Assembly: GCF_001695835.1 (NCBI RefSeq)
Contig: NZ_MBSO01000034.1
Coordinates: 1 to 64,000 of the forward strand
Source: Ensifer sp. LC11
Lineage (GTDB): Bacteria > Pseudomonadota > Alphaproteobacteria > Rhizobiales > Rhizobiaceae
Reading direction: 5' to 3'
DNA length: 64,000 bases
Part shown: positions 1 through 64,000 of the stretch, one piece after another
Numbering within the stretch: position 1 is the stretch's first letter
How the letters are laid out: each line of letters begins with the position of its first letter
Translations under genes and position numbers: made by a program
Notes under the pieces: model-generated
What the model was told of the DNA's origin: nothing
Database searches by the model: none
What the model saw: the letters and a program-made list of their open reading frames with translations, nothing else

Positions 1-119
1 TTGAACTCGCCGAAGTACTTCGTGATCGCTGCAGTCAGCGACGTCTTGCCATGGTCAACGTGGCCAATCGTGCCAATGTTAACGTGCGGCTTGTTGCGCT
101 CAAATTTGCTCTTTGCCAT
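1..119 (-). CDS. tuf: Elongation factor Tu, N-terminal fragment (cut by window edge)
   Basis: GTPase that delivers aminoacyl-tRNA to the ribosome. Only the first 39 codons are present; the gene continues to the left of base 1. Reading from the ATG at 119 gives a start [19 protein letters not shown] followed by the P-loop G1 motif GHVDHGKT, which identifies EF-Tu. It lies downstream of tRNA-Tyr and tRNA-Gly on the same strand, so the three are probably co-transcribed. Identity is certain; the copy (tufA or tufB) cannot be told here. Confidence 0.97.
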
Positions 120-396
120 GGGTACGTTTCCTGTGGTCAAGTATGAATAATGATCAGCCGGCAGGGCCGGTTTGTGGAGCCGTTTAAGGGTTTCAGGGGA
201 TTTGCGCAAGACTTAATTGCGCGCGCCCGGACCGGCCGCCGACGGCCATTTCCAGCCGATATGTAAGAAGCGCGAAACGCCGACACAAGATCGAGCGGGA
301 GCGAATCGCTACTCGCTCCGTCTGCAAAAGAATCAGACGTTTGGCGAGGGGCATTAATGTAGCTTATCAATTGAAGGGAAAGAATGGTGCCGCTGC
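120..396 (-). other. Leader/spacer between tRNA-Gly and tuf
   Basis: A 277-base stretch with no credible ORF. On the minus strand it holds a perfect 7-bp hairpin (GGAGCGA/TCGCTCC, 298-319, 8-base loop) with no following T run. It could be a tRNA processing signal, an attenuator or the tuf 5' leader. The role is inferred only. Confidence 0.4.
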
Positions 397-470
397 TGGA
401 GCGGGTAGCGGGAATCGAACCCGCGTATTCAGCTTGGAAGGCTGCTGCTCTACCATTGAGCTATACCCGC
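397..470 (-). tRNA. tRNA-Gly (TCC)
   Basis: The minus strand folds as a 74-base tRNA: acceptor GCGGGTA pairs with TACCCGC, T-loop GGTTCGATTCC, anticodon loop CTTCCAA giving anticodon TCC, and CCA encoded at 399-397. It lies 23 bases downstream of tRNA-Tyr and is followed by tuf. Confidence 0.97.
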
Positions 471-493
471 GGGCCTTCGATCCAGAAGCAGAA

Positions 494-578
494 TGGTGGA
501 GGGAGTTGGATTTGAACCAACGTAGGCTGAGCCAACGGATTTACAGTCCGTCCCCTTTAACCACTCGGGCATCCCTCC
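494..578 (-). tRNA. tRNA-Tyr (GTA)
   Basis: The minus strand gives an 85-base class II tRNA: acceptor GGAGGGA, a long variable arm, anticodon loop with GTA, T-loop GGTTCAAATCC and an encoded CCA at 496-494. It is the first gene of the tRNA-Tyr, tRNA-Gly, tuf unit. Confidence 0.97.
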
Positions 579-666
579 ATTATTCTGTCGGGATCTTTCG
601 ACCAAGCAATTGAGATCGCGAGACAACCTGCGACATGTCGTTGCCGCCTCTCGATCTGTGGCCGGG

Positions 667-695
667 TATATGACTGCCCCGTTTCGTCCTGTCAA
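667..695 (-). promoter_or_regulatory. Sigma-70 promoter of the tRNA-Tyr/tRNA-Gly/tuf unit
   Basis: On the minus strand TTGACA (695-690) is followed after exactly 17 bases by CATATA (672-667). The predicted start lies about 80 bases before tRNA-Tyr. A perfect -35 with ideal spacing fits a highly expressed stable-RNA promoter. Confidence 0.7.
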
Positions 696-796
696 CACGG
701 CTCGACCGAAAATTTCCGAATTTCTCCACAGCTGCAAAAATAGACCCGATACCGAAAATCGTTTCGTCAGGCGCGCAACCTCACTATAAGACGCCC

Positions 797-1672
797 ATGA
801 GCAAAGATCGCACCGGCGACAAGAGCGCCAAGGACACCCATTACGCCAACCTCAGGCGCGCGCACCGCGACGCCAAACGCGAACGCGGCGAAATCCCGAC
901 GCCGAAGCAGGACAAGCGCCGCAAGGCGCCGGCCGATTGGAAGCCGCCGCAGCTGGCACCCGAACAGGTTCTGCTTTACGGCCTGCATACGGTTCGCGCC
1001 GCGCTCGACAATCCGGCGCGCCAGGTCGTTCGCTTGAGCGTCACCCAGAACGCCGCTGCGCGACTGGAACTCGGCGAACTCTCCGACCTGCCCTTCCCCG
1101 TTGAGACGGTGACGCCGCAGGACCTCGACGGGCTCCTCGGGCCGGACGCCATCCACCAGGGCGTCATGCTCGAAACGCGTCCCCTGCCCGTGCGCCGGCT
1201 CGACGCGCTTCGCGACTGCCCACTGCTTCTCGTCCTTGACCAGGTGACCGACCCGCACAATGTCGGCGCCATCATGCGCTCCGCCGTCGCCTTCGATGCC
1301 GGCGCGCTGATCACGACTATACGCCACAGCCCGACCGAATCAGGCGTGCTTGCCAAATCCGCCTCGGGCGCGCTCGAGATGATCCCCTATATCCAGATCA
1401 CCAATCTGGCGGATGCGATCGAGGAACTGCACCGGCTGGGCTTCCAGACGATCGGCCTCGATTCGGAGGGACCGCAGCCGCTGGAGGGAACATTCAGCGG
1501 TGAGAAGATTGCACTGGTTCTCGGCTCAGAGGGCAAGGGATTGCGACAGAAGACCCGTTCGATCGTGACCGACCTTGCCCGGCTCGACATGCCCGGCGCG
1601 ATCAAGTCGCTGAACGTCTCGAACGCGGCGGCCATCGCCATGTATGCGGCCCGCCAGTTCCTCAACCGCTGA
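797..1672 (+). CDS. rlmB: 23S rRNA (guanosine-2'-O)-methyltransferase RlmB (TrmH/SpoU family)
   Basis: SPOUT-class enzyme that uses S-adenosylmethionine to methylate the 2'-OH of G2251 of 23S rRNA. The 291-residue product has a basic N-terminal tail (residues 1-50), a small substrate-binding domain, then the SpoU catalytic domain. Family motifs are LDQVTDPHNVGAIMRSA (motif 1, catalytic Asn and Arg), LVLGSEGKGLR (motif 2) and SLNVSNAAAIAMY (motif 3), the last two forming the trefoil knot. It is transcribed divergently from the tRNA-tuf unit. The start at 797 is the first ATG that includes the basic tail. RlmB is favoured over other TrmH-like enzymes from length and rhizobial gene order. Confidence 0.9.
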   Translation: MSKDRTGDKSAKDTHYANLRRAHRDAKRERGEIPTPKQDKRRKAPADWKPPQLAPEQVLLYGLHTVRAALDNPARQVVRLSVTQNAAARLELGELSDLPFPVETVTPQDLDGLLGPDAIHQGVMLETRPLPVRRLDALRDCPLLLVLDQVTDPHNVGAIMRSAVAFDAGALITTIRHSPTESGVLAKSASGALEMIPYIQITNLADAIEELHRLGFQTIGLDSEGPQPLEGTFSGEKIALVLGSEGKGLRQKTRSIVTDLARLDMPGAIKSLNVSNAAAIAMYAARQFLNR

Positions 1673-1774
1673 CCGGAGACCGGGGCCGCGAGACGTCCTG
1701 CGTCTCAAACCGCACGCTGTTGACGCGAAATTGTTGCCATGGAAATCTCCGGCCCCAGGGAGCTGGAGGATTTC

Positions 1775-2491
1775 ATGGGTAAAGTGATCGGACGACGCGG
1801 TCGCCTGTCAACACGTGTGGTGCTTGCAATTTGCTGCTTCGCCCCGCAACACGCGCTGGCTGCCGGCGATATCGATCCGGCCATCATCGCAGCGCGGACC
1901 GGCGACTACCTCGTTGCCCCGGTCGACGGGGCCGCCGGCTGCAAGCTCGGTTTCACCGCGGATGAAACGATCGGCGGCTACGCCGTCACCGGTGCCGAGA
2001 CCTGCGCGACGGCACTGCCGTCGATCTCCGAGGTCACAGCCTGGAACTTCGGCGAGAACGGCAGCCTGCTTTTGATTGATGTCCTGCGAAAAGTGCGTGC
2101 CCGCTTCGAGGAAAGCGAGGGCTCACCACCGCTGACGAGCGGCGAACTTGGCCCGCGGCTGGCGCTTGTGCCTGCCGTCGACGGCATTTCCCATTTGCCG
2201 GCACCGGCGAACGTCAAGGGCGCATGGCAAATGAAGCGCCCGGACGGAACTCCCGTCTGCCAGGTGAGCTTCGCCGACAAGTCCGACGACGACGGCAATT
2301 TCACGCTCTCCGTGCTTTCGCCTTGCGACACCACGGTCAAGAAGCTGAAGCTGCGGCGTTGGCAGGCAAACGGTCTAGGCATCACCCTGCTCGGCGAGGA
2401 CGGCAACTCCCTTGCCTTCACCGCCACCGCGTCCGGGTTCGAGAAGGACCGGAACGAGGGCGGGACGCCACTTCTCCTCATTCGCAACTAG
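1775..2491 (+). CDS. Secreted AprI/Inh-type metalloprotease inhibitor-like protein
   Basis: The 238-residue product starts at an ATG with GGAGG seven bases upstream; an in-frame ATG at 1739 lacks this. An N-terminal signal peptide ends near AHALAAG-like residues. Two similar domains follow, each with the pattern of the Inh/AprI barrel: Gly...Cys-x-Leu/Val near the start, a second Cys about 30 residues on, then a Trp-led strand and a Gly-rich turn. In Pseudomonas and Erwinia such proteins plug serralysin-type proteases in the periplasm. No protease or type I exporter is next to it. The stop codon TAG lies inside the left arm of an intergenic palindrome. Family call is fairly good; target unknown. 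Confidence 0.65.
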   Translation: MGKVIGRRGRLSTRVVLAICCFAPQHALAAGDIDPAIIAARTGDYLVAPVDGAAGCKLGFTADETIGGYAVTGAETCATALPSISEVTAWNFGENGSLLLIDVLRKVRARFEESEGSPPLTSGELGPRLALVPAVDGISHLPAPANVKGAWQMKRPDGTPVCQVSFADKSDDDGNFTLSVLSPCDTTVKKLKLRRWQANGLGITLLGEDGNSLAFTATASGFEKDRNEGGTPLLLIRN

Positions 2492-2582
2492 AGCGTCGCG
2501 CGTTCACATGGACGCACAAAGGACGCTCTCGCACTTTGATCCCAGAGTATCTTTCTGCCTCAGGTTAATCCGCTTGAGGCAG
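2488..2582. repeat. Rhizobial intergenic palindromic repeat (copy 1) plus hairpin
   Basis: CTAGAGCGTC (2488-2497) is matched by GACGCTCT (2522-2529) around a degenerate inner GCGTTC..GGACGC palindrome; it is the same element type as at 15445. A second inverted repeat, CTGCCTCA/TGAGGCAG (2555-2582), follows. Both lie between convergent genes and may act as a two-way terminator. Confidence 0.65.
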
Positions 2583-2586
2583 GATG

Positions 2587-2847
2587 CTAGCGGACCGTTG
2601 CGGCCTCGGACCAATCCGCCGTCGGGCAGCCGTCACGCAGCTTCTTCCAGGTGGAGACGTTGAGGTTCATTTCGCAGCGCGCCATGTAGGCATTGCCGTC
2701 GACCATTAGGCAGGCGACCTGTCCGAGCTCGTACTTCGAACCGTCGCGGTTGCGGCATGTACAATTGTGTGCACGCGCGGCGTCGGCGGCGAGCAGCGCA
2801 GCCACCGCAGCGGTCATGCCCAACAGAATTGTCCGCCGGTCTACCAT
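2587..2847 (-). CDS. Small exported cysteine-rich hypothetical protein
   Basis: An 86-residue product not tied to a named family. The start chosen is the ATG followed by MVDRRTILLGMTAAVAALLA, a typical export signal with Arg pair and hydrophobic core, cleaved near ADAARA-H. A longer ORF begins at 2952 but its extra residues look unlike coding sequence. The mature part holds cysteines in HNCTCRNRDG, VACLMVDG, ARCEMN and DGCP, so two or three disulfides are likely in the periplasm. It stands alone between convergent and same-strand neighbours. Function unknown. Confidence 0.7.
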   Translation of the reverse strand: MVDRRTILLGMTAAVAALLAADAARAHNCTCRNRDGSKYELGQVACLMVDGNAYMARCEMNLNVSTWKKLRDGCPTADWSEAATVR

Positions 2848-2978
2848 CGCGGCATTATAAAGCAGATTGTGAAATCCTAAAACGGACAATGCCGGCTGCA
2901 TCTGCAACCGGCATCGTCCGCACGCTGGGCCTTCGCCCCTCCAGCGGATCACCTCGGTGACCCGCTGAACCCTGAATG

Positions 2979-3599
2979 TTAGCTCGCCAGGCGAAGGACG
3001 TTGCCTTCCGAGATTGTCTTTTCTGCTTCGGCGATTGCGAACTGCTTTGAGTCGGCGCTGAGGTTCAGGCCTTCTGCACGGACGAATTCGAGGTCAGTGA
3101 TGCCCAGGAAACCGAAGACCGAGGTCAGGTAGGATTCCTGGTGGTCCATGACGGCAGCCGGACCGGAGGAATAGTGACCGCCGCGGGTCGAGGCGACGAT
3201 GACCTTCTTGCCCTTGGCGAGGCCTTCCGGACCATTCTCGGTGTAGCGGAACGTCTTGCCCGAAACGGCGATGCGGTCGATCCAGGCCTTCAGCTGGCTC
3301 GGGATACCGAAATTGTACATCGGGGCACCGATGATGATCGTGTCGGCGGCAAGGAATTCTTCGAGCAGGTCACGACCGAGCTTGACGTCGGCGGCGAGGT
3401 TGGCATCAACGCCTTCGAGGTCGGCCGGGGCCATGATCTGCGCGCCGGTCAGGTGCGGAAGCTGGCTCGAAGCAAGATCACGATAGGTAACCTTGGCATC
3501 CGGCCGATCGGCCTTGACCTGAGCAGCAAGTGCTGCCGTCAGGCGGCGGGAAACCGAGTGATCACCGAGGATACCGGAGTCGATATGAAGAACGTTCAT
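2979..3599 (-). CDS. azoR: FMN-dependent NADH-azoreductase
   Basis: Flavodoxin-like oxidoreductase that reduces quinones and azo compounds with NADH and bound FMN in the cytoplasm. The 206-residue length fits AzoR. Visible features are the FMN-phosphate loop region SGILGDHSVSRRL, the motif GAPMYNFGIPSQLKAWIDR that contacts FMN and forms the dimer, and STRGGHYSSG. The ATG at 3599 is preceded by AAAGGTG; the ORF opens further upstream but without homology. It is divergent from a LysR regulator that probably controls it. A palindrome lies in the shared 137-base promoter region. Confidence 0.93.
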   Translation of the reverse strand: MNVLHIDSGILGDHSVSRRLTAALAAQVKADRPDAKVTYRDLASSQLPHLTGAQIMAPADLEGVDANLAADVKLGRDLLEEFLAADTIIIGAPMYNFGIPSQLKAWIDRIAVSGKTFRYTENGPEGLAKGKKVIVASTRGGHYSSGPAAVMDHQESYLTSVFGFLGITDLEFVRAEGLNLSADSKQFAIAEAEKTISEGNVLRLAS

Positions 3600-3683
3600 G
3601 GGAACACCTTTGTGTTTGCGTTGCGGTGATCCACATATGATGGGAAAACAATCGCCCGATAAGTCAGCGTGTATTTGACATAC

Positions 3684-3701
3684 TGTTTCCAGGCGGAAAC
3701 A
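3684..3701. promoter_or_regulatory. Candidate LysR operator between azoR and its regulator
   Basis: TGTTTCC-AGGC-GGAAACA is a perfect 7-bp inverted repeat with a 4-base spacer, centred in the divergent azoR/lysR promoter region. LysR proteins bind dyads of about this size near their own promoters. Binding is inferred. Confidence 0.55.
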
Positions 3702-3736
3702 ATCGGGCAAACGATCCGGACTTCGGAGACAGGATA

Positions 3737-4678
3737 ATGCAGGATCTGAACGACCTCGCGCTTTTCGCCGCCGTGGTGCGCAGCAACGGCTTCAGTGCCG
3801 CAGCGCGCGACCTCAATATACCCAAATCCAAACTCAGCAAACATGTGGCGCGGCTTGAGGAACAGCTCGGCGTACGCCTGCTCGAACGCTCGACCCGCAA
3901 GCTGCGCGTCACCGATATCGGCCGCGTGTTCTACGACCATTGCCAGGGCCTGCTCGAAGGTGTTGCCGCGGCCGAGGCCGAGATTGCCGCCGTGCGGGCG
4001 GAACCCTCCGGCACGGTGAGGCTCGCCTGCCCGCTCGGTTTTACCCCGATGCTCGCCGATATCCTGCCGGCGTTTCACCGCCGCTATCCCGGCGTCCGGC
4101 TGTTGATAACCGCCACCAACCGGCGGATCGACCTGATCGAGGAACGGGTCGACGTGGCGCTGCGCGCCCGCGGACAGCTCGATACCGACAACCAGCTGAT
4201 CATCAAGAAATTCGGCGAAGTGCGCGAGCGACTGGCGGCCAGCCCGACGTTCCTTGCCCGCTCGGGCGAGATTACTATCGACAACCTCAGCCAGCAGGCA
4301 ACGCTGTCAATGAACGAGCAGCACCCGACCGATGTCTGGCACCTTGTCTCGGTCGATGGCAACACGACGGAAATCTCCCACCGCCCGATCGTCGGCTGCA
4401 GCGATTTCATCATCCTCGAGCGCGCCGCAATCGAGGGCATGGGCGTGGCGCTGTTGCCCGACCATATCTGCGAGCGCGCCTTCCGCGCCGGCGTGCTGGT
4501 GCCGGTCTTGCCGGAATGGACCTCCAACGACGTTGTCGTTCACCTGGTCTTCCCGTCCCGCCAGGGCATGCTGCCGGCGACTAGGGCGCTGATCGACTAT
4601 CTCGCCGAAAATCTCCTCAACGCCTTGCAGAAATGCCGGGAAGTTCCGGTGCGGATGGCTGCCTCGTTCGACATCTGA
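3737..4678 (+). CDS. LysR-family transcriptional regulator (divergent from azoR)
   Basis: A 313-residue LTTR. Residues 1-60 form the winged helix-turn-helix (LALFAAVVRSNGFSAAARDL, then SKLSKHVARLEEQLGVRLLE); the rest is a periplasmic-binding-protein-like effector domain ending in the usual hydrophobic strand and AFPS-like loop (here VFPSRQG). The subgroup resembles regulators next to quinone or azo reductases. It probably senses an electrophile or quinone and activates azoR, but no inducer can be read from sequence. The start at 3737 is the first Met and lies 137 bases from azoR. Confidence 0.9.
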   Translation: MQDLNDLALFAAVVRSNGFSAAARDLNIPKSKLSKHVARLEEQLGVRLLERSTRKLRVTDIGRVFYDHCQGLLEGVAAAEAEIAAVRAEPSGTVRLACPLGFTPMLADILPAFHRRYPGVRLLITATNRRIDLIEERVDVALRARGQLDTDNQLIIKKFGEVRERLAASPTFLARSGEITIDNLSQQATLSMNEQHPTDVWHLVSVDGNTTEISHRPIVGCSDFIILERAAIEGMGVALLPDHICERAFRAGVLVPVLPEWTSNDVVVHLVFPSRQGMLPATRALIDYLAENLLNALQKCREVPVRMAASFDI

Positions 4679-4890
4679 CGGCGAGAACGCGATCCAGATC
4701 TTCAGGCCGCCGATTCCATACCTCGAAAGTGGCGTCCTCAAGAACTTGGGCGCTGAGGCTCTCGAGCCAACGTCAGTGCGCATCCTGCAGAACCGCCTGG
4801 CCGACTCAGCCTGCTGCGGCTCAGCGTTGCGGTCACCCGCTTACTAAATGGGAACGTTGGAACGGAAAATCTTGCTTCGCAAGGCATTGC

Positions 4891-4966
4891 TGGTGCCCCC
4901 AGAGAGACTCGAACTCCCGACCTACTGATTACAAATCAGCCGCTCTACCAACTGAGCTATAAGGGC
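4891..4966 (-). tRNA. tRNA-Thr (TGT)
   Basis: The minus strand gives a 76-base tRNA starting GCCCTTATAGCTCAG, with D-loop GTTGGTAGAGC, anticodon stem CTGAT, anticodon TGT, T-loop GAGTTCGAGTC, acceptor TGGGGGC, discriminator A and encoded CCA. Acceptor pairs 5-68 and 6-67 are G-T wobbles. It stands alone between lysR and nadK. Confidence 0.96.
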
Positions 4967-5123
4967 ACTTACAGCGCTCGGAGTTACCATAATCTCGTGC
5001 GGTGTAAAGCAAAATTGCGAATTCTCCCAATTTTTCAGATGCGTTCGGTTTCCGGCCATGCCAGAAACGATAAAGAGAGATCGCCGTAAGCGGCGCGCAA
5101 CATATCGAGCGGACTAGAATTTG

Positions 5124-5897
5124 ATGGCCCGAACGTTCAATTCCTTCGCCTTTCTCGCCTCGTCCGCGGAGGAGGCTCAGAAGGCTGCGGCCGATCTCAA
5201 GGCGATCTATGGCGACAATGATCCGGCAAAGGCCGACGTGATCGTGGCGCTTGGCGGCGATGGCTTCATGCTGCAGACGCTGCATCAGACCATGAACAGC
5301 GGCAAACTGGTCTATGGCATGAACCGCGGATCGGTCGGCTTCCTGATGAACCGCTACAGCACCGACAATCTGACGGACCGCATTTGCCTCGCCGTCGAGA
5401 ACGCGTTCCATCCGCTGGAAATGCAGACCACCGACGTCTACGGCGAGAGTTTTACGGCGCTGGCGATCAACGAGGTCTATCTCTTCCGCCAATCCTATCA
5501 GGCCGCCAAGCTGCGCGTCCTGATCGACGGAAAGACGCGGCTGGAGGAACTGACCTGCGATGGATTGCTGGTGGCGACTCCTGCTGGATCGACCGCCTAC
5601 AACCTCTCCGCCCATGGCCCGATCTTGCCGCTGGAAGCGCCGCTTCTCGCCATGACGCCGGTCAGTGCCTTCCGTCCGCGCCGCTGGCGCGGGGCGCTCC
5701 TGCCGAACCATGTCACGGTCGAGATCGAAATCCTCGAAGCCGACAAGCGCCCGGTCAACGCCGTTGCCGACCACCAGGAAGTGAAGTCGGTGGTCAAGGT
5801 GCGGATCGCCGAATCGGAGAACATGACGGCGCGCATTCTCTCGGATCCCGATCATTCCTGGTCGGACCGCATCCTGGCCGAGCAGTTTTCGAACTGA
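5124..5897 (+). CDS. nadK: NAD kinase
   Basis: Phosphorylates NAD to NADP with ATP (or polyphosphate) in the cytoplasm, the only route to NADP. The 257 residues match the short alphaproteobacterial form. Diagnostic motifs are VIVALGGDGFMLQTLH with the catalytic Asp of GGDG, the NE pair in LAINEVYLFR, and TPAGSTAYNLSAHGPI that binds NAD. The ATG at 5124 is taken rather than the in-frame TTG one codon earlier. It is followed by a small secreted protein on the same strand. Confidence 0.95.
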   Translation: MARTFNSFAFLASSAEEAQKAAADLKAIYGDNDPAKADVIVALGGDGFMLQTLHQTMNSGKLVYGMNRGSVGFLMNRYSTDNLTDRICLAVENAFHPLEMQTTDVYGESFTALAINEVYLFRQSYQAAKLRVLIDGKTRLEELTCDGLLVATPAGSTAYNLSAHGPILPLEAPLLAMTPVSAFRPRRWRGALLPNHVTVEIEILEADKRPVNAVADHQEVKSVVKVRIAESENMTARILSDPDHSWSDRILAEQFSN

Positions 5898-5998
5898 GTG
5901 CACGTTCTGCGCGCCACCTGTGATATGATCCGCGGCAATCGCGCCCACTGATGACGACTGCCGCTGTGGCGGCAACGCCGCCGCTTGAAAGGACAAAA

Positions 5999-6502
5999 AT
6001 GCCGACGCACAGACCCGCCCTCCTCGCTCTTATCCTGTTGATGAGCAGCGCCGGCGCCAAGGCCGAGGACGCAAACGTCGTGCCGCCGCAGGCAACCTTC
6101 GTCACCAGCACCGGCTATTGGGAGGAAAGCGGAGAACCGCTTTCGGCGCTCGATCCCAGCACCGCGACGGCGCCCGCCGAAAAGCAAGAGGCAGCCAGGC
6201 GTGGCTACTACAAACTGATCGCACTTCGTCAGACGGACGGTACCGCGCAGATCCATCTGCAGCAGATCGAGGCGACAGCGACTGGTCCCGTGGTGGTTTC
6301 ATCGGCCGAACTCGAGGAATTTACAGCGCTGAAGGCCTATGTCACCGACATTCGCCCGGAGACCTCGACCGGCGTCACCGCTCAATCGGGCATGTTTGCA
6401 ACCGTCTATCTGAAAACCGACCCGAGCGCGCGCGAACCGGAAACCTGGACCGTGCTGATCGACGATCTCGGCGACATCAAGATCGAGCGGGCATCGAACT
6501 GA
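5999..6502 (+). CDS. Secreted hypothetical protein
   Basis: A 167-residue product of unknown function. The start is the ATG with AAAGGA a few bases upstream. A signal peptide (MPTHRPALLALILLMSSAGA, cut near KAEDA) is followed by a soluble domain rich in beta strands with no cysteines. The segment WTVLIDDLGDIKIER at the C terminus looks like a final beta hairpin. It lies about 100 bases after nadK on the same strand and ends at a strong two-way terminator shared with prfB. No family recognised. Confidence 0.75.
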   Translation: MPTHRPALLALILLMSSAGAKAEDANVVPPQATFVTSTGYWEESGEPLSALDPSTATAPAEKQEAARRGYYKLIALRQTDGTAQIHLQQIEATATGPVVVSSAELEEFTALKAYVTDIRPETSTGVTAQSGMFATVYLKTDPSAREPETWTVLIDDLGDIKIERASN

Positions 6503-6509
6503 GAAAACG

Positions 6510-6539
6510 AAAAGGCCGGGCGCGAACACCCGGCCTTTT
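6510..6539. terminator. Bidirectional rho-independent terminator
   Basis: AAAAGGCCGGG and CCCGGCCTTTT form an 11-bp perfect stem with an 8-base loop, A-rich on one side and T-rich on the other. It serves the secreted protein gene (plus strand) and prfB (minus strand), which converge here. Confidence 0.9.
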
Positions 6540-6568
6540 CATTCAAAATCTGTGGACCGCCTTCGGCC

Positions 6569-7700
6569 TTAGTTGAGATCGTCGACGGCTGCATCCGCAC
6601 CACCGCTGACGCGGTGGGCGAGTGCGGCTTCCATGAACTCGTTGAGCTCGCCGTCGAGAACGTCGCCCGGTGCCGTGCTTTCGACACCGGTGCGCAGGTC
6701 CTTGACCAGCTGGTAGGGCTGCAGCACGTAGGAGCGGATCTGGTGGCCCCACCCGATATCGGTCTTCGAAGCCGCTTCGGCATTGGCCGCGTCCTCGCGC
6801 TTCTTCAGCTCGGACTCGTAGAGACGGGCGCGCAGCATGTCCCAGGCCTTCGCCCGGTTCTTGTGCTGCGAACGTTCCTGCTGGCACTGCACGACGATTC
6901 CGGACGGCATGTGCGTGATGCGCACGGCCGAGTCGGTCGTGTTGACGTGCTGGCCGCCGGCGCCCGACGAACGGTATGTGTCGATGCGGCAGTCGCTCTC
7001 GTTAATGTCGATCTGGATCGAATCATCGACGACCGGGTAGACCCAGATCGACGAGAACGAGGTGTGACGGCGCGCGTTGCTGTCATAGGGCGAGATGCGA
7101 ACGAGGCGGTGCACGCCCGATTCGGTCTTCAGCCAGCCATAGGCATTGTGGCCCTTGACGAGCAGCGTCGCAGACTTGATGCCCGCCTCTTCGCCGTCCT
7201 GAATTTCCATCAGCTCGACCTTGTATCCCTGGCGCTCGGACCAGCGGGTATACATGCGCAGAAGCATGTTGGCCCAGTCCTGGCTTTCGGTGCCGCCGGC
7301 ACCGGAATGCACTTCGAGATAGGTGTCGTTCTGGTCGGCCTCGCCCGAGAGCATCGCCTCGACCTGCTTCTTGGCCGCTTCGTTGCGCAGCTCGCGCAGC
7401 GCCTGTTCGGCATCAGTAATGATCGCCGCGTCGCCCTCTTCCTCACCGAGCTCGATGAGTTCGATGTTGTCGTTGAGCTGCTGCTCGAAACGGCGCAGGC
7501 CATTGATGCCGTCATCGAGCTGCTGGCGCTCGCGCATCAGTTTCTGCGCTTCAGAGGCATCGTTCCAGAGGGTCGGATCTTCCGCCTTGTTGTTCAACCA
7601 GTCCAGTCGTCTTACCGCCTGATCCCAGTCAAAGATGCCTCCTCAGCAGGCTTATGGCCTGCTTGATTTCGTCGACAATATTCTCGATTTCGCTGCGCAT
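6569..7700 (-). CDS. prfB: Peptide chain release factor 2, with programmed +1 frameshift
   Basis: Recognises UGA and UAA stops and releases the peptide. The gene is in two frames: ATG at 7700 codes 23 residues ([20 protein letters not shown]...) to an in-frame TGA at 7631-7629. A +1 shift then continues with Asp-Trp-Asp-Gln from 7630 to the stop at 6569, giving 376 residues. The catalytic GGQ is in [15 protein letters not shown]. The stop-reading loop reads SPY ([12 protein letters not shown]) where E. coli RF2 has SPF. It is convergent with the secreted protein gene and stands alone. An ORF caller would start it at the TTG at 7597 and lose the N terminus. Confidence 0.96.
7628..7643 (-). promoter_or_regulatory. 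Programmed +1 ribosomal frameshift site of prfB
   Basis: The minus strand reads AGG AGG CAT CTT TGA C. The Shine-Dalgarno-like AGGAGG sits three bases before the slippery CTT, followed by the weak stop context TGAC. This is the classic RF2 autoregulation signal: low RF2 slows decoding of TGA and favours slippage. Confidence 0.96.
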
Positions 7701-7748
7701 GATCCTGCTTCTTGTGAACCGATATGAAAGTGAGCGTCAAATAACGAT

Positions 7749-7776
7749 GCCCGCCGCTGATGTAAAGGCGGCGGGC
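7749..7776 (-). terminator. Terminator-like hairpin after mrcA
   Basis: GCCCGCCGC and GCGGCGGGC form a perfect 9-bp stem with a 10-base loop, 22 bases after the PBP1a stop. The T run is weak (ATCGTTATTTG), so termination may be partial. Confidence 0.6.
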
Positions 7777-7797
7777 AGCGCACGAGGGGGATAAGGA

Positions 7798-10251
7798 TTA
7801 GAACAGGCCGTTGGATCCCGAAGTCACCGCCTGGTTCGCCTGCGGCGAGTTCTTCAGGATCTCTTCCGGCGGCACATACTGGTCGAGCCCGCCGATGACC
7901 GAGAAGGTGTCGGCCGGGCCGGTGCCAGGCTTGAAGGCCTCGATGATCGTGTCCGGCTCACCCTCTTGGGCGGCCATGCCGGTCTTGCGGTTGACGGCGA
8001 CCATGCTCATGCCCTCGGGCACGACGAACTTGCTCGGGCGCGTTCCCTTGACCGCCTCGGTCATGAAATCGTTGAAGATTGGCACGGCGAGGCTGCCGCC
8101 GGTCGCGCCACGACCGAGCGGAGCCGGGTTGTCAAAGCCGAGATAGAGGCCGGCGACCATGTCCGGCGTATAGCCGACGAACCAGGCATCCTTTTCGTCA
8201 TTGGTGGTACCGGTCTTGCCGGCCACCGGACGGTCGAGCTTGATCTTGCCGGCAGCCGTGCCGCGCAGCACTACGCCCTCCATCATCGACGTGATCTGGT
8301 AGGAGGTCATCGGGTCGAGCACCTGCTCGCGGTTGTCGGTCAAAACCGGCTCTTCCTGGCTCTGCCAATCGCCGGCGTTGCAGTTGTCGCAGGTGCGGTC
8401 CTCGTGGCGGAAGATCGTCTTGCCGTAGCGGTCCTGGATGCGGTCGATCAGCGACGGCTTGATCTGCTTGCCGCCATTGGCGAGCACGGAATAGGCCGAG
8501 ACCATGCGCAGGACCGTCGTTTCGCCGGAGCCCAGCGACATCGCGAGCAGCGGCGGCATCTTGTCGTAGATGCCGAAGCGCTCGGCATATTCGGCGACGA
8601 GGTTCATGCCCATGTCGTTGGCGAGGCGAACCGTCATCAGGTTGCGCGACTTCTCGATGCCTAGGCGCAGCGTCGACGGGCCGGCCGAGCCGCCGCCGTA
8701 GTTTTCCGGGCGCCAGACCTGACCGCCCGCGACGATCTCGATCGGAGCGTCGAGAATGACCGACGCCGGCGTGTAGCCATTATCGAGTGCCGCCGCATAG
8801 ACGAAAGGCTTGAACGACGAGCCCGGCTGGCGCATGGCCTGGGTCGCGCGGTTGAATTCCGACTGGCCATAGGAGAAGCCGCCGACCATCGCAAGAACAC
8901 GGCCCGTCTGCGGATCCATGGCGACAAGGCCACCCTGCACCTTCGGCGGCTGGCGCAGGCGGTACGCGCCCTTCTCCGGCAGCGGCTCGACATAGACGAC
9001 GTCGCCAGCACCGAACACGCCCTCAGGCGACTTCGCCGATTTGCGGTCGCCGTTGGCGGAACGGTAGGCCCACTGCATGTTCTTGGCGGAGATGTGCCCG
9101 GTGACGCGGTCCGCAACAATCTTGCCTGAGGCTTCCTTGTCCGGCTGGATGCCGATCTCGGCACCCTGCGCATCGACCGACAGAACGACGGCGAGCTTCC
9201 ACTCCGGCACATCGCTGAAGGCGACAACCGCGCCGAGCGGCTCGCCCCAGTCGCCGCCGATCTCGATCGTCTTGACCGGTCCGTGGAAGCCGCGGCGCTC
9301 GTCATAGGTCAACAGGCCAGCCTGAAGGGCCTTGCGCGCCGCAGTCTGCAAACGCGGATCCAGCGAGGTACGGACCGAGAGGCCGCCTTCGTAGAGGGCG
9401 TTGTCGCCGTATTTCTGGATGATTTGGCGGCGAACTTCCTCCGCGAAGAAGTCGGACGCAAAGAGGTGCGCGCCGCCGCGGCGCGGATTGACGCCGAGCG
9501 GCTGCTTCTTGGCCTCCTCGCCGTCGGCCTTGGTGACGTAGCCGTTCTCCACCATACGGTCGATCACCCAGTTGCGGCGCTCGATGGCGGCTTCGGTCTT
9601 GCGGAACGGATGGTAGTTGGCCGGGCCCTTCGGAAGCGCCGCGAGATAGGCGGTCTCTGCGATGGTCAGCTCGGTGACCGACTTATCGAAATAGGTAAGC
9701 GCCGCGCCAGCAATACCGTAGGAATTGAGACCGAAGAAGATCTCGTTGAGGTAGAGCTCGAGAATGCGATCCTTGCTATAGGCCTGCTCGATTCGGAAGG
9801 ACAGGATCGCTTCCTTGACCTTGCGGTCGATCGTCTGGTCGGAGGACAGGAGGAAGTTCTTCGCCACCTGCTGTGTAATCGTTGACGCGCCGACCGGCCG
9901 CCGGCCAGAGCCGAAATTCTGCAGGTTCACCGCGATGGCGCGCGCCAGGCCGGTGATGTCAACGCCCGGATGCTGGTAGAAGTTCTTGTCTTCCGCCGAG
10001 ATGAAGGCCGCCTTGACACGATCCGGAATGGCCTGGATCGGCAGGTAGAGGCGCCGCTCGCGCGCATACTCGGCCATCAGCGCACCGTTACCGGCATGGA
10101 AGCGCGTCGTTACCGGCGGCGAGTATTTGGCCAGCACCTCATAGTCGGGCAGATCCTTGGTGACGACGCCCAGATAAAGCGCCGCGGCCGCGGCCACGCC
10201 AAGCAGCAGAAACGCACCAATCCCGAAGAAATATCCAATCAGCCTGATCAT
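7798..10251 (-). CDS. mrcA: Penicillin-binding protein 1A (bifunctional glycosyltransferase/transpeptidase)
   Basis: Class A PBP that polymerises lipid II into glycan strands and crosslinks them in the periplasm. The 817 residues comprise a short cytoplasmic end and one membrane anchor (residues 5-28), then glycosyltransferase family 51 (EDKNFYQHPG with catalytic Glu; STITQQVAKNFLLS; KVKEAILSFRIEQ). An OB-like insert follows, then the transpeptidase with Ser in QPGSSFKPFVYAAALDNG, a KSRN triad and KTGTTNDEKDAW. Start MIRLIGYFFG fits the family. It lies directly downstream of amiC, so the two wall genes may be coordinated. Confidence 0.95.
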   Translation of the reverse strand: MIRLIGYFFGIGAFLLLGVAAAAALYLGVVTKDLPDYEVLAKYSPPVTTRFHAGNGALMAEYARERRLYLPIQAIPDRVKAAFISAEDKNFYQHPGVDITGLARAIAVNLQNFGSGRRPVGASTITQQVAKNFLLSSDQTIDRKVKEAILSFRIEQAYSKDRILELYLNEIFFGLNSYGIAGAALTYFDKSVTELTIAETAYLAALPKGPANYHPFRKTEAAIERRNWVIDRMVENGYVTKADGEEAKKQPLGVNPRRGGAHLFASDFFAEEVRRQIIQKYGDNALYEGGLSVRTSLDPRLQTAARKALQAGLLTYDERRGFHGPVKTIEIGGDWGEPLGAVVAFSDVPEWKLAVVLSVDAQGAEIGIQPDKEASGKIVADRVTGHISAKNMQWAYRSANGDRKSAKSPEGVFGAGDVVYVEPLPEKGAYRLRQPPKVQGGLVAMDPQTGRVLAMVGGFSYGQSEFNRATQAMRQPGSSFKPFVYAAALDNGYTPASVILDAPIEIVAGGQVWRPENYGGGSAGPSTLRLGIEKSRNLMTVRLANDMGMNLVAEYAERFGIYDKMPPLLAMSLGSGETTVLRMVSAYSVLANGGKQIKPSLIDRIQDRYGKTIFRHEDRTCDNCNAGDWQSQEEPVLTDNREQVLDPMTSYQITSMMEGVVLRGTAAGKIKLDRPVAGKTGTTNDEKDAWFVGYTPDMVAGLYLGFDNPAPLGRGATGGSLAVPIFNDFMTEAVKGTRPSKFVVPEGMSMVAVNRKTGMAAQEGEPDTIIEAFKPGTGPADTFSVIGGLDQYVPPEEILKNSPQANQAVTSGSNGLF

Positions 10252-10580
10252 CAGTCAGATACCAGTACCTTCATTATCGTCCAATCGCCGGACCGCCAGC
10301 ACAAATTCTGTCCCGCCGGCTCGCATTGCGCCGGCCCGACCAAACTCTTCCGTCAGAAATCGTCTGGCGTGGCGGCTTCCCGCAGCCCGGCCCCTCATAT
10401 GGTGAGGAACCCCAGGCTTCAACTCGTTTCTCAACAAATCAGGGCGCAATTCCGGTTACGTCCGGGATTGTGCATAAAATAGGGCTTGTTTCCGATTATA
10501 GCGTGCGCATCCAGTTGAAAAGCATAGCGCTGTTACCGGGGCGACACAAATCACTTCGTCGCCGCGCATGCCTTCAAGCG
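10252..10580 (-). promoter_or_regulatory. Intergenic region with candidate mrcA promoter
   Basis: These 329 bases between amiC and mrcA contain no plausible gene. On the minus strand a perfect -10 hexamer TATAAT occurs at 10500-10495, but the -35 side (GCTTTT or TTTTCA, depending on spacing) is weak. A transcript from here would give mrcA a leader of about 240 bases. No other structure stands out. Confidence 0.4.
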
Positions 10581-11825
10581 TCAACCGCCGCTTGCGACGG
10601 CCTGCTCGCGGTAACGCTGAACCGCAACCGCAAGACGCTCGGAAACCTTCTTGCGCCACTCCGGATCCAAAAGCAGCTTCTCGTCCTCCTTGTTCGACAG
10701 GAAGCCCAGTTCCAAGAGGATTGACGGCACATCAGGCGCTTGCAGCACACGGAAACCGGCGAAACGGTGGGGGTTGTTGATGAGGTTGATCTGCCCTTCG
10801 AAGGAAGAAACGACCGCGCGCGCCATGTTGACCGAGAACGCCTGGGTCTCGCGACGCGTCAGGTCGATGAGGATATCGGCGACCTCCGCAGGCTCGCTCT
10901 GCAGCGGCACTCCGGCGATCTCGTCGGACAGGTTTTCACGGTCAGCGAGACTTGCGGCCAGGTGGTCCGAAGCCTTGTCGGAAATCGTGTAGACCGTAGC
11001 GCCGCGGATTTCCTTCTGCCGAAGCGCATCGGCATGGAGCGAAATGAAGAGATTGGCGCCCCTGTTGCGTGCGATCTGAACGCGCTGGGGCAACGAGAGA
11101 AAGACGTCCTTGTCGCGGGTGAGAAAGGCCTCGATCCCGGTCCCCCGGTTGAGCGCCTCGACGAGATCCATCGCAAATGCCAGAGTGACGTGCTTCTCCT
11201 CCGTCTTCGTCTCACTTGCGAGCGCACCGGTATCGATGCCGCCGTGGCCGGCGTCGATCGCGATGATGAAGGGGCCGCCCTCCTTGGTAGGCGCAACGGC
11301 GACCGGCCTATCGGTTTTGGCGGCAGCAACCGATCCGGTCCACTGCTGCTCGCCGAGAAGCGCATCGAAGCGGGCCTGGTCGACCCGTTCGGCATCAAGG
11401 ACGAGGCGATAGCCCTTGCCCCCCTCCTCGGCGATCACTTCCGCATGCGTCACCGCAACCGGGCCGGTGGCCGAAAGGACGATGCGCGAGCTTCCGGCAC
11501 CCATGCCGCCATAGCGGATCGCGTCGAACAGGCCGCGTGGCTCGAGGCTATCCGATTTCAGACCGAAAGCCGTTTCCGGCAGATCGACGACAACGCGAAC
11601 GGGATCGGCCACGTAGTGAAGAGAGAATTCGGGCTTGCGGTCGAACTGAACCACGACCCGGGTGCGGGCGTCGTCACCGGCGATGCGCGCGCCAAACGCG
11701 AGCAACGGACCCGGCTCGACGGCGTTGGCGGCCGGCACGCTCAACAGGAGACTGCCCGCGACCAGCGACGCACTCAGCAAGCGCCAACTCGGGCGCGGCA
11801 ACAACGACAACAGCGAACTACGCAT
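10581..11825 (-). CDS. amiC: N-acetylmuramoyl-L-alanine amidase, AmiC type
   Basis: Periplasmic zinc amidase that splits the septal murein during daughter-cell separation. With the ATG at 11825 the product is 414 residues: signal peptide (SWRLLSASLVAGSLLL, cut near ANAVEPG), an AMIN domain (about residues 40-140) that targets the division site, and Amidase_3. Zinc and catalytic residues are visible in IAIDAGHGG, the Glu of TKTEEKHV, the His of NLFISLHADA and the Glu of LLELGFLSNKED. A GTG at 11846 with GGAG upstream is an alternative start. It lies upstream of mrcA on the same strand. Confidence 0.9.
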   Translation of the reverse strand: MRSSLLSLLPRPSWRLLSASLVAGSLLLSVPAANAVEPGPLLAFGARIAGDDARTRVVVQFDRKPEFSLHYVADPVRVVVDLPETAFGLKSDSLEPRGLFDAIRYGGMGAGSSRIVLSATGPVAVTHAEVIAEEGGKGYRLVLDAERVDQARFDALLGEQQWTGSVAAAKTDRPVAVAPTKEGGPFIIAIDAGHGGIDTGALASETKTEEKHVTLAFAMDLVEALNRGTGIEAFLTRDKDVFLSLPQRVQIARNRGANLFISLHADALRQKEIRGATVYTISDKASDHLAASLADRENLSDEIAGVPLQSEPAEVADILIDLTRRETQAFSVNMARAVVSSFEGQINLINNPHRFAGFRVLQAPDVPSILLELGFLSNKEDEKLLLDPEWRKKVSERLAVAVQRYREQAVASGG

Positions 11826-12571
11826 ACAAACCGCCAAAGGTTTCACCTCGGGCTCTCCACCACTTTCCCAGGGATCGGACGGCGGCCGACGCGCAACCGC
11901 GAATACATGATTGATCAATGAACCCTTATGGTTAACCAAAGCTTGACAAAGATCATGCTCCGCACGCGGCCGAGACGATCGATTCTTCCTTCGCCGACCT
12001 ACTCCACGAGGACAAGCGAATCGATCATTATTGTGGCGGCGCGGGCTTTTCCCTTGCCAATGTGACATAGAAAACATAAAAGCGTCACAAGGAGAAAGTG
12101 TTGACGGGATAGAACAGTCGACCGGGCAGCCGGAGCTTCTCCAAAGCTTGGCGCCAGGGAGTGATCGAACCGGATTGACCGGTTAAACGTATCGCACTTC
12201 CGCGGTCGCAAGGTGTTCATCCGCCGTCGCTGCATTTCCTCCCCGTACACTGGATCGCAAATTTCCGGCGGTGGCCGGAGTTCTTGATGGTGATTTTTCA
12301 CCAGCGCCCGCAAGCGGGCGTATTCATCGGGTCTTCATGAGACCTTGGACATTGGCATTCTTGTTTGGTCATTGATGTTGACTCAGCAGTATCGGTCAGA
12401 AGTAGAGCGGCCCCGGGACAGTCATGTTCCCGCTGTCGTCTGGCTGCTGCACCATCGCCTGCACCAAACAGGAACTTTCATATCCGGCACACCTATTGAC
12501 GTGTTTGGCAGCCTTCCCAAGGAAGCAGGTCTGTCTCCCGTCCCGCTGGTGCGCCGAGGAGCACAGCTTAG
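11826..12571 (+). other. Long intergenic region and rne 5' leader
   Basis: A 746-base gap between divergent amiC and rne without a convincing ORF. Three hairpins lie almost end to end on the plus strand: TGGTGA/TCACCA (12288-12303), CGCCCGC/GCGGGCG (12305-12320) and GGTCT/AGACC (12330-12344). In enterobacteria the rne leader is structured and mediates RNase E autoregulation; a similar role here is inferred. A TTGACG at about 12102 is a weak promoter candidate. Confidence 0.5.
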
Positions 12572-15364
12572 ATGGCAGAGAAAATGCTTATCGATGCGTC
12601 TCACTCCGAGGAGACGCGCGTCGTTGTCGTTCGCGGGAACCGCATAGAAGAATTCGACTTCGAGTCGGAACATAAGAAACAAATCCGCGGCAATATCTAT
12701 CTGGCGAAGGTCACCCGGGTGGAGCCGTCGCTCCAAGCCGCCTTCGTCGACTATGGCGGCAACCGTCATGGATTTCTGGCTTTCGCCGAAATTCACCCCG
12801 ACTACTACCAGATCCCGCTTGCCGATCGTCAGGCCCTGTTGAAGGCCGAAGCGGAAGAAGCGCGGCGCGACGACGACATCGAGCATGTCGAAACGGCGCC
12901 CGCCCCGGCAAGCGAACTTTCCGTCCCCGTCGATCTCGAAGTGGCAGCGGAAGTCGAACTGCAGTCCGTAGAAGCAGCTGCCGCTGCCGAACCGGTCGTC
13001 GAGGAAGAAGCGCCGGCCGAAAAGCCGAAGGCAAAGCCGAAGCGCACCCGCAAGACCAAGGCTAAGGCCGCGGAAGAAGCAGCGGCAGCATCCACCGATG
13101 GCGACGAGAGCAACAGCGGCGAAATGGCCGCGATGGTTGATACCGACGCTATCTCCGAGGACGTCGACAGCCGTCGTCGCCATGACGATGACGACGATGA
13201 CGACGACAGCCACGATGGCGAAAAGGAAATCATCGAATCCGTCGGCGCCGAAGACGCCATGGAAGAGGTTCCCGACCGCCAGACCCGCAAGCCCCGCAAG
13301 CAATACCGCATCCAGGAAGTCATCAAACGCCGGCAGATCCTGCTCGTGCAGGTGGCCAAGGAAGAACGCGGCAACAAGGGCGCTGCGCTGACGACCTATC
13401 TGTCGCTGGCCGGCCGCTACTCGGTGCTGATGCCGAACACGGCGCGCGGCGGCGGCATCTCCCGCAAGATCACCAACCTTCAGGACCGCAAGCGTCTGAA
13501 GGAAATCGCGCGCGGCCTCGAAGTGCCGCAAGGCATGGGCGTCATCCTGCGCACGGCCGGTGCCAACCGCACCAAGGTCGAGATCAAGCGCGACTTCGAA
13601 TATCTGATGCGCCTGTGGGAGAACGTCCGCACGCTGACGCTCAATTCCACGGCCCCTTGCCTCGTCTACGAGGAAGGCAGCCTGATCAAGCGCTCGATCC
13701 GCGATCTCTACAACAAGGACATCAGCGAGATCATCGTTTCCGGCGAGGAAGGCTACAAGGAAGCCAAAGGCTTCATGAAGATGCTGATGCCGAGCCACGC
13801 CAAGGTGGTTCAGCCCTACCGCGACGTGCATCCGATCTTCTCGCGCTCCGGCATCGAGGCACAGCTCGATCGCATGCTGCAGCCGCAGGTGACGCTGAAG
13901 TCCGGCGGTTACATCATCATCAACCAGACCGAAGCGCTGGTTTCGATCGACGTCAACTCCGGTCGTTCGACCCGCGAGCACTCGATCGAAGACACCGCGC
14001 TGCAGACCAACCTTGAAGCAGCCGAGGAAGTTGCGCGCCAGCTGCGCCTGCGCGACCTTGCCGGTCTCGTGGTCATCGACTTCATCGACATGGAAGAAAA
14101 GCGCAACAACCGCGCTGTCGAGAAAAAGCTGAAGGACTGCCTGAAGAACGATCGCGCCCGCATCCAGGTCGGTCGCATCTCGCATTTCGGCCTGCTCGAA
14201 ATGTCGCGCCAGCGCATCCGCGCTTCTGTGCTCGAATCGACGATGCAGACCTGCCCGCACTGCAACGGCACGGGCCACGTTCGCTCGCAGTCCTCCGTTG
14301 CCCTGCACGTTCTGCGCGGCATCGAAGAGTATCTGCTCAAGAACACCACGCACGACATCACCGTACGCACCATCCCCGATATCGCGCTCTACCTGCTCAA
14401 CCAGAAGCGCGGCACGATCATGGACTACGAGGCCCGCTTCGGCGTCTCGATCATCATCGAGGCTGATGCCCATGTCGGTGCGCAGCACTTCGCGATCGAT
14501 CGCGGCGAACCGGTCGAAAACCCGGTCAAGATCGAGCAGCTCCTGCATTTCGAGCCGGAGCCGGAAGAAGAAGATGACGTCGTGATCGAAGAGGATCTCG
14601 ACGAGGAAGAAGCAGAAGAAATCGTCGGCGAGCAGCGCCAGGAGCAACCGAAGGCCGCGGCTCAGTCCGACGACCAGGGCGGACGCAAGCGCAAGCGCCG
14701 TCGCCGCCGTCGCGGCAAGGGTGGCCAGCAGGCCGAGGGCGGCGTCACGCAGGTCTCCGAAGCAGCATCCGACACCGACGACGGTGCCGACGAGGGTGAA
14801 GCGGACGACGAGGGTGTTGATGCCGACTCCACGACCGCCGATGGCGACCAGAAGCGCAAGCGCCGTCGCCGCGGCAAGCGTGGCGGTCGTCGCAATCGTC
14901 CAGAGGGAGAAGGTGAAGGCCAACTCGACGCCGACGCGGAAACGGCTAGCGATGAAGCCGATGAGACGGAGAGCGTAGACGCTCCGGTCTCTGCTGCCGA
15001 AGCTGAAGTGGCGGTCGCGGTTGAGGAAACGGTCGCGGTGGTCGAGGAAGCCGAAGCGGCGGAAGCAAAGCCCGCCAAGCCGAAACGGACCCGCAAGAAG
15101 GCTGTGAAGGTCGAGGAACCGGTCGCAAGCGCTGACGAAGCTGCCCAAGCGGCAGTCGAAGACCAGCCGGCAGTCGCCGTCGAGGCGGTGGAAGAGGCTG
15201 TGGCCGATCTCGCCGAAGCCAAGCCGACGCGGGCGAACCGCGACCTTTCGAAGATTGCTTCGGAACCGGTTGTGACGTCGAGCGCAACCAAGCCCGAGGG
15301 CGAAGAAGAAGATTCGACCAAGCCGAAAAAGGGCGGCTGGTGGCAGCGCCGCGGCTTCTTCTAA
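12572..15364 (+). CDS. rne: Ribonuclease E
   Basis: Endonuclease that starts mRNA decay and processes rRNA and tRNA precursors; scaffold of the degradosome. The 930-residue product has an S1 domain split by an acidic/basic disordered insert of about 160 residues (roughly 90-248), which includes eight Asp in a row. The 5'-sensor and DNase I-like catalytic domain follow, with SIDVNSGR and VVIDFIDM supplying the metal-binding Asp residues. The zinc-link CPHCNGTGH comes next, then a C-terminal half rich in Arg, Glu and Ala (GGRKRKRRRRRRGKGG) typical of RNA and partner binding. The start is the first of two close ATGs. It is transcribed alone. Confidence 0.96.
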   Translation: MAEKMLIDASHSEETRVVVVRGNRIEEFDFESEHKKQIRGNIYLAKVTRVEPSLQAAFVDYGGNRHGFLAFAEIHPDYYQIPLADRQALLKAEAEEARRDDDIEHVETAPAPASELSVPVDLEVAAEVELQSVEAAAAAEPVVEEEAPAEKPKAKPKRTRKTKAKAAEEAAAASTDGDESNSGEMAAMVDTDAISEDVDSRRRHDDDDDDDDSHDGEKEIIESVGAEDAMEEVPDRQTRKPRKQYRIQEVIKRRQILLVQVAKEERGNKGAALTTYLSLAGRYSVLMPNTARGGGISRKITNLQDRKRLKEIARGLEVPQGMGVILRTAGANRTKVEIKRDFEYLMRLWENVRTLTLNSTAPCLVYEEGSLIKRSIRDLYNKDISEIIVSGEEGYKEAKGFMKMLMPSHAKVVQPYRDVHPIFSRSGIEAQLDRMLQPQVTLKSGGYIIINQTEALVSIDVNSGRSTREHSIEDTALQTNLEAAEEVARQLRLRDLAGLVVIDFIDMEEKRNNRAVEKKLKDCLKNDRARIQVGRISHFGLLEMSRQRIRASVLESTMQTCPHCNGTGHVRSQSSVALHVLRGIEEYLLKNTTHDITVRTIPDIALYLLNQKRGTIMDYEARFGVSIIIEADAHVGAQHFAIDRGEPVENPVKIEQLLHFEPEPEEEDDVVIEEDLDEEEAEEIVGEQRQEQPKAAAQSDDQGGRKRKRRRRRRGKGGQQAEGGVTQVSEAASDTDDGADEGEADDEGVDADSTTADGDQKRKRRRRGKRGGRRNRPEGEGEGQLDADAETASDEADETESVDAPVSAAEAEVAVAVEETVAVVEEAEAAEAKPAKPKRTRKKAVKVEEPVASADEAAQAAVEDQPAVAVEAVEEAVADLAEAKPTRANRDLSKIASEPVVTSSATKPEGEEEDSTKPKKGGWWQRRGFF

Positions 15365-15382
15365 GAAGCCGCCCTCCGGTTC

Positions 15383-15434
15383 CTAGAGCATCCCGCTCTC
15401 AAGTGGGTCCATGCGAGGCGGAAAGATGCTCTAG
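15383..15434. repeat. Intergenic inverted-repeat element, CTAGAGCATC type
   Basis: CTAGAGCATC (15383-15392) is matched by GATGCTCTAG (15425-15434), perfect 10-bp arms around a GC-rich middle containing CCGCTC and GGCGG. It lies 19 bases after the rne stop and directly before a second element of another type, giving a mosaic arrangement as described for rhizobial intergenic repeats. Confidence 0.7.
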
Positions 15435-15444
15435 AATCAAAGTG

Positions 15445-15487
15445 CTAGAGCGTCCTTGGTGCGTTCATATGAACGCACGGCGCTCTG
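15445..15487. repeat. Rhizobial intergenic palindromic repeat (copy 2)
   Basis: CTAGAGCG...CGCTCT arms enclose GTGCGTTCATATGAACGCAC, a perfect 20-bp palindrome (15459-15478). This is the best copy of the element also seen at 2488 and, in reduced form, at 25174. Confidence 0.75.
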
Positions 15488-15538
15488 GTCGATGCCGAAT
15501 CAGGAACCGCAGCGCTGAACGCGAAAATTCGTAAAACG

Positions 15539-15568
15539 AGAAAGGCCCGGATCGCTCCGGGCCTTTCT
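15539..15568. terminator. Bidirectional terminator between rne and aminotransferase
   Basis: AAAGGCCCGG (from 15541) pairs with CCGGGCCTTT around ATCGCT, with A and T runs on either side. It ends rne on the plus strand and the convergent aminotransferase gene on the minus strand. Confidence 0.85.
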
Positions 15569-15625
15569 TCTTGGGTGACGGTGAAAGCTGCGGGCCATGT
15601 CCGCCGCTGCCTTTCGATCAGGCAT

Positions 15626-16783
15626 TCAAGAAAGCCAGCGGGCGATCCTGTCCATCGCCTCAGCCATGTCAGCCTCAGCGCCGGCGTAGGAAAAGCGCAT
15701 GGTGCGGTGCCCCTCCAACGGATCAAAATCGAAACCTGGCGTCGCTGCGACATTGATTTCGGCCAGCATCCGGCGCGCGAACGCCATGCTGTCATTGGTA
15801 AAGCGGCTGACATCGGCATAGGCATAGAAGGCGCCATCCATCGGCGAGGCGATGGAAAATCCGATCTCCGGCAGGCGCTTCAAAAGCAATTCCCGATTGG
15901 CCGCATAGGCAGCCTTGTACCGGTCGAGTTCCTCGTGGGCGTCGAGTGCAGCCTCGGCCGCTATCTGCGACAGTTCCGGCGGTGAAATATAGAGGCTCTG
16001 GGCAATCCGTTCGAAGCCACGCACCTTGTCGGCCGGCAGCACCATCCAACCGATCCGCCAGCCGGTCATGCAGTAGTATTTCGAGAAGGAGTTGATGACG
16101 ACGACGTCGTCGGTGACTTCAAGCGCGCTTGCCTCTTCGCCAGCAAAGGTCAGCCCGTGATAGATCTCATCCGAGATGAAGGCGATCGCTTCCGCGCGGC
16201 AATAGTCAGCCAGTGCCTTGAGGCCCGCTCGGCCCGTCACGGTGCCGGTCGGATTGGCAGGGCTCGCCAGCAGTACGCCCTTCAACGGTCGGCCAACCTT
16301 TGCGGCCGCGCGCGCCAGACTTTCCGGTGTCAGGGTGAAGCCGGTCTCGGCATTGGCTTCGACCTCGACAACGGTCAAACCGAGCGCTGCGAGGATGTTG
16401 CGATAGGCAGGATAACCAGGGCGAGCAATGGCGACGCAATCGCCGGGATCGAAAAGCGCCAGAAAGGCGAGGTTGAAGCCGGCGGACGAGCCGGTTGTCA
16501 CGGCGACCCGCTGCGGATCCAGGTGGATGCCATGGCGCTTTTCATAATGACGGGCAATTGCGGTGCGCAACGACAGAGTTCCGAGCGCGTCGGTATAACC
16601 GAGCCGACCATGCTCCAGGGCTTTGCGCGCGGCGTCCAATGCCGCCTTGGGTGCCGGATGCGCCGGCTGTCCGACGGCCATGGAGATCACCGGATGGCCG
16701 GCATCGCGGCGGCGGGTCGCCTCCGCCAGCACATCCATCGCGTGAAAGGGCTCAACGGCGCTTCGTTTTGACAAGTCTATCAC
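15626..16783 (-). CDS. Class I/II PLP-dependent aminotransferase
   Basis: A fold-type I aminotransferase of the aspartate/aromatic aminotransferase superfamily, 385 residues. Visible are GQPAHPAPK, the PLP phosphate loop TTGSSAGFNLAF, SPANPTGTV with the Asn contacting PLP, SDEIYHGL with Asp/Tyr, and the PLP-lysine in SFSKYYCMTGWRIGW; the substrate-binding Arg is in TMRFSYAG. The GTG start has GAGGA seven bases upstream. The substrate cannot be assigned from sequence. It is convergent with rne and divergent from the DsbA-like gene. Confidence 0.88.
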   Translation of the reverse strand: MIDLSKRSAVEPFHAMDVLAEATRRRDAGHPVISMAVGQPAHPAPKAALDAARKALEHGRLGYTDALGTLSLRTAIARHYEKRHGIHLDPQRVAVTTGSSAGFNLAFLALFDPGDCVAIARPGYPAYRNILAALGLTVVEVEANAETGFTLTPESLARAAAKVGRPLKGVLLASPANPTGTVTGRAGLKALADYCRAEAIAFISDEIYHGLTFAGEEASALEVTDDVVVINSFSKYYCMTGWRIGWMVLPADKVRGFERIAQSLYISPPELSQIAAEAALDAHEELDRYKAAYAANRELLLKRLPEIGFSIASPMDGAFYAYADVSRFTNDSMAFARRMLAEINVAATPGFDFDPLEGHRTMRFSYAGAEADMAEAMDRIARWLS

Positions 16784-17015
16784 GGGAAATCCTCGATATG
16801 CGGCTGCTCACAAGCCCTTTGCCCGATGAAAATGACCTTCACAAGTCCGCGAGTGCCGTATTTCCGCCGATTTTGCCGTTTCGTTTCCGCGGCACCCACC
16901 CTATGCTGCCGGCATATTGCGGATACGAGGAATCCTGTTGCCTTTCCGAACAGTCGGTTGACCCGGCGACACGCGATGGACGACACACGGGATACGCAAG
17001 GACAACGAGGTAGAA

Positions 17016-17783
17016 ATGAATTTCAGCACGAAGATGATTGCCGCCGGAACGCTCGCTGCGCTCGTGGCCGGGGTCAGCCTGCCGCAGAACGCGCTCGCGC
17101 TTGACGCGAAGCAGAAGGAAGAGATCGGCGCCTTCATCAAGGAATACCTGATTGCCAATCCGGAGATCATGCTGGAAGTCCAGGAGGCGCTGACGACGAA
17201 GCAGCGCGCCAAGCAGCAGGAAGCGGCAGAAACCGCAATCACCGAGAATGAGAAGGCGATCTTCAACTCCGACTACGACATGGTCCTTGGCAATCCCAAG
17301 GGCGATGTCACCGTGGTCGAATTCTATGATTACAACTGCGGCTATTGCAAACGCGCCCTTTCGGACATGGACGACATCCTCGCCAAGGACAAGAACGTCC
17401 GCTTCGTGCTGAAGGAACTGCCGATCCTCGGTCCGGATTCGCTCGCCGCCCACAAGGTCAGCGCCGCCTTCCGCCTCGTGGCACCCGAGAAATACGGCGA
17501 CTTCCACCGTGCGCTGCTCGGTGGCGAGGATCGTGCGACGGAGGAAACGGCCCTGGCAGTCGCCGCAAAGCTTGGCGTCACGGAGAAAGATCTGCGCGCC
17601 AAGATGGAAAAGGAACCGCATGATGCGGCCGTGCGCGAGGCCTATGGCCTTGCCAACGATCTCGGCATCACCGGCACGCCCTCCTACGTCATCGGCAACG
17701 AGGCGGTCTTTGGGGCCGTCGGCGCCGAGGAAATCGAGAGCAAGGTCGCCAATATGCGCGAATGCGGCAAGACCGCCTGCTGA
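17016..17783 (+). CDS. DsbA-family thiol:disulfide oxidoreductase, secreted
   Basis: Periplasmic thioredoxin-fold protein of 255 residues. A signal peptide (residues 1-29, cut near ALALDA) is followed by a helical N-terminal stretch (about 30-85) like the oligomerising stalk of ScsC/BdbD-type proteins. The DSBA domain has active site Cys108-Gly-Tyr-Cys111 (YNCGYCKR) and a cis-proline loop in GTPSYVIG. It may form or isomerise disulfides in exported proteins; the small cysteine-rich protein at 2587 is one possible type of client. The stalk suggests isomerase rather than oxidase activity, but this is inference. It is upstream of aroQ with a hairpin between. Confidence 0.88.
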   Translation: MNFSTKMIAAGTLAALVAGVSLPQNALALDAKQKEEIGAFIKEYLIANPEIMLEVQEALTTKQRAKQQEAAETAITENEKAIFNSDYDMVLGNPKGDVTVVEFYDYNCGYCKRALSDMDDILAKDKNVRFVLKELPILGPDSLAAHKVSAAFRLVAPEKYGDFHRALLGGEDRATEETALAVAAKLGVTEKDLRAKMEKEPHDAAVREAYGLANDLGITGTPSYVIGNEAVFGAVGAEEIESKVANMRECGKTAC

Positions 17784-17809
17784 CAAACCTTCCCATGACT
17801 GTGGACAAA

Positions 17810-17844
17810 TCCCGCGGGGGCCCAAAGGGCTTTTCCTCGCGGGA
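17810..17844. terminator. Hairpin between dsbA-like gene and aroQ
   Basis: TCCCGCG (17810-17816) pairs with CGCGGGA (17838-17844), with an inner GGGCCC/GGGC part. There is no T run, so it could equally be an mRNA-stabilising structure or weak terminator. Confidence 0.4.
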
Positions 17845-17889
17845 CCATCGGTCTATAGGTAACCCTCCATCACCGGACCGGAATCCCTT

Positions 17890-18336
17890 ATGCCATCGAC
17901 CATTTTCGTGCTGAACGGCCCCAACCTGAATGCGCTGGGCAAGCGCGAACCGGGTATTTATGGCGGCCAGACGCTGGCCGACATCGAGGCCATGTGCAAG
18001 GCGGAGGGCAATGCGCTCGGATTCGAGGTCGATTTCCGCCAGTCGAACCACGAAGGAACGCTGGTGGATTGGCTGCATGAAGCCGGCAGCGTTGCGGCCG
18101 GCGTCGCGATCAATCCGGCCGCCTATGGTCATACGTCGATCGCGCTGCACGACGCCATCCGCGCCATCGGCATTCCGGTGGTCGAACTCCACCTTTCGAA
18201 CATCCACGCACGCGAGGAGTTCCGCCACAAGTCGATGATCGCGCCGGCTGTCAAAGGCGTCATCTGCGGCTTCGGCGCGCAGAGTTACATTCTTGCGCTG
18301 CATGCGCTAAAGAACCTGACAAATCCGTCGAAATAA
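17890..18336 (+). CDS. aroQ: 3-dehydroquinate dehydratase, type II
   Basis: Third step of the shikimate pathway: converts 3-dehydroquinate to 3-dehydroshikimate in the cytoplasm. The 148 residues fit the dodecameric type II enzyme. The catalytic Tyr/Arg loop is in LNALGKREPGIYGG, the substrate Asn/His in FRQSNHEGTL, INPAAYGHTS and VELHLSNIHAREEFRH, all as in AroQ. It is followed after 25 bases by accB, and the aroQ-accB-accC order suggests one transcription unit. Confidence 0.96.
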   Translation: MPSTIFVLNGPNLNALGKREPGIYGGQTLADIEAMCKAEGNALGFEVDFRQSNHEGTLVDWLHEAGSVAAGVAINPAAYGHTSIALHDAIRAIGIPVVELHLSNIHAREEFRHKSMIAPAVKGVICGFGAQSYILALHALKNLTNPSK

Positions 18337-18361
18337 AAAGAACACAAGAGGCTCATATTCC

Positions 18362-18844
18362 ATGGCTGACAAGAAACCAGGCATCGACCAGGCGCTGATC
18401 CGCGATCTCGCCAACATTCTCAAGGACACCGATCTGACCGAGATCGAGGTTGAGCAGGACGACCTGCGCATTCGCGTCTCGCGCAACGGCACGCCGGTCG
18501 CAATGCCGATGGCTATGCCGCAGATGCCGTCCTACCAGTTCCCCGCTGCTGTCGCAGCCGCGCCGGCAAACGCTGTCGCTGCCCCGGCCGCCGAGAATGG
18601 CCGCGCGTCCAAGAATGCCGTAACCGCACCGATGGTCGGTACCGCCTATCTGTCCCCGGCGCCGGGCGCCCGCCCCTTCGTTGAAGTCGGCGCAACGGTC
18701 AAGGAAGGCCAGACGATCCTCATCATCGAAGCCATGAAGACGATGAACCAGATCCCGGCGCCGCGCTCGGGCAAGGTCACCGAAATCTTCGTGCAGGACG
18801 CAGCCCCCGTCGAATATGGCGAACCGCTGATCGTAATCGAATAA
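18362..18844 (+). CDS. accB: Acetyl-CoA carboxylase biotin carboxyl carrier protein
   Basis: Carries carboxybiotin between AccC and the AccAD transferase in malonyl-CoA synthesis. The 160-residue product has a helical N-terminal part, an Ala/Pro-rich flexible linker (about residues 45-85) and a biotinyl domain with the biotin-accepting lysine at Lys126 in IEAMKTMNQI. The thumb-like loop typical of AccB precedes it. It sits 12 bases before accC, so the subunits are made together. Confidence 0.97.
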   Translation: MADKKPGIDQALIRDLANILKDTDLTEIEVEQDDLRIRVSRNGTPVAMPMAMPQMPSYQFPAAVAAAPANAVAAPAAENGRASKNAVTAPMVGTAYLSPAPGARPFVEVGATVKEGQTILIIEAMKTMNQIPAPRSGKVTEIFVQDAAPVEYGEPLIVIE

Positions 18845-18856
18845 GGCGGCGCGGCG

Positions 18857-20200
<1,344 letters not shown>

Positions 20201-20210
20201 GGACCTGACA

Positions 20211-20825
20211 TTGAAAGGGACGCGCAGCAAGCAGCCCGACATTACACCGGACATGCTGCTGCGCGCCTATTCGATCGGCCTGTTTCCGATGGCCGATTCG
20301 GCGGATGATCCCGAGATCTTCTGGGTCGAGCCGGAAATTCGCGGCGTCATTCCGCTTGCCGGCTTTCACGTCTCGCGCAGCCTCGCCAAGACCATCCGCC
20401 GCACTCCCTTCGACATTCGCTTCAACACCGCCTTCGAAGCGGTCATGGAAGGTTGCGCGGCACCTGCCCCGGACCGCCCGACGACCTGGATCAACAACAA
20501 GATCCGTAAGCTCTACGCAACGCTGCACACGATGGGTTATGCCCACAGCGTCGAGGCCTGGGAGGGTGATCAGCTGGTCGGGGGCCTTTATGGCGTCTCG
20601 CTCGGCTCCGCCTTCTTTGGCGAGAGCATGTTTTCGCGGCGTACCGATGCGTCAAAAATCTGCCTCGTGCATCTGGTCGAGCGGCTGAAGGCGCGAGGCT
20701 TCGAACTGCTCGATACGCAGTTCACCACCGAACACCTGAAGTCATTCGGCGCCATCGATGTGCCGAAGGCCGAGTATGAGGTCATGCTGGCGAACGCGAT
20801 GTCTTCGCCGGACCTTCCCTTCTGA
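20211..20825 (+). CDS. aat: Leucyl/phenylalanyl-tRNA-protein transferase
   Basis: Adds Leu or Phe to N-terminal Arg/Lys of proteins, marking them for ClpS/ClpAP degradation (N-end rule). The 204-residue product contains [27 protein letters not shown], the segment [36 protein letters not shown] and [14 protein letters not shown], all hallmarks of Aat. The start is TTG with AAGGAC upstream; later ATGs would remove conserved residues. It is the last gene of the aroQ-accBC-aat run. Confidence 0.94.
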
Positions 20826-20876
20826 TGTGAAGAAAAAGTGCGGGCGCACGTCGCCTGAACGGCTCAAATAAATCGC

Positions 20877-21329
20877 TTAGCGTTTCTGCGCCGTGTCCGG
20901 CGGTGGCAGCTCGGACGTCGCCTTGCAGGATTGCAGCCAGACGTCATAGACGGGATGCTCGACGGCGTTGAGGCCGGGACTGTCGGCAAACATCCAACCG
21001 GTAAAGATGCGGCGGATCTTACGATCGAGCGTGATTTCTTCGACTTCGACGAAGGTCGTGATCTTTTGCGCCTCGGTGTCGTCGCGGCTGTAGCAGACGC
21101 GCGGCGTGACCTGAAGGGCACCGAACTGGACCGTCTCGCCGATATAGACGTCAAAGGTGGTGATGCGGCCGGTGATCTTGTCGATCCCGGAGAAGACGGC
21201 AACAGCGTTGGAAAGGCGCGCCGCGTCGGCGCTTCCGGTCGCGGCAACCAGCGGCAGGCCGGCAACGAGGCACAAGCCCAATCGTTTCGCCGTCTGGCTG
21301 ATTGCTTTGTGCAGATCAGAACCTGCCAT
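20877..21329 (-). CDS. DUF2155 family exported protein
   Basis: A 150-residue protein of the alphaproteobacterial DUF2155 family, function unknown. A signal peptide follows the start MAGSDLHKAISQ (hydrophobic stretch LGLCLVAGLPLVAATG, cut near ADA). The conserved core is FSGIDKITGRITTFDVYIGE, then TPRVCYSRDDTEAQ and a C-terminal FTGWMFADSPGLNAVEHPVYDVWL with paired cysteines (VCYS and LQSC). An ORF extends to 21371, but the ATG at 21329 gives a better signal peptide and has GGGAG upstream. It is next to the NDUFA12-like gene on the same strand. Confidence 0.85.
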   Translation of the reverse strand: MAGSDLHKAISQTAKRLGLCLVAGLPLVAATGSADAARLSNAVAVFSGIDKITGRITTFDVYIGETVQFGALQVTPRVCYSRDDTEAQKITTFVEVEEITLDRKIRRIFTGWMFADSPGLNAVEHPVYDVWLQSCKATSELPPPDTAQKR

Positions 21330-21454
21330 TGTCGCCCGTCTCCCGCGTGCTCTCATCATCATCGATGGCATTCAGGCGCTAACCATCAATTGTGGCCGCG
21401 CCATGATCGAGGAACCTATTCCGCGGTCCGTCGTCTTCGCTGAAGAGAGATTTC

Positions 21455-21850
21455 TCAGGAGCCCGGCGTCCAGGCATCGTAGTCGCCCGTCACGCGAGGG
21501 CGCTTGCCCGTGGAAGCGATCGAGCCCTGCGGGCGGTAGGCATTGGCCGTTCCCGTCGGGTTTGCGCGGTGCGGCTTTTGCCAGTCGCGCGGCGTGTACT
21601 TTTCGTCAGCCGGCGAAACGTCGGTGCGGTGATGCATCCAGCCGTGCCAGCCGGCCGGAATGGCAGATGCCTCGGCGTAACCGTTATAGATCACCCAGCG
21701 GCGGGTGCGGCCTTCGGAATCCTTGCCGCCCTGATAGTAGACATTGCCCAACTCGTCCTGGCCGACCCGTTGACCGTGGCGCCACGTGTGAAAGCGCGTT
21801 CCGATCGTCTGTTCGTTCCACCAGGTGAAAATCTGCAGCAGGAGCTTCAT
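21455..21850 (-). CDS. NADH:ubiquinone oxidoreductase accessory subunit, NDUFA12 (17.2 kDa) family
   Basis: Homologue of the mitochondrial complex I subunit B17.2. The 131 residues include FTWWNEQTIGTRFHTWRHG, QDELGNVYYQGG, RRWVIYNGYAEASAIPAGWHGWMHHRTD and the DWQKPH segment with a basic, disordered C terminus, all typical. Alphaproteobacterial complex I carries this supernumerary subunit, but its gene is usually away from the nuo operon, as here. The ATG at 21850 starts directly at the conserved N terminus; the ORF's upstream extension is not conserved-looking. Confidence 0.92.
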   Translation of the reverse strand: MKLLLQIFTWWNEQTIGTRFHTWRHGQRVGQDELGNVYYQGGKDSEGRTRRWVIYNGYAEASAIPAGWHGWMHHRTDVSPADEKYTPRDWQKPHRANPTGTANAYRPQGSIASTGKRPRVTGDYDAWTPGS

Positions 21851-21957
21851 GGATGCCGTCCTTGACCGGCCGTTGGGAGGCGGCCAGATACCAAAACAAT
21901 GTCCCCGCTTATGCCCCGCCGCTCCTGGCTTGTCCAGTGATTCCGAGGCAAAGCCCG

Positions 21958-22428
21958 TCATTTCAACGGCATCACAAAACCGAAATGGCTGCGCGCGAAA
22001 CCCAGGCGCTCATAGAAGCGGTGCGCGTCGCCGCGCAGCGCATTCGACGTGAGCCGCACCTTGCCTGCTCCCCGCTCCCGCGCCTGGGCGATCGCGTGGC
22101 GCATCATGCGTTCGCCTATCCTGCGGCCGCGCATATCCTCACGCGTCTGAACCGCCTCGATGATCAGGCTCGAACTGCCACGCCCCGACAGCGAAGTATG
22201 CAGCGCCGTCTGAAAAGTGCCGACAACCTCATTGCCGAGCACCGCCACGTAAAGCGTCTGCAACAACGAGGCCGTGATTTTCTCGAAAGCAGCGACATAG
22301 TCGCCGAAGGCGGCCGGGTCCGTCGTATCGCCATGGCCGCCGAGCTGATCGCCGGCAAAGATTGCGACGATCGCAGGCAGGTCTTTGCGTTCAGCCTCAC
22401 GGATCAAGAGTTCGGTCGTCGCGTCCAT
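21958..22428 (-). CDS. GNAT-family N-acetyltransferase
   Basis: A 156-residue acetyl-CoA-dependent acetyltransferase. The fold's beta-alpha pattern is visible: LLIREAERKDLPAIVAIFAG at the N terminus, then TREDMRGRRIGERMMRHAI, the motif A (R/Q-x-x-G-x-G/A) that holds CoA pyrophosphate, and YERLGFARSHFGFVMPLK at the end. The start at 22428 follows GGGGGAA. Substrate unknown. It lies between the NDUFA12 gene and another GNAT, all on the minus strand after gatB. Confidence 0.87.
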   Translation of the reverse strand: MDATTELLIREAERKDLPAIVAIFAGDQLGGHGDTTDPAAFGDYVAAFEKITASLLQTLYVAVLGNEVVGTFQTALHTSLSGRGSSSLIIEAVQTREDMRGRRIGERMMRHAIAQARERGAGKVRLTSNALRGDAHRFYERLGFARSHFGFVMPLK

Positions 22429-22557
22429 GGTTCCCCCGCTCACGGCATTCATCCTGGGGCGGACCAAGCACCGAAGCGTAACGGCATGATGACAAGCTCG
22501 CCACTCCCGGGTTTTTCACGCGCATTTGGGCAGACGTCAGGCCGTCGAAGCGACGGA

Positions 22558-23058
22558 TCAGCCGAGCAGCCGCTTCTCCAGGATGACGGCCGGCAGACCG
22601 GATTGCTCGTCGCCGCAATTGGCCGTCTCACCCACCTCGGTGAAACCATGCGCCCGATAGAAGGCCAAGGCGTGCAGGTTCTGCGGCTCGACTTCGACGC
22701 GCATGCGCTCGGCATCCGGAAAGCAGGTTTCGAGCTCAGCGAAAATGTCGCGGCCGATACCCTGCCGCTGGAACTTCGGCAGCACGTAGAGCTGATGGAG
22801 CACGGCGGTCTTGGGCTGGGTGTCGGACATCGCCGCATAACCCATGCCTCCGACCTGGCGACCATCGTCAGCGACCAGAAACTCGGCATTCTTGCGCGCC
22901 AGCCGCGCTTTCAGCGCCGGCAGCGAGTGCCAGCGCTCCGTCAGTTCGTTGACCTTCTCGACGCCATAGAAGGTATCGTAGGTCGCGTGCCACGTTTCGA
23001 TCAGCAGAGCGCGAACCTTATCCAGGTCGCGGTCGCTTGCCGTGCGCACGAAGAACAT
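22558..23058 (-). CDS. GNAT-family N-acetyltransferase, linked to gatB
   Basis: A 166-residue GNAT. Motif A reads LPKFQRQGIGRDIFAELE (Gln-x-x-Gly-Ile-Gly), and the C terminus has NLHALAFYRAHGFTEVGET. Only three bases separate it from the gatB stop, so it is translated from the gatB transcript. Whether it acts on proteins or small molecules is unknown. Two GNAT genes in a row here are not close duplicates of each other. Confidence 0.88.
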   Translation of the reverse strand: MFFVRTASDRDLDKVRALLIETWHATYDTFYGVEKVNELTERWHSLPALKARLARKNAEFLVADDGRQVGGMGYAAMSDTQPKTAVLHQLYVLPKFQRQGIGRDIFAELETCFPDAERMRVEVEPQNLHALAFYRAHGFTEVGETANCGDEQSGLPAVILEKRLLG

Positions 23059-23061
23059 CGT

Positions 23062-24564
23062 TTATTCCTCGATGCCGAGCTTGGCCTTCACCAGGGCCTG
23101 TACGGCCTGAGGGTTGGCCTTGCCGCCCGTCGCCTTCATCACCTGGCCGACGAACCAGCCAGCGAGAGAGGGCTTGGCCTGCACCTTGGCAACCTGATCC
23201 GGGTTGGCGGCAATGATCTCATCAACGGCCTTCTCGATGGCGCCAGTGTCGGTCACCTGCTTCATGCCGCGCGCTTCGACGATCTCGGCCGGGTCGCCGC
23301 CCTCGTTCCAGATGATCTCGAAGAGGTCCTTGGCGATCTTGCCCGAGATGGTCTCGGCCTTGATCAGATCGATAATACCGCCGAGCTGAGCCGGCGAAAC
23401 CGGAGTCTCTTCAATGGCTTTGCCGGCTTTGTTCAAGGCACCGAGCAGATCGTTGATGACCCAGTTGGCGGCGATCTTGCCGTCGCGTCCTTCGGCGACC
23501 GCTTCGAAATAATCGGCGATCGACTTTTCGGAAACGAGCACCGAGGCGTCATAGACCGAAAGGCCGAGGTCGCGCACGAAGCGGTCTTTCTTGTCATCCG
23601 GCAGCTCAGGCAGGTCAGCCTTCAGCGCCTCGACGAAGGCATCGTCGAATTCCAGCGGCAGCAGGTCCGGATCGGGGAAGTAGCGGTAGTCGTGCGCGTC
23701 TTCCTTCGAGCGCATCGAGCGGGTCTCGCCCTTGTTCGGGTCGAACAGCCGCGTTTCCTGATCGATCGAGCCGCCATCCTCCAGGATGCCGATCTGGCGG
23801 CGCGCCTCGTATTCGATCGCCTGGCCGATGAAGCGGATGGAGTTAACGTTCTTGATTTCACAACGCGTGCCGAAGCCTTCGCCCGGACGGCGGACAGAAA
23901 CGTTGACGTCGGCGCGCATCGAGCCTTCGTCCATGTTGCCGTCGCAGGTGCCGAGGTAACGCACGATCGAACGCAGCTTCGTCATATAGGCCTTGGCCTC
24001 ATCCGACGAACGCATGTCCGGCTTGGAGACGATTTCCATCAATGCGACGCCCGAGCGGTTGAGGTCGACATAGGACATCGAGGGATGCTGGTCGTGCATC
24101 GACTTGCCGGCGTCCTGCTCGAGATGCAGGCGCTCGATGCCGATCTCCACATCTTCGAACTGACCCTGGCGGTCCGGGCCAACGGAAATGATGATCTTGC
24201 CTTCGCCGACGATCGGATCCTTGAACTGCGAGATCTGATAGCCCTGCGGCAGGTCCGGATAGAAATAGTTCTTGCGGTCGAAGATCGAGCGGTTGTTGAT
24301 CACGGCCTTGAGGCCAAGACCGGTGCGCACCGCCTGCCTGACGCACTCCTCGTTGATCACGGGCAGCATGCCGGGCATGGCGGCGTCGACCAAGGAAACG
24401 TTGGCATTCGGTGCTTTGCCGAATTCCGTCGAGGCACCCGAAAAAAGCTTCGAATCGGAAAGCACCTGGGCATGGACTTCCATGCCGATGATGACCTCCC
24501 AGTCGCCGGTGGCGCCGGGGATGAAGCGTTTCGGATCGGGGGTGCGGACGTCGACAATGCTCAT
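23062..24564 (-). CDS. gatB: Aspartyl/glutamyl-tRNA amidotransferase subunit B
   Basis: Kinase and tRNA-binding subunit of GatCAB, which amidates Glu-tRNA(Gln) and often Asp-tRNA(Asn). The 500-residue product starts [17 protein letters not shown]; the core has [70 protein letters not shown], and a C-terminal YqeY-like tail (about 350-500) that binds the tRNA elbow. The open frame extends to 24900, but only the ATG at 24564 gives the family N terminus. gatA and gatC are about 3 kb away rather than adjacent. Confidence 0.96.
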
Positions 24565-24724
24565 ATCATGCTCTTCTTTGAAGCCTGAATTCTTGGTTTC
24601 TCGGTAGAGCAATTGGTCCGCCGGTGCAAGTTGTTCGGCGGGTTCGGAGGCGCCATCCGCGACGTGACGCAAGCGGCAGGCGTTTCTTAACCACCGTTTA
24701 GCGTCCCTCAGCCAAAATTCCGCC

Positions 24725-25009
24725 ATGCCTACCTTCATTGCCCTCGTCTTAATTGCAGCCCTCATCAACATGTTGGCCTTCGGGCTCTTCTGGCACGACA
24801 AGAGGGCCGCGCGCACCGGTCGCCGGCGGATCAGCGAACGGACGCTTCTGACCGTCGCGCTCTTCGGCGGGAGCCTGGGTGCGATGACCGCGCGCCACAT
24901 CTTCCGTCACAAGACGCGCAAGGAGCCGTTTCGCACACGCCTCGCGCTCATCGTCGTTTTCCAGGTGGCGCTGGCGGTCATCGGCACGCTGGCGTTGCGA
25001 GGATCTTGA
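24725..25009 (+). CDS. DUF1294 family membrane protein
   Basis: A 94-residue integral membrane protein. Two or three hydrophobic helices are clear ([49 protein letters not shown]), and the family signature is [19 protein letters not shown] followed by GG-LGA and RH-TRK-PF. This is the DUF1294 (YdjM-like) pattern. Function is unknown. It is divergent from gatB. Confidence 0.85.
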
Positions 25010-25088
25010 CGTGCTTGCGGCAGTCTTCTAGGAAGCGACCGTTCTATTGGAGTTTTGATGTTCCGTTCTTCGCCTGAGTCCCGGTAAG

Positions 25089-25128
25089 GGCCCGTCCCCG
25101 CAATCCCCTTTGATTGCGCGCACGGGCC
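25089..25128. other. Nested hairpin in the DUF1294/YjhX gap
   Basis: Outer arms GGCCCGT (25089-25095) and ACGGGCC (25122-25128) enclose inner arms GCAATC and GATTGC (25100-25117). No T run follows. It could end the DUF1294 transcript or form part of the next gene's leader. Confidence 0.45.
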
Positions 25129-25173
25129 GGAAACGTCACCCCGCATTTTCAGTGATTTGCGGAACGTTTTCCT

Positions 25174-25189
25174 GCGTTCATACGAACGC
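25174..25189. repeat. Partial copy of the GCGTTC..GAACGC palindrome
   Basis: GCGTTC-ATAC-GAACGC resembles the centre of the 15445 element but lacks the CTAGAGC flanks. It lies 20 bases before the YjhX-like start and could serve as an operator. Confidence 0.5.
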
Positions 25190-25208
25190 TATCCGGAACA
25201 TTCAGACA

Positions 25209-25463
25209 ATGGACATCTCGCGCGCAGAACAGCGCATCCTTCATCATTTGGCCCAGGGTGGCCGCATCGAAATTATCCGCGAAAGCAAGGCGATCACCGA
25301 AATCCGGTGCTTCACCCGTGACGGCTGGGTCTATCCCGGCTTTGACCTGGAACTTTTCCGCAAGCTGAAGCGCAAGAAGGCGATCTCGTCTTCCGGCGGA
25401 AAACCCTATCGAATCACGGAACGCGGCTTGCAGCTGGTTCGATCAGAACTCAACAACCGCTGA
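25209..25463 (+). CDS. YjhX-like (UPF0386) small protein, putative toxin family
   Basis: An 84-residue protein whose start MDISRAEQRILHHLAQGGRI and body (ITEIRCFTRDGWVYPGFDLE, then KAISSSGGKPYRITERGLQL) match the UPF0386/YjhX family. In E. coli YjhX is described as a toxin paired with the GNAT-like antitoxin YjhQ. The last 40 residues look like a winged helix. Here it has no adjacent partner gene on its strand. An in-frame ATG at 25110 would add 33 residues unlike the family. It ends at a strong hairpin shared with the convergent GGDEF gene. Confidence 0.82.
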   Translation: MDISRAEQRILHHLAQGGRIEIIRESKAITEIRCFTRDGWVYPGFDLELFRKLKRKKAISSSGGKPYRITERGLQLVRSELNNR

Positions 25464-25470
25464 GCAACGG

Positions 25471-25503
25471 CCGATACCGGACAGAAAACATGTCCGGTAT
25501 CGG
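25471..25503. terminator. Strong hairpin between convergent yjhX-like and GGDEF genes
   Basis: CCGATACCGGACA (25471-25483) pairs perfectly over 13 bp with TGTCCGGTATCGG (25491-25503), loop GAAAACA. No T run on either side, so it may be a terminator of the rho-assisted kind or an mRNA end stabiliser. Confidence 0.65.
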
Positions 25504-25551
25504 AGCTCACGTTGCGTGAAGCCCAATCGACAACTTCCTGACCTTAGGTGA

Positions 25552-26991
25552 TCAGCTCGCGCAGTGCGCAGAGCGGACGCAATCGCGACCGGCGGCCTTT
25601 GTCTGATAAAGGGCGCGGTCGGCGGCCAACAGCAAACCATCGAGCCTTGCTTCGTTCGCCGAAAGTTCGGCAGCGCCGATGCTTATGGTGACGGCGAGCC
25701 GGGAGCCTTGCTCCAAATCGATCTCGAGTGAACGTACGGCCTCCAGCAGCCGCTCGGCAACCCTGAACGCGTCGGAGGGCGACTGCCGTACCAGCACGAC
25801 GGCGAATTCCTCACCGCCAAGCCGCCCGAAGAGATCGTCGCATCGAAGAGCTGCCCGCACCGCTCTCGCAACCGACGCCAAGACGCGGTCCCCGACGGCA
25901 TGACCGTATGTGTCGTTGATCGCCTTGAAGCGATCGATGTCGAGCATCATCACGACCGTTCCGTCTTTGCGGGCCGGCGCTGCAACGAGCGCTGCGGCAC
26001 GCGTCATGAAGGCGGATCGTGCCAGGCATTGGGTGAGGAAGTCGTAATCGACCGCGTGGGACAGCCGCCCGATCAGGGCCCGCCGCGCCGCATCGACGCT
26101 CGCAACCGTCAGGGGACAGAGAGCGAGAAGCGTTGTTCCAAGCCGCGTCGATGTCAGCGTCGCCTCGGCAACGCCGCTGACGCCAAAATGCAGCGCCCCG
26201 GATGCCACGGCGATCTGCGTCAGCACGCCGACGATCGCCGTCAACACCGTCACGGTGAACAATCCATAGGTTAGCGCGCACCACAAAAGTGCCGGCACCG
26301 GAAAGGCAAACGCGCCGGGGCCGCCAATTGCGAGTGCGGCGGCGCACGAAGCGACAAGGGAGACCAGCGGCCAAGGACTACCAGCCCGCGCGGATGCCGC
26401 GATCGACGCCGCTCCAACACGCGAAGCATCGCTCGAAATCGGTGCTGCCAGGAAGACGGGCAGCAGTACCACATAGTTGACAAGCTCGGTCGTCAGCCAG
26501 GCGACGAAGGCATGGTTCAGCGGCGCGCCGAACGAGATATGCACGGCCGCAGCGCCCACAAACGCAGCACCAATTGCCGCGAGCGACGAGTTGGCGAACA
26601 TATAGAGCACCGAAAGTGGGCGGCGCAGGTGCCGGTGCTCGCTCGAAAGCCGGCCGAAAAGCATAAAGCCGATGACGACACCGGCCATGTTGGCCGCGTT
26701 CAGGAAGAGGGCCTGGCCCAGGTTCGCTCCAGTAACGAGGTCGGCGAGCACGTAGGCCAGCGCAGCGGTAACCCAGCCTGCCGGGGAAGCAAGCAACGGT
26801 TTGCTAACGAGGAGACCGAGGAGGATAGCATTGGCCGGCCAGATGGCGGCAAGCATGCCGACCGGGCGACTGACGATGCCAAGCACGCAGGCGACAAAAA
26901 CAATCAGGCCGAGCCCGGCAATCCAAAACGAATGATGGAAGGGCCTCAGAACCAACGGCCGCGCGACCGCCTTCTCCAGCATCTGCAACAA
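25552..26991 (-). CDS. Membrane diguanylate cyclase with MASE1-type sensor
   Basis: A 479-residue protein. Residues 1-300 form about eight membrane helices of the MASE1 kind (AAIWPANAILLGLLV, ALFLNAANMAGVVIGFMLFG, ALLWCALTYGLFTVTVL), followed by HAVDYDFLTQCLARSAF and a GGDEF domain. The active site is GRLGGEEFAVVL, and the inhibitory I-site RxxD is RCDD just upstream, so it should be an active, product-inhibited c-di-GMP synthase. DIDRFKAINDTYGHAVGD supplies metal and substrate contacts. The signal sensed is unknown. It stands alone, convergent with the yjhX-like gene. Confidence 0.92.
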   Translation of the reverse strand: MLQMLEKAVARPLVLRPFHHSFWIAGLGLIVFVACVLGIVSRPVGMLAAIWPANAILLGLLVSKPLLASPAGWVTAALAYVLADLVTGANLGQALFLNAANMAGVVIGFMLFGRLSSEHRHLRRPLSVLYMFANSSLAAIGAAFVGAAAVHISFGAPLNHAFVAWLTTELVNYVVLLPVFLAAPISSDASRVGAASIAASARAGSPWPLVSLVASCAAALAIGGPGAFAFPVPALLWCALTYGLFTVTVLTAIVGVLTQIAVASGALHFGVSGVAEATLTSTRLGTTLLALCPLTVASVDAARRALIGRLSHAVDYDFLTQCLARSAFMTRAAALVAAPARKDGTVVMMLDIDRFKAINDTYGHAVGDRVLASVARAVRAALRCDDLFGRLGGEEFAVVLVRQSPSDAFRVAERLLEAVRSLEIDLEQGSRLAVTISIGAAELSANEARLDGLLLAADRALYQTKAAGRDCVRSAHCAS

Positions 26992-27107
26992 GCGTTCCCC
27001 CGCGGTGCCACCGCATCTTCATAACCCGTAATATTTCATGGGCCTAATGAATGAGATGTGAATGCGCCAGCGCCATTTCCGGGCGACAGCCGTGCGATAA
27101 ATGGAGG

Positions 27108-27599
27108 TCAGGGACCGGGATCCTGCTCAAGGGCCCTGCTGAGGCCAATGAACTCGACGTCGCTGTCGAGTTGCGGCGCGTAGGCGGTCGAAAGCCAGCT
27201 CACCCCGTAGCCACGATTGCGGAAGAAGCGCACGGCACGGTCGTTGCGGGCATGTGTCTTGGTGGTCGCGGCATCAAACCCGTCCGCAGCAATGCGACGC
27301 TCAATCTCAGCAAGCAGCAGTGCGCCAAAGCCCCTGCCCTGCGCAGCCGGCTCGATCCACAGGTCGGATATCGCGTTATCGAAATTCTCGCGCGCAGCCC
27401 AGCCGCGAACATCGCCTTCGGCTTCGAGCAGCGAAACGGAAAGCCAATGGTCAGAAAGGAAACGGAAGAACGCAGCCTCTGCGACACGCCGCATCTTGTC
27501 GCCACCGGCAAGACCGGCAATGGCGGATTGCCAGGCGCCAAGACCGATTGCAGTCAATCGGTTGACGTCACCAGCACGGGCGTGGCGGATGACGGGCAA
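27108..27599 (-). CDS. GNAT-family N-acetyltransferase
   Basis: A 163-residue GNAT. Motif A is EPAAQGRGFGALLLAEIE, with DLWIEPAAQ as the strand before it and NDRAVRFFRNRGYGVSW as the C-terminal motif. Substrate unknown. It lies downstream of gatA on the same strand but separated by a good terminator, so it is probably transcribed apart. Confidence 0.87.
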   Translation of the reverse strand: MPVIRHARAGDVNRLTAIGLGAWQSAIAGLAGGDKMRRVAEAAFFRFLSDHWLSVSLLEAEGDVRGWAARENFDNAISDLWIEPAAQGRGFGALLLAEIERRIAADGFDAATTKTHARNDRAVRFFRNRGYGVSWLSTAYAPQLDSDVEFIGLSRALEQDPGP

Positions 27600-27645
27600 G
27601 ACGCGGGCTCCTTCCGCGACAAGAGTGGCTGACAGCCCTTCAAAA

Positions 27646-27678
27646 CGAAAAATGGCGGCGCCTGGTCGGCACCGCCAT
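27646..27678 (-). terminator. Rho-independent terminator after gatA
   Basis: On the minus strand ATGGCGGTGCC pairs with GGCGCCGCCAT around GACCA and is followed by TTTTTCG. It lies eight bases after the gatA stop. Confidence 0.85.
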
Positions 27679-27685
27679 CAAAGTC

Positions 27686-29167
27686 TTACCACCACTTGGT
27701 GGGAGAGAAGCGGCCGGCCGCCTGTTCGATCACATGCGCCGTCTTGAACAGCGTCTCTTCCTCGAAGGGCTTGCCGATCAGTTGCAGACCGAGCGGCAGG
27801 CCCTTGTGGTCGAGGCCACCGGGAACGGCGATGCCCGGAAGACCTGCCATGTTGACCGTCACCGTGAAGATGTCGTTCAGGTACATCTTGACTGGGTCGG
27901 ACGCGAGGTCCTCGTCGGCGATGCCGAAAGCCGAAGACGGCGTGGCCGGCGTCAGGATGGCGTCAACGCCAGCGTGGAACGCCAGCTCGAAGTCGCGCTT
28001 GATCAGCGTGCGAACCTTCTGCGCCTGCAGATAATAGGCATCGTAATAGCCGGCCGAGAGCACATAGGTGCCGATCATGATACGGCGCTTGACCTCCTGG
28101 CCGAAGCCGGCGGCGCGCGTCTTTTCGTACATGTCGACGATGTCCTTGCCGTCGACGCGCAGGCCGTAGCGCACGCCGTCATAGCGGGCAAGGTTCGAAG
28201 AGGCCTCAGCCGGAGCAACGATGTAATAGGCCGGCAGCGCGTATTTCGTGTGCGGCAGGGTGATGTCGACGATCTCGGCACCGGCATCCTTCAGCCAGGC
28301 AATGCCCTGCTGCCAGAGCGCCTCGATTTCCTCGGGCATGCCATCGACGCGGTACTCCCGGGGAATGCCGATCTTCATGCCCTTGACCGACTTGCCGATC
28401 GAGGCTTCGTAATCCGGCACCGGCAGGTCGACAGAGGTCGTGTCCTTGGCATCGACGCTTGCCATCGACTTCAGGAGGATTGCGGCGTCGCGCACGTCAC
28501 GGGCGATCGGGCCGGCCTGGTCGAGCGACGAGGCGAAGGCGACCGTGCCCCAGCGCGAGCAGCGGCCGTAGGTCGGCTTGATGCCGACGGTGCCGGTGAA
28601 GGCTGCCGGCTGGCGAATGGAGCCGCCGGTATCGGTCGCCGTTGCGCCGGCGCAAAGATGCGCGGCAACGGCCGCGGCGGAACCACCGGAGGAGCCGCCG
28701 GGAACGAGATCCATGTTGGATCCCTTGGCGCGCCACGGGTTCTTGACGGCACCATAGTAGGAGGTCTCGTTCGACGAGCCCATGGCGAACTCGTCCATGT
28801 TCAGCTTGCCGAGCATGACCGCACCGTCGTTCCAGAGGTTCTGGGTGACGGTCGATTCGTAGCGCGGCGCAAAACCATCGAGAATGTGGCTGCAAGCCTG
28901 GGTGTGCACGCCTTCGGTTGCGAAGAGATCCTTGATGCCAAGCGGAATGCCTTCAAGCGCACCGGCTTTTCCGGCAGCGATCCGCGCATCAGAGGCCTTG
29001 GCCATCTCGCGCGCCTTCTCAGGCGTCACGGCGATATAGGCGTTGATCGCCTCGTTGGCGGCATCGATCGCGCCGAGATAGGCATCCGTCAGTTCGACGG
29101 CGGTGATGTCCTTGGCGGCGAGTTTCGTGCGGGCTTCGGCAATCGTGAGGCTGGTAAGGTCGGTCAT
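27686..29167 (-). CDS. gatA: Aspartyl/glutamyl-tRNA amidotransferase subunit A
   Basis: Glutaminase subunit of GatCAB; releases ammonia for the amidation done by GatB. The 493-residue product is an amidase-signature enzyme: catalytic Lys in [14 protein letters not shown], the two serines in [18 protein letters not shown] and the [16 protein letters not shown] segment complete the Ser-cisSer-Lys triad. The start at 29167 ([16 protein letters not shown]) fits the family; the ORF extends seven codons further. It lies 50 bases after gatC. Confidence 0.97.
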
Positions 29168-29217
29168 GATAAGATCGGGCTTTCGCAATCGGGAACGTCG
29201 GGGCGGCAGGCGGGCTG

Positions 29218-29505
29218 TTACTCGACCACTTTCGGAACGAGGAAGAAATTGCGATCCGAATTCGGCGCGTTGGCGACGACGTCGTCAGCCTTGTTGCCGT
29301 CCGAGACGTTGTCCGTCCGCTTCTTCATCTCCATCGGCGTGACCGAGGTCATCGGCTCGACGCCATCGACATTCACTTCGGAGAGCTGTTCGACAAAGCC
29401 GAGGATGCCATTGAGCTCGCCCATCATCCGTTCGGCTTCTTCTTCGCTGACGGCGATACGGGCAAGGCGCGCGACGCGCTTCACGGTGGCAAGGTCTACG
29501 GACAT
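29218..29505 (-). CDS. gatC: Aspartyl/glutamyl-tRNA amidotransferase subunit C
   Basis: Small 95-residue stabiliser that wraps around GatA and GatB. The family pattern is seen in [42 protein letters not shown] and the C-terminal RTDNVSDGN...FFLVPKVVE, which reaches the GatA surface. It is first in a gatC-gatA unit, whereas gatB is elsewhere in the window. Confidence 0.96.
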
Positions 29506-29585
29506 GATCGTCTCCGGTAACTGGAACTTCCCCCGCTATAATGGCGCAGGGCGAGGCACGCAACGGGGGAATTGCCAGAGAGCCA

Positions 29586-29605
29586 GGCCCTTTCGTTAAA
29601 GGGCC
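29586..29605. terminator. Hairpin between UPF0173 hydrolase and gatC
   Basis: GGCCCTTT and AAAGGGCC form a perfect 8-bp stem with a 4-base loop, ten bases after the hydrolase stop. No T run, so weak terminator or processing site. Confidence 0.5.
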
Positions 29606-29615
29606 CGGCGCAACA

Positions 29616-30320
29616 TCAGACTGTAACGACGCCGCCGACGTGCGGGGTCTCCACCTTGGTCGACGCGCTTTCCATTCCGGCAACGAAGGTCTCGGGCGTC
29701 TGGTCGATGATCGGGAACGAGCCGTAATGGCAGGGGATCGCCGTCGAGAACTTGAAGAAACGCTGGCAGGCGAGCGCCGCAACCGCGCCCCCCATGGTGA
29801 AGCGGTCGCCGATCGGAACGATGCCGATTTCCGGCTGGTGCAACTCGTTGATCAGCGCCATATCGGAAAAGATGTCCGTGTCACCCATATGATAGAGCGT
29901 CGGCTCGTCTTCGAAGTGCAGAACCAGGCCATTGGCGTTGCCGAGCGAATGGGAAACGCCGTCCTCGGTCAGCTGCGCCGAGGAATGCAGCGCATTGACG
30001 AAGGTCGTGGAAAACGAGCCGAGATGGATGGTGCCGCCGGTGTTTCCCATTTCCAGGGCCTTGACGCCATGCCGGCCAAGCCAGGCAGCAAGGTCGGCAT
30101 TGGCAACGACCGTCGCCCCCGTCTCCTTGGCGATCGCGATCGTATCGCCTACGTGGTCGCCGTGACCATGGGTCAGCAGAATGTGCGTAAGGCCCGCGGT
30201 CGCGTCCCGGCGGTCCTCGTCACGGAAAGCAGGATTGCCGGTGAAGAAGGGGTCGATGAGGATTTTGGACTTTGCCGTCTCGATATGAAAGGCCGCGTGT
30301 CCGAGCCATTTGATCTTCAT
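29616..30320 (-). CDS. UPF0173 metal-dependent hydrolase (metallo-beta-lactamase fold)
   Basis: A 234-residue MBL-fold enzyme. The zinc motif is [12 protein letters not shown] (HxHxDH), with further ligands in NALHSSAQ and the His of [11 protein letters not shown]; the N-terminal [13 protein letters not shown] and [15 protein letters not shown] are typical of the UPF0173 (YtkL-like) group. Its natural substrate is not known. It is divergent from ruvX and upstream of gatCA on the same strand. Confidence 0.93.
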
Positions 30321-30401
30321 GGCGATCTCCCTGATGATTTACGTGTCGCAACAGCATATGGAACAGACAGTCCTCTGCGCAAAGATCGAATCGACATTCC
30401 C

Positions 30402-30887
30402 ATGGCAATTCTCACCATCGAAGACTTGGCAGCCCAGCTGCAACAGAATCAGGCGATCGCCGGGCTCGATCTCGGCACGAAAACGATCGGGCTCTCGGTC
30501 TCCGATCTCGGTCGCCGTTTCGCGACGCCGCGCGAAGTGATCCGCCGCGTCAAGTTCGGCGTGGACGCCGAAGCGTTGCTGTCAGCGGCGGGGAAAGAGA
30601 AGATCGCAGCCTTCATCATCGGCCTGCCCGTCAACATGGACGGCAGCGAGGGGCCGCGTTGTCAGGCGACCCGCGCCTTTGTCCGCAATATGGAGCAAAA
30701 GACAGCGCTGCCCTTCGTCTTCTGGGACGAAAGGCTTTCGACCGTTGCGGCCGAGCGGGTGCTGATCGAGATGGACGTGTCACGCCGGAAGCGGGCCGAA
30801 CGCATCGATTCGGCCGCTGCATCCTTCATTCTTCAGGGTGCGCTCGACAGGCTGGCCTCGCTTGCAAGAGGCGGCCTCTCGGACTGA
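30402..30887 (+). CDS. ruvX: RuvX/YqgF family pre-16S rRNA nuclease, putative Holliday junction resolvase
   Basis: RNase H-fold nuclease that trims the 5' end of 16S rRNA (YqgF) and may cut Holliday junctions. The 161 residues show [17 protein letters not shown] with the first catalytic Asp, [31 protein letters not shown] with Asp-Glu, and the final Asp in [13 protein letters not shown]. The ATG at 30402 is used because upstream codons are unlike coding sequence. Its last 55 bases overlap a convergent gene on the other strand. Confidence 0.94.
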
Positions 30888-31174
30888 GGAGCGGCAGCGC
30901 CGAACCGACGGCGATACCACGCTGCAATCTGGCGGCGTTTGCGATAACCGATGATGGCGAAAACGATCAGGCTGTCGACGACGATCGCACGCGCGACGAG
31001 CGGCGGGATCGTTTCCGGCGGGATACCGAGGACGTTGCCGTAGATCTGGAAAACCAGATCGTGTGTCTGGCGCGTCAGCATGAAGAAGCCGAAGCTCATG
31101 TCGTGGTACGACAGGCCATACCAGCCCGTCAGCAGAAGGACCGGTCCGCCCCAAAGGATCAGAAACCACTTCAT
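30833..31174 (-). CDS. DUF6105-like small membrane protein
   Basis: A 113-residue protein starting [20 protein letters not shown]. Two hydrophobic segments (residues 3-18 and about 62-78, [18 protein letters not shown]) flank a conserved-looking loop, [21 protein letters not shown] recognise this as a Rhizobiales-specific family (DUF6105 to my recollection) without known function. The ATG follows AAAGGGGAGCC, a good ribosome site. It overlaps the end of ruvX by 55 bases and its start overlaps the stop of the small ORF upstream (ATGA). Confidence 0.75.
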
Positions 31175-31326
31175 GCGGCTCCCCTTTCCAAGATCTGCCG
31201 AAAGACGAGTGGATAAATCGCACGGTCCGCCAGCACGACGGCAACAAGAACCATCGCGGGAATTGCGATATCTAGCGCCAGTCCGGCAAAAAACATCATC
31301 ATGATGATCAAAAGACCAGTTCGCAC
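31171..31326 (-). CDS. Small hydrophobic ORF translationally coupled to the DUF6105-like gene
   Basis: A 51-codon ORF not found by long-ORF searches. It starts at a GTG with GGAG seven bases upstream (an internal ATG run at 31302-31294 is an alternative) and ends in TGA overlapping the next ATG. The product has one strong membrane helix (MMMFFAGLALDIAIPAMVLV) and a basic end RQILERGAA. The overlap and helix argue for a real membrane peptide acting with its neighbour. Function unknown. Confidence 0.55.
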   Translation of the reverse strand: MRTGLLIIMMMFFAGLALDIAIPAMVLVAVVLADRAIYPLVFRQILERGAA

Positions 31327-31549
31327 CGAACCGCTCCATTCCGGAATCCATTAAAATGCCGGATCAATCTCCCCCCTCACGGCGGGCTGCGCAATGTAAA
31401 CCATTTGTTAAGGTTAATTTTCACAGGGCGAGCCCCCGCCGCTCCGCCGGCAGACGTGCGGCCCCCGATCCCTCGCCTTTGTCGCTTAACACCATTCCGG
31501 TCCAACGTGATTTGAGGTAGCGATATCCTTCCCGCACGCAGGCCCCCCT

Positions 31550-32485
31550 ATGACCGTCGTCTTCGAAAGCATCCTTCCCATCTTCCTCTTGGTCCTGCTC
31601 GGCGCCTGGCTCAAGCGCTCGGCATTCGTCGATCAGGGACTGTGGCTCGGCCTCGAACAATTCGGCTACTTCATTCTGTTCCCTGCCCTGCTTTTCTCCA
31701 CCCTGGCGCAGGCTGACTTTGCCGGACTGAAAGCCGACGCGACGGCCATCGCCACGATCGGTAGCGTCAGCCTGATGTCGGTCTTCGTGCTTCTGCTTTG
31801 GCCCATGCTCAGGGATCGGCAGGTTTCCGGCGCGTCCTTTACTTCGGTTTTCCAGACAGCGACGCGATGGAATGGCTTCATGGCGCTGGCGATCGCCCAG
31901 AAGCTTTACGGCCCGATCGGCCTGACACTCACCGCTCTGGTGATGACGCTCGTGATCATCCCGATCAACCTTTACAATATCGGCGTGCTGGTCTGGTTCG
32001 GCGGAGGCAATCGTGACTTCCGGCGCTTCTTCGCGAAAATCGCCAGCAATCCGCTGATAGTCGCTTCGGTTCTCGGCATTCTCGTCAACATGATCGGGCT
32101 GAAGATCTACAGCCCGATCATGGCCACCATCGAGATGCTGGCAAGCGCTTCGCTCAGCCTCGGGCTTGTCATGGTCGGTGCGGGCCTGCGCGCTTCCGAC
32201 GCGCTGCGGCCGAGCGCAGTTGCGCTTTTGGCCGTCTTCCTCAAATTGATTGTCATGCCGGTCTTCATGGTGAGCGCGAGCTTCGTGCTCGGGATTCGCG
32301 GCGACGCCTTGCTCGTCATCGCGCTTGGCGCCGCCGTACCGACGGCGATGAACGGCTATCTGCTGGCAAAGCAGATGGATGGCGACGCTGAACTCTACGC
32401 AGCGGTCGCGACCATTCAGACCGTCGCCTCGTTCTTTACGATACCGCTCGTGCTCTACCTGACCGCGTACGTCGCAGCGAGCTGA
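31550..32485 (+). CDS. AEC-family (auxin efflux carrier-like) transporter
   Basis: A 311-residue integral membrane protein with about ten helices arranged as two five-helix repeats. The first helix VFESILPIFLLVLLGAWLK and KRSAFVDQGLWLGLEQF are characteristic of the family, as are the conserved Asn in PLIVASVLGILVNMIGL and the late segment PTAMNGYLLAKQMDGDAEL. Bacterial members export or import small organic acids such as malate; the substrate here is unknown. Its stop lies inside a short tandem duplication shared with the convergent dehydrogenase gene. Confidence 0.9.
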   Translation: MTVVFESILPIFLLVLLGAWLKRSAFVDQGLWLGLEQFGYFILFPALLFSTLAQADFAGLKADATAIATIGSVSLMSVFVLLLWPMLRDRQVSGASFTSVFQTATRWNGFMALAIAQKLYGPIGLTLTALVMTLVIIPINLYNIGVLVWFGGGNRDFRRFFAKIASNPLIVASVLGILVNMIGLKIYSPIMATIEMLASASLSLGLVMVGAGLRASDALRPSAVALLAVFLKLIVMPVFMVSASFVLGIRGDALLVIALGAAVPTAMNGYLLAKQMDGDAELYAAVATIQTVASFFTIPLVLYLTAYVAAS

Positions 32486-32518
32486 CGGCTTATGCCGCAG
32501 CGAGCTGACGGCTTACGC
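32473..32518. repeat. 23-bp tandem duplication across convergent gene ends
   Basis: The unit CGCAGCGAGCTGACGGCTTA plus TGC (32473-32495) is repeated directly as CGCAGCGAGCTGACGGCTTA plus CGC (32496-32518), one mismatch. The first copy holds the transporter's TGA and the second the dehydrogenase's TAA (reverse strand). Confidence 0.85.
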
Positions 32519-34165
32519 CGCCGGCGGGTAGAGAAGATCGAGGATGTAGGCGGAATCGAAGCGCGAATCGAGCATGCCGTAGGTCGAGCGCCATCCGGCT
32601 GCCAGGCGCGATTCAAGGAACGCATCGGCGATGCGGCCGGCACCGAGGCGGTAAAGTTCGGCTGCGGCGGCGGCAAGCGCCAGTTGCTCGACCAGCATGC
32701 GGGCAGCACCCTCGTCGCGTTCGCAGAGCGACATGGCGGCGCGCAGCACGTCGATCGTCTTGCGGCCGGCTGGTCCGAGATCCCGCGCCAGAACAACGAA
32801 GAGCTGCTCGAAAAGATCCTTGCCCTTGGCGAGCACCCGCAGCACGTCCAGCGCCATGACGTTGCCGGACCCTTCCCAGATGGCATTGACCGGTGCTTCG
32901 CGGTAATGGCGCGCCAGCGCCCGCTCTTCCACATAGCCGTTGCCGCCGAGGCATTCCATCGCTTCGTAAATCAGCGCCGGAGCGATCTTGCAGGCCCAGT
33001 ATTTCGCAACGGGCGTCATGATCCGCGCGTAAGCCGCGTCTTCGGAACTGCTGCGGGCCTTGTCGAAGGCCTCGGCCAACCGGAACGAAAGCGCGCTCGC
33101 CGCAGCAACGTCGAGCGCCATGTCTGCAAGCACACGTGTCATCATCGGCTGGCTGGCAAGCGGCTTGCCGAACACCTTGCGGCCGCGGGTATGGTGCACC
33201 GCTTCGGCCAGCGATGCCCGCATCATGCCTGCAGATGCAAGCGCGCAGTCGAGCCGCGTCAAAGTCACCATATCGAGGATGGTGCGGATGCCCGCATCCG
33301 GCGCGCCGAGAATAAAGCCGAACGTGTCGGAGAACTCGACCTCGGAAGACGCATTGGAGCGGTTGCCGAGCTTGTCCTTCAGGCGCTGAAAACGCAGGCC
33401 ATTGGCGCTGCCGTCCTCCAGAAGCCGCGGCACCAGGAAGCAGGCAAGGCCCTCTCGGGTCTGCGCCAGCATGACGAAAGCGTCGCTCATCGGCGCCGAC
33501 ATGAACCACTTGTGGCCACTCAGCCGATAGATGCCCTCGCCGACCCGCTCGGCCGTCGAGGTGTTGGCGCGCACGTCGGTACCGCCCTGCTTCTCGGTCA
33601 TGCCCATGCCGACGGTGACCGCCGACTTCTGCATCCACGGACGATTGGTCGAATCGTACTTGCGCGACAGGATCTTCGGCGCCCATTCCTTCTGGACCGC
33701 TGGGGATGCTGTGATGGCCGCAAGCGACGCGCTGGTCATCGTCAGCGGGCACAGATGACCGCATTCGAGCTGCGCGGTCAGATAGAAGCGGATCGCGCGC
33801 GTCTTGTGCGACTGGTTGCGCTCGTCGGCCACGTTTTCCCAAGCGGACGAATGCAGGCCTGAGGACATCGAGCGGCGCATCAGCGCGTGCCAGGCCGGGT
33901 GAAACTCGACGATATCGAGACGCTCGCCGCGCGGCCCGTGCGTCTTCAGCTTCGGCGGACCCTCGTTCGCCATGCGCGCCAGTTCCTGCGCCTCAGGTGA
34001 GGTTACGTAACGGCCCAATACGTCGAACTCGTCGCGCAACGTCTTGTTCATGCTTGAGGTGATGTCCACCACGAGCGGATCGGAACGATAGGCGTTGACG
34101 CCGGACCAAGGCTTGGGCTGGTTCAGCTCGGCGAGTTTCTGTTCAGTCCGGTTCATCTGATTCAT
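32513..34165 (-). CDS. AidB-like acyl-CoA dehydrogenase
   Basis: A 550-residue flavoprotein of the AidB branch. N-terminal NQPKPWSGVNAYRSDPLV fits AidB, followed by the FAD-binding VGMGMTEKQGGTDVRANT, GHKWFMSAPMSDAF, SEVEFSDTFGFILG, and the C-terminal ACAD part with YEAMECLGGNGYVEE and REAPVNAIWEGSGNVMALD (catalytic-region Glu). E. coli AidB binds DNA and is induced by alkylation and acetate; whether this copy has that role is unproven. It stands alone, convergent with the AEC transporter. Confidence 0.9.
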   Translation of the reverse strand: MNQMNRTEQKLAELNQPKPWSGVNAYRSDPLVVDITSSMNKTLRDEFDVLGRYVTSPEAQELARMANEGPPKLKTHGPRGERLDIVEFHPAWHALMRRSMSSGLHSSAWENVADERNQSHKTRAIRFYLTAQLECGHLCPLTMTSASLAAITASPAVQKEWAPKILSRKYDSTNRPWMQKSAVTVGMGMTEKQGGTDVRANTSTAERVGEGIYRLSGHKWFMSAPMSDAFVMLAQTREGLACFLVPRLLEDGSANGLRFQRLKDKLGNRSNASSEVEFSDTFGFILGAPDAGIRTILDMVTLTRLDCALASAGMMRASLAEAVHHTRGRKVFGKPLASQPMMTRVLADMALDVAAASALSFRLAEAFDKARSSSEDAAYARIMTPVAKYWACKIAPALIYEAMECLGGNGYVEERALARHYREAPVNAIWEGSGNVMALDVLRVLAKGKDLFEQLFVVLARDLGPAGRKTIDVLRAAMSLCERDEGAARMLVEQLALAAAAAELYRLGAGRIADAFLESRLAAGWRSTYGMLDSRFDSAYILDLLYPPAA

Positions 34166-34261
34166 GGGCCGGTTCTAGCGCAAGTTTCACGACCACGAAA
34201 CGGGGCGCGCAAAAGATAGGATGGCCGTTGCAAGTTTTCTGCGGACGGTTGCGCCCAAGCC

Positions 34262-34290
34262 TTGCCGTGCCGGGGACCAAGTCTTATAGA
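34262..34290 (+). promoter_or_regulatory. Promoter of the pyrB-pyrC' operon
   Basis: TTGCCG (34262-34267) is followed after 17 bases by TATAGA (34285-34290), placing the transcript start about 25 bases before the pyrB ATG. Such a short leader leaves no room for a classic attenuator. Confidence 0.7.
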
Positions 34291-34322
34291 GCGACCCAAT
34301 ATCCAGAGCGCAAGGGCGGCCC

Positions 34323-35264
34323 ATGATCACTTTCCCGCATCGCCACCTGCTCGGCATCAAGGGGCTCACGGAGCAGGATATCACCTATCTGCTCGATCGC
34401 GCCGATGAAGCCGTCCAAATCTCCCGTCAAAGAGAGAAGAAGACCTCCACGCTTCGGGGGCTGACGCAGATCAATCTCTTCTTCGAAGCCTCGACCCGCA
34501 CGCAGTCTTCCTTCGAGCTCGCCGGCAAGCGCCTCGGCGCCGACGTCATGAACATGTCGGTCGGCAACTCCTCGGTGAAGAAGGGCGAAACGCTGATCGA
34601 CACGGCGATGACGCTGAACGCCATGCACCCGGACGTGCTGGTTGTGCGCCACTCATCGGCGGGTGCTGCCGCGCTTCTGGCACAAAAGGTCTCCTGCTCG
34701 GTCGTCAATGCCGGCGACGGCCAGCACGAGCATCCGACACAGGCCCTGCTCGACGCGCTCACCATTCGACGCGCCAAAGGCAAGCTCTCGCGCATCATCG
34801 TCGCGATCTGCGGCGACGTGCTGCACTCGCGCGTGGCGCGCTCCAACATCCTGCTTTTGAACCAGATGGGCGCCCGCGTGCGCGTCGTCGCTCCGGCGAC
34901 GCTTTTGCCTTCGGGCATCGCCGACATGGGGGTCGAGGTCTACCATTCGATGGCCGAAGGCCTGAAGGATGCCGATGTCGTCATGATGCTGCGCCTCCAG
35001 CGCGAGCGCATGGCCGGCTCGTTCGTTCCTTCGGTGCGCGAATACTTCCACTACTACGGGCTTGATGCGGAGAAGCTGAAAGCGGCCAAGGGAGATGCGC
35101 TCGTTATGCATCCAGGACCGATGAACCGCGGCGTCGAGATCGCCTCGGAAATCGCCGACGGCCCGCAGAGCGTTATCGAACAGCAGGTCGAGATGGGCGT
35201 TGCCGTGCGCATGGCGGTGATGGAAACGCTGCTTCTCTCGCAGAACCAGGGGCCGCGCCTATGA
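34323..35264 (+). CDS. pyrB: Aspartate carbamoyltransferase catalytic subunit
   Basis: Second step of pyrimidine synthesis: carbamoyl phosphate plus aspartate gives carbamoyl aspartate. The 313-residue product has the carbamoyl-phosphate motif [44 protein letters not shown] and [10 protein letters not shown]. No PyrI regulatory gene is nearby; instead a dihydroorotase-like gene overlaps its stop by four bases (ATGA), the arrangement seen where a PyrC' protein builds the ATCase complex. Start with AAGGGCGG upstream. Confidence 0.96.
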
Positions 35265-36553
35265 CCAGACCACTCGTTCTGAAGAACCTGCGCATCGTCG
35301 ACCCCTCGCGCAACCTCGATGAAACCGGCACGATCATCGTCGGCAGCAATGGTCACATTCTTGCCGCCGGCGCAGACGCGCAGAACCAGGGCGTGCCCGA
35401 TGGCGCCTTCGTCAAGGACTGCGCCGGGCTCACGGCCGTTCCAGGCCTCGTCGACGCCCGCGTCTTCGTCGGCGAACCGGGCAGCGAACACCGCGAGACC
35501 TTCGAGTCCGCGTCGCGTGCTGCCGCTGTCGGCGGTGTCACCACCTTCATCGCCATGCCGGACACCGATCCAGTCATCGACGACATTGCGCTGGTCGAAT
35601 ATGTAAAGAAGACGGCGCACGACAAGGCGCTCGTCAACGTCCATCCGGCAGCGGCGCTCACCAAGGGTCTCGCCGGCGAGGAGATGACCGAGTTCGGCCT
35701 GCTGCGGGAAGCCGGTGCCGTCTGCTTCACCAACGGCCGCAGAGCGATCCACGACACGCTGGTGCTGCGCCGGGCCATGACCTATGCCCGCGAGTTTGGC
35801 GCGGTGATCTCACTCGAAACACGCGACAAGTATCTCGGCGCCAACGGCGTCATGCACGAGGGCCTGCTCGCGAGCTGGCTTGGGCTTGCGGGAATCCCGC
35901 GCGAAGCGGAAATCATCCCGCTCGAGCGCGACCTGCGCATTGCCGGACTGACGAAGGCCGCCTACCACGCCGCCCAGATCTCGGTTCCCGAGTCGGCCGC
36001 AGCGATCCGCATGGCACGCGAGCGTGGCGCCAACGTCACCTGCGGCATCTCCGTCAACAATCTGGCGCTCAACGAAAACGACATCGGTGAATACCGAACC
36101 TTCTTCAAGCTTTCGCCGCCGCTGCGCAGCGAGGACGACAGGGTCGGCATGGCCGAGGCGCTCGCCGATGGTACGATCGACATCATCGTCTCCTCGCACG
36201 ACCCGCAGGACGTCGACACCAAGCGCCTGCCTTTCGCAGATGCAGCGGATGGTGCGATCGGCCTTGAGACACTGGCGTCCGCAGCTCTTCGCCTGCACCA
36301 TAGCGGCCAGGTTCCGCTGATGCGCCTGATTGACGCGATGTCGACGCGTCCGGCGGCGATCTTCGGTCTGGACGCCGGCACGCTCAAGCCGGGTGCCAAG
36401 GCGGATATTGCGGTCATCGACCTCGACGAGCCATGGGTGCTCTACGAAAAGGCAATCGTCTCGCGTTCCAAAAATACGCCGTTTGAAAATGCGCGCTTTA
36501 CCGGGCGGGTCGTGCAAACCTATGTTGCCGGCAAGCTTGTGCATTCTGCATAA
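35261..36553 (+). CDS. Dihydroorotase-like protein, probably non-catalytic (PyrC' type)
   Basis: The 430-residue product has the fold of class I dihydroorotase (amidohydrolase barrel; [42 protein letters not shown]). However, expected metal-binding and catalytic residues are replaced: the His-x-His after PG-L-VD is Arg67-Val-Phe69, the bridging Asp is Asn158, the next His is Glu186 (LETRD), the HH pair is Asn266-Asn267, and the Asp of DHAPH is Ser312 (SSHDPQ). It therefore should not hydrolyse dihydroorotate. In Pseudomonas a similar inactive PyrC' is needed to assemble active ATCase, which fits the 4-base overlap with pyrB. Automatic annotation would call it pyrC. Confidence 0.88.
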
Positions 36554-36583
36554 GCCAAAAGCGTCGCGCGGGAGGGGGAACCG

Positions 36584-37195
36584 GTGGATCTATTATCCTG
36601 GCAGCTCGGGCTGCCGTTGACGCTCGCGAGCCTCGGCTTCGGCTATTTGCTCGGCTCGATCCCGTTCGGACTGATCCTGACCCGCATGGCCGGGCTCGGC
36701 GACGTGCGCAAGATCGGCTCGGGCAATATCGGCGCCACCAATGTGCTTAGGACCGGCAACAAGAAGCTTGCCGCCGCCACACTGTTGCTCGATGCCCTGA
36801 AGGGCACGGCTGCAGCAGCGATTGCCTCTTATTGGGGTGTCGAGGCGGGCATTGCCGCCGGCCTCGCCGCTTTTCTTGGCCATCTCTACCCGGTCTGGCT
36901 CGGCTTCAAGGGCGGCAAGGGCGTCGCCACCTATATCGGCGTCCTGTTCGGCCTCGCCCCCCTCATGGTGCTAGCCTTTGCCGCCATCTGGCTCGGCATG
37001 GCAAAAATCAGTCGTTACTCCTCATTGTCCGCGCTGGTTGCAACGGTTATCATGCCGGTTCTACTTTACGCCGTGGGGAACGGTAAGGTCGCTCTTCTCT
37101 TCGCAGTGATGACCGCCATTACCTGGGTGAAGCATCGCGCCAACATTCAGCGGCTGCTTGCCGGCACGGAAAGCAGGATCGGAGACAAGGGATAA
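36584..37195 (+). CDS. plsY: Glycerol-3-phosphate acyltransferase PlsY
   Basis: Inner-membrane enzyme that moves the acyl group of acyl-phosphate to glycerol-3-phosphate, the first step of phospholipid synthesis. The 203 residues have about five helices and the three conserved loops: [32 protein letters not shown] and [20 protein letters not shown]. Start is GTG after GGAGGGGGAACCG. The stop TAA shares one base with the dprA ATG, so translation is coupled. Confidence 0.95.
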
Positions 37196-38343
37196 TGTCT
37201 GAAAGCAGCGCAGGACGAACCGGAGTGGCGCTGACCGAACGACAGAAAATTTCCTGGCTACGATTGATCCGCAGCGACAATGTCGGCCCCATCGCCTTTC
37301 GCGACCTGATCAATCACTTCGGCACCGCGGAAAACGCGCTCGATGCCCTTCCGGAACTGTCTCGGCGCGGCGGGACCAAACAAACCTATCGCGTGGCATC
37401 GGCAAGCGAGGTCGAGCGGGAACTCGAAGCCGCACGACGCCATGGCGCCGTCTTCGTCGGCATCGGCGAGCCGGGTTATCCTTCCGCACTGCGGCAGATC
37501 GACGGCGCTCCTCCGTTGCTGGCGATGAAGGGCGATCTCGAAGTGGCAACCCGTCCATCGCTTGGCGTCGTCGGCTCACGCAATGCCTCGGCGAGCGGCG
37601 CCAAGTTCGCTGCCATGATTGCACGCGACGCTGGCCGCGCCGGCTATGTCGTCACATCAGGCCTTGCTCGCGGCATCGATACGGCCGCCCATCGCGCCAC
37701 TGTCGAAACCGGCACGATCGCTGCGATTGCCGGCGGTCTCGACCGTCCCTATCCACCGGAGAACATCGGCCTCCTCGACGAAATCACTTCGGGCCGCGGC
37801 TTGGCGATCAGCGAGATGCCTTTCGGCTGGGAACCGCGGGCGCGCGATTTCCCGCGGCGCAATCGCCTCATCGCCGGGATCAGCCTGGGGGTGACGATCG
37901 TCGAGGCGGCCAACCGATCCGGCTCGTTGATCACCGCCCGTTATGCCGCCGACTTTGGCCGACTCGTCTTTGCCGTTCCCGGCTCGCCACTCGACCCGCG
38001 TTGCCACGGCACCAACGATCTCTTGAAGCAGGGCGCGATCGTCACGACCTCATCTGACGACGTCATTGAGGCGCTGGCGCCGCTCAGCCAGTTCGAATTG
38101 CCCTTGCCGGGTGCCAGGGAGCCGGACGGGCATGCCCAGCCAAATGATCCGGCCAGGGCCAGCGACAGCGACCGAGCCGCCGTCAACACCGCGCTTGGCC
38201 CGACGCCGGTCGAAATCGATGACATTGTCCGCCACACCGGGCTCTCGCCCGCACAGGTCTATTTGCTTCTCCTTGAGCTCGATCTTGCCGGGCGACTCGA
38301 CCGCCACGCTGGCGGGCTCGTGTCGCTCGCGACGCCGGAATGA
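37195..38343 (+). CDS. dprA: DNA-processing protein DprA
   Basis: Loads RecA on incoming single-stranded DNA during transformation and recombination. The 382 residues include an N-terminal SAM-like helical part, the Rossmann-like core with GVVGSRNASASG, TSGLARGIDTAAHRA, GGLDRPYPPEN and RDFPRRNRLIAGIS, then SGSLITARYAADFGR; the C terminus (about 310-382) is the DML1 winged helix (VEIDDIVRHTGLSPAQVYLL). Complete, with start coupled to plsY. Most rhizobia carry it although natural competence is not established for them. Confidence 0.96.
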   Translation: MSESSAGRTGVALTERQKISWLRLIRSDNVGPIAFRDLINHFGTAENALDALPELSRRGGTKQTYRVASASEVERELEAARRHGAVFVGIGEPGYPSALRQIDGAPPLLAMKGDLEVATRPSLGVVGSRNASASGAKFAAMIARDAGRAGYVVTSGLARGIDTAAHRATVETGTIAAIAGGLDRPYPPENIGLLDEITSGRGLAISEMPFGWEPRARDFPRRNRLIAGISLGVTIVEAANRSGSLITARYAADFGRLVFAVPGSPLDPRCHGTNDLLKQGAIVTTSSDDVIEALAPLSQFELPLPGAREPDGHAQPNDPARASDSDRAAVNTALGPTPVEIDDIVRHTGLSPAQVYLLLLELDLAGRLDRHAGGLVSLATPE

Positions 38344-38566
38344 CCGTGCGCTGCCGCGGAAAAAGGGAACCGGAAGGCGACAGACCACGCGCTCCAGATC
38401 GCAGTTTCGGCGTGATCCCGCATGAATTGCGCATCGGCCTCTCGTCGTTATTTTGGGTGAACCCTCTTGACCCCGCTCGAATCCCTGTCCATTTCGGGGC
38501 GTCGATATAAGGCGAAGTACGGCGCGAACGGCGCTGACGCCGAACCAGAACCGGTTGTCTCAGAAA

Positions 38567-41239
38567 ATGACGATGAATGTTGTAGTGGTGGAATCGCCTT
38601 CCAAGGCAAAGACGATCAACAAGTACCTCGGGCCCGGCTACAAGGTGCTGGCTTCGTTTGGCCATGTGCGCGATCTGCCTGCGAAGGACGGTTCGGTTCG
38701 TCCGGACGAAGACTTCGAGATGTCCTGGGAGGTCGATGGCGCGTCTGCGAAGCGCATGAAGGATATCGCCGATGCGGTTAAGTCCGCCGACGGCCTCATT
38801 CTGGCAACCGACCCGGATCGCGAAGGCGAAGCCATTTCCTGGCACGTGCTCGACCTTCTGAAGAAGAAGAAGGTGCTCGGCGACAAGCCGGTGCAGCGCG
38901 TGGCGTTCAACGCGATCACCAAGAAGGCCGTTCTCGAAGCGATCGCCCATCCTCGCGACATCGACATTTCGCTGGTCGACGCCTATCTGGCGCGACGCGC
39001 TCTCGACTATCTCGTCGGCTTCAACCTGTCGCCGGTGCTGTGGCGCAAGCTGCCGGGCGCCCGCTCGGCCGGCCGCGTGCAGTCGGTTACGCTACGCCTC
39101 GTCTGCGACCGTGAGTCCGAGATCGAGCGCTTTATCTCCGAAGAATACTGGAACATCTCGGCGCTCCTGAAGACGCCGCGCGGCGACGAGTTCGAGGCCC
39201 GCCTCGTCTCGGCCGATGGCAAGCGCCTGGCGCCGAAGGCTGTCAGCAATGGCGAAGAAGCGAACCGGCTGAAGTCCTTGCTCGATGGTGCCGCCTATGT
39301 GGTCGACAGCATCGAGGCCAAGCCCGTCAAGCGCAATCCGTCGCCGCCGTTTACCACCTCGACGCTGCAACAGGCCGCCTCTTCCAAGCTCGGCTTCTCC
39401 GCCTCGCGCACCATGCAGGTCGCGCAGAAGCTTTATGAAGGTATCGACATCGGCGGTGAGACCGTCGGTCTGATCACCTATATGCGTACAGACGGCGTGC
39501 AGATGGCACCGGAAGCGATCGAAGCCTCGCGCAAGGCGATCGCCAGCCAGTTCGGCGACCGCTACCTGCCGGAAAAGCCGCGTTTCTATTCGACCAAGGC
39601 GAAGAACGCCCAGGAAGCGCACGAAGCCATCCGGCCGACCGATTTCAACCGCACGCCGGACCAGGTTCGCCGTTTCCTCGATGGCGACATGCTCAGGCTC
39701 TATGACCTCGTCTGGAAGCGCGGCATTGCGAGCCAGATGGCGTCTGCCGAGATCGAGCGCACGACGGCGGAAATTACTGCCGATAACGGCGGCCAGAAGG
39801 CAGGTCTGCGCGCCACCGGCTCCGTCATCCGCTTCGACGGCTTCATCGCCGCCTATACGGACGCCAAGGAAGACGGCGAACAGACGGACGATGGCGACGA
39901 GGATGGTCGCCTGCCGGAGATCAACGCCCGCGAAAACCTCGCCAAGCAGAAGATCAACGCCTCGCAGCACTTCACCGAACCGCCGCCGCGCTATTCGGAA
40001 GCAAGCCTGATCAAGAAGATGGAAGAGCTCGGCATCGGCCGTCCCTCCACCTATGCCGCGACGGTGACGACCCTTCTCGACCGCGACTACATCACCAACG
40101 ACAAGCGCAAGCTCATCCCCCAGGCCAAGGGACGCCTGGTGACGGCGTTCCTGGAGAGCTTCTTCACGCGCTATGTCGGCTATGATTTCACGGCATCGCT
40201 CGAAGAAAAGCTCGACCAGGTCTCGGCCGGCGAGGTCAACTGGAAGGACGTGCTTCGCGACTTCTGGAAGGATTTCTTCGCCCAGATCGAGGAAACCAAG
40301 GAGCTGCGCGTCACCAACGTGCTCGACGCGTTGAACGAGGAGCTGGCACCGCTGGTCTTCCCGAAGCGCGAAGACGGCGGTGATCCGCGCATCTGCCAGG
40401 TCTGCGGCACCGGCAAGCTGTCGCTGAAGCTCGGCAAATACGGCGCCTTCGTCGGCTGCTCGAACTATCCGGAGTGCAACTTCACCCGCCAGCTTTCCTC
40501 CGAAAGCAACGGCGACCAGGAAGCGGCGGTCTCGAACGAGCCGCAGGCGCTTGGCAAGGATCCGCATACCGGCGAGGAAATCACGCTGCGCAGCGGCCGT
40601 TTCGGCCCCTATGTCCAGCGCGGCGATGGCAAGGAGGCCAAGCGCTCGAGCCTGCCGAAAGGCTGGACGCCGTCTACGATCGACCACGAGAAGGCTCTCG
40701 CTCTGCTTTCGCTGCCGCGCGATATCGGCGCGCATCCCGAGAGCGGCAAGATGATCTCGACGGGGCTTGGCCGCTACGGGCCGTTCGTCCTGCACGACGG
40801 CACCTATGCCAACCTCGAATCGATCGAGGACGTCTTCTCGATCGGCCTCAACCGCGCGGTCTCCGTGCTTGCCGACAAGCAGTCGAAGGCCGGCGCCGGC
40901 CGTGGCCGCACCGCAGCCGCTTCGTTGAAGGAGCTTGGCGATCACCCCGACGGTGGCGCGATCACGGTTCGCGACGGCCGCTATGGTCCCTATGTCAACT
41001 GGGGCAAGGTCAATGCCACGCTGCCCAAGGGCAAGGACCCGCAGTCGGTAACGGTCGAAGAGGCGCTGGTGCTGATTTCGGAGCGCGCCGCCAAGGGCGG
41101 AACGACGAAGGGCAAGGCAACGAAGGCCAAGACGACCAAGGTTGCGGCAAAGTCCGAAGGCGGTGCCGCCAAGGCGACCAAGGCGAAGGCGCCCGCCAAG
41201 AGCAAAACCAAGACGGCCGCCAAGGCCAAGAAGGGCTGA
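38567..41239 (+). CDS. topA: DNA topoisomerase I
   Basis: Type IA enzyme that relaxes negative supercoils. Product of about 890 residues: Toprim domain with VVVVESPSKAKTINKYL and LATDPDREGEAISW (acidic triad), active-site Tyr in GLITYMRTDG, a four-cysteine zinc motif CQVCGTGKLSLKLGKYG...CSNYPEC, then several small C-terminal repeats of the form GRFGPYVQRG, GRYGPFVLHDG and GRYGPYVNWG, and a Lys/Ala-rich tail. Start may be this ATG or the next at 38573; the upstream ribosome site is weak. rnr begins three bases after the stop. Confidence 0.96.
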   Translation: MTMNVVVVESPSKAKTINKYLGPGYKVLASFGHVRDLPAKDGSVRPDEDFEMSWEVDGASAKRMKDIADAVKSADGLILATDPDREGEAISWHVLDLLKKKKVLGDKPVQRVAFNAITKKAVLEAIAHPRDIDISLVDAYLARRALDYLVGFNLSPVLWRKLPGARSAGRVQSVTLRLVCDRESEIERFISEEYWNISALLKTPRGDEFEARLVSADGKRLAPKAVSNGEEANRLKSLLDGAAYVVDSIEAKPVKRNPSPPFTTSTLQQAASSKLGFSASRTMQVAQKLYEGIDIGGETVGLITYMRTDGVQMAPEAIEASRKAIASQFGDRYLPEKPRFYSTKAKNAQEAHEAIRPTDFNRTPDQVRRFLDGDMLRLYDLVWKRGIASQMASAEIERTTAEITADNGGQKAGLRATGSVIRFDGFIAAYTDAKEDGEQTDDGDEDGRLPEINARENLAKQKINASQHFTEPPPRYSEASLIKKMEELGIGRPSTYAATVTTLLDRDYITNDKRKLIPQAKGRLVTAFLESFFTRYVGYDFTASLEEKLDQVSAGEVNWKDVLRDFWKDFFAQIEETKELRVTNVLDALNEELAPLVFPKREDGGDPRICQVCGTGKLSLKLGKYGAFVGCSNYPECNFTRQLSSESNGDQEAAVSNEPQALGKDPHTGEEITLRSGRFGPYVQRGDGKEAKRSSLPKGWTPSTIDHEKALALLSLPRDIGAHPESGKMISTGLGRYGPFVLHDGTYANLESIEDVFSIGLNRAVSVLADKQSKAGAGRGRTAAASLKELGDHPDGGAITVRDGRYGPYVNWGKVNATLPKGKDPQSVTVEEALVLISERAAKGGTTKGKATKAKTTKVAAKSEGGAAKATKAKAPAKSKTKTAAKAKKG

Positions 41240-41241
41240 TC

Positions 41242-43614
41242 TTGACCAGAATACCGCGCGATCCGACCGAACAGTCCGGCAAGAGAGGCCTGGGCAAGAA
41301 GCCCGCTCGCGCGACCAAGGCCGGTCCGGCTCCGACAAGCGAGCCCATCATCCACGGCGCGGTCCCGCCGCGCGACGTGCTGATGCGCTTCATCGCCGAA
41401 AACCCTGACCGCGCCTCCAAGCGCGAGATCGCCAAGGCCTTCGGCCTCAAGGGCGAGACCCGTGTCGAGCTCAAGGCCCTGCTCAAATCGCTCGAAGTCG
41501 ATGGCCTCGTCGAGAAGAAGCGCAAGTCGCTGGTGCGCCCAGGGGCCCTGCCCCCGGTGACCGTGCTCGACATCACCATCCGTGATGTCGATGGCGAACT
41601 GATCGGTCGTCCGGCGGAATGGCTCGACGACGATGGCGTCGCACCGGCGGTGCTGATCAAGCAATCGGCCGCCGGCAAGGCCAAAGGCAAGGTTCCGGTT
41701 GGCGGCCTTGGCGACCGGGTGCTTGCCAAGATCTTCCCGGCCAAAGAGCGTGGCGGACCGGCCTATACGGCGCGCATCATCAAGGTGCTGGATAAGCGCA
41801 AGGACGCCGTGCTCGGCGTCTTCCGTTCGACGCCCGGCGGTGGCGGCCGGTTGATGCCGATCGAAAAGCGCGGCGAAGAAGTGCTGGTCGATCCGGAATT
41901 CACCGGCAACGCTGAGGACGGCGATCTGGTCGAAGTCCAGCTGTCGCGGCTTGGCCGGTATGGGCTGCCGCGTGCGCAGGTGCAAAACGTCATCGGCTCG
42001 GTCGCCTCCGAAAAGGCGATCTCGATGATCGCTATCCACGCGCACGGCATCCCCTATGTCTTCCCTGAACGGGTGGTCGAGGAGGCGAACGCCGCCGGTC
42101 CCGCCACCATGGTGCACCGCGAGGATTGGCGTACGCTGCCGCTGATCACCATCGACCCCGCCGACGCAAAGGATCATGACGACGCGGTTTACGCCGAACC
42201 GGATCCGTCCGAGGACAACCCCGGCGGCGTTATCGTCACAGTGGCGATCGCCGACGTCTCCTATTACGTGCGTCCGAAGTCCGCGTTGGACCTTGAGGCA
42301 CTGAAGCGCGGCAATTCTGTCTATTTCCCGGACCGCGTCGTGCCGATGCTGCCGGAACGGATCTCCAACGATCTCTGCTCGCTGAAGGAAGGCGTCGACC
42401 GCCCGGCGCTGGCCGTGCGCATGCGCTTTTCAAGGGAAGGCAGAAAGGCCGGCCACACCTTCCACCGCATCATGATGAAGAGTGCTGCGAAGCTATCCTA
42501 CCAGCAGGCACAGGCGGCGATCGACGGCAATCCTGACGACAAGACCGGACCGATCCTCGACACGATCCTGAAGCCGCTGTGGGAAGCCTATCGCATTCTC
42601 ACGCGCGGGCGCGACCGACGCCAGCCGCTCGAGCTCAACATGCCCGAGCGCAAGATCATCCTGAAACCCGACGGCACGGTTGACCGCGTCTTCGTGCCGG
42701 AACGCCTCGACGCCCATAAGCTGATCGAGGAGATGATGATCCAGGCAAACGTCGCTGCTGCCGAGACGCTGGAACAGAAGCGTCAGGTGCTGATCTACCG
42801 CGTGCACGACCAGCCGTCGCTTGCCAAGCAGGAAAGCCTGCGCGAGTTCCTGGCCACCCTCGACATTTCGCTCGTCAAGGGCGGCAGCATGCGCTCGAAC
42901 CACTTCAACGGCGTTCTCGCCAAGGCCGAGGGAAAGCCCTTCGAAACCATGGTCAACGAGATGGTCCTTCGCTCCCAGAGCCAGGCCATCTACAGCCCTG
43001 AGAATATCGGGCACTTCGGCCTGAACCTGATGAAATATGCGCACTTCACCTCGCCGATCAGGCGCTATGCCGACCTCATCGTGCATCGGGCGCTGGTTGC
43101 TTCGCTCGGTCTCGGCGAAGGTGGGCTGACGCCGCAGGAAGAGGGCGTGCTCGATGACATCGCTGCAGAAATCTCCACCTTCGAGCGCCGCGCCATGGCA
43201 GCGGAGCGCGACACTGTCGACCGGCTGATCGCGCACCATCTCAATGGCCGCGTCGGCGAGGAATTCGAGGGTCGCGTCTCCGGCGTCACCAAGGCGGGAC
43301 TTTTTGTCACCCTGCCCGCTTATGGCGCCGATGGTTTCGTTCCTATATCTACGCTTGGGCGCGACTACTTCATCTATGATGAGGCGCATCAGGCGCTTTC
43401 CGGCGAAAAGACCGGCCTCGGCTATCGTCTCGGCGATCCGGTGCGTGTCAAGCTCGTCGAGGCCGTTCCGCTTGCGGGCGCGCTGCGCTTCGAGATGCAG
43501 AGTGAAGGACGCAAGATGCCGACGGCGATGCGCTCCTTCCACAAGTCTGGTCGCCGCGATCGCACCGGGGCGCGCAAGAAACCGGGAACGAGGCCACCAA
43601 GGGGACGGAAATAG
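41242..43614 (+). CDS. rnr: Ribonuclease R
   Basis: 3'-5' exoribonuclease able to digest structured RNA, acting in rRNA quality control. The 790-residue product starts at TTG (MTRIPRDPTEQSGKRGLG...) with AAGAAGGG inside the end of topA. A basic tail, a winged-helix and cold-shock domains come first, then the RNB domain with ITIDPADAKDHDDAVYA (four metal Asp) and FTSPIRRYADLIVHR, an S1 domain (GEEFEGRVSGVTKAGLFVTL) and a Lys/Arg-rich C terminus. The open frame runs far upstream inside topA but that part is not rnr. Confidence 0.95.
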   Translation: MTRIPRDPTEQSGKRGLGKKPARATKAGPAPTSEPIIHGAVPPRDVLMRFIAENPDRASKREIAKAFGLKGETRVELKALLKSLEVDGLVEKKRKSLVRPGALPPVTVLDITIRDVDGELIGRPAEWLDDDGVAPAVLIKQSAAGKAKGKVPVGGLGDRVLAKIFPAKERGGPAYTARIIKVLDKRKDAVLGVFRSTPGGGGRLMPIEKRGEEVLVDPEFTGNAEDGDLVEVQLSRLGRYGLPRAQVQNVIGSVASEKAISMIAIHAHGIPYVFPERVVEEANAAGPATMVHREDWRTLPLITIDPADAKDHDDAVYAEPDPSEDNPGGVIVTVAIADVSYYVRPKSALDLEALKRGNSVYFPDRVVPMLPERISNDLCSLKEGVDRPALAVRMRFSREGRKAGHTFHRIMMKSAAKLSYQQAQAAIDGNPDDKTGPILDTILKPLWEAYRILTRGRDRRQPLELNMPERKIILKPDGTVDRVFVPERLDAHKLIEEMMIQANVAAAETLEQKRQVLIYRVHDQPSLAKQESLREFLATLDISLVKGGSMRSNHFNGVLAKAEGKPFETMVNEMVLRSQSQAIYSPENIGHFGLNLMKYAHFTSPIRRYADLIVHRALVASLGLGEGGLTPQEEGVLDDIAAEISTFERRAMAAERDTVDRLIAHHLNGRVGEEFEGRVSGVTKAGLFVTLPAYGADGFVPISTLGRDYFIYDEAHQALSGEKTGLGYRLGDPVRVKLVEAVPLAGALRFEMQSEGRKMPTAMRSFHKSGRRDRTGARKKPGTRPPRGRK

Positions 43615-43641
43615 CCTCCCTTCCAGGGCAGAGGAATGAGC

Positions 43642-44097
43642 ATGAAAGCAGCTGCAGGCGAAACGCTTCACCTTGGCGGAAGCGAAAGCGACGAGCGCCC
43701 GGTTGGCCGTGCGATAAAGCGCGGCTTTCTCGGCCGCTGCCCGGCTTGCGGCAGCGGCAAGCTGTTTCGCGGCTACCTCAAGTCCGTCGAGACCTGTGCG
43801 GCCTGCGGCGAGCGCATGGACCATCACCGTGCCGACGATTTCCCGCCCTATATCGTCGTGACGATCGTCGGCCACATCGTGCTTGGCGGCTACATGGCGA
43901 CCGACCTCATCCTGCCGCTGAACAGCTGGCAGCACCTGGCCATCTGGGCACCGATCACCGTTATCAGTTCGCTGGCGCTGCTACAGCCGGTCAAGGGCGC
44001 CGTCATCGGCCTGCAATGGGCGCTCAAGATGCACGGCTTCGGCGGCCATGAGGATGCACCGGAAGACGTTCTGCCGCCGCGAGACGACCGGGCATGA
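43642..44097 (+). CDS. DUF983 zinc-ribbon membrane protein
   Basis: A 151-residue protein. Residues about 25-60 form a zinc ribbon (RCPACGSGKLF ... TCAACGER), followed by the family motif DDFPPYIVVTIVGHIVLGG and two membrane helices. DUF983 proteins are widespread in Alphaproteobacteria and function unknown, some near cytochrome oxidase genes. The ATG at 43642 is six bases from GAGGA; the ATG at 43636 is too near. Its stop overlaps the Nudix gene start. Confidence 0.87.
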   Translation: MKAAAGETLHLGGSESDERPVGRAIKRGFLGRCPACGSGKLFRGYLKSVETCAACGERMDHHRADDFPPYIVVTIVGHIVLGGYMATDLILPLNSWQHLAIWAPITVISSLALLQPVKGAVIGLQWALKMHGFGGHEDAPEDVLPPRDDRA

Positions 44098-44798
44098 TGC
44101 CTGAGCGGGATACCGGCGACAAGGTCAAGCGCCAGCGTCCCGCGACCATGCGACCACGGGACGCGGCGTCCATCATGCTGCTTGATCGCGTCGGCAGCCG
44201 CGTCCGCGTCCTGATGGGGCGGCGCCATAGCGCGCACGCCTTCATGCCGGACCTCTATGTGTTTCCCGGCGGACGCCGCGATACCGGCGACCACCGCCTT
44301 GGCTTTAGCTCCGATCTCCATCCGTCCGTCTTGCAGGCGTTGAAGACGGCTGGCACGCGCGAACTGACGGATGCTCGTGCACGCGCTCTGGCGCTTGCCG
44401 CTCTGCGCGAACTCTACGAGGAAGCGGGCATCGCAATCGGCGCGCCGCAGCCTTCGGCCGCGTCGCCTTTTCCGTTCCTTCCCGATCTCGCAAACTTACG
44501 CTATATGGCTCGGGCCATCACCCCTCCGGGCAACACGAGGCGGTTCGATACGCGCTTCTTCGCCGTGTTCGCCGATGAGGCCGAAATCGATCCGACGCAG
44601 TTCCTGGACAGTCGGGAGCTTCAGGATTTGCAGTGGATCGATGTGAACGATACTCCGTCACTACGGATACCCGACATCACCGCGGTCATACTCGCGGATC
44701 TCAGAAGCGGTCTCGACGCTGATCCCTCGCTGCCCTGCGAGCGACCGGTGCCACTCTACACCACGCGCCGTGGGCGCTTCGTTCGCACCCTGCTCTAA
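44094..44798 (+). CDS. Nudix hydrolase
   Basis: A 234-residue Nudix-fold pyrophosphatase. The metal-binding box is spread out: VFPGGRRD begins it and LAALRELYEEAGIAIG ends it, with a 40-residue insertion between, a form common in NUDT7/19-like (CoA-type) hydrolases. The C-terminal half (RYMARAITPPGNTRRFDTRFF) also matches that group. CoA or acyl-CoA hydrolysis is a reasonable guess. It overlaps the DUF983 gene by four bases (ATGA), so translation is coupled. Confidence 0.88.
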   Translation: MMPERDTGDKVKRQRPATMRPRDAASIMLLDRVGSRVRVLMGRRHSAHAFMPDLYVFPGGRRDTGDHRLGFSSDLHPSVLQALKTAGTRELTDARARALALAALRELYEEAGIAIGAPQPSAASPFPFLPDLANLRYMARAITPPGNTRRFDTRFFAVFADEAEIDPTQFLDSRELQDLQWIDVNDTPSLRIPDITAVILADLRSGLDADPSLPCERPVPLYTTRRGRFVRTLL

Positions 44799-44811
44799 GG
44801 ATCCTCGTCTG

Positions 44812-45996
44812 ATGTCACAGCCGTCGCCCGGTACAGCTGCACCGGTTGAGGAAATTCACTGGCGGTCACTGATCGCCGCCGTTGCCGCAATCAGTGCCGT
44901 CGGCATTGCCATCGGTCTCGGCCTGCCGCTGCTCTCCATCATCATGGAGAAGCGCGGAATTTCCTCGACGCTCATCGGCCTCAACTCGGCTATGGCCGGC
45001 CTTGCCTCGATGGCGGCGGCACCGTTCACCACCAAGTTCGCCCATCGTCATGGCGTCGCGCCAACCATGCTTTGGGCCGTATTCGTCGCCTCCGTCAGCG
45101 CCTTCGGCTTTTACTACATCACCAATTTCTGGCTCTGGTTTCCGCTGCGGGTGGTTTTCCACGGCGCCATCACCGTCCTCTTCATCCTCTCGGAATTTTG
45201 GATCAACGCCACGGCTCCGCCGGCCAAGCGCGGTTTTGTGCTCGGCATCTACGGCACCGTCCTCTCGCTCGGCTTTGCCACCGGCCCCCTGCTCTTCTCC
45301 ATCCTCGGCAGCGACGGCATCCTCCCCTTTGTCGTTGGTGCCGCGGTCATCCTGCTCGCGGCGGTGCCAATCTTCCTGGCGCGCGATGAAAGCCCCGTCA
45401 TCGACGAGAAGCCGGAACGGCATTTCCTGCGTTACGTTTATCTCGTTCCGACCGCGACGGCGGCGGTCTTCATCTTCGGAGCGGTCGAATCGGGTGGCCT
45501 GTCGCTGTTCCCGATCTTCGGCACCCGGTCCGGCTTTACCGAATCACAGGCCGCGCTGCTGCTCACCGTGATGGGAATCGGCAACTTCATCTTCCAGATC
45601 CCGCTCGGCATGCTGTCCGATCGGGTAAAAGACCGCCGAACGCTTCTGTCCGCAATGACGGTGATCGGCCTCATTGGCGCGCTCTGTCTGCCCATGCTCG
45701 CCGAGAGCTGGTTCCTGATGGCGATCGTCCTGCTCTTCTGGGGCGGCTGCGTTTCCGGGCTTTACACCGTCGGCCTCAGCCACCTCGGTTCCCGCCTGCA
45801 GGGCGCAGATCTCGCGGCTGCCAACGCCGCCTTCGTCTTTTCCTATGCCGTCGGTACGGTCGCCGGTCCGCAGGTCATCGGCGCTGCAATGGACGTTACC
45901 GGCAACAATGGGTTCGCCTGGGCGATCGCCGGCTTTTTCGGTCTCTATGTCGCGCTTTCCGTGGTCAGGATCGTTTTGAATCCAAAACGGCCTTGA
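44812..45996 (+). CDS. Major facilitator superfamily transporter
   Basis: A 394-residue protein with about twelve membrane helices. The loop between helices 2 and 3 (APFTTKFAHRHGVAPTMLW) and the later LGMLSDRVKDRRTLL between helices 8 and 9 are MFS signatures. Sequence type is like drug/sugar phosphate exporters of the YcaD kind, but the substrate cannot be told. ATG at 44812 follows AAGGA. Last gene in the pyrB-to-MFS rightward run before rpmG. Confidence 0.88.
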   Translation: MSQPSPGTAAPVEEIHWRSLIAAVAAISAVGIAIGLGLPLLSIIMEKRGISSTLIGLNSAMAGLASMAAAPFTTKFAHRHGVAPTMLWAVFVASVSAFGFYYITNFWLWFPLRVVFHGAITVLFILSEFWINATAPPAKRGFVLGIYGTVLSLGFATGPLLFSILGSDGILPFVVGAAVILLAAVPIFLARDESPVIDEKPERHFLRYVYLVPTATAAVFIFGAVESGGLSLFPIFGTRSGFTESQAALLLTVMGIGNFIFQIPLGMLSDRVKDRRTLLSAMTVIGLIGALCLPMLAESWFLMAIVLLFWGGCVSGLYTVGLSHLGSRLQGADLAAANAAFVFSYAVGTVAGPQVIGAAMDVTGNNGFAWAIAGFFGLYVALSVVRIVLNPKRP

Positions 45997-46020
45997 CTTT
46001 TCGGCCGCGATTTGTAGTTT
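45993..46020 (+). promoter_or_regulatory. rpmG promoter
   Basis: TTGACT (45993-45998) and TAGTTT (46015-46020) are 16 bases apart. The -35 overlaps the end of the MFS gene. The leader after it contains an inverted repeat CCGTGG/CCACGG that might regulate rpmG. Confidence 0.55.
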
Positions 46021-46089
46021 CGCGCCAACCTTGCCCGTGGCCCGCAACCGGTTGTCCACGGCTTTCATTGTTACAAAGGCAGGACGACC

Positions 46090-46257
46090 ATGGCAAAAGC
46101 CACAACCATCAAGATCAAGCTGCTTTCGACAGCCGACACGGGTTTCTTCTACGTCACCACCAAGAACAGCCGTACGATGACGGAAAAGATGACGAAGACC
46201 AAGTACGACCCGGTCGTCAAGAAGCACGTCGAATTCAAGGAAACGAAGATCAAGTAA
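46090..46257 (+). CDS. rpmG: 50S ribosomal protein L33
   Basis: A 55-residue ribosomal protein of the large subunit E-site region, too short for long-ORF searches. It begins [20 protein letters not shown] and contains [14 protein letters not shown] and [14 protein letters not shown], the cysteine-free form of L33. It stands alone with its own promoter and a strong terminator. Confidence 0.97.
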
Positions 46258-46281
46258 GATCGAACGTTTCAAGGAATTGAA

Positions 46282-46320
46282 AAAGGGCGCCGGCCGCATG
46301 GTCTGGCGCCCTTTCCTTTT
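46282..46320 (+). terminator. rpmG terminator
   Basis: AAAGGGCGCC (46282-46291) and GGCGCCCTTT (46305-46314) form a 10-bp stem, followed by CCTTTT, 25 bases after the rpmG stop. Confidence 0.88.
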
Positions 46321-46859
46321 GCATGCCCTGGGTTCGTTGCTCGGCGCCTTCGTCCGCCCTGCAAGAACGACACCAAGAACGAAATAGGACGGATCGCCGA
46401 TAGGAGCCCCGTCTTTCCCTCACGATGGGCCGGCAGAATCAAAAACGCCGCCCCTGGGAGGGACGGCGCGTCGGAAAAGGGGGTCGGCTGGCCTCTGACT
46501 GCGGCACGAGGATTCCGCGGATGTCAAAAGCCAACCGACCGACCCCACGACCCAGGAGATGCGGCGGACCTGAGCATCATGGGGTAACCAAAATCTCAGA
46601 AGGCAAATGCCTCCTTATCCATCAGCATCACCTGAAAAGGAAAAAAAATCAACGAATTCTTAATGCGCGGAGCGGTGCCGCTCGGCGCATGGTTAATTCT
46701 GTCTCAGACTAGGACAGGCAAATGCATGGTCCCGCGGCCACCCAAACTCCCCGGTAGCAGCAGTCGACGCGAGAATACAACTTTGAATGCAACCTGCAAG
46801 AGGTTAGCCCTAGAAATTCATAGGGCTCTGAGGACGCCCAGAAGCTGTGCTGCCGCCCG
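46321..46859. other. Intergenic region between rpmG and pleD
   Basis: 539 bases with no credible protein gene. It holds a candidate minus-strand small RNA (46441-46556), a 28-base hairpin ATGCGC-G-GAGCGG/CCGCTC-G-GCGCAT (46663-46690), and an AGCCCTA/TAGGGCT stem (46806-46827) that may end pleD. Runs of A and T near 46640 mark a likely promoter area. Confidence 0.6.
46441..46556 (-). ncRNA. Candidate trans-acting small RNA
   Basis: On the minus strand GGGGTCGG-T-CGGTTGGC (46546-46530) pairs with GCCAGCCGACCCC (46492-46480), leaving a 37-base loop. A second hairpin CGCCGTCCC/GGGGCGGCG closes around TCCCA and is followed by TTTTTGATTC, a rho-independent terminator ending near 46441. The terminal loop carries CCTCCC, able to pair with ribosome binding sites, as in several rhizobial sRNA families (alpha-r type). 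No clear promoter hexamers were found, so the 5' end is open and may lie up to about 46620. Which named family, if any, is not established. Confidence 0.5.
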
Positions 46860-48227
46860 TCAGGCTGCCGCCGCCACCACCCGATTGCGACCCTCGTTCT
46901 TGGCCTGATAGAGCGCCGTATCCGCGCGTTTCAGCAGAGCTTCGGCCGTATCACTGCCGGCCCTGAGGCTGGCGATCCCCATGGACGCAGTGACCTTCAG
47001 GGGGCCTTCCGCCTGCGCAACCGGGAAAGGCAGGCTTTCAATTATGATGCGCAAGCGCTCCGCGACGCCTGCCGCCATTTCAGCCGATGTATCCGGCATG
47101 ACCACGATGAACTCTTCCCCACCGAAGCGGCACGCAAGATCCGCACCGCGCACCGTTGTGCGGATACGGTTGGCAAATTCACGCAGAACGTCGTCACCGA
47201 CATCATGACCATAGGTGTCGTTGACCTGCTTGAAGCGATCTATGTCGGTCATGCAGATCGACAGCGGTCGACCGCGCGCAGCCGCCCGATCCATGAGCAA
47301 CTTTAGGTGCGTGTCGAAGTAACGACGGTTATGCAACCCGGTAAGGCCGTCGGTAACGGCGAGCTCAATCGTCTGCTGCACACTGGCGCGCAGCCTGTCG
47401 TTGCAATGCTTGCGCCGAATCTGGGTCATCGATCGGGCGATAAGTTCATTGGGATCGACCGGCCGCATGAGGTAGTCCGTCACACCGAGATCGAGCGCAC
47501 GCACCACCAGCTCGTCGCTGCCCTGCTCGGCGATCAACAGGATCGGGATGAAACGGGTGCGCTCCAGCGATCGCAACTGCGAGCACAGCCGCAGCGGATC
47601 GTAGTCGTCGAAGTTCGCGTTGACGATGACCAGGTCGAAATTGCTCTCTGCCGCCTCAAAGAGAGCTGCCTGCGGATCGGAGATAACCGAGACATCGGCG
47701 ATCGGCTTGAGGGCTCGCTGCAGGCGCTCCTGCGACGAGCCGCGGCCATCGACGAGCAGGATATTGCCGGGTTCGTCCGGACGGTCGGCGCGGCCAACCT
47801 CCTCCAGCCCGATCGTCTGCGCGGTCTGGGCCCGCAGCCGCAGTTCGTCGCTGACATTCTTCAACCGCACAAGGCTCTTCACCCGCGACATCAGTTGCAG
47901 ATCATTGACGGGCTTCGTCAAAAAATCATCGGCACCGGCCTTCAGACCACGCACGCGGTCCGAGGGCTGATCAAGCGCCGTGACCATCACAACGGGGATA
48001 TGCGCCGTCTTCGGGTTTGCCTTCAATCGCTCGCAGACCTCGAATCCATCGAGACCGGGCATCATGATGTCGAGCAGCACAAGATCAATCGGCGTCTTCT
48101 CGCAGAGCGCCAGCGCCGCGTAGCCATCGTTGGCTGTCAGCACGTCGAAATATTCGGCAAGCAGCCGGGCTTCGAGCAATTTCACATTGGCCGGCACATC
48201 GTCGACGACAAGAATACGCGCAGTCAT
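46860..48227 (-). CDS. pleD: PleD-type response regulator diguanylate cyclase
   Basis: Makes c-di-GMP when phosphorylated; controls polar development and the swarmer-to-attached switch in Caulobacter and relatives. The 455 residues contain a receiver domain (phospho-Asp in LVLLDIMMPGLDG), a second, degenerate receiver (LVIVNANFDDYDPL in place of the phosphorylation site) and GGDEF with ACRFGGEEFIVVM and I-site RGAD. DIDRFKQVNDTYGHDVGD supplies metal binding. It starts 17 bases after divK, so the two form an operon as in Caulobacter. Confidence 0.96.
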   Translation of the reverse strand: MTARILVVDDVPANVKLLEARLLAEYFDVLTANDGYAALALCEKTPIDLVLLDIMMPGLDGFEVCERLKANPKTAHIPVVMVTALDQPSDRVRGLKAGADDFLTKPVNDLQLMSRVKSLVRLKNVSDELRLRAQTAQTIGLEEVGRADRPDEPGNILLVDGRGSSQERLQRALKPIADVSVISDPQAALFEAAESNFDLVIVNANFDDYDPLRLCSQLRSLERTRFIPILLIAEQGSDELVVRALDLGVTDYLMRPVDPNELIARSMTQIRRKHCNDRLRASVQQTIELAVTDGLTGLHNRRYFDTHLKLLMDRAAARGRPLSICMTDIDRFKQVNDTYGHDVGDDVLREFANRIRTTVRGADLACRFGGEEFIVVMPDTSAEMAAGVAERLRIIIESLPFPVAQAEGPLKVTASMGIASLRAGSDTAEALLKRADTALYQAKNEGRNRVVAAAA

Positions 48228-48244
48228 ATCAATTTTCCCGCCGC

Positions 48245-48616
48245 TCAGGCATCGCCCAGGTAGGTTTTGATCGTTTCAATGAACTTCGGTACGGAGATCG
48301 GCTTGGAAACATAGGCTTCGCAACCGCCCTGGCGGATGCGTTCCTCGTCTCCCTTCATTGCAAAGGCGGTAACGGCGATGACCGGAATGACGTGCAACTC
48401 ATCGTCTTCCTTCAGCCATTTTGTCACTTCCAGACCGGACACTTCCGGCAGCTGAATGTCCATGAGAATGAGATCGGGCCGGTGCTTGCGCGCGAGCTCG
48501 AGCGCCTCCATGCCGTTGCGCGTCTGGATCGTCGCGTAGCCGGAAGCCTCAATCAGGTCGCGGAACAGTTTCATGTTCAGCTCGTTGTCTTCAACAATCA
48601 TTACCTGTTTGGGCAT
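48245..48616 (-). CDS. divK: Single-domain response regulator DivK
   Basis: A 123-residue receiver protein with no output domain. [19 protein letters not shown] holds the acidic pocket, the phospho-Asp is in [14 protein letters not shown], and the switch Thr and Lys are in [13 protein letters not shown] and AYVSKPISV. DivK works with DivJ, PleC and DivL to control CtrA. The ATG at 48616 starts the domain exactly. First gene of divK-pleD. Confidence 0.97.
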
Positions 48617-48672
48617 GTCGATCCCTTGCTGTCCGTCGTCGCCTTGCAAGTCATTTCAGGATACTTAACTTG

Positions 48673-48735
48673 CGAGTCGACGACTCGACCCATTTCCTCA
48701 ACTTCAGAGATAGTCCTATTTGGTTGAAAAATAGG
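48673..48735. promoter_or_regulatory. Two palindromes in the divK/DUF3572 divergent promoter region
   Basis: CGAGTCG-A-CGACTCG (48673-48687) and CCTATTT-N7-AAATAGG (48715-48735) are both perfect 7-bp dyads between the two start codons. They may be binding sites for a cell-cycle or other regulator. I see no full CtrA box (TTAA-N7-TTAA). Confidence 0.45.
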
Positions 48736-48771
48736 TAACTCCAGGCGTAAAAACCATACGAGGACGAACCA

Positions 48772-49041
48772 ATGAAAAGCGCCGAAGAAATCGCCATCGA
48801 CATCCTTGCCTGGCTCGCCGGCGAACCTGAGCTTTTGTCCCGCTTCCTGGCTTTGACCGGCACCGAACCGGAATCATTGCGCACGGCGATCGCGGAGCCC
48901 GGCTTCATGGGCGGCATCATCGCCTTTCTCATGGACCACGAGCCGACGCTCATGGCTTTCTGCCAGGCAACGGGCACGGCGCCGCAAGATGTCGTCAGCG
49001 CCCACGCGGCCCTATCCGGCCATTCCGGCTTCGACGACTGA
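48772..49041 (+). CDS. DUF3572 family protein
   Basis: An 89-residue small soluble protein starting MKSAEEIAIDILAWLAGEPE, with the family segment RFLALTGTEPESLRTAIAEP and GFMGGIIAFLMDHEPTLMAF. All-helical; function unknown. Its gene is divergent from divK and its stop is 11 bases before the HAD-like gene, so those two are probably one unit. The ATG follows GAGGACGAACC. Confidence 0.9.
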   Translation: MKSAEEIAIDILAWLAGEPELLSRFLALTGTEPESLRTAIAEPGFMGGIIAFLMDHEPTLMAFCQATGTAPQDVVSAHAALSGHSGFDD

Positions 49042-49052
49042 GGGCGCGGGCC

Positions 49053-49685
49053 ATGCCGGCGATCCAAGATATCGAGCTCCGGGCGCGGCCGCTGATCGTC
49101 AGCGACATTGATGACGTCGTACTCGAATTCATCAATCCGTTCAAAGCTTTCCTCGATAGCTGCGGTCACGTGCTGCTGCCCCGGTCGTTCCGTCTGACCG
49201 GCAACATCGTCGAGCGCGCCAGCGATCAGCCGGTCGCGGAGGAGGAAGTCCGCATTCTGCTCGACGCCTTCTATGGTTCGCAGGATCGTTGGCAGACGCC
49301 CGCCGCGCAGGTCGTAGAAACCTTGGCCGCGCTGTCGGAGGAAGCCGATATCGTCTTCCTGACGGCCATGCCGTCCCATCACGCGATGGTCCGCCGCGCT
49401 CTGCTCGACCGGCTTGGCCTTCCCTATCCGCTGCTCGCCTCCGAAGAGCCGAAGGGGCCGATCGTGGAAAAGCTGCACGGCGGGCGCCCAGTCCCGCTGG
49501 TCTTTGTCGACGACATGCTTCGCAACCTGCAGTCGGTCCGGCACCATGCTCCTTCCTGCCTGCTGATCAATCTGATGGTCAACTCCGAGTTTCGTGCACT
49601 CGCGCCGAAGCTGGATGCCGGAATTTGCGCCGTTACCGACTGGCCGGAAGCGGCAGCGACCATTCGCGCGCATTTCGAGAGCTAG
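49053..49685 (+). CDS. HAD-like hypothetical protein
   Basis: A 210-residue protein with traces of the haloacid dehalogenase fold: motif I as SDIDDVVLEF (Asp-x-Asp), motif II as VFLTAMPSH, a Lys in EEPKGPIVEKL and motif IV as LVFVDDMLRNLQSV. This suggests a cytoplasmic phosphatase. The spacing is near normal, so activity is possible. Substrate unknown. Likely co-transcribed with the DUF3572 gene. Confidence 0.75.
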   Translation: MPAIQDIELRARPLIVSDIDDVVLEFINPFKAFLDSCGHVLLPRSFRLTGNIVERASDQPVAEEEVRILLDAFYGSQDRWQTPAAQVVETLAALSEEADIVFLTAMPSHHAMVRRALLDRLGLPYPLLASEEPKGPIVEKLHGGRPVPLVFVDDMLRNLQSVRHHAPSCLLINLMVNSEFRALAPKLDAGICAVTDWPEAAATIRAHFES

Positions 49686-49702
49686 TTCGGCGCCGGTTCC
49701 CA

Positions 49703-50287
49703 TCAGTGCAAATCCAATCGCATCAGCGGTCTACCGTCCTTGCGGCGCGCGACGACGTCGAATCCCGCGGCGTCAAAGACGGACGTCGCACCGACCCACA
49801 GGGCAACCGACTTCGGTTGTTTGGCGTGATCGATCGGACAGGCATCGAGATAGCGTGCACCGCCCGCCCGGGCGTGGTCGATCGCAGCACCCACGAGTTG
49901 ATGGCTCAAGCCCCTGCCCCGCAGCTTCGACTGCATGAACAGACAGCTCAATGCCCAGATCGTCGGATCGGTCGCCTCGCGGTCCTCCAGCGGTCGCGCG
50001 ACCGTGCGCGGCGAATTGAACTGAGGAACATCCTGGCGCGGACCAACCTGAACCCAGGCGACCGGCGCTCCCTCGAAATAGCCGAGGATTCCGGGCGGCG
50101 GCGCGACATCGACACGTGCGTGGATAAAGGCCTTGCGCTCACTTGCCGGCATCGCCGTTCGGATGGAATGCGGCAGGCGCAGCGCGGTGCACCAGCAACC
50201 ACCATAGGCACCGTTCGGCTCAAAAAGCCGCTCGAAATCCGCCCAACGGTCCGCCGTCACCGGTGAGAACTGGAGTGTGATTTCCAA
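49703..50287 (-). CDS. GNAT-family N-acetyltransferase
   Basis: A 194-residue acetyltransferase. Features: FEPNGAYGGCWCTALRLP at the N terminus, VAWVQVGPRQDVP, motif A in SKLRGRGLSHQLVGAAIDHA and the C-terminal FDAAGFDVVARRKDGRPLM. Start is TTG with GGGAGG five bases upstream. It is divergent from dinB; the GGCWC motif near the N terminus is shared with a known group of GNATs of unknown target. Confidence 0.85.
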   Translation of the reverse strand: MEITLQFSPVTADRWADFERLFEPNGAYGGCWCTALRLPHSIRTAMPASERKAFIHARVDVAPPPGILGYFEGAPVAWVQVGPRQDVPQFNSPRTVARPLEDREATDPTIWALSCLFMQSKLRGRGLSHQLVGAAIDHARAGGARYLDACPIDHAKQPKSVALWVGATSVFDAAGFDVVARRKDGRPLMRLDLH

Positions 50288-50333
50288 TCGCGCCTCCCTT
50301 GAGACTCGCTAGCCTAGAGCGTAAGGTCGCGAT

Positions 50334-50348
50334 GTTCAATATTTGTTC
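50334..50348 (+). promoter_or_regulatory. LexA (SOS) box of dinB
   Basis: GTTC-AATATTT-GTTC matches the alphaproteobacterial LexA consensus GTTC-N7-GTTC exactly. It ends six bases before the dinB ATG, so bound LexA should block transcription or its early elongation. Confidence 0.88.
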
Positions 50349-50353
50349 CTGAC

Positions 50354-51646
50354 ATGTCCGACAGCGCTGCTCAAATTCCAGGCTTCTGCCGCGACTGCCT
50401 TAGGGAACAGGCGGCGTCCGTGCGGCGCTGTCTCGCCTGCGGCAGTCCGCGCATTCTGCGTCACGCAGAACTCTATGATCTGACCCTGGCGCATATCGAT
50501 TGCGACGCCTTCTATGCGTCGATCGAAAAGCGCGACAACCCGGAGCTCGCCGACAAGCCCGTGATCATCGGCGGGGGCAAGCGCGGTGTTGTGTCCACCG
50601 CCTGCTATGTCGCGCGCATTCACGGCGTGCGCTCGGCCATGCCGATGTTCAAGGCCCTGGAAGCCTGCCCCCAGGCCGTGGTCATCAAGCCCAACATGGA
50701 AAAATATGCCCGTGTCGGCCGCGAGGTTCGCACGCTGATGCAGGAACTGACGCCGATGGTGCAGCCGCTGTCGATTGACGAGGCCTTTCTGGAACTCCGG
50801 GGCACAGAGCGATTGCACCACGATCCGCCAGCTCGCACGCTCGCGCGCCTTGCCAGACGCATCGAGCAGGAGATCGGCATCACCGTCTCGGTGGGCCTGT
50901 CCTATTGCAAGTTCCTCGCCAAGGTGGCGTCCGACCTGCAGAAGCCGCGCGGCTTCTCCGTCATCGGCCAGGCCGAGGCGCTGGAGTTCCTGAGAGAAAA
51001 GTCGGTTACCCTGATCTGGGGCGTCGGCAAGGCCTTTGCCTCGACGCTCGAGCGCGACGGCGTGCGCACGATCGGGCAATTGCAGACCATGGAAGAAGCC
51101 GACCTCATGCGTCGCTACGGCACGATGGGACAACGGCTCTATCGCCTGTCGCGGGGGCTCGATGAAAGAGCCGTCGAAATCGACGGCGAAGCCAAGAGCG
51201 TATCGGCGGAGACGACGTTCAACGACGACATCGCGCGCTACGATGACCTCGTGACGCACCTCCGGCGCCTGAGTGAACAGGTGGCCCACCGGCTGCGGAA
51301 ATCGGAGCTCGCCGGTCAGACGGTCGTTCTCAAACTGAAAACCACCGACTTCAAGCTTCGCACACGCAATCGGCGGCTCGACAGTCCCACTCGGCTTGCC
51401 GACCGCATTTTCCGCACCGGCCTCCAGCTTCTGGAGAAGGAGGCCGATGGCACGAAATATCGGCTGATCGGCATCGGCGTCAGCGATCTCTCGGCCCCGG
51501 ATCTCGCCGATCCCCCAGATCTCGTCGATCCGGCGGCCACCAGGCGAGCAGCCGCCGAAGATGCCATGAACAAGCTGCGCGACAAGTTCGGCAAGGCGAG
51601 CGTCGAGACCGGCTATACATTCGGCACCAGGAAACGCGACCCCTGA
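50354..51646 (+). CDS. dinB: DNA polymerase IV (Y family)
   Basis: Error-prone translesion polymerase. The 430-residue product has palm motifs [19 protein letters not shown] and [10 protein letters not shown] (catalytic Asp and Glu), the [23 protein letters not shown] block, HhH part ([14 protein letters not shown]) and the little finger. Unlike E. coli Pol IV it has an N-terminal extension with CRDC and CLAC (Cys12, 15, 26, 29), a likely zinc ribbon. Expression should be DNA-damage-induced through the LexA box just upstream. Confidence 0.95.
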
Positions 51647-51793
51647 GGCCGCAGGCGCTGCGCGGGTGCGACCGCCGTGTCATGCGGCCCAAGGCGATCA
51701 CGCAACCTTGATCGTCTCCACATGGCATCTGGATGAATTCCTTAAAGATTGCGGGCTAGGCTCGTCCGCCATGTCACGTGTTGGGTTGAGTGT

Positions 51794-53023
51794 ATGGTTT
51801 CGCGTTTCGCTCTCACCGCCAGCTTCGTCGCTCTGCTGCTATCCCCCGCAAGTGGGTTTGCAGGCAGTCGCGGGCCGCTACAGATCATCGTTTCGAAGGA
51901 CCAGCAGTCGCTCGTCGTTTATGATGGCGACGCTGTGATTGCGACCTCGCCGGTCTCGACCGGCAGGGCCGGCCATGCGACGCCGACCGGCATCTTCTCG
52001 ATCCTGGAGAAGCGTCGTCATCACAAGTCGAACATCTATTCGAATGCGCCAATGCCTTTCATGCAGCGGCTCACATGGTCGGGGATCGCGCTGCACGGCT
52101 CCAACCATGTGCCCGACTATCCCGCGTCGCATGGCTGTGTTCGCCTGCCGAGCGCCTTTGCCGCCTCGCTCTACAAGATGACCGAGCGCGGCGTGCATGT
52201 TCTGATCTCGGACCGGCAGATAACGCCTTCCGAGGTCAAGAGCGCCCTGCTCTTCCGACCGACTCCGATCGACATTCAGCCGCCGCTGTCCGATGTGCCG
52301 CTAAGGCCGGCGATCAGCCAGGCCGGGAGCAACCCGGTGGAAGTGGCGATGCGCGAGCCGACGGGCGGTGCTGGAACGGCCAGATCCATGGAAGAGCCGA
52401 TCCGCATCCTGATCACGCGCAGCGACGCGCGCGACTCCATGCGCGAAGTTCAGACGTCATTGGATGCCCTCGGCTACGCGCCCGGTGCGATCGACGGCCA
52501 AGCAGGGCCGGCGACAATCGCGGCGCTTCGCGCCTTCCAGTCAAGCGAAGGTCTCGAAAGCGACGGCAAGTTGACGCCGGAATTGACCAACAGACTGCTG
52601 CGCAAGGCCGGCCGCACGCCGCCGCAAAACGGCAAGGTCCTCGTCCGGCAAGGGTTCAAGCCGCTCTTCGAAGCGGGGCTCACGATCGACAAGCCGGAAG
52701 AAGCACTTGGAACGCACTTCCTTCAGTTTCGCCACAATGAAGAGGAAGGTGCCGAAGGCAAATGGTTCGGCGTTTCGCTTGAAAACCACCTTCCCGCCTC
52801 TACCAAGAAGCGGCTTGGCATCTCCATGGAGGCTGATTCCTTTGCGTACAATGGCATACAGCGCACGCTGGCACGGATGACGATATCCGACGAAGTCCGC
52901 AAGCGGGTGGAGGAACTGCTGGCCGAGGGCTCGTCGCTTTCGATCGCCGACACGGAGAGCGGGCTGGAGACCGGCCAGGGCACCGATTTCATCACGATCA
53001 CCCGAGCGCGACCGGGCGACTGA
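51794..53023 (+). CDS. L,D-transpeptidase (YkuD) with peptidoglycan-binding domain
   Basis: A 409-residue exported wall enzyme. Signal peptide SRFALTASFVALLLSPASG, then YkuD with the catalytic motif ALHGSNHVPDYPASHGCVRL (His, and Cys of SHGCVRLP) that makes 3-3 crosslinks or anchors proteins. After a linker a PGRP-like PG_binding_1 repeat follows (EVQTSLDALGYAPGAIDGQA, AALRAFQSSEGLESDGKL), and an extra C-terminal domain of unknown role. The ATG at 51794 is set by the signal peptide; earlier codons in the frame are not conserved-looking. It follows dinB on the same strand but with a 147-base gap. Confidence 0.88.
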   Translation: MVSRFALTASFVALLLSPASGFAGSRGPLQIIVSKDQQSLVVYDGDAVIATSPVSTGRAGHATPTGIFSILEKRRHHKSNIYSNAPMPFMQRLTWSGIALHGSNHVPDYPASHGCVRLPSAFAASLYKMTERGVHVLISDRQITPSEVKSALLFRPTPIDIQPPLSDVPLRPAISQAGSNPVEVAMREPTGGAGTARSMEEPIRILITRSDARDSMREVQTSLDALGYAPGAIDGQAGPATIAALRAFQSSEGLESDGKLTPELTNRLLRKAGRTPPQNGKVLVRQGFKPLFEAGLTIDKPEEALGTHFLQFRHNEEEGAEGKWFGVSLENHLPASTKKRLGISMEADSFAYNGIQRTLARMTISDEVRKRVEELLAEGSSLSIADTESGLETGQGTDFITITRARPGD

Positions 53024-53133
53024 AGCCGAGCAACCGCAGTAACGCGCGGCCTACGCCTTCCGTTCCGGGCTGCCTATCCTCAAACTGCTCTGTGTAATTT
53101 CTCCGCTTCGAACGAAACGGAGAAATCCGCCGA

Positions 53134-56631
<3,498 letters not shown>

Positions 56632-56763
56632 CGCCGCACCCCGATTCCTGTCTGGTCGACAGGATATCCTGCTTATCACCCGCCATGTCCAGTTTCACCT
56701 GACATGTCGTCCCCTTATTCAACCGGGGGGAGGAAAATTGGGAGTGCGTACGATGAAATGTCC

Positions 56764-56787
56764 GCGCTCGCCTCAGAGGCCGAGCGC
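56764..56787 (-). terminator. Hairpin over the stop of the small SOS ORF
   Basis: On the minus strand GCGCTC-G-GCCTC and GAGGC-GAGCGC form an 11-bp stem with one bulged G. The TGA stop at 56775-56773 lies at its tip. Without a T run, it may act as a partial terminator and would give a transcript of about 120 bases. Confidence 0.5.
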
Positions 56788-56859
56788 TATGAAAGAGATG
56801 CTTGCGATGAACAGGCTCATCGAAGTGAAGGCGGCGAGGTCACGAACAAAATCAGTCAT
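56773..56859 (-). CDS. SOS-controlled 28-residue membrane peptide (candidate division inhibitor)
   Basis: A short ORF absent from long-ORF lists. The ATG (56859-56857) is preceded at 7 bases by AAAAAGGAG, one of the best ribosome sites in the window. The peptide begins MTDFVRDLAAFTSMSLF and ends in IASISFIALGL: an amphipathic start then one membrane helix. The promoter directly upstream holds a LexA box in its spacer. Size, helix and LexA control recall SidA, the 29-residue SOS division inhibitor of Caulobacter, but I cannot claim sequence homology. It is co-directional with dnaE. Confidence 0.72.
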   Translation of the reverse strand: MTDFVRDLAAFTSMSLFIASISFIALGL

Positions 56860-56887
56860 AACATGGCTCCTTTTTCGTTATGTTTTC

Positions 56888-56916
56888 ATTTTGTTCTATT
56901 TCTGTTCACGCGTCAA
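56888..56916 (-). promoter_or_regulatory. SOS promoter with LexA box between -35 and -10
   Basis: On the minus strand TTGACG (56916-56911) is followed after 17 bases by CAAAAT (56893-56888). The spacer contains GAAC-AGAAATA-GAAC (56907-56893), an exact match to the alphaproteobacterial LexA site; the last base overlaps the -10. The transcript start would be about 20 bases before the small ORF. Confidence 0.85.
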
Positions 56917-57046
56917 GCGCAACCACAGCCATTCTGGTAATGATGGTTAATGCCGGTCGCTGGAAGATCAGCCAATGCGGTGTGCCGCTTGAGGAATGCG
57001 AGGCGAACGCCTATCAATAGCGACAACCACAAGGGAATCTCCTCGC

Positions 57047-57634
57047 ATGCGCGCACGCCCGATCCTGCCGTTGTTGTTCCTGCCGCTGTCGTTCCTGTTT
57101 CCGGCGGCCGCTTCTGCGGCGGAAACGGTCGAACTGTCCCGCATTGTTTCGGCCGCCGCCGGCGACTGGAACAAGGACGGCGACTCGGACCTCGCTCTTA
57201 TCGTGCGCCCCGCCGAGGGTAGCGACGAGGACAACGGCGTCTATCTTTATCTCACCGGCGAGAACGGCGCGCTCGAACTGAAGTCGGCGATCCCAAACAA
57301 AATCTGGGGCCAATTCAACTTCGCCGGACAGGCCCCCGCGATCGAGGCGCTGCCGAGCGGTTCGTTGCTCATCACCAGTCACAATGATTCCATCGGGCGT
57401 GACCGCTGGGAGCAGACACTGACCGTCGCCTATCGCAATTTCGAGTTCGTCGTCGCCGGCTATACCTACTCGTCCTACGATACGCTCGATCTCGACAACA
57501 CGTCAAAATGCGACCTCAACGTCCTGACCGGCAAGGGCAAATCCAACGACAAGCCCGTGGTCGCCAAGGGTGAACTCATCCTCTTCAAGGACTGGAACGA
57601 CGATCGCGGCCAGAAGGCGTGCGGCCTGCAATAA
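57047..57634 (+). CDS. Secreted hypothetical protein with FG-GAP-like start
   Basis: A 195-residue exported protein. Signal peptide MRARPILPLLFLPLSFLF is cut near ASAAE. The mature start DWNKDGDSDLALIV is like one calcium-binding FG-GAP/VCBS blade, but the rest does not show further repeats. Cysteines in KCDLNV and KACGLQ may pair. Function unknown. It lies after an untranslated gap and before the DUF5680 gene on the same strand. Confidence 0.78.
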   Translation: MRARPILPLLFLPLSFLFPAAASAAETVELSRIVSAAAGDWNKDGDSDLALIVRPAEGSDEDNGVYLYLTGENGALELKSAIPNKIWGQFNFAGQAPAIEALPSGSLLITSHNDSIGRDRWEQTLTVAYRNFEFVVAGYTYSSYDTLDLDNTSKCDLNVLTGKGKSNDKPVVAKGELILFKDWNDDRGQKACGLQ

Positions 57635-57713
57635 GCGGATGATTGTTCCCTATATGTTCTTTACAGGTACCGCAGATCGCGGCATCCTCAATAAGAACAT
57701 ACGAGGAACGATC

Positions 57714-58181
57714 ATGACCGCGCTCGAACGACTCAAGGACTTCATCGTCGAAGCCAAATCGAACACCTATGTCGGCGGCGGGATGCCGCGCCCGTCGTCC
57801 CGCCCGGGTTCCCGCGACATCGGCTACGAGAGGGACAATTGGCGCTATCTCGACAGCTACTTCGGCGGAACTGATTTTGCCGGGCAGGAGACCGTCTGGC
57901 GGGATGGCGAGCCTGCCTGGGCGATGAACTATTTCGGCCGGATTACAAGGCACGATCTCATCAACGGAGAAAAGGCCGGGCTGATCATCAAGGCAGCGCT
58001 CCAGGCCATGTACCGCGACAAGCGACACTTTCTCGGTGGCATGGAGTTTCGTCATGCTCACGGCTACTACATTGATAACAGCCGGGGAGACATCGGGCAC
58101 TTTTCCGGTCACGAGGTCATCTTTGTCGATGGCGAGGAAGCCTATGAACTCGATTATCGCGGCGGCCTGATCAAGCGCTGA
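57714..58181 (+). CDS. DUF5680-type small protein
   Basis: A 155-residue cytoplasmic protein. The start MTALERLKDFIVEAKSNTYV, then the core RDIGYERDNWRYLDSYFGGT, VWRDGEPAWAMNYFGRI and HEVIFVDGEEAYELDYRGGL match my recollection of DUF5680, which elsewhere is fused to helix-turn-helix regulators. Here no DNA-binding part is present. ATG follows CGAGGAACG. Function unknown. Confidence 0.72.
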   Translation: MTALERLKDFIVEAKSNTYVGGGMPRPSSRPGSRDIGYERDNWRYLDSYFGGTDFAGQETVWRDGEPAWAMNYFGRITRHDLINGEKAGLIIKAALQAMYRDKRHFLGGMEFRHAHGYYIDNSRGDIGHFSGHEVIFVDGEEAYELDYRGGLIKR

Positions 58182-58225
58182 GGAAAGCCCGCTGCGCCGT
58201 GGGGCGCTTTGAATTGTCGCAAGTT

Positions 58226-58259
58226 CCTGTCTCTTGATCGGCTGCGATCAAGAGACAGG
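58226..58259. repeat. 14-bp perfect inverted repeat resembling IS50/Tn5 inside ends
   Basis: CCTGTCTCTTGATC and GATCAAGAGACAGG flank GGCTGC. The first 13 bases from CTGTC match the inside end of IS50 (CTGTCTCTTGATCAGATCT) as I know it. No transposase, and no clear 9-bp target duplication. It could be a collapsed IS4-family remnant or a plain hairpin between convergent genes. Confidence 0.6.
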
Positions 58260-58330
58260 CGCAGGAGGCTGACAGGAACCAGTCCAAGGATGGCGGCAGA
58301 CGAAGCGGTCGTCACGGCCGTCAGCCAAGG

Positions 58331-59017
58331 TCATTTCATCTCGACGACCTTGCCGTCTTCGATCGTGACGCGGCGATCCATCAGGCTTGCGAGCTCATGA
58401 TTGTGGGTAGCGATCAAGGCCGCCAGACCCGACTGGCGCGCGAGTGCTTCCAGCGCCTCAAAGACATAGCCGGCGGTCTCCGGGTCGAGATTGCCCGTCG
58501 GTTCGTCGGCGAGGAGGACGAGCGGCGCGTTGGCCACAGCCCTCGCAATCGCGACACGCTGCTGCTCACCACCGGAAAGCTCTGCCGGACGATGTTCGGC
58601 GCGGTGGCCAATCCGCATGTAGTCGAGCAGCGCCCTTGCCCGATCGGCGGCTTCCGCCTTCGGCAGACCGGCAATCAGCTGCGGCATCATGATGTTCTCG
58701 AGCGCCGAAAACTCCGGAAGCAGGTGGTGGAACTGGTAAACGAAGCCGATCTCGTTGCGGCGGATCGCGGTGCGCTTGTCGTCGCTGAGGTCGCCACAAG
58801 AAACGCCGCTGACCAAGACTTCGCCGGCGTCAGGACGCTCGAGCAAGCCGGCAACATGCAACAATGTCGACTTTCCGGTTCCCGATGGCGCCACCAGCGC
58901 CACCGTCTCGCCGCTTCTCAGCGTGAAATCCGCCCCTTTGAGGATCGACAGAAACGTCTCGCCCTCCCCGTAGTGTCGCTCGACGCCGGAAAGCTGCAGT
59001 GCCACGCGCGCATTCAT
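58331..59017 (-). CDS. lolD: Lipoprotein-releasing ABC transporter ATPase LolD
   Basis: Cytoplasmic ATPase that drives release of outer-membrane lipoproteins to LolA. The 228 residues show Walker [10 protein letters not shown] (the first Gly of GxSGxGKS is Ala), Q-loop [19 protein letters not shown], signature [14 protein letters not shown], Walker [14 protein letters not shown] and the H-loop ATHNHEL. It starts 16 bases after lolC and is last in a proS-lolC-lolD unit. Confidence 0.94.
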
Positions 59018-59033
59018 TCAGGTGATGTCCTTG

Positions 59034-60344
59034 TCATTCGTAACGCAGAGCCTGCACCGGATCGAGGCGCGAGGCACGCCAGGCCGGGAAGATCGTGGCG
59101 AGGAAGGAAAGGGTGAGCGCCATGACGATGACGAGCGCGGTCTCATCGGCATTCATGTCGGCCGGAAGCTGGCTGAGGAAGTAGAGCTCCGGACTGAAGA
59201 GCGTCGTTCCGGAGATCCAGGAGAAGAACTGCCGGATGGATTCGATGTTGAGGCAGACGATGACGCCAAGCGCCACGCCGGCCACCGTGCCCGCGACACC
59301 GATCGCCGCACCGGTCATGAAGAAGATGCGCATCACCGACCCGGAGGTCGCACCCATTGTTCTAAGGATTGCGATGTCGCTGCCCTTGTCCTTCACCAGC
59401 ATGATCAGGCCGGAAATGATGTTCAGCGCCGCGACCAGTACGATCAGCGTCAGGATCATGAACATCACGTTGCGCTCGACCTCGAGCGCCGAGAAGAAGG
59501 TCTTGTTGCGATCGCGCCAGTCGGTGATGAATATCTGCCGTCCGGCGGCATCCTCGATCGGCTGGCGCAGCTCATCGACGACATCGGGATGTTCAACGAA
59601 AATCTCGATCGACTGCGCAAGTCCGTCGGCGTTGAAGAAGAGCTGGGCTTCTTCCAGCGGCATGAAGATGATCGTCGAGTCGTATTCCGACATGCCGATC
59701 TCGTAGATCGCCGAGACGGTATAAGCCTTGACACGCGGGTTCATGCCAAGTGGCGTCACGTCGCCGTTGGGCGAGGTCAGCGTGATCGTGCCGCCGACGC
59801 TTATGCCAAGCTGTTCGGCCATGCGCGAGCCGATCGCGACACCGGAACCGGAAGCAAATCCGACCAGATCACCGGACTGGATATGGTCTGACACCGACTT
59901 CATCTTGCTCAGGTCGTCGGCGCGGATGCCGCGCACCAGCGCACCGGTCGAACTGTCGCCGATGCCCTGGGCAAGCACCTGGCCCTCGACCAGCGGGATC
60001 GCCATGGTGACGCCCTTGACGCCCGAAAACTTGGTCGCAAGGTCAGCGTAGTTGTCGAGGGGGCCGTCGATCGGCTGGACGATCATATGACCGTTGATGC
60101 CGAGAATGCGGGAGATGAGCTCGGTGCGAAAGCCGTTCATGACGGCCATGACGATGATCAGCGTGGCAACACCGAGCATGATGCCGATGAAGGAGAAACC
60201 GGCGATGACCGAAATGAAGGCTTCCTTGCGCCTGGAGCGCAGGTAGCGCCAGGCCACCATGCGCTCGAAGGCGGAAAAGGGACGGCTGGAGGACTTTTCA
60301 GGCTGTGCTGCAGCCTGCACCTGATCTTCAGTCACGGCGGTCAT
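59034..60344 (-). CDS. lolC: Lipoprotein-releasing ABC transporter permease (LolC/LolE family)
   Basis: Inner-membrane partner of LolD. The 436 residues have four membrane helices and a large periplasmic domain after the first. FERMVAWRYLRSRRKEAFIS and VIAGFSFIGIMLGVATLIIVMAV at the start and the final LSFLATIFPAWRASRLDPVQALRYE are diagnostic. Only one permease gene is seen, as in other alphaproteobacteria with a LolF-like homodimer, so the C or E label is formal. Confidence 0.93.
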   Translation of the reverse strand: MTAVTEDQVQAAAQPEKSSSRPFSAFERMVAWRYLRSRRKEAFISVIAGFSFIGIMLGVATLIIVMAVMNGFRTELISRILGINGHMIVQPIDGPLDNYADLATKFSGVKGVTMAIPLVEGQVLAQGIGDSSTGALVRGIRADDLSKMKSVSDHIQSGDLVGFASGSGVAIGSRMAEQLGISVGGTITLTSPNGDVTPLGMNPRVKAYTVSAIYEIGMSEYDSTIIFMPLEEAQLFFNADGLAQSIEIFVEHPDVVDELRQPIEDAAGRQIFITDWRDRNKTFFSALEVERNVMFMILTLIVLVAALNIISGLIMLVKDKGSDIAILRTMGATSGSVMRIFFMTGAAIGVAGTVAGVALGVIVCLNIESIRQFFSWISGTTLFSPELYFLSQLPADMNADETALVIVMALTLSFLATIFPAWRASRLDPVQALRYE

Positions 60345-60363
60345 CCTGCCTTCCCTCGCCTCA

Positions 60364-61692
60364 TCACTTCGTTGCGATCAGCTTGTTGATCGCCGCTTCG
60401 ACGGTCATCGTCTCGCGCTCGCCGGTCTTGCGATCCTTGAGCTCAACTTCGCCACTGGCGATCGAGCGCGGACCAACGATCACCTGAACCGGCACGCCGA
60501 TCAGATCGGCCGTTGCGAACTTCGCACCGGCGCGGTCGTCGCGGTCGTCGAGCAGGACGTCGAATCCTGCCTTGCCGAGCTTCGAGTAGAGCGTCTCGCA
60601 GGCGCCGTCGCAAGCGGCATCGCCCGCTTTCATGTTGATGATCACGGCATCGAACGGCGCGATCGACTTCGGCCAGATGATGCCGTTGTCGTCATGCGAG
60701 GCTTCGATGACCGCCGGCACGAGACGTGTCGGGCCGATGCCGTAGGATCCCATGTGCACGGCGTGTTCCTTGCCGTCGGGCCCGAGCACCTTGGCGCCCA
60801 TGGCTTCGGAATACTTGGTGCCGAAGTAGAAGATGTGGCCGACTTCGATGCCACGGGCAGACACTCGGTCGCTCTCGGCAACCGCATTGAAGGCAGCCTC
60901 GTCGTGCATTTCAGACGTCGCGGCATAGCGCGAGGTCCACTTGTCGAAGATCGTCTTCAGACCCGCGACATCGTCGAAGTTCGTGTCTTCGCCGGGAATG
61001 TCGAAGCCGAGGAAATCCTTGTGGCAGAAGACCTCGGATTCACCGGTGTCGGCAAGGATGATGAACTCGTGGCTGAGGTTGCCGCCGATCGGGCCGGTGT
61101 CGGCGCGCATCGGAATGGCGCGAAGGCCCATGCGGGCGAAGGTGCGCAGATAAGCGGCGAACATCCGGTTATAGGCGTGCTCCGCCCCCTCCCGGTCGAG
61201 ATCGAAGGAATAGGCGTCCTTCATCAGGAATTCGCGCGAGCGCATGGTTCCGAAACGCGGACGGATCTCGTCACGGAACTTCAGCTGGATGTGATACAGA
61301 TTGAGCGGCAGATCACGGTAGGACTTCACATAGGAGCGGAAGACGTCCGTGATCATTTCCTCGTTCGTCGGACCATAGAGCATCGGCCGGTCCTGGCGGT
61401 CCTTGATGCGCAGCATTTCCTTGCCATAGGCATCGTATCGACCGCTCTCCTGCCACAGCTCGGCAGACTGGAGCGTCGGCATCAACAGTTCGATCGCGCC
61501 GGAACGGTTCTGTTCCTCGCGAATGACCGCATTGACCTTGTCGAGAACCCGCTTGCCCAGTGGCAACCAGGTATAGATGCCCGAGGACTGCTGCCGGATC
61601 ATACCCGTGCGGAGCATGAGGCGGTGGGAAACGATTTCCGCTTCCTTGGGATTTTCCTTCAGGATGGGCATGAAAAAGCGGGACAGGCGCAT
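60364..61692 (-). CDS. proS: Prolyl-tRNA synthetase, short alphaproteobacterial type
   Basis: Charges tRNA(Pro). The 442-residue form has class II motifs: motif 1 in [20 protein letters not shown], motif 2 in [20 protein letters not shown], motif 3 in [18 protein letters not shown], and an anticodon-binding domain at the C terminus ([21 protein letters not shown]). The editing domain (INS) of long ProRS is missing, as usual in this class. First gene of proS-lolC-lolD, gap to lolC 19 bases. Confidence 0.95.
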
Positions 61693-61979
61693 AATGGGTT
61701 CCAGAACTAGATGAACGTCGCACTATCGGCGGATTCGGGCGAAATGACGTTGAGCTTGGGTCCGGCTCTACCTGATGATTGGCAAAGGCGACCGTTGCTT
61801 CTCGGGTCGGGCTCTCCATTTTCCCTTCCAGCAAAAGCCGGCAGGAACCTTTATGAGCCTTGCGTTCATAGCTGCTTCGCAGACGGAAGAAAACCCTGCT
61901 CGCTGCCATACCGGCAGAGATCGCATCCCGCGGATTTTGAGGGAAAACGCAGCGCCGAGCCTGCGTCAAAAGAGCACGC

Positions 61980-62009
61980 TAGTAACAGGATTGCGACAGG
62001 AATTGTCAA
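61980..62009 (-). promoter_or_regulatory. Candidate proS promoter
   Basis: Minus-strand TTGACA (62009-62004) and TTACTA (61985-61980) are 18 bases apart. The resulting leader of roughly 280 bases to proS is long, and I found no T-box or other known element in it. Confidence 0.5.
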
Positions 62010-62210
62010 CGGGAATATTTTACCCGACTGTAGCAAAAATGCAAAAAAACAGGATGACAGCGCCCAATGTTTGGGCTAATTTCGGCTCACAAAACAGGCA
62101 TGAAGACTAAATTCTTGCCGACTTTCGCGGTCAAGTCTTGGGAGGATAAGATCTTAGGCGCGCCTGGTCGCTGCCGCCGGAAACGGATTAAAGATCACGC
62201 GAAACTTGAA

Positions 62211-62239
62211 AAACAAGGCTTTCAGCCTTGTTTTTTTTT
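62211..62239. terminator. Strong bidirectional terminator
   Basis: AAACAAGGCT-TTC-AGCCTTGTTT is followed by a run of nine T on the plus strand, and by TTTTTC on the minus strand. On the minus strand it can end the DUF1467 transcript. On the plus strand it has no known gene to serve. Confidence 0.88.
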
Positions 62240-62274
62240 GCTTTTCTCAAACTCCCGCAGCGACGAAGCAGCAT

Positions 62275-62300
62275 CCAAAATTGAACTATGTCAATTTTGG
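62275..62300. repeat. 10-bp perfect inverted repeat after DUF1467
   Basis: CCAAAATTGA and TCAATTTTGG flank ACTATG. The AT-rich arms look like an operator rather than a terminator, though they lie 145 bases past the DUF1467 stop. Confidence 0.6.
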
Positions 62301-62444
62301 GTCCGTCAATACTACAATTTCTCTGGTTCTGTCTGAAGGTCGATGTCGGGGCGCCAATTCCGGCGGGCAATGCCCCTGAAATCCATGGGGACAAGATCTG
62401 ATCGGCACACGGGCCCGTTCGACCGGTCCGGCGCGACCAAAATC

Positions 62445-62714
62445 TCAGTAAAACTTCGGGTAGAAGCGCGGAAGGGAATCGATGCCGTAGCCAAGCCTCA
62501 CAGACACGACGTACCAAGCGAGCTGGATCGCGGCTGCAATGATCGTCGTCAACAGCACGACCCGCTTCGCGTTGAACTTGGCCGGTGCGCTTTCGACGCT
62601 CCCCGGCACGACGTTATTTTCTTCGGCCTGCGTGCGCACTCCCAAGGGCAGAACCGCAAAGAGCGTGATCCACCAGATGATGAAGTAGATGGCAAAGGTC
62701 GAAAAAAGCGGCAT
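62445..62714 (-). CDS. DUF1467 family membrane protein
   Basis: An 89-residue protein with two membrane helices (FAIYFIIWWITLFAVLPL and VVLLTTIIAAAIQLAWYVV) and the family loop GVRTQAEENNVVPGSVESAP. Found next to complex I, rnj, mce and proS genes in many Alphaproteobacteria; function unknown. The arrangement here (mce then DUF1467 then proS, all minus strand) agrees. Confidence 0.9.
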   Translation of the reverse strand: MPLFSTFAIYFIIWWITLFAVLPLGVRTQAEENNVVPGSVESAPAKFNAKRVVLLTTIIAAAIQLAWYVVSVRLGYGIDSLPRFYPKFY

Positions 62715-62842
62715 TCCCTGCTCCCGTTGAAGACGACCGGCAAAACGGCAGAAAGCGCATTTCGCCGCGACTTCCGCGACATTCTGTCCGCCTTATAGCG
62801 CCGCCGGTCGCATCACACAAACGGCCTTCGCGCGGTCAACTG

Positions 62843-63247
62843 TCACACCTCTTCGAGTTCGATCAACGTACCCTGGAAATCCTTGGGGTGAAGGAAGAGC
62901 ACGGGCTTTCCGTGCGCGCCGATCTTCGGCTCGCCATCACCCAGCACACGCGCTCCCGCGGCACGCAGTGCATCGCGCGCCGACAGGATGTTTTCGACCT
63001 CGTAGCAGATGTGGTGCATTCCGCCTGAAGGGTTCTTTGCCAGGAAAGCCGCGATCGGCGAGGTCTCGCCCAGAGGCTCAAGGAGCTCCACCTTGGTGTT
63101 GGCAAGCGTGACGAACACGACGGTCACGCCATGCTCCGGCAGGGCCTGCGGCTCGGTCACCGAAGCGCCGAGCATCGAACGATAGCTTTCGGCGGCCGAG
63201 GCAAGATCCGGTACGGCAATGGCGATGTGGTTCACTCTTCCAAGCAT
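62843..63247 (-). CDS. mce: Methylmalonyl-CoA epimerase
   Basis: Interconverts (2R)- and (2S)-methylmalonyl-CoA in propionate breakdown. The 134-residue VOC-fold protein has the metal ligands and catalytic acids in RVNHIAIAVPDL, VELLEPLGE, GGMHHICYEVEN and FQGTLIELEEV. It precedes DUF1467 on the same strand and follows rnj. Confidence 0.94.
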   Translation of the reverse strand: MLGRVNHIAIAVPDLASAAESYRSMLGASVTEPQALPEHGVTVVFVTLANTKVELLEPLGETSPIAAFLAKNPSGGMHHICYEVENILSARDALRAAGARVLGDGEPKIGAHGKPVLFLHPKDFQGTLIELEEV

Positions 63248-63315
63248 TGCAATCCTCCCGCTACGGGCGATGTCCCGTAGCCATACCGCTTATAGAGCCG
63301 AGCGCCGGCAGCCAA

Positions 63316-64000
63316 TCAGACTTTGGTGACAAATGCCGTCACGATCGGCTTCTTGCCCCAGATCTGGTTGGCGGTGCTGCGAACGGCGCGGCGGACGGCC
63401 TCCTGCAGCATCGCCAGATCCTTGCGTTTCGCGCGCGGAATGCTCTCGACGGCGCCGAGGACGGCGTCATAGAGCGTGTCCTCCATGTCCTCGCCCTCAT
63501 CATCGAACTCCGGCAGGCCGATCGCAACGATGTCCGGATCGCCAAGGAAATCGTAACGGCTGTCGAGCACGACATTGACGGCAACATGGCCGGCAAAGGA
63601 GAGCTTGCGACGCTCGCCGATGCCCATTTCCTCGAAATCGCCGATGAGGCTGCCGTCCTTGTAGATCCGGCCATGCGGGGCTTCGTCGATCACCTCGGCC
63701 GGCCCCGGGGCAAGGCGCAGCATTTCACCGTTCCGCAGACGCGGGACGTTTGCGATGCCCGATTGCCGGCCAAGCTCCCCATGCGCCGTCAGATGCGCCG
63801 CCTCGCCATGAACAGGCACGAGGATCTGCGGGCGCAGCCACTGATACATCTGCTGCAGCTCGGTGCGACGCGGGTGGCCCGACACGTGCACAAGCGCCTC
63901 GCTGTCGGTGATGATGTGGATGCCCTGCTCGACCAGGCCGTTCTTGATGTCGTTGATCGCCTTTTCGTTGCCCGGGATCGTACGCGAGGAAAACACGACC
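63316..64000 (-). CDS. rnj: Ribonuclease J, C-terminal part (cut by window edge)
   Basis: 5'-3' exo- and endoribonuclease of the beta-CASP MBL group. Only the last 228 codons are present; the N terminus lies beyond 64000. Visible are the beta-CASP end VVFSSRTIPGNEKAINDIKN, the MBL closing motif VHVSGHPRRTELQQMYQWLRPQ with PVHGEAAHL, and the C-terminal dimerisation domain (PHGRIYKDGSLIGDFEE onward). With rne and rnr it gives this window three major RNA-decay nucleases. Confidence 0.94.
   Translation of the reverse strand, partial: VVFSSRTIPGNEKAINDIKNGLVEQGIHIITDSEALVHVSGHPRRTELQQMYQWLRPQILVPVHGEAAHLTAHGELGRQSGIANVPRLRNGEMLRLAPGPAEVIDEAPHGRIYKDGSLIGDFEEMGIGERRKLSFAGHVAVNVVLDSRYDFLGDPDIVAIGLPEFDDEGEDMEDTLYDAVLGAVESIPRAKRKDLAMLQEAVRRAVRSTANQIWGKKPIVTAFVTKV

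Follow-up and report, generated by a model that had tools for sequence, protein, structure and literature searches.

A small gene upstream of dnaE in Ensifer sp. LC11, preceded by a LexA-type box, is a probable sidA ortholog

Our analysis of the window (the whole stretch of 64,000 nucleotides from Ensifer sp. LC11) points to a 28-codon gene on the minus strand, 141 nt upstream of dnaE and in the same orientation, that is most likely an ortholog of the Caulobacter gene sidA. The locus as a whole is best explained, with a probability of roughly 0.85, by a sidA ortholog that LexA would repress and DNA damage would induce, and whose product would hold FtsW/FtsI/FtsN so that division waits. All the parts that an initial annotation had placed in the 153-base span 56764..56916 of the minus strand were found there when the sequence was checked, and the features of the locus and of its neighborhood are as follows.

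56911..56916, minus strand: -35 element TTGACG (sequence, promoter scan and family conservation).
56893..56907, minus strand: LexA-type box GAACAGAAATAGAAC, between -35 and -10 (exact GAAC-N7-GAAC).
56888..56893, minus strand: -10 element CAAAAT, with a spacer of 17 nt (promoter scan).
56882..56885, minus strand: degenerate third half-site AAAC, 11 nt past the second GAAC (family consensus and sequence).
56867..56875, minus strand: ribosome binding site AAAAAGGAG, 7 nt 5' of the ATG (sequence).
56773..56859, minus strand: probable sidA ortholog, 28 sense codons and a TGA stop (ORF, family searches, dN/dS and profile homology).
56764..56787, minus strand: inverted repeat spanning the stop codon, with no family-wide excess and not terminator-like (folds and scan).
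53134..56631, minus strand: dnaE (DNA polymerase III alpha), probable start 56631 (Pfam and start codon).
58331..59017, minus strand: lolD-like gene upstream of the peptide (ORF; NCBIfam LolD below the equivalog cut-off).
59034..60344, minus strand: permease gene upstream of the peptide (ORF; S. meliloti gene order).
60364..61692, minus strand: proS-like gene upstream of the peptide (ORF; S. meliloti gene order).

The promoter TTGACG-N17-CAAAAT was confirmed by the sequence and by a promoter scan of positions 56550-57050, in which it was the sole pair found, and the exact LexA site indeed lies inside its spacer, base 56893 being both the last of the box and the first of the -10 element. The leader, which had been put at about 20 bases, is predicted at ~22 nt from the position of the -10 element and carries the ribosome site. 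The ORF itself encodes MTDFVRDLAAFTSMSLFIASISFIALGL, whose 28 residues would form the single membrane helix that had been claimed for it (hydropathy maximum of 1.94 over 17 residues, with charges confined to residues 3, 6 and 7), and the peptide matched no family in a search of Pfam and NCBIfam. Note that two plus-strand ORFs (56996-58181) lie between the lolD-like gene and the sidA ortholog, and that they look inserted, since the corresponding gap in S. meliloti Ak57 measures ~230 nt with no gene listed there. Directly 5' of the one ending at 58181 stand two LexA-like boxes (57645-57659 and 57695-57709) in opposed orientation, 35 nt apart.

In S. meliloti Ak57 (CP090106.1), MADFVRDLAAFASMSLFIVSISVIALGL is found before dnaE, with two overlapping boxes and a peptide of 28 residues that is 85.7% identical to that of the window, and the gene order is proline--tRNA ligase, lipoprotein-releasing permease, ABC ATP-binding protein and dnaE. 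No gene is listed at this ORF in the gene table of that collection, which is incomplete. It should be noticed that the record is titled plasmid pSymB, yet comprises 3.7 Mb with dnaE and proS, and has the appearance of a mislabelled chromosome. A published Ribo-seq study of S. meliloti 2011 places a translated small ORF, sORF25, within the dnaE1 5'-UTR (PMC10117765). As sORF25 occupies the same place as the Ak57 ORF, it is very probably the S. meliloti counterpart of the gene in the window; section 24 of that paper gives no function for it, and the main text holds 0 occurrences of 'LexA' and of 'SOS'.

It is the conservation of the peptide that lifts this gene beyond chance, the box by itself being near chance. 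The single peptide matched 144 of the 297 family genomes at E<=1, and a 55-row profile matched 223 of them at E<=1e-3 (a hand count of the profile-search rows) and 281 at E<=1, a lax threshold, at which 106 of 385 class genomes matched as well; at E<=1e-3, the class-wide background of the profile was limited to 2/385 genomes, one being that of the window. Of the family genomes, 16 had no profile match, and seven of these measure 1.0-2.0 Mb. We examined 90 family loci, 30 returned by the single-peptide search and 60 picked from its list with, for the most part, a single locus for each genus. In 81 of the 90, dnaE follows the peptide in the same orientation, in none does it lie on the opposite strand, and the stretches of the other 9 hold no dnaE; the distance to dnaE in the 81 linked loci ranges from 70 to 653 nt. 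The loci read contained 80 distinct peptides. For the 76 loci with a peptide of exactly 28 residues, pooled pairs (which overlap and are not independent) gave dN/dS values of 0.14, 0.19 and 0.22 across three bands of identity, and pN/pS was 0.17-0.37 in the coding frame versus 0.95-1.42 and 3.1-10.6 in the two alternative frames. The peptide sequence is under purifying selection.

The box is conserved along with the reading frame, as would be expected from the initial annotation. Indeed, 70/81 dnaE-linked family loci have an exact box whose first base lies 30-60 nt 5' of the start codon, most of the other 11 showing one degenerate half-site. For 51 of the 65 distinct family peptides, TTGAC begins 9 nt ahead of the box, and the aligned consensus of the family is TTGACa...GAACAaAAAtaGAACAaaataaaAACAtAa. 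The half-sites follow a period of 11 nt, and several relatives display a third full GAAC, that is, two overlapping boxes. In the genome of the window, the probable start of lexA is itself preceded, at 62 nt, by a box of this form (GAACACATATGGAAC). Nevertheless, the box alone was rejected as proof of the gene, because GAAC-N7-GAAC occurs near chance, 7 times in the window versus 2.26 expected and 192 times in the genome versus 159 for the reversed pattern. A narrowed AT-rich pattern, picked after the whole-genome count and fitting neither the lexA box nor the box at 56893-56907, gave 15 genomic matches versus 3 for the reversed control. According to Pfam and NCBIfam, 5 of these 15 sites precede repair or replication genes (one shared by uvrA and ssb, the others ahead of genes for DNA polymerase IV, a helicase resembling UvrD, an ATP-dependent DNA ligase and a product whose ImuA match stayed below the model cut-off), and two further sites adjoin an ABC permease and a glyoxalase. 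In the window itself, a LexA-type box (50334-50348) also stands ahead of a DNA polymerase IV gene (50354-51643), ~1.5 kb past the 3' end of dnaE. Elsewhere in the genome, two small ORFs lie immediately 3' of LexA-type boxes (L344:1284-1484, 67 aa, and L333:1314-1481, 56 aa); neither has an NCBIfam match, the first also has no Pfam match, and they are possible further SOS small proteins.

The position before dnaE in 81 of the 90 family loci would also suit an upstream ORF or leader peptide controlling dnaE1, the purpose of which would be SOS control of the replicative polymerase. Consistent with this explanation, no terminator-like site lies between the ORF and dnaE in the window, sORF25 belongs to the dnaE1 5'-UTR of S. 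meliloti, and upstream ORFs were raised as an option in the same Ribo-seq study (PMC10117765). As initially claimed, the ORF ends in a hairpin that is present and stable (inverted repeat 56787-56764, -16.6 kcal/mol), but its role as a functional end was not supported. A stem enclosing the stop was found in 61/81 loci versus 1662/2430 random windows from the same loci, with a mean energy of -6.45 versus -7.13; single-structure folds likewise placed a stem at the stop in some relatives, no more commonly than in random windows; the 181-nt fold gave a z of -1.30; and the promoter and terminator scan of 56550-57050 returned no terminator-like site. The hairpin was rejected as a terminator on these grounds. 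Read-through into dnaE, which had also been raised, is plausible given the lack of a terminator-like site and the translated small ORF placed in the S. meliloti dnaE1 5'-UTR.

What disfavours a mere dnaE leader is, above all, the existence of relocated copies. In six ~8-kb stretches (L368-L373), selected for missing dnaE in a shorter stretch, the peptide and the exact box are kept in 6/6 with no dnaE within ~4 kb on either side, so that the constant linkage expected of a leader peptide is broken in these copies. In two of them (L371 and L373), ORFs resembling the proS-like, permease and lolD-like genes of the window persist upstream, which indicates that the peptide stayed and dnaE did not. 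The purifying selection on the amino acid sequence and the variable distance to dnaE also argue against a leader, as do phage copies that stand apart from dnaE, and altogether we regard this explanation as improbable. Concerning the phage copies, 9 of 14 stretches contain homologs without a box in the 90 nt upstream (L348, L350, L352-L354, L356-L358 and L361), of which that of L348 lies beside RecT and exonuclease VIII genes and that of L352 beside a phage-type repressor. Five IMG/VR contigs (L363-L367) hold a relative ending in TFAVWAGYLAEKV, an ending demanded by the search pattern, and one of these contigs is probably the same element as the L348 contig since their lengths are equal (42,186); a tblastn search against a phage collection gave no match. 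The box-less homologs are possible phage-borne division inhibitors, which suggests that phages may use the same target.

Returning to the sidA ortholog, its distribution beyond the family was followed at the order and class levels. At E<=0.05, the order-level profile search matched 42/199 genomes, of which 36 belong to other families, and loci from 24 of these 36 were examined (L125-L147 and L095). In L125-L147, dnaE lies downstream in 22/23 and the exact box occurs in 17/23, inspection of L137 (which lacks dnaE) and of L147 revealing no clear peptide; dnaE and the exact box are both present in L095. Peptide, box and dnaE also occur together in L091, which belongs to another order. Among the 29 new class-level loci (L091-L119), dnaE was found only in L091 and L095, and we take most of the remaining class-level matches at E<=1 as chance. 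In addition, a dnaE match was obtained in 129/139 class-level genomes, and 60 of these dnaE loci were examined over the 900 nt upstream. A sense box was present in 8/60 (one of which, L155, is from the order of the window), all 8 with a small hydrophobic ORF behind the box as scored by a lenient rule, versus 4/60 with an antisense box only, none of which had such an ORF, and 48/60 with no exact box. With only 8 of 60 loci showing both the sense box and the small ORF, the gene is either missing or has a diverged box at most of these class-level loci.

The link to SidA depends on what lies before dnaE in Caulobacteraceae. Our sample comprised 24 genomes from 80 PopZ-reached loci and gave 23 dnaE loci (none from G869), all named Caulobacter or Phenylobacterium except one, Proteobacteria isolate CAULO1. 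In 23/23 of them, the place directly 5' of dnaE is taken by an ORF with a length of 29 codons, or of 30 codons for L288 and L301, C. vibrioides OR37 being an example. An exact box in the same orientation as that of the window was found in 14/23, and the other 9 (L288, L291, L293, L296-L298, L300, L303 and L306) carry GAAC-N7-GAAT-N3-GAAC, which may be a variant operator; in L295, where the hydropathy maximum of the ORF reaches 2.26, this variant adjoins an exact box. This ORF is identified as sidA by gene order, length and locus numbers. Indeed, sidA is CCNA_02004 (PMC10769358) and adjoins the nucleoside hydrolase CCNA_02005 (PMC3667746), Caulobacter dnaE is CC1926 (PMC1839093), and in L304 the ORF is flanked on its other side by a gene for a nucleoside hydrolase (PF01156, E 4.8e-80). 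Moreover, an in-frame upstream start that would yield 40 residues in 7 Caulobacteraceae loci fits the reported correction of the sidA start codon (PMC4117421).

Aligned gap-free from the start, the peptide of the window and that of C. vibrioides OR37 share 6/28 identical residues (M1, R6, A10, S13, F17 and A25), with similar residues at positions 7 (D/E), 11 (F/L) and 14 (M/V). Support for homology to SidA, taken here as the Caulobacteraceae ORF, was strong with the forward profile and moderate with single pairs and the reverse profile. A profile built without Caulobacteraceae rows found the ORF in 23/23 loci (E 1e-7 to 8e-4, 1656 frames) and no other ORF below 0.5. In the reverse search with a Caulobacteraceae-only profile, 24 of the 25 top-ranked rows were the rhizobial ORF (a single ORF being listed twice), at weak E-values (0.03 to 3.2; 5649 frames in the 90 rhizobial loci). 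Profile-profile comparison gave P 3.6e-5 and a probability of 71% over 20 columns, and shuffling of six Caulobacteraceae peptides gave p from <0.00005 to 0.0027, or, with the hydrophobic pattern kept, a moderate 0.0003 to 0.0485 over the same six. On the basis of the forward profile, the shared place before dnaE and the ranking of the reverse search, the rhizobial gene is most likely a SidA ortholog.

By analogy with Caulobacter, LexA would occupy the GAAC repeat inside the promoter, as its conservation suggests, and keep the gene off until DNA damage causes LexA to be cleaved and the gene to be transcribed. The 28-residue peptide would then enter the inner membrane through its single helix, with the charged N-terminus probably cytoplasmic, and would keep the septal wall machinery FtsW/FtsI/FtsN inactive while division waits for repair. 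The initial proposal of a SidA-like, LexA-controlled division inhibitor candidate agrees with the position, length, box and gap-free motif, all of which match sidA, and a division block would be the expected outcome. The size, the single helix and a control by LexA would also suit membrane toxins of the TisB/DinQ kind, which are small, one-helix and SOS-induced, and whose translation is controlled by an antisense RNA or a structured leader. In contrast, position, motif and length match SidA, and deletion of sidA abolishes the filamentation of the Caulobacter lexA mutant, the lexA sidA double mutant not being filamentous (PMC12700426); an SOS-induced toxin instead of a divisome inhibitor thus appears even less probable than a leader peptide. 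Least probable of all is an independent origin of unrelated LexA-controlled small membrane ORFs before dnaE in Rhizobiales and Caulobacterales, which the low pairwise identity, the similar composition of single-helix peptides and the weak reverse E-values would allow, and against which stand the forward profile matches in all 23 loci, the gap-free common motif and intermediates at the same place in other families and some other orders.

The sidA ortholog would thus extend SidA past Caulobacteraceae and, if true, provide Sinorhizobium and its relatives with an SOS division inhibitor, give a role to a translated S. meliloti small ORF without a known one, and offer 80 distinct peptides to map how a 28-residue helix stops FtsW. 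In line with the initial view that a rhizobial equivalent had not been described, neither a rhizobial SidA nor a named rhizobial SOS division inhibitor was found in searches of one open-access library, in passages of which SidA is presented as a Caulobacter protein. A more speculative idea, which we hold as possible and rather doubtful, is that of an ancient alphaproteobacterial sidA-dnaE unit in which one LexA promoter would both halt septation and feed the polymerase by read-through, temperate phages having freed the peptide from LexA so as to hold host division during infection.

Among known systems, SidA of Caulobacter crescentus (CCNA_02004) is the closest, with 29 aa versus 28 aa in the window, and is an inner membrane protein acting on FtsW and FtsN; mutations in ftsW and ftsI suppress the lethality seen when it is overproduced, and the proposed model is an inactive FtsW/I/N state (PMC4211646). 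Low-confidence models in a 2026 paper place it on FtsW TM7 (PMC13396833). The peptide of the window shares with the Caulobacteraceae ORFs one hydrophobic helix, the place directly before dnaE and the gap-free motif R-[DE]-x-x-A-[FL]-x-S-[VM]-x-x-F, whereas neither the FVWMMC core nor the arginine at position 3 is present in it, and dnaE follows after a few tens of nt in the Caulobacteraceae loci L295, L301 and L304 versus 70-653 nt in the 81 family loci. YneA, SosA and ChiZ, from Bacillus, Staphylococcus and Mycobacterium, are larger. Like SidA, they are membrane proteins that are induced by damage and inhibit division, and one paper models them on FtsW TM7 with low confidence (PMC13396833). 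Finally, DidA of Caulobacter crescentus is also a small one-helix inhibitor of the FtsW/I/N complex, but with 71 aa and a DriD-induced, SOS-independent expression (PMC4211646).
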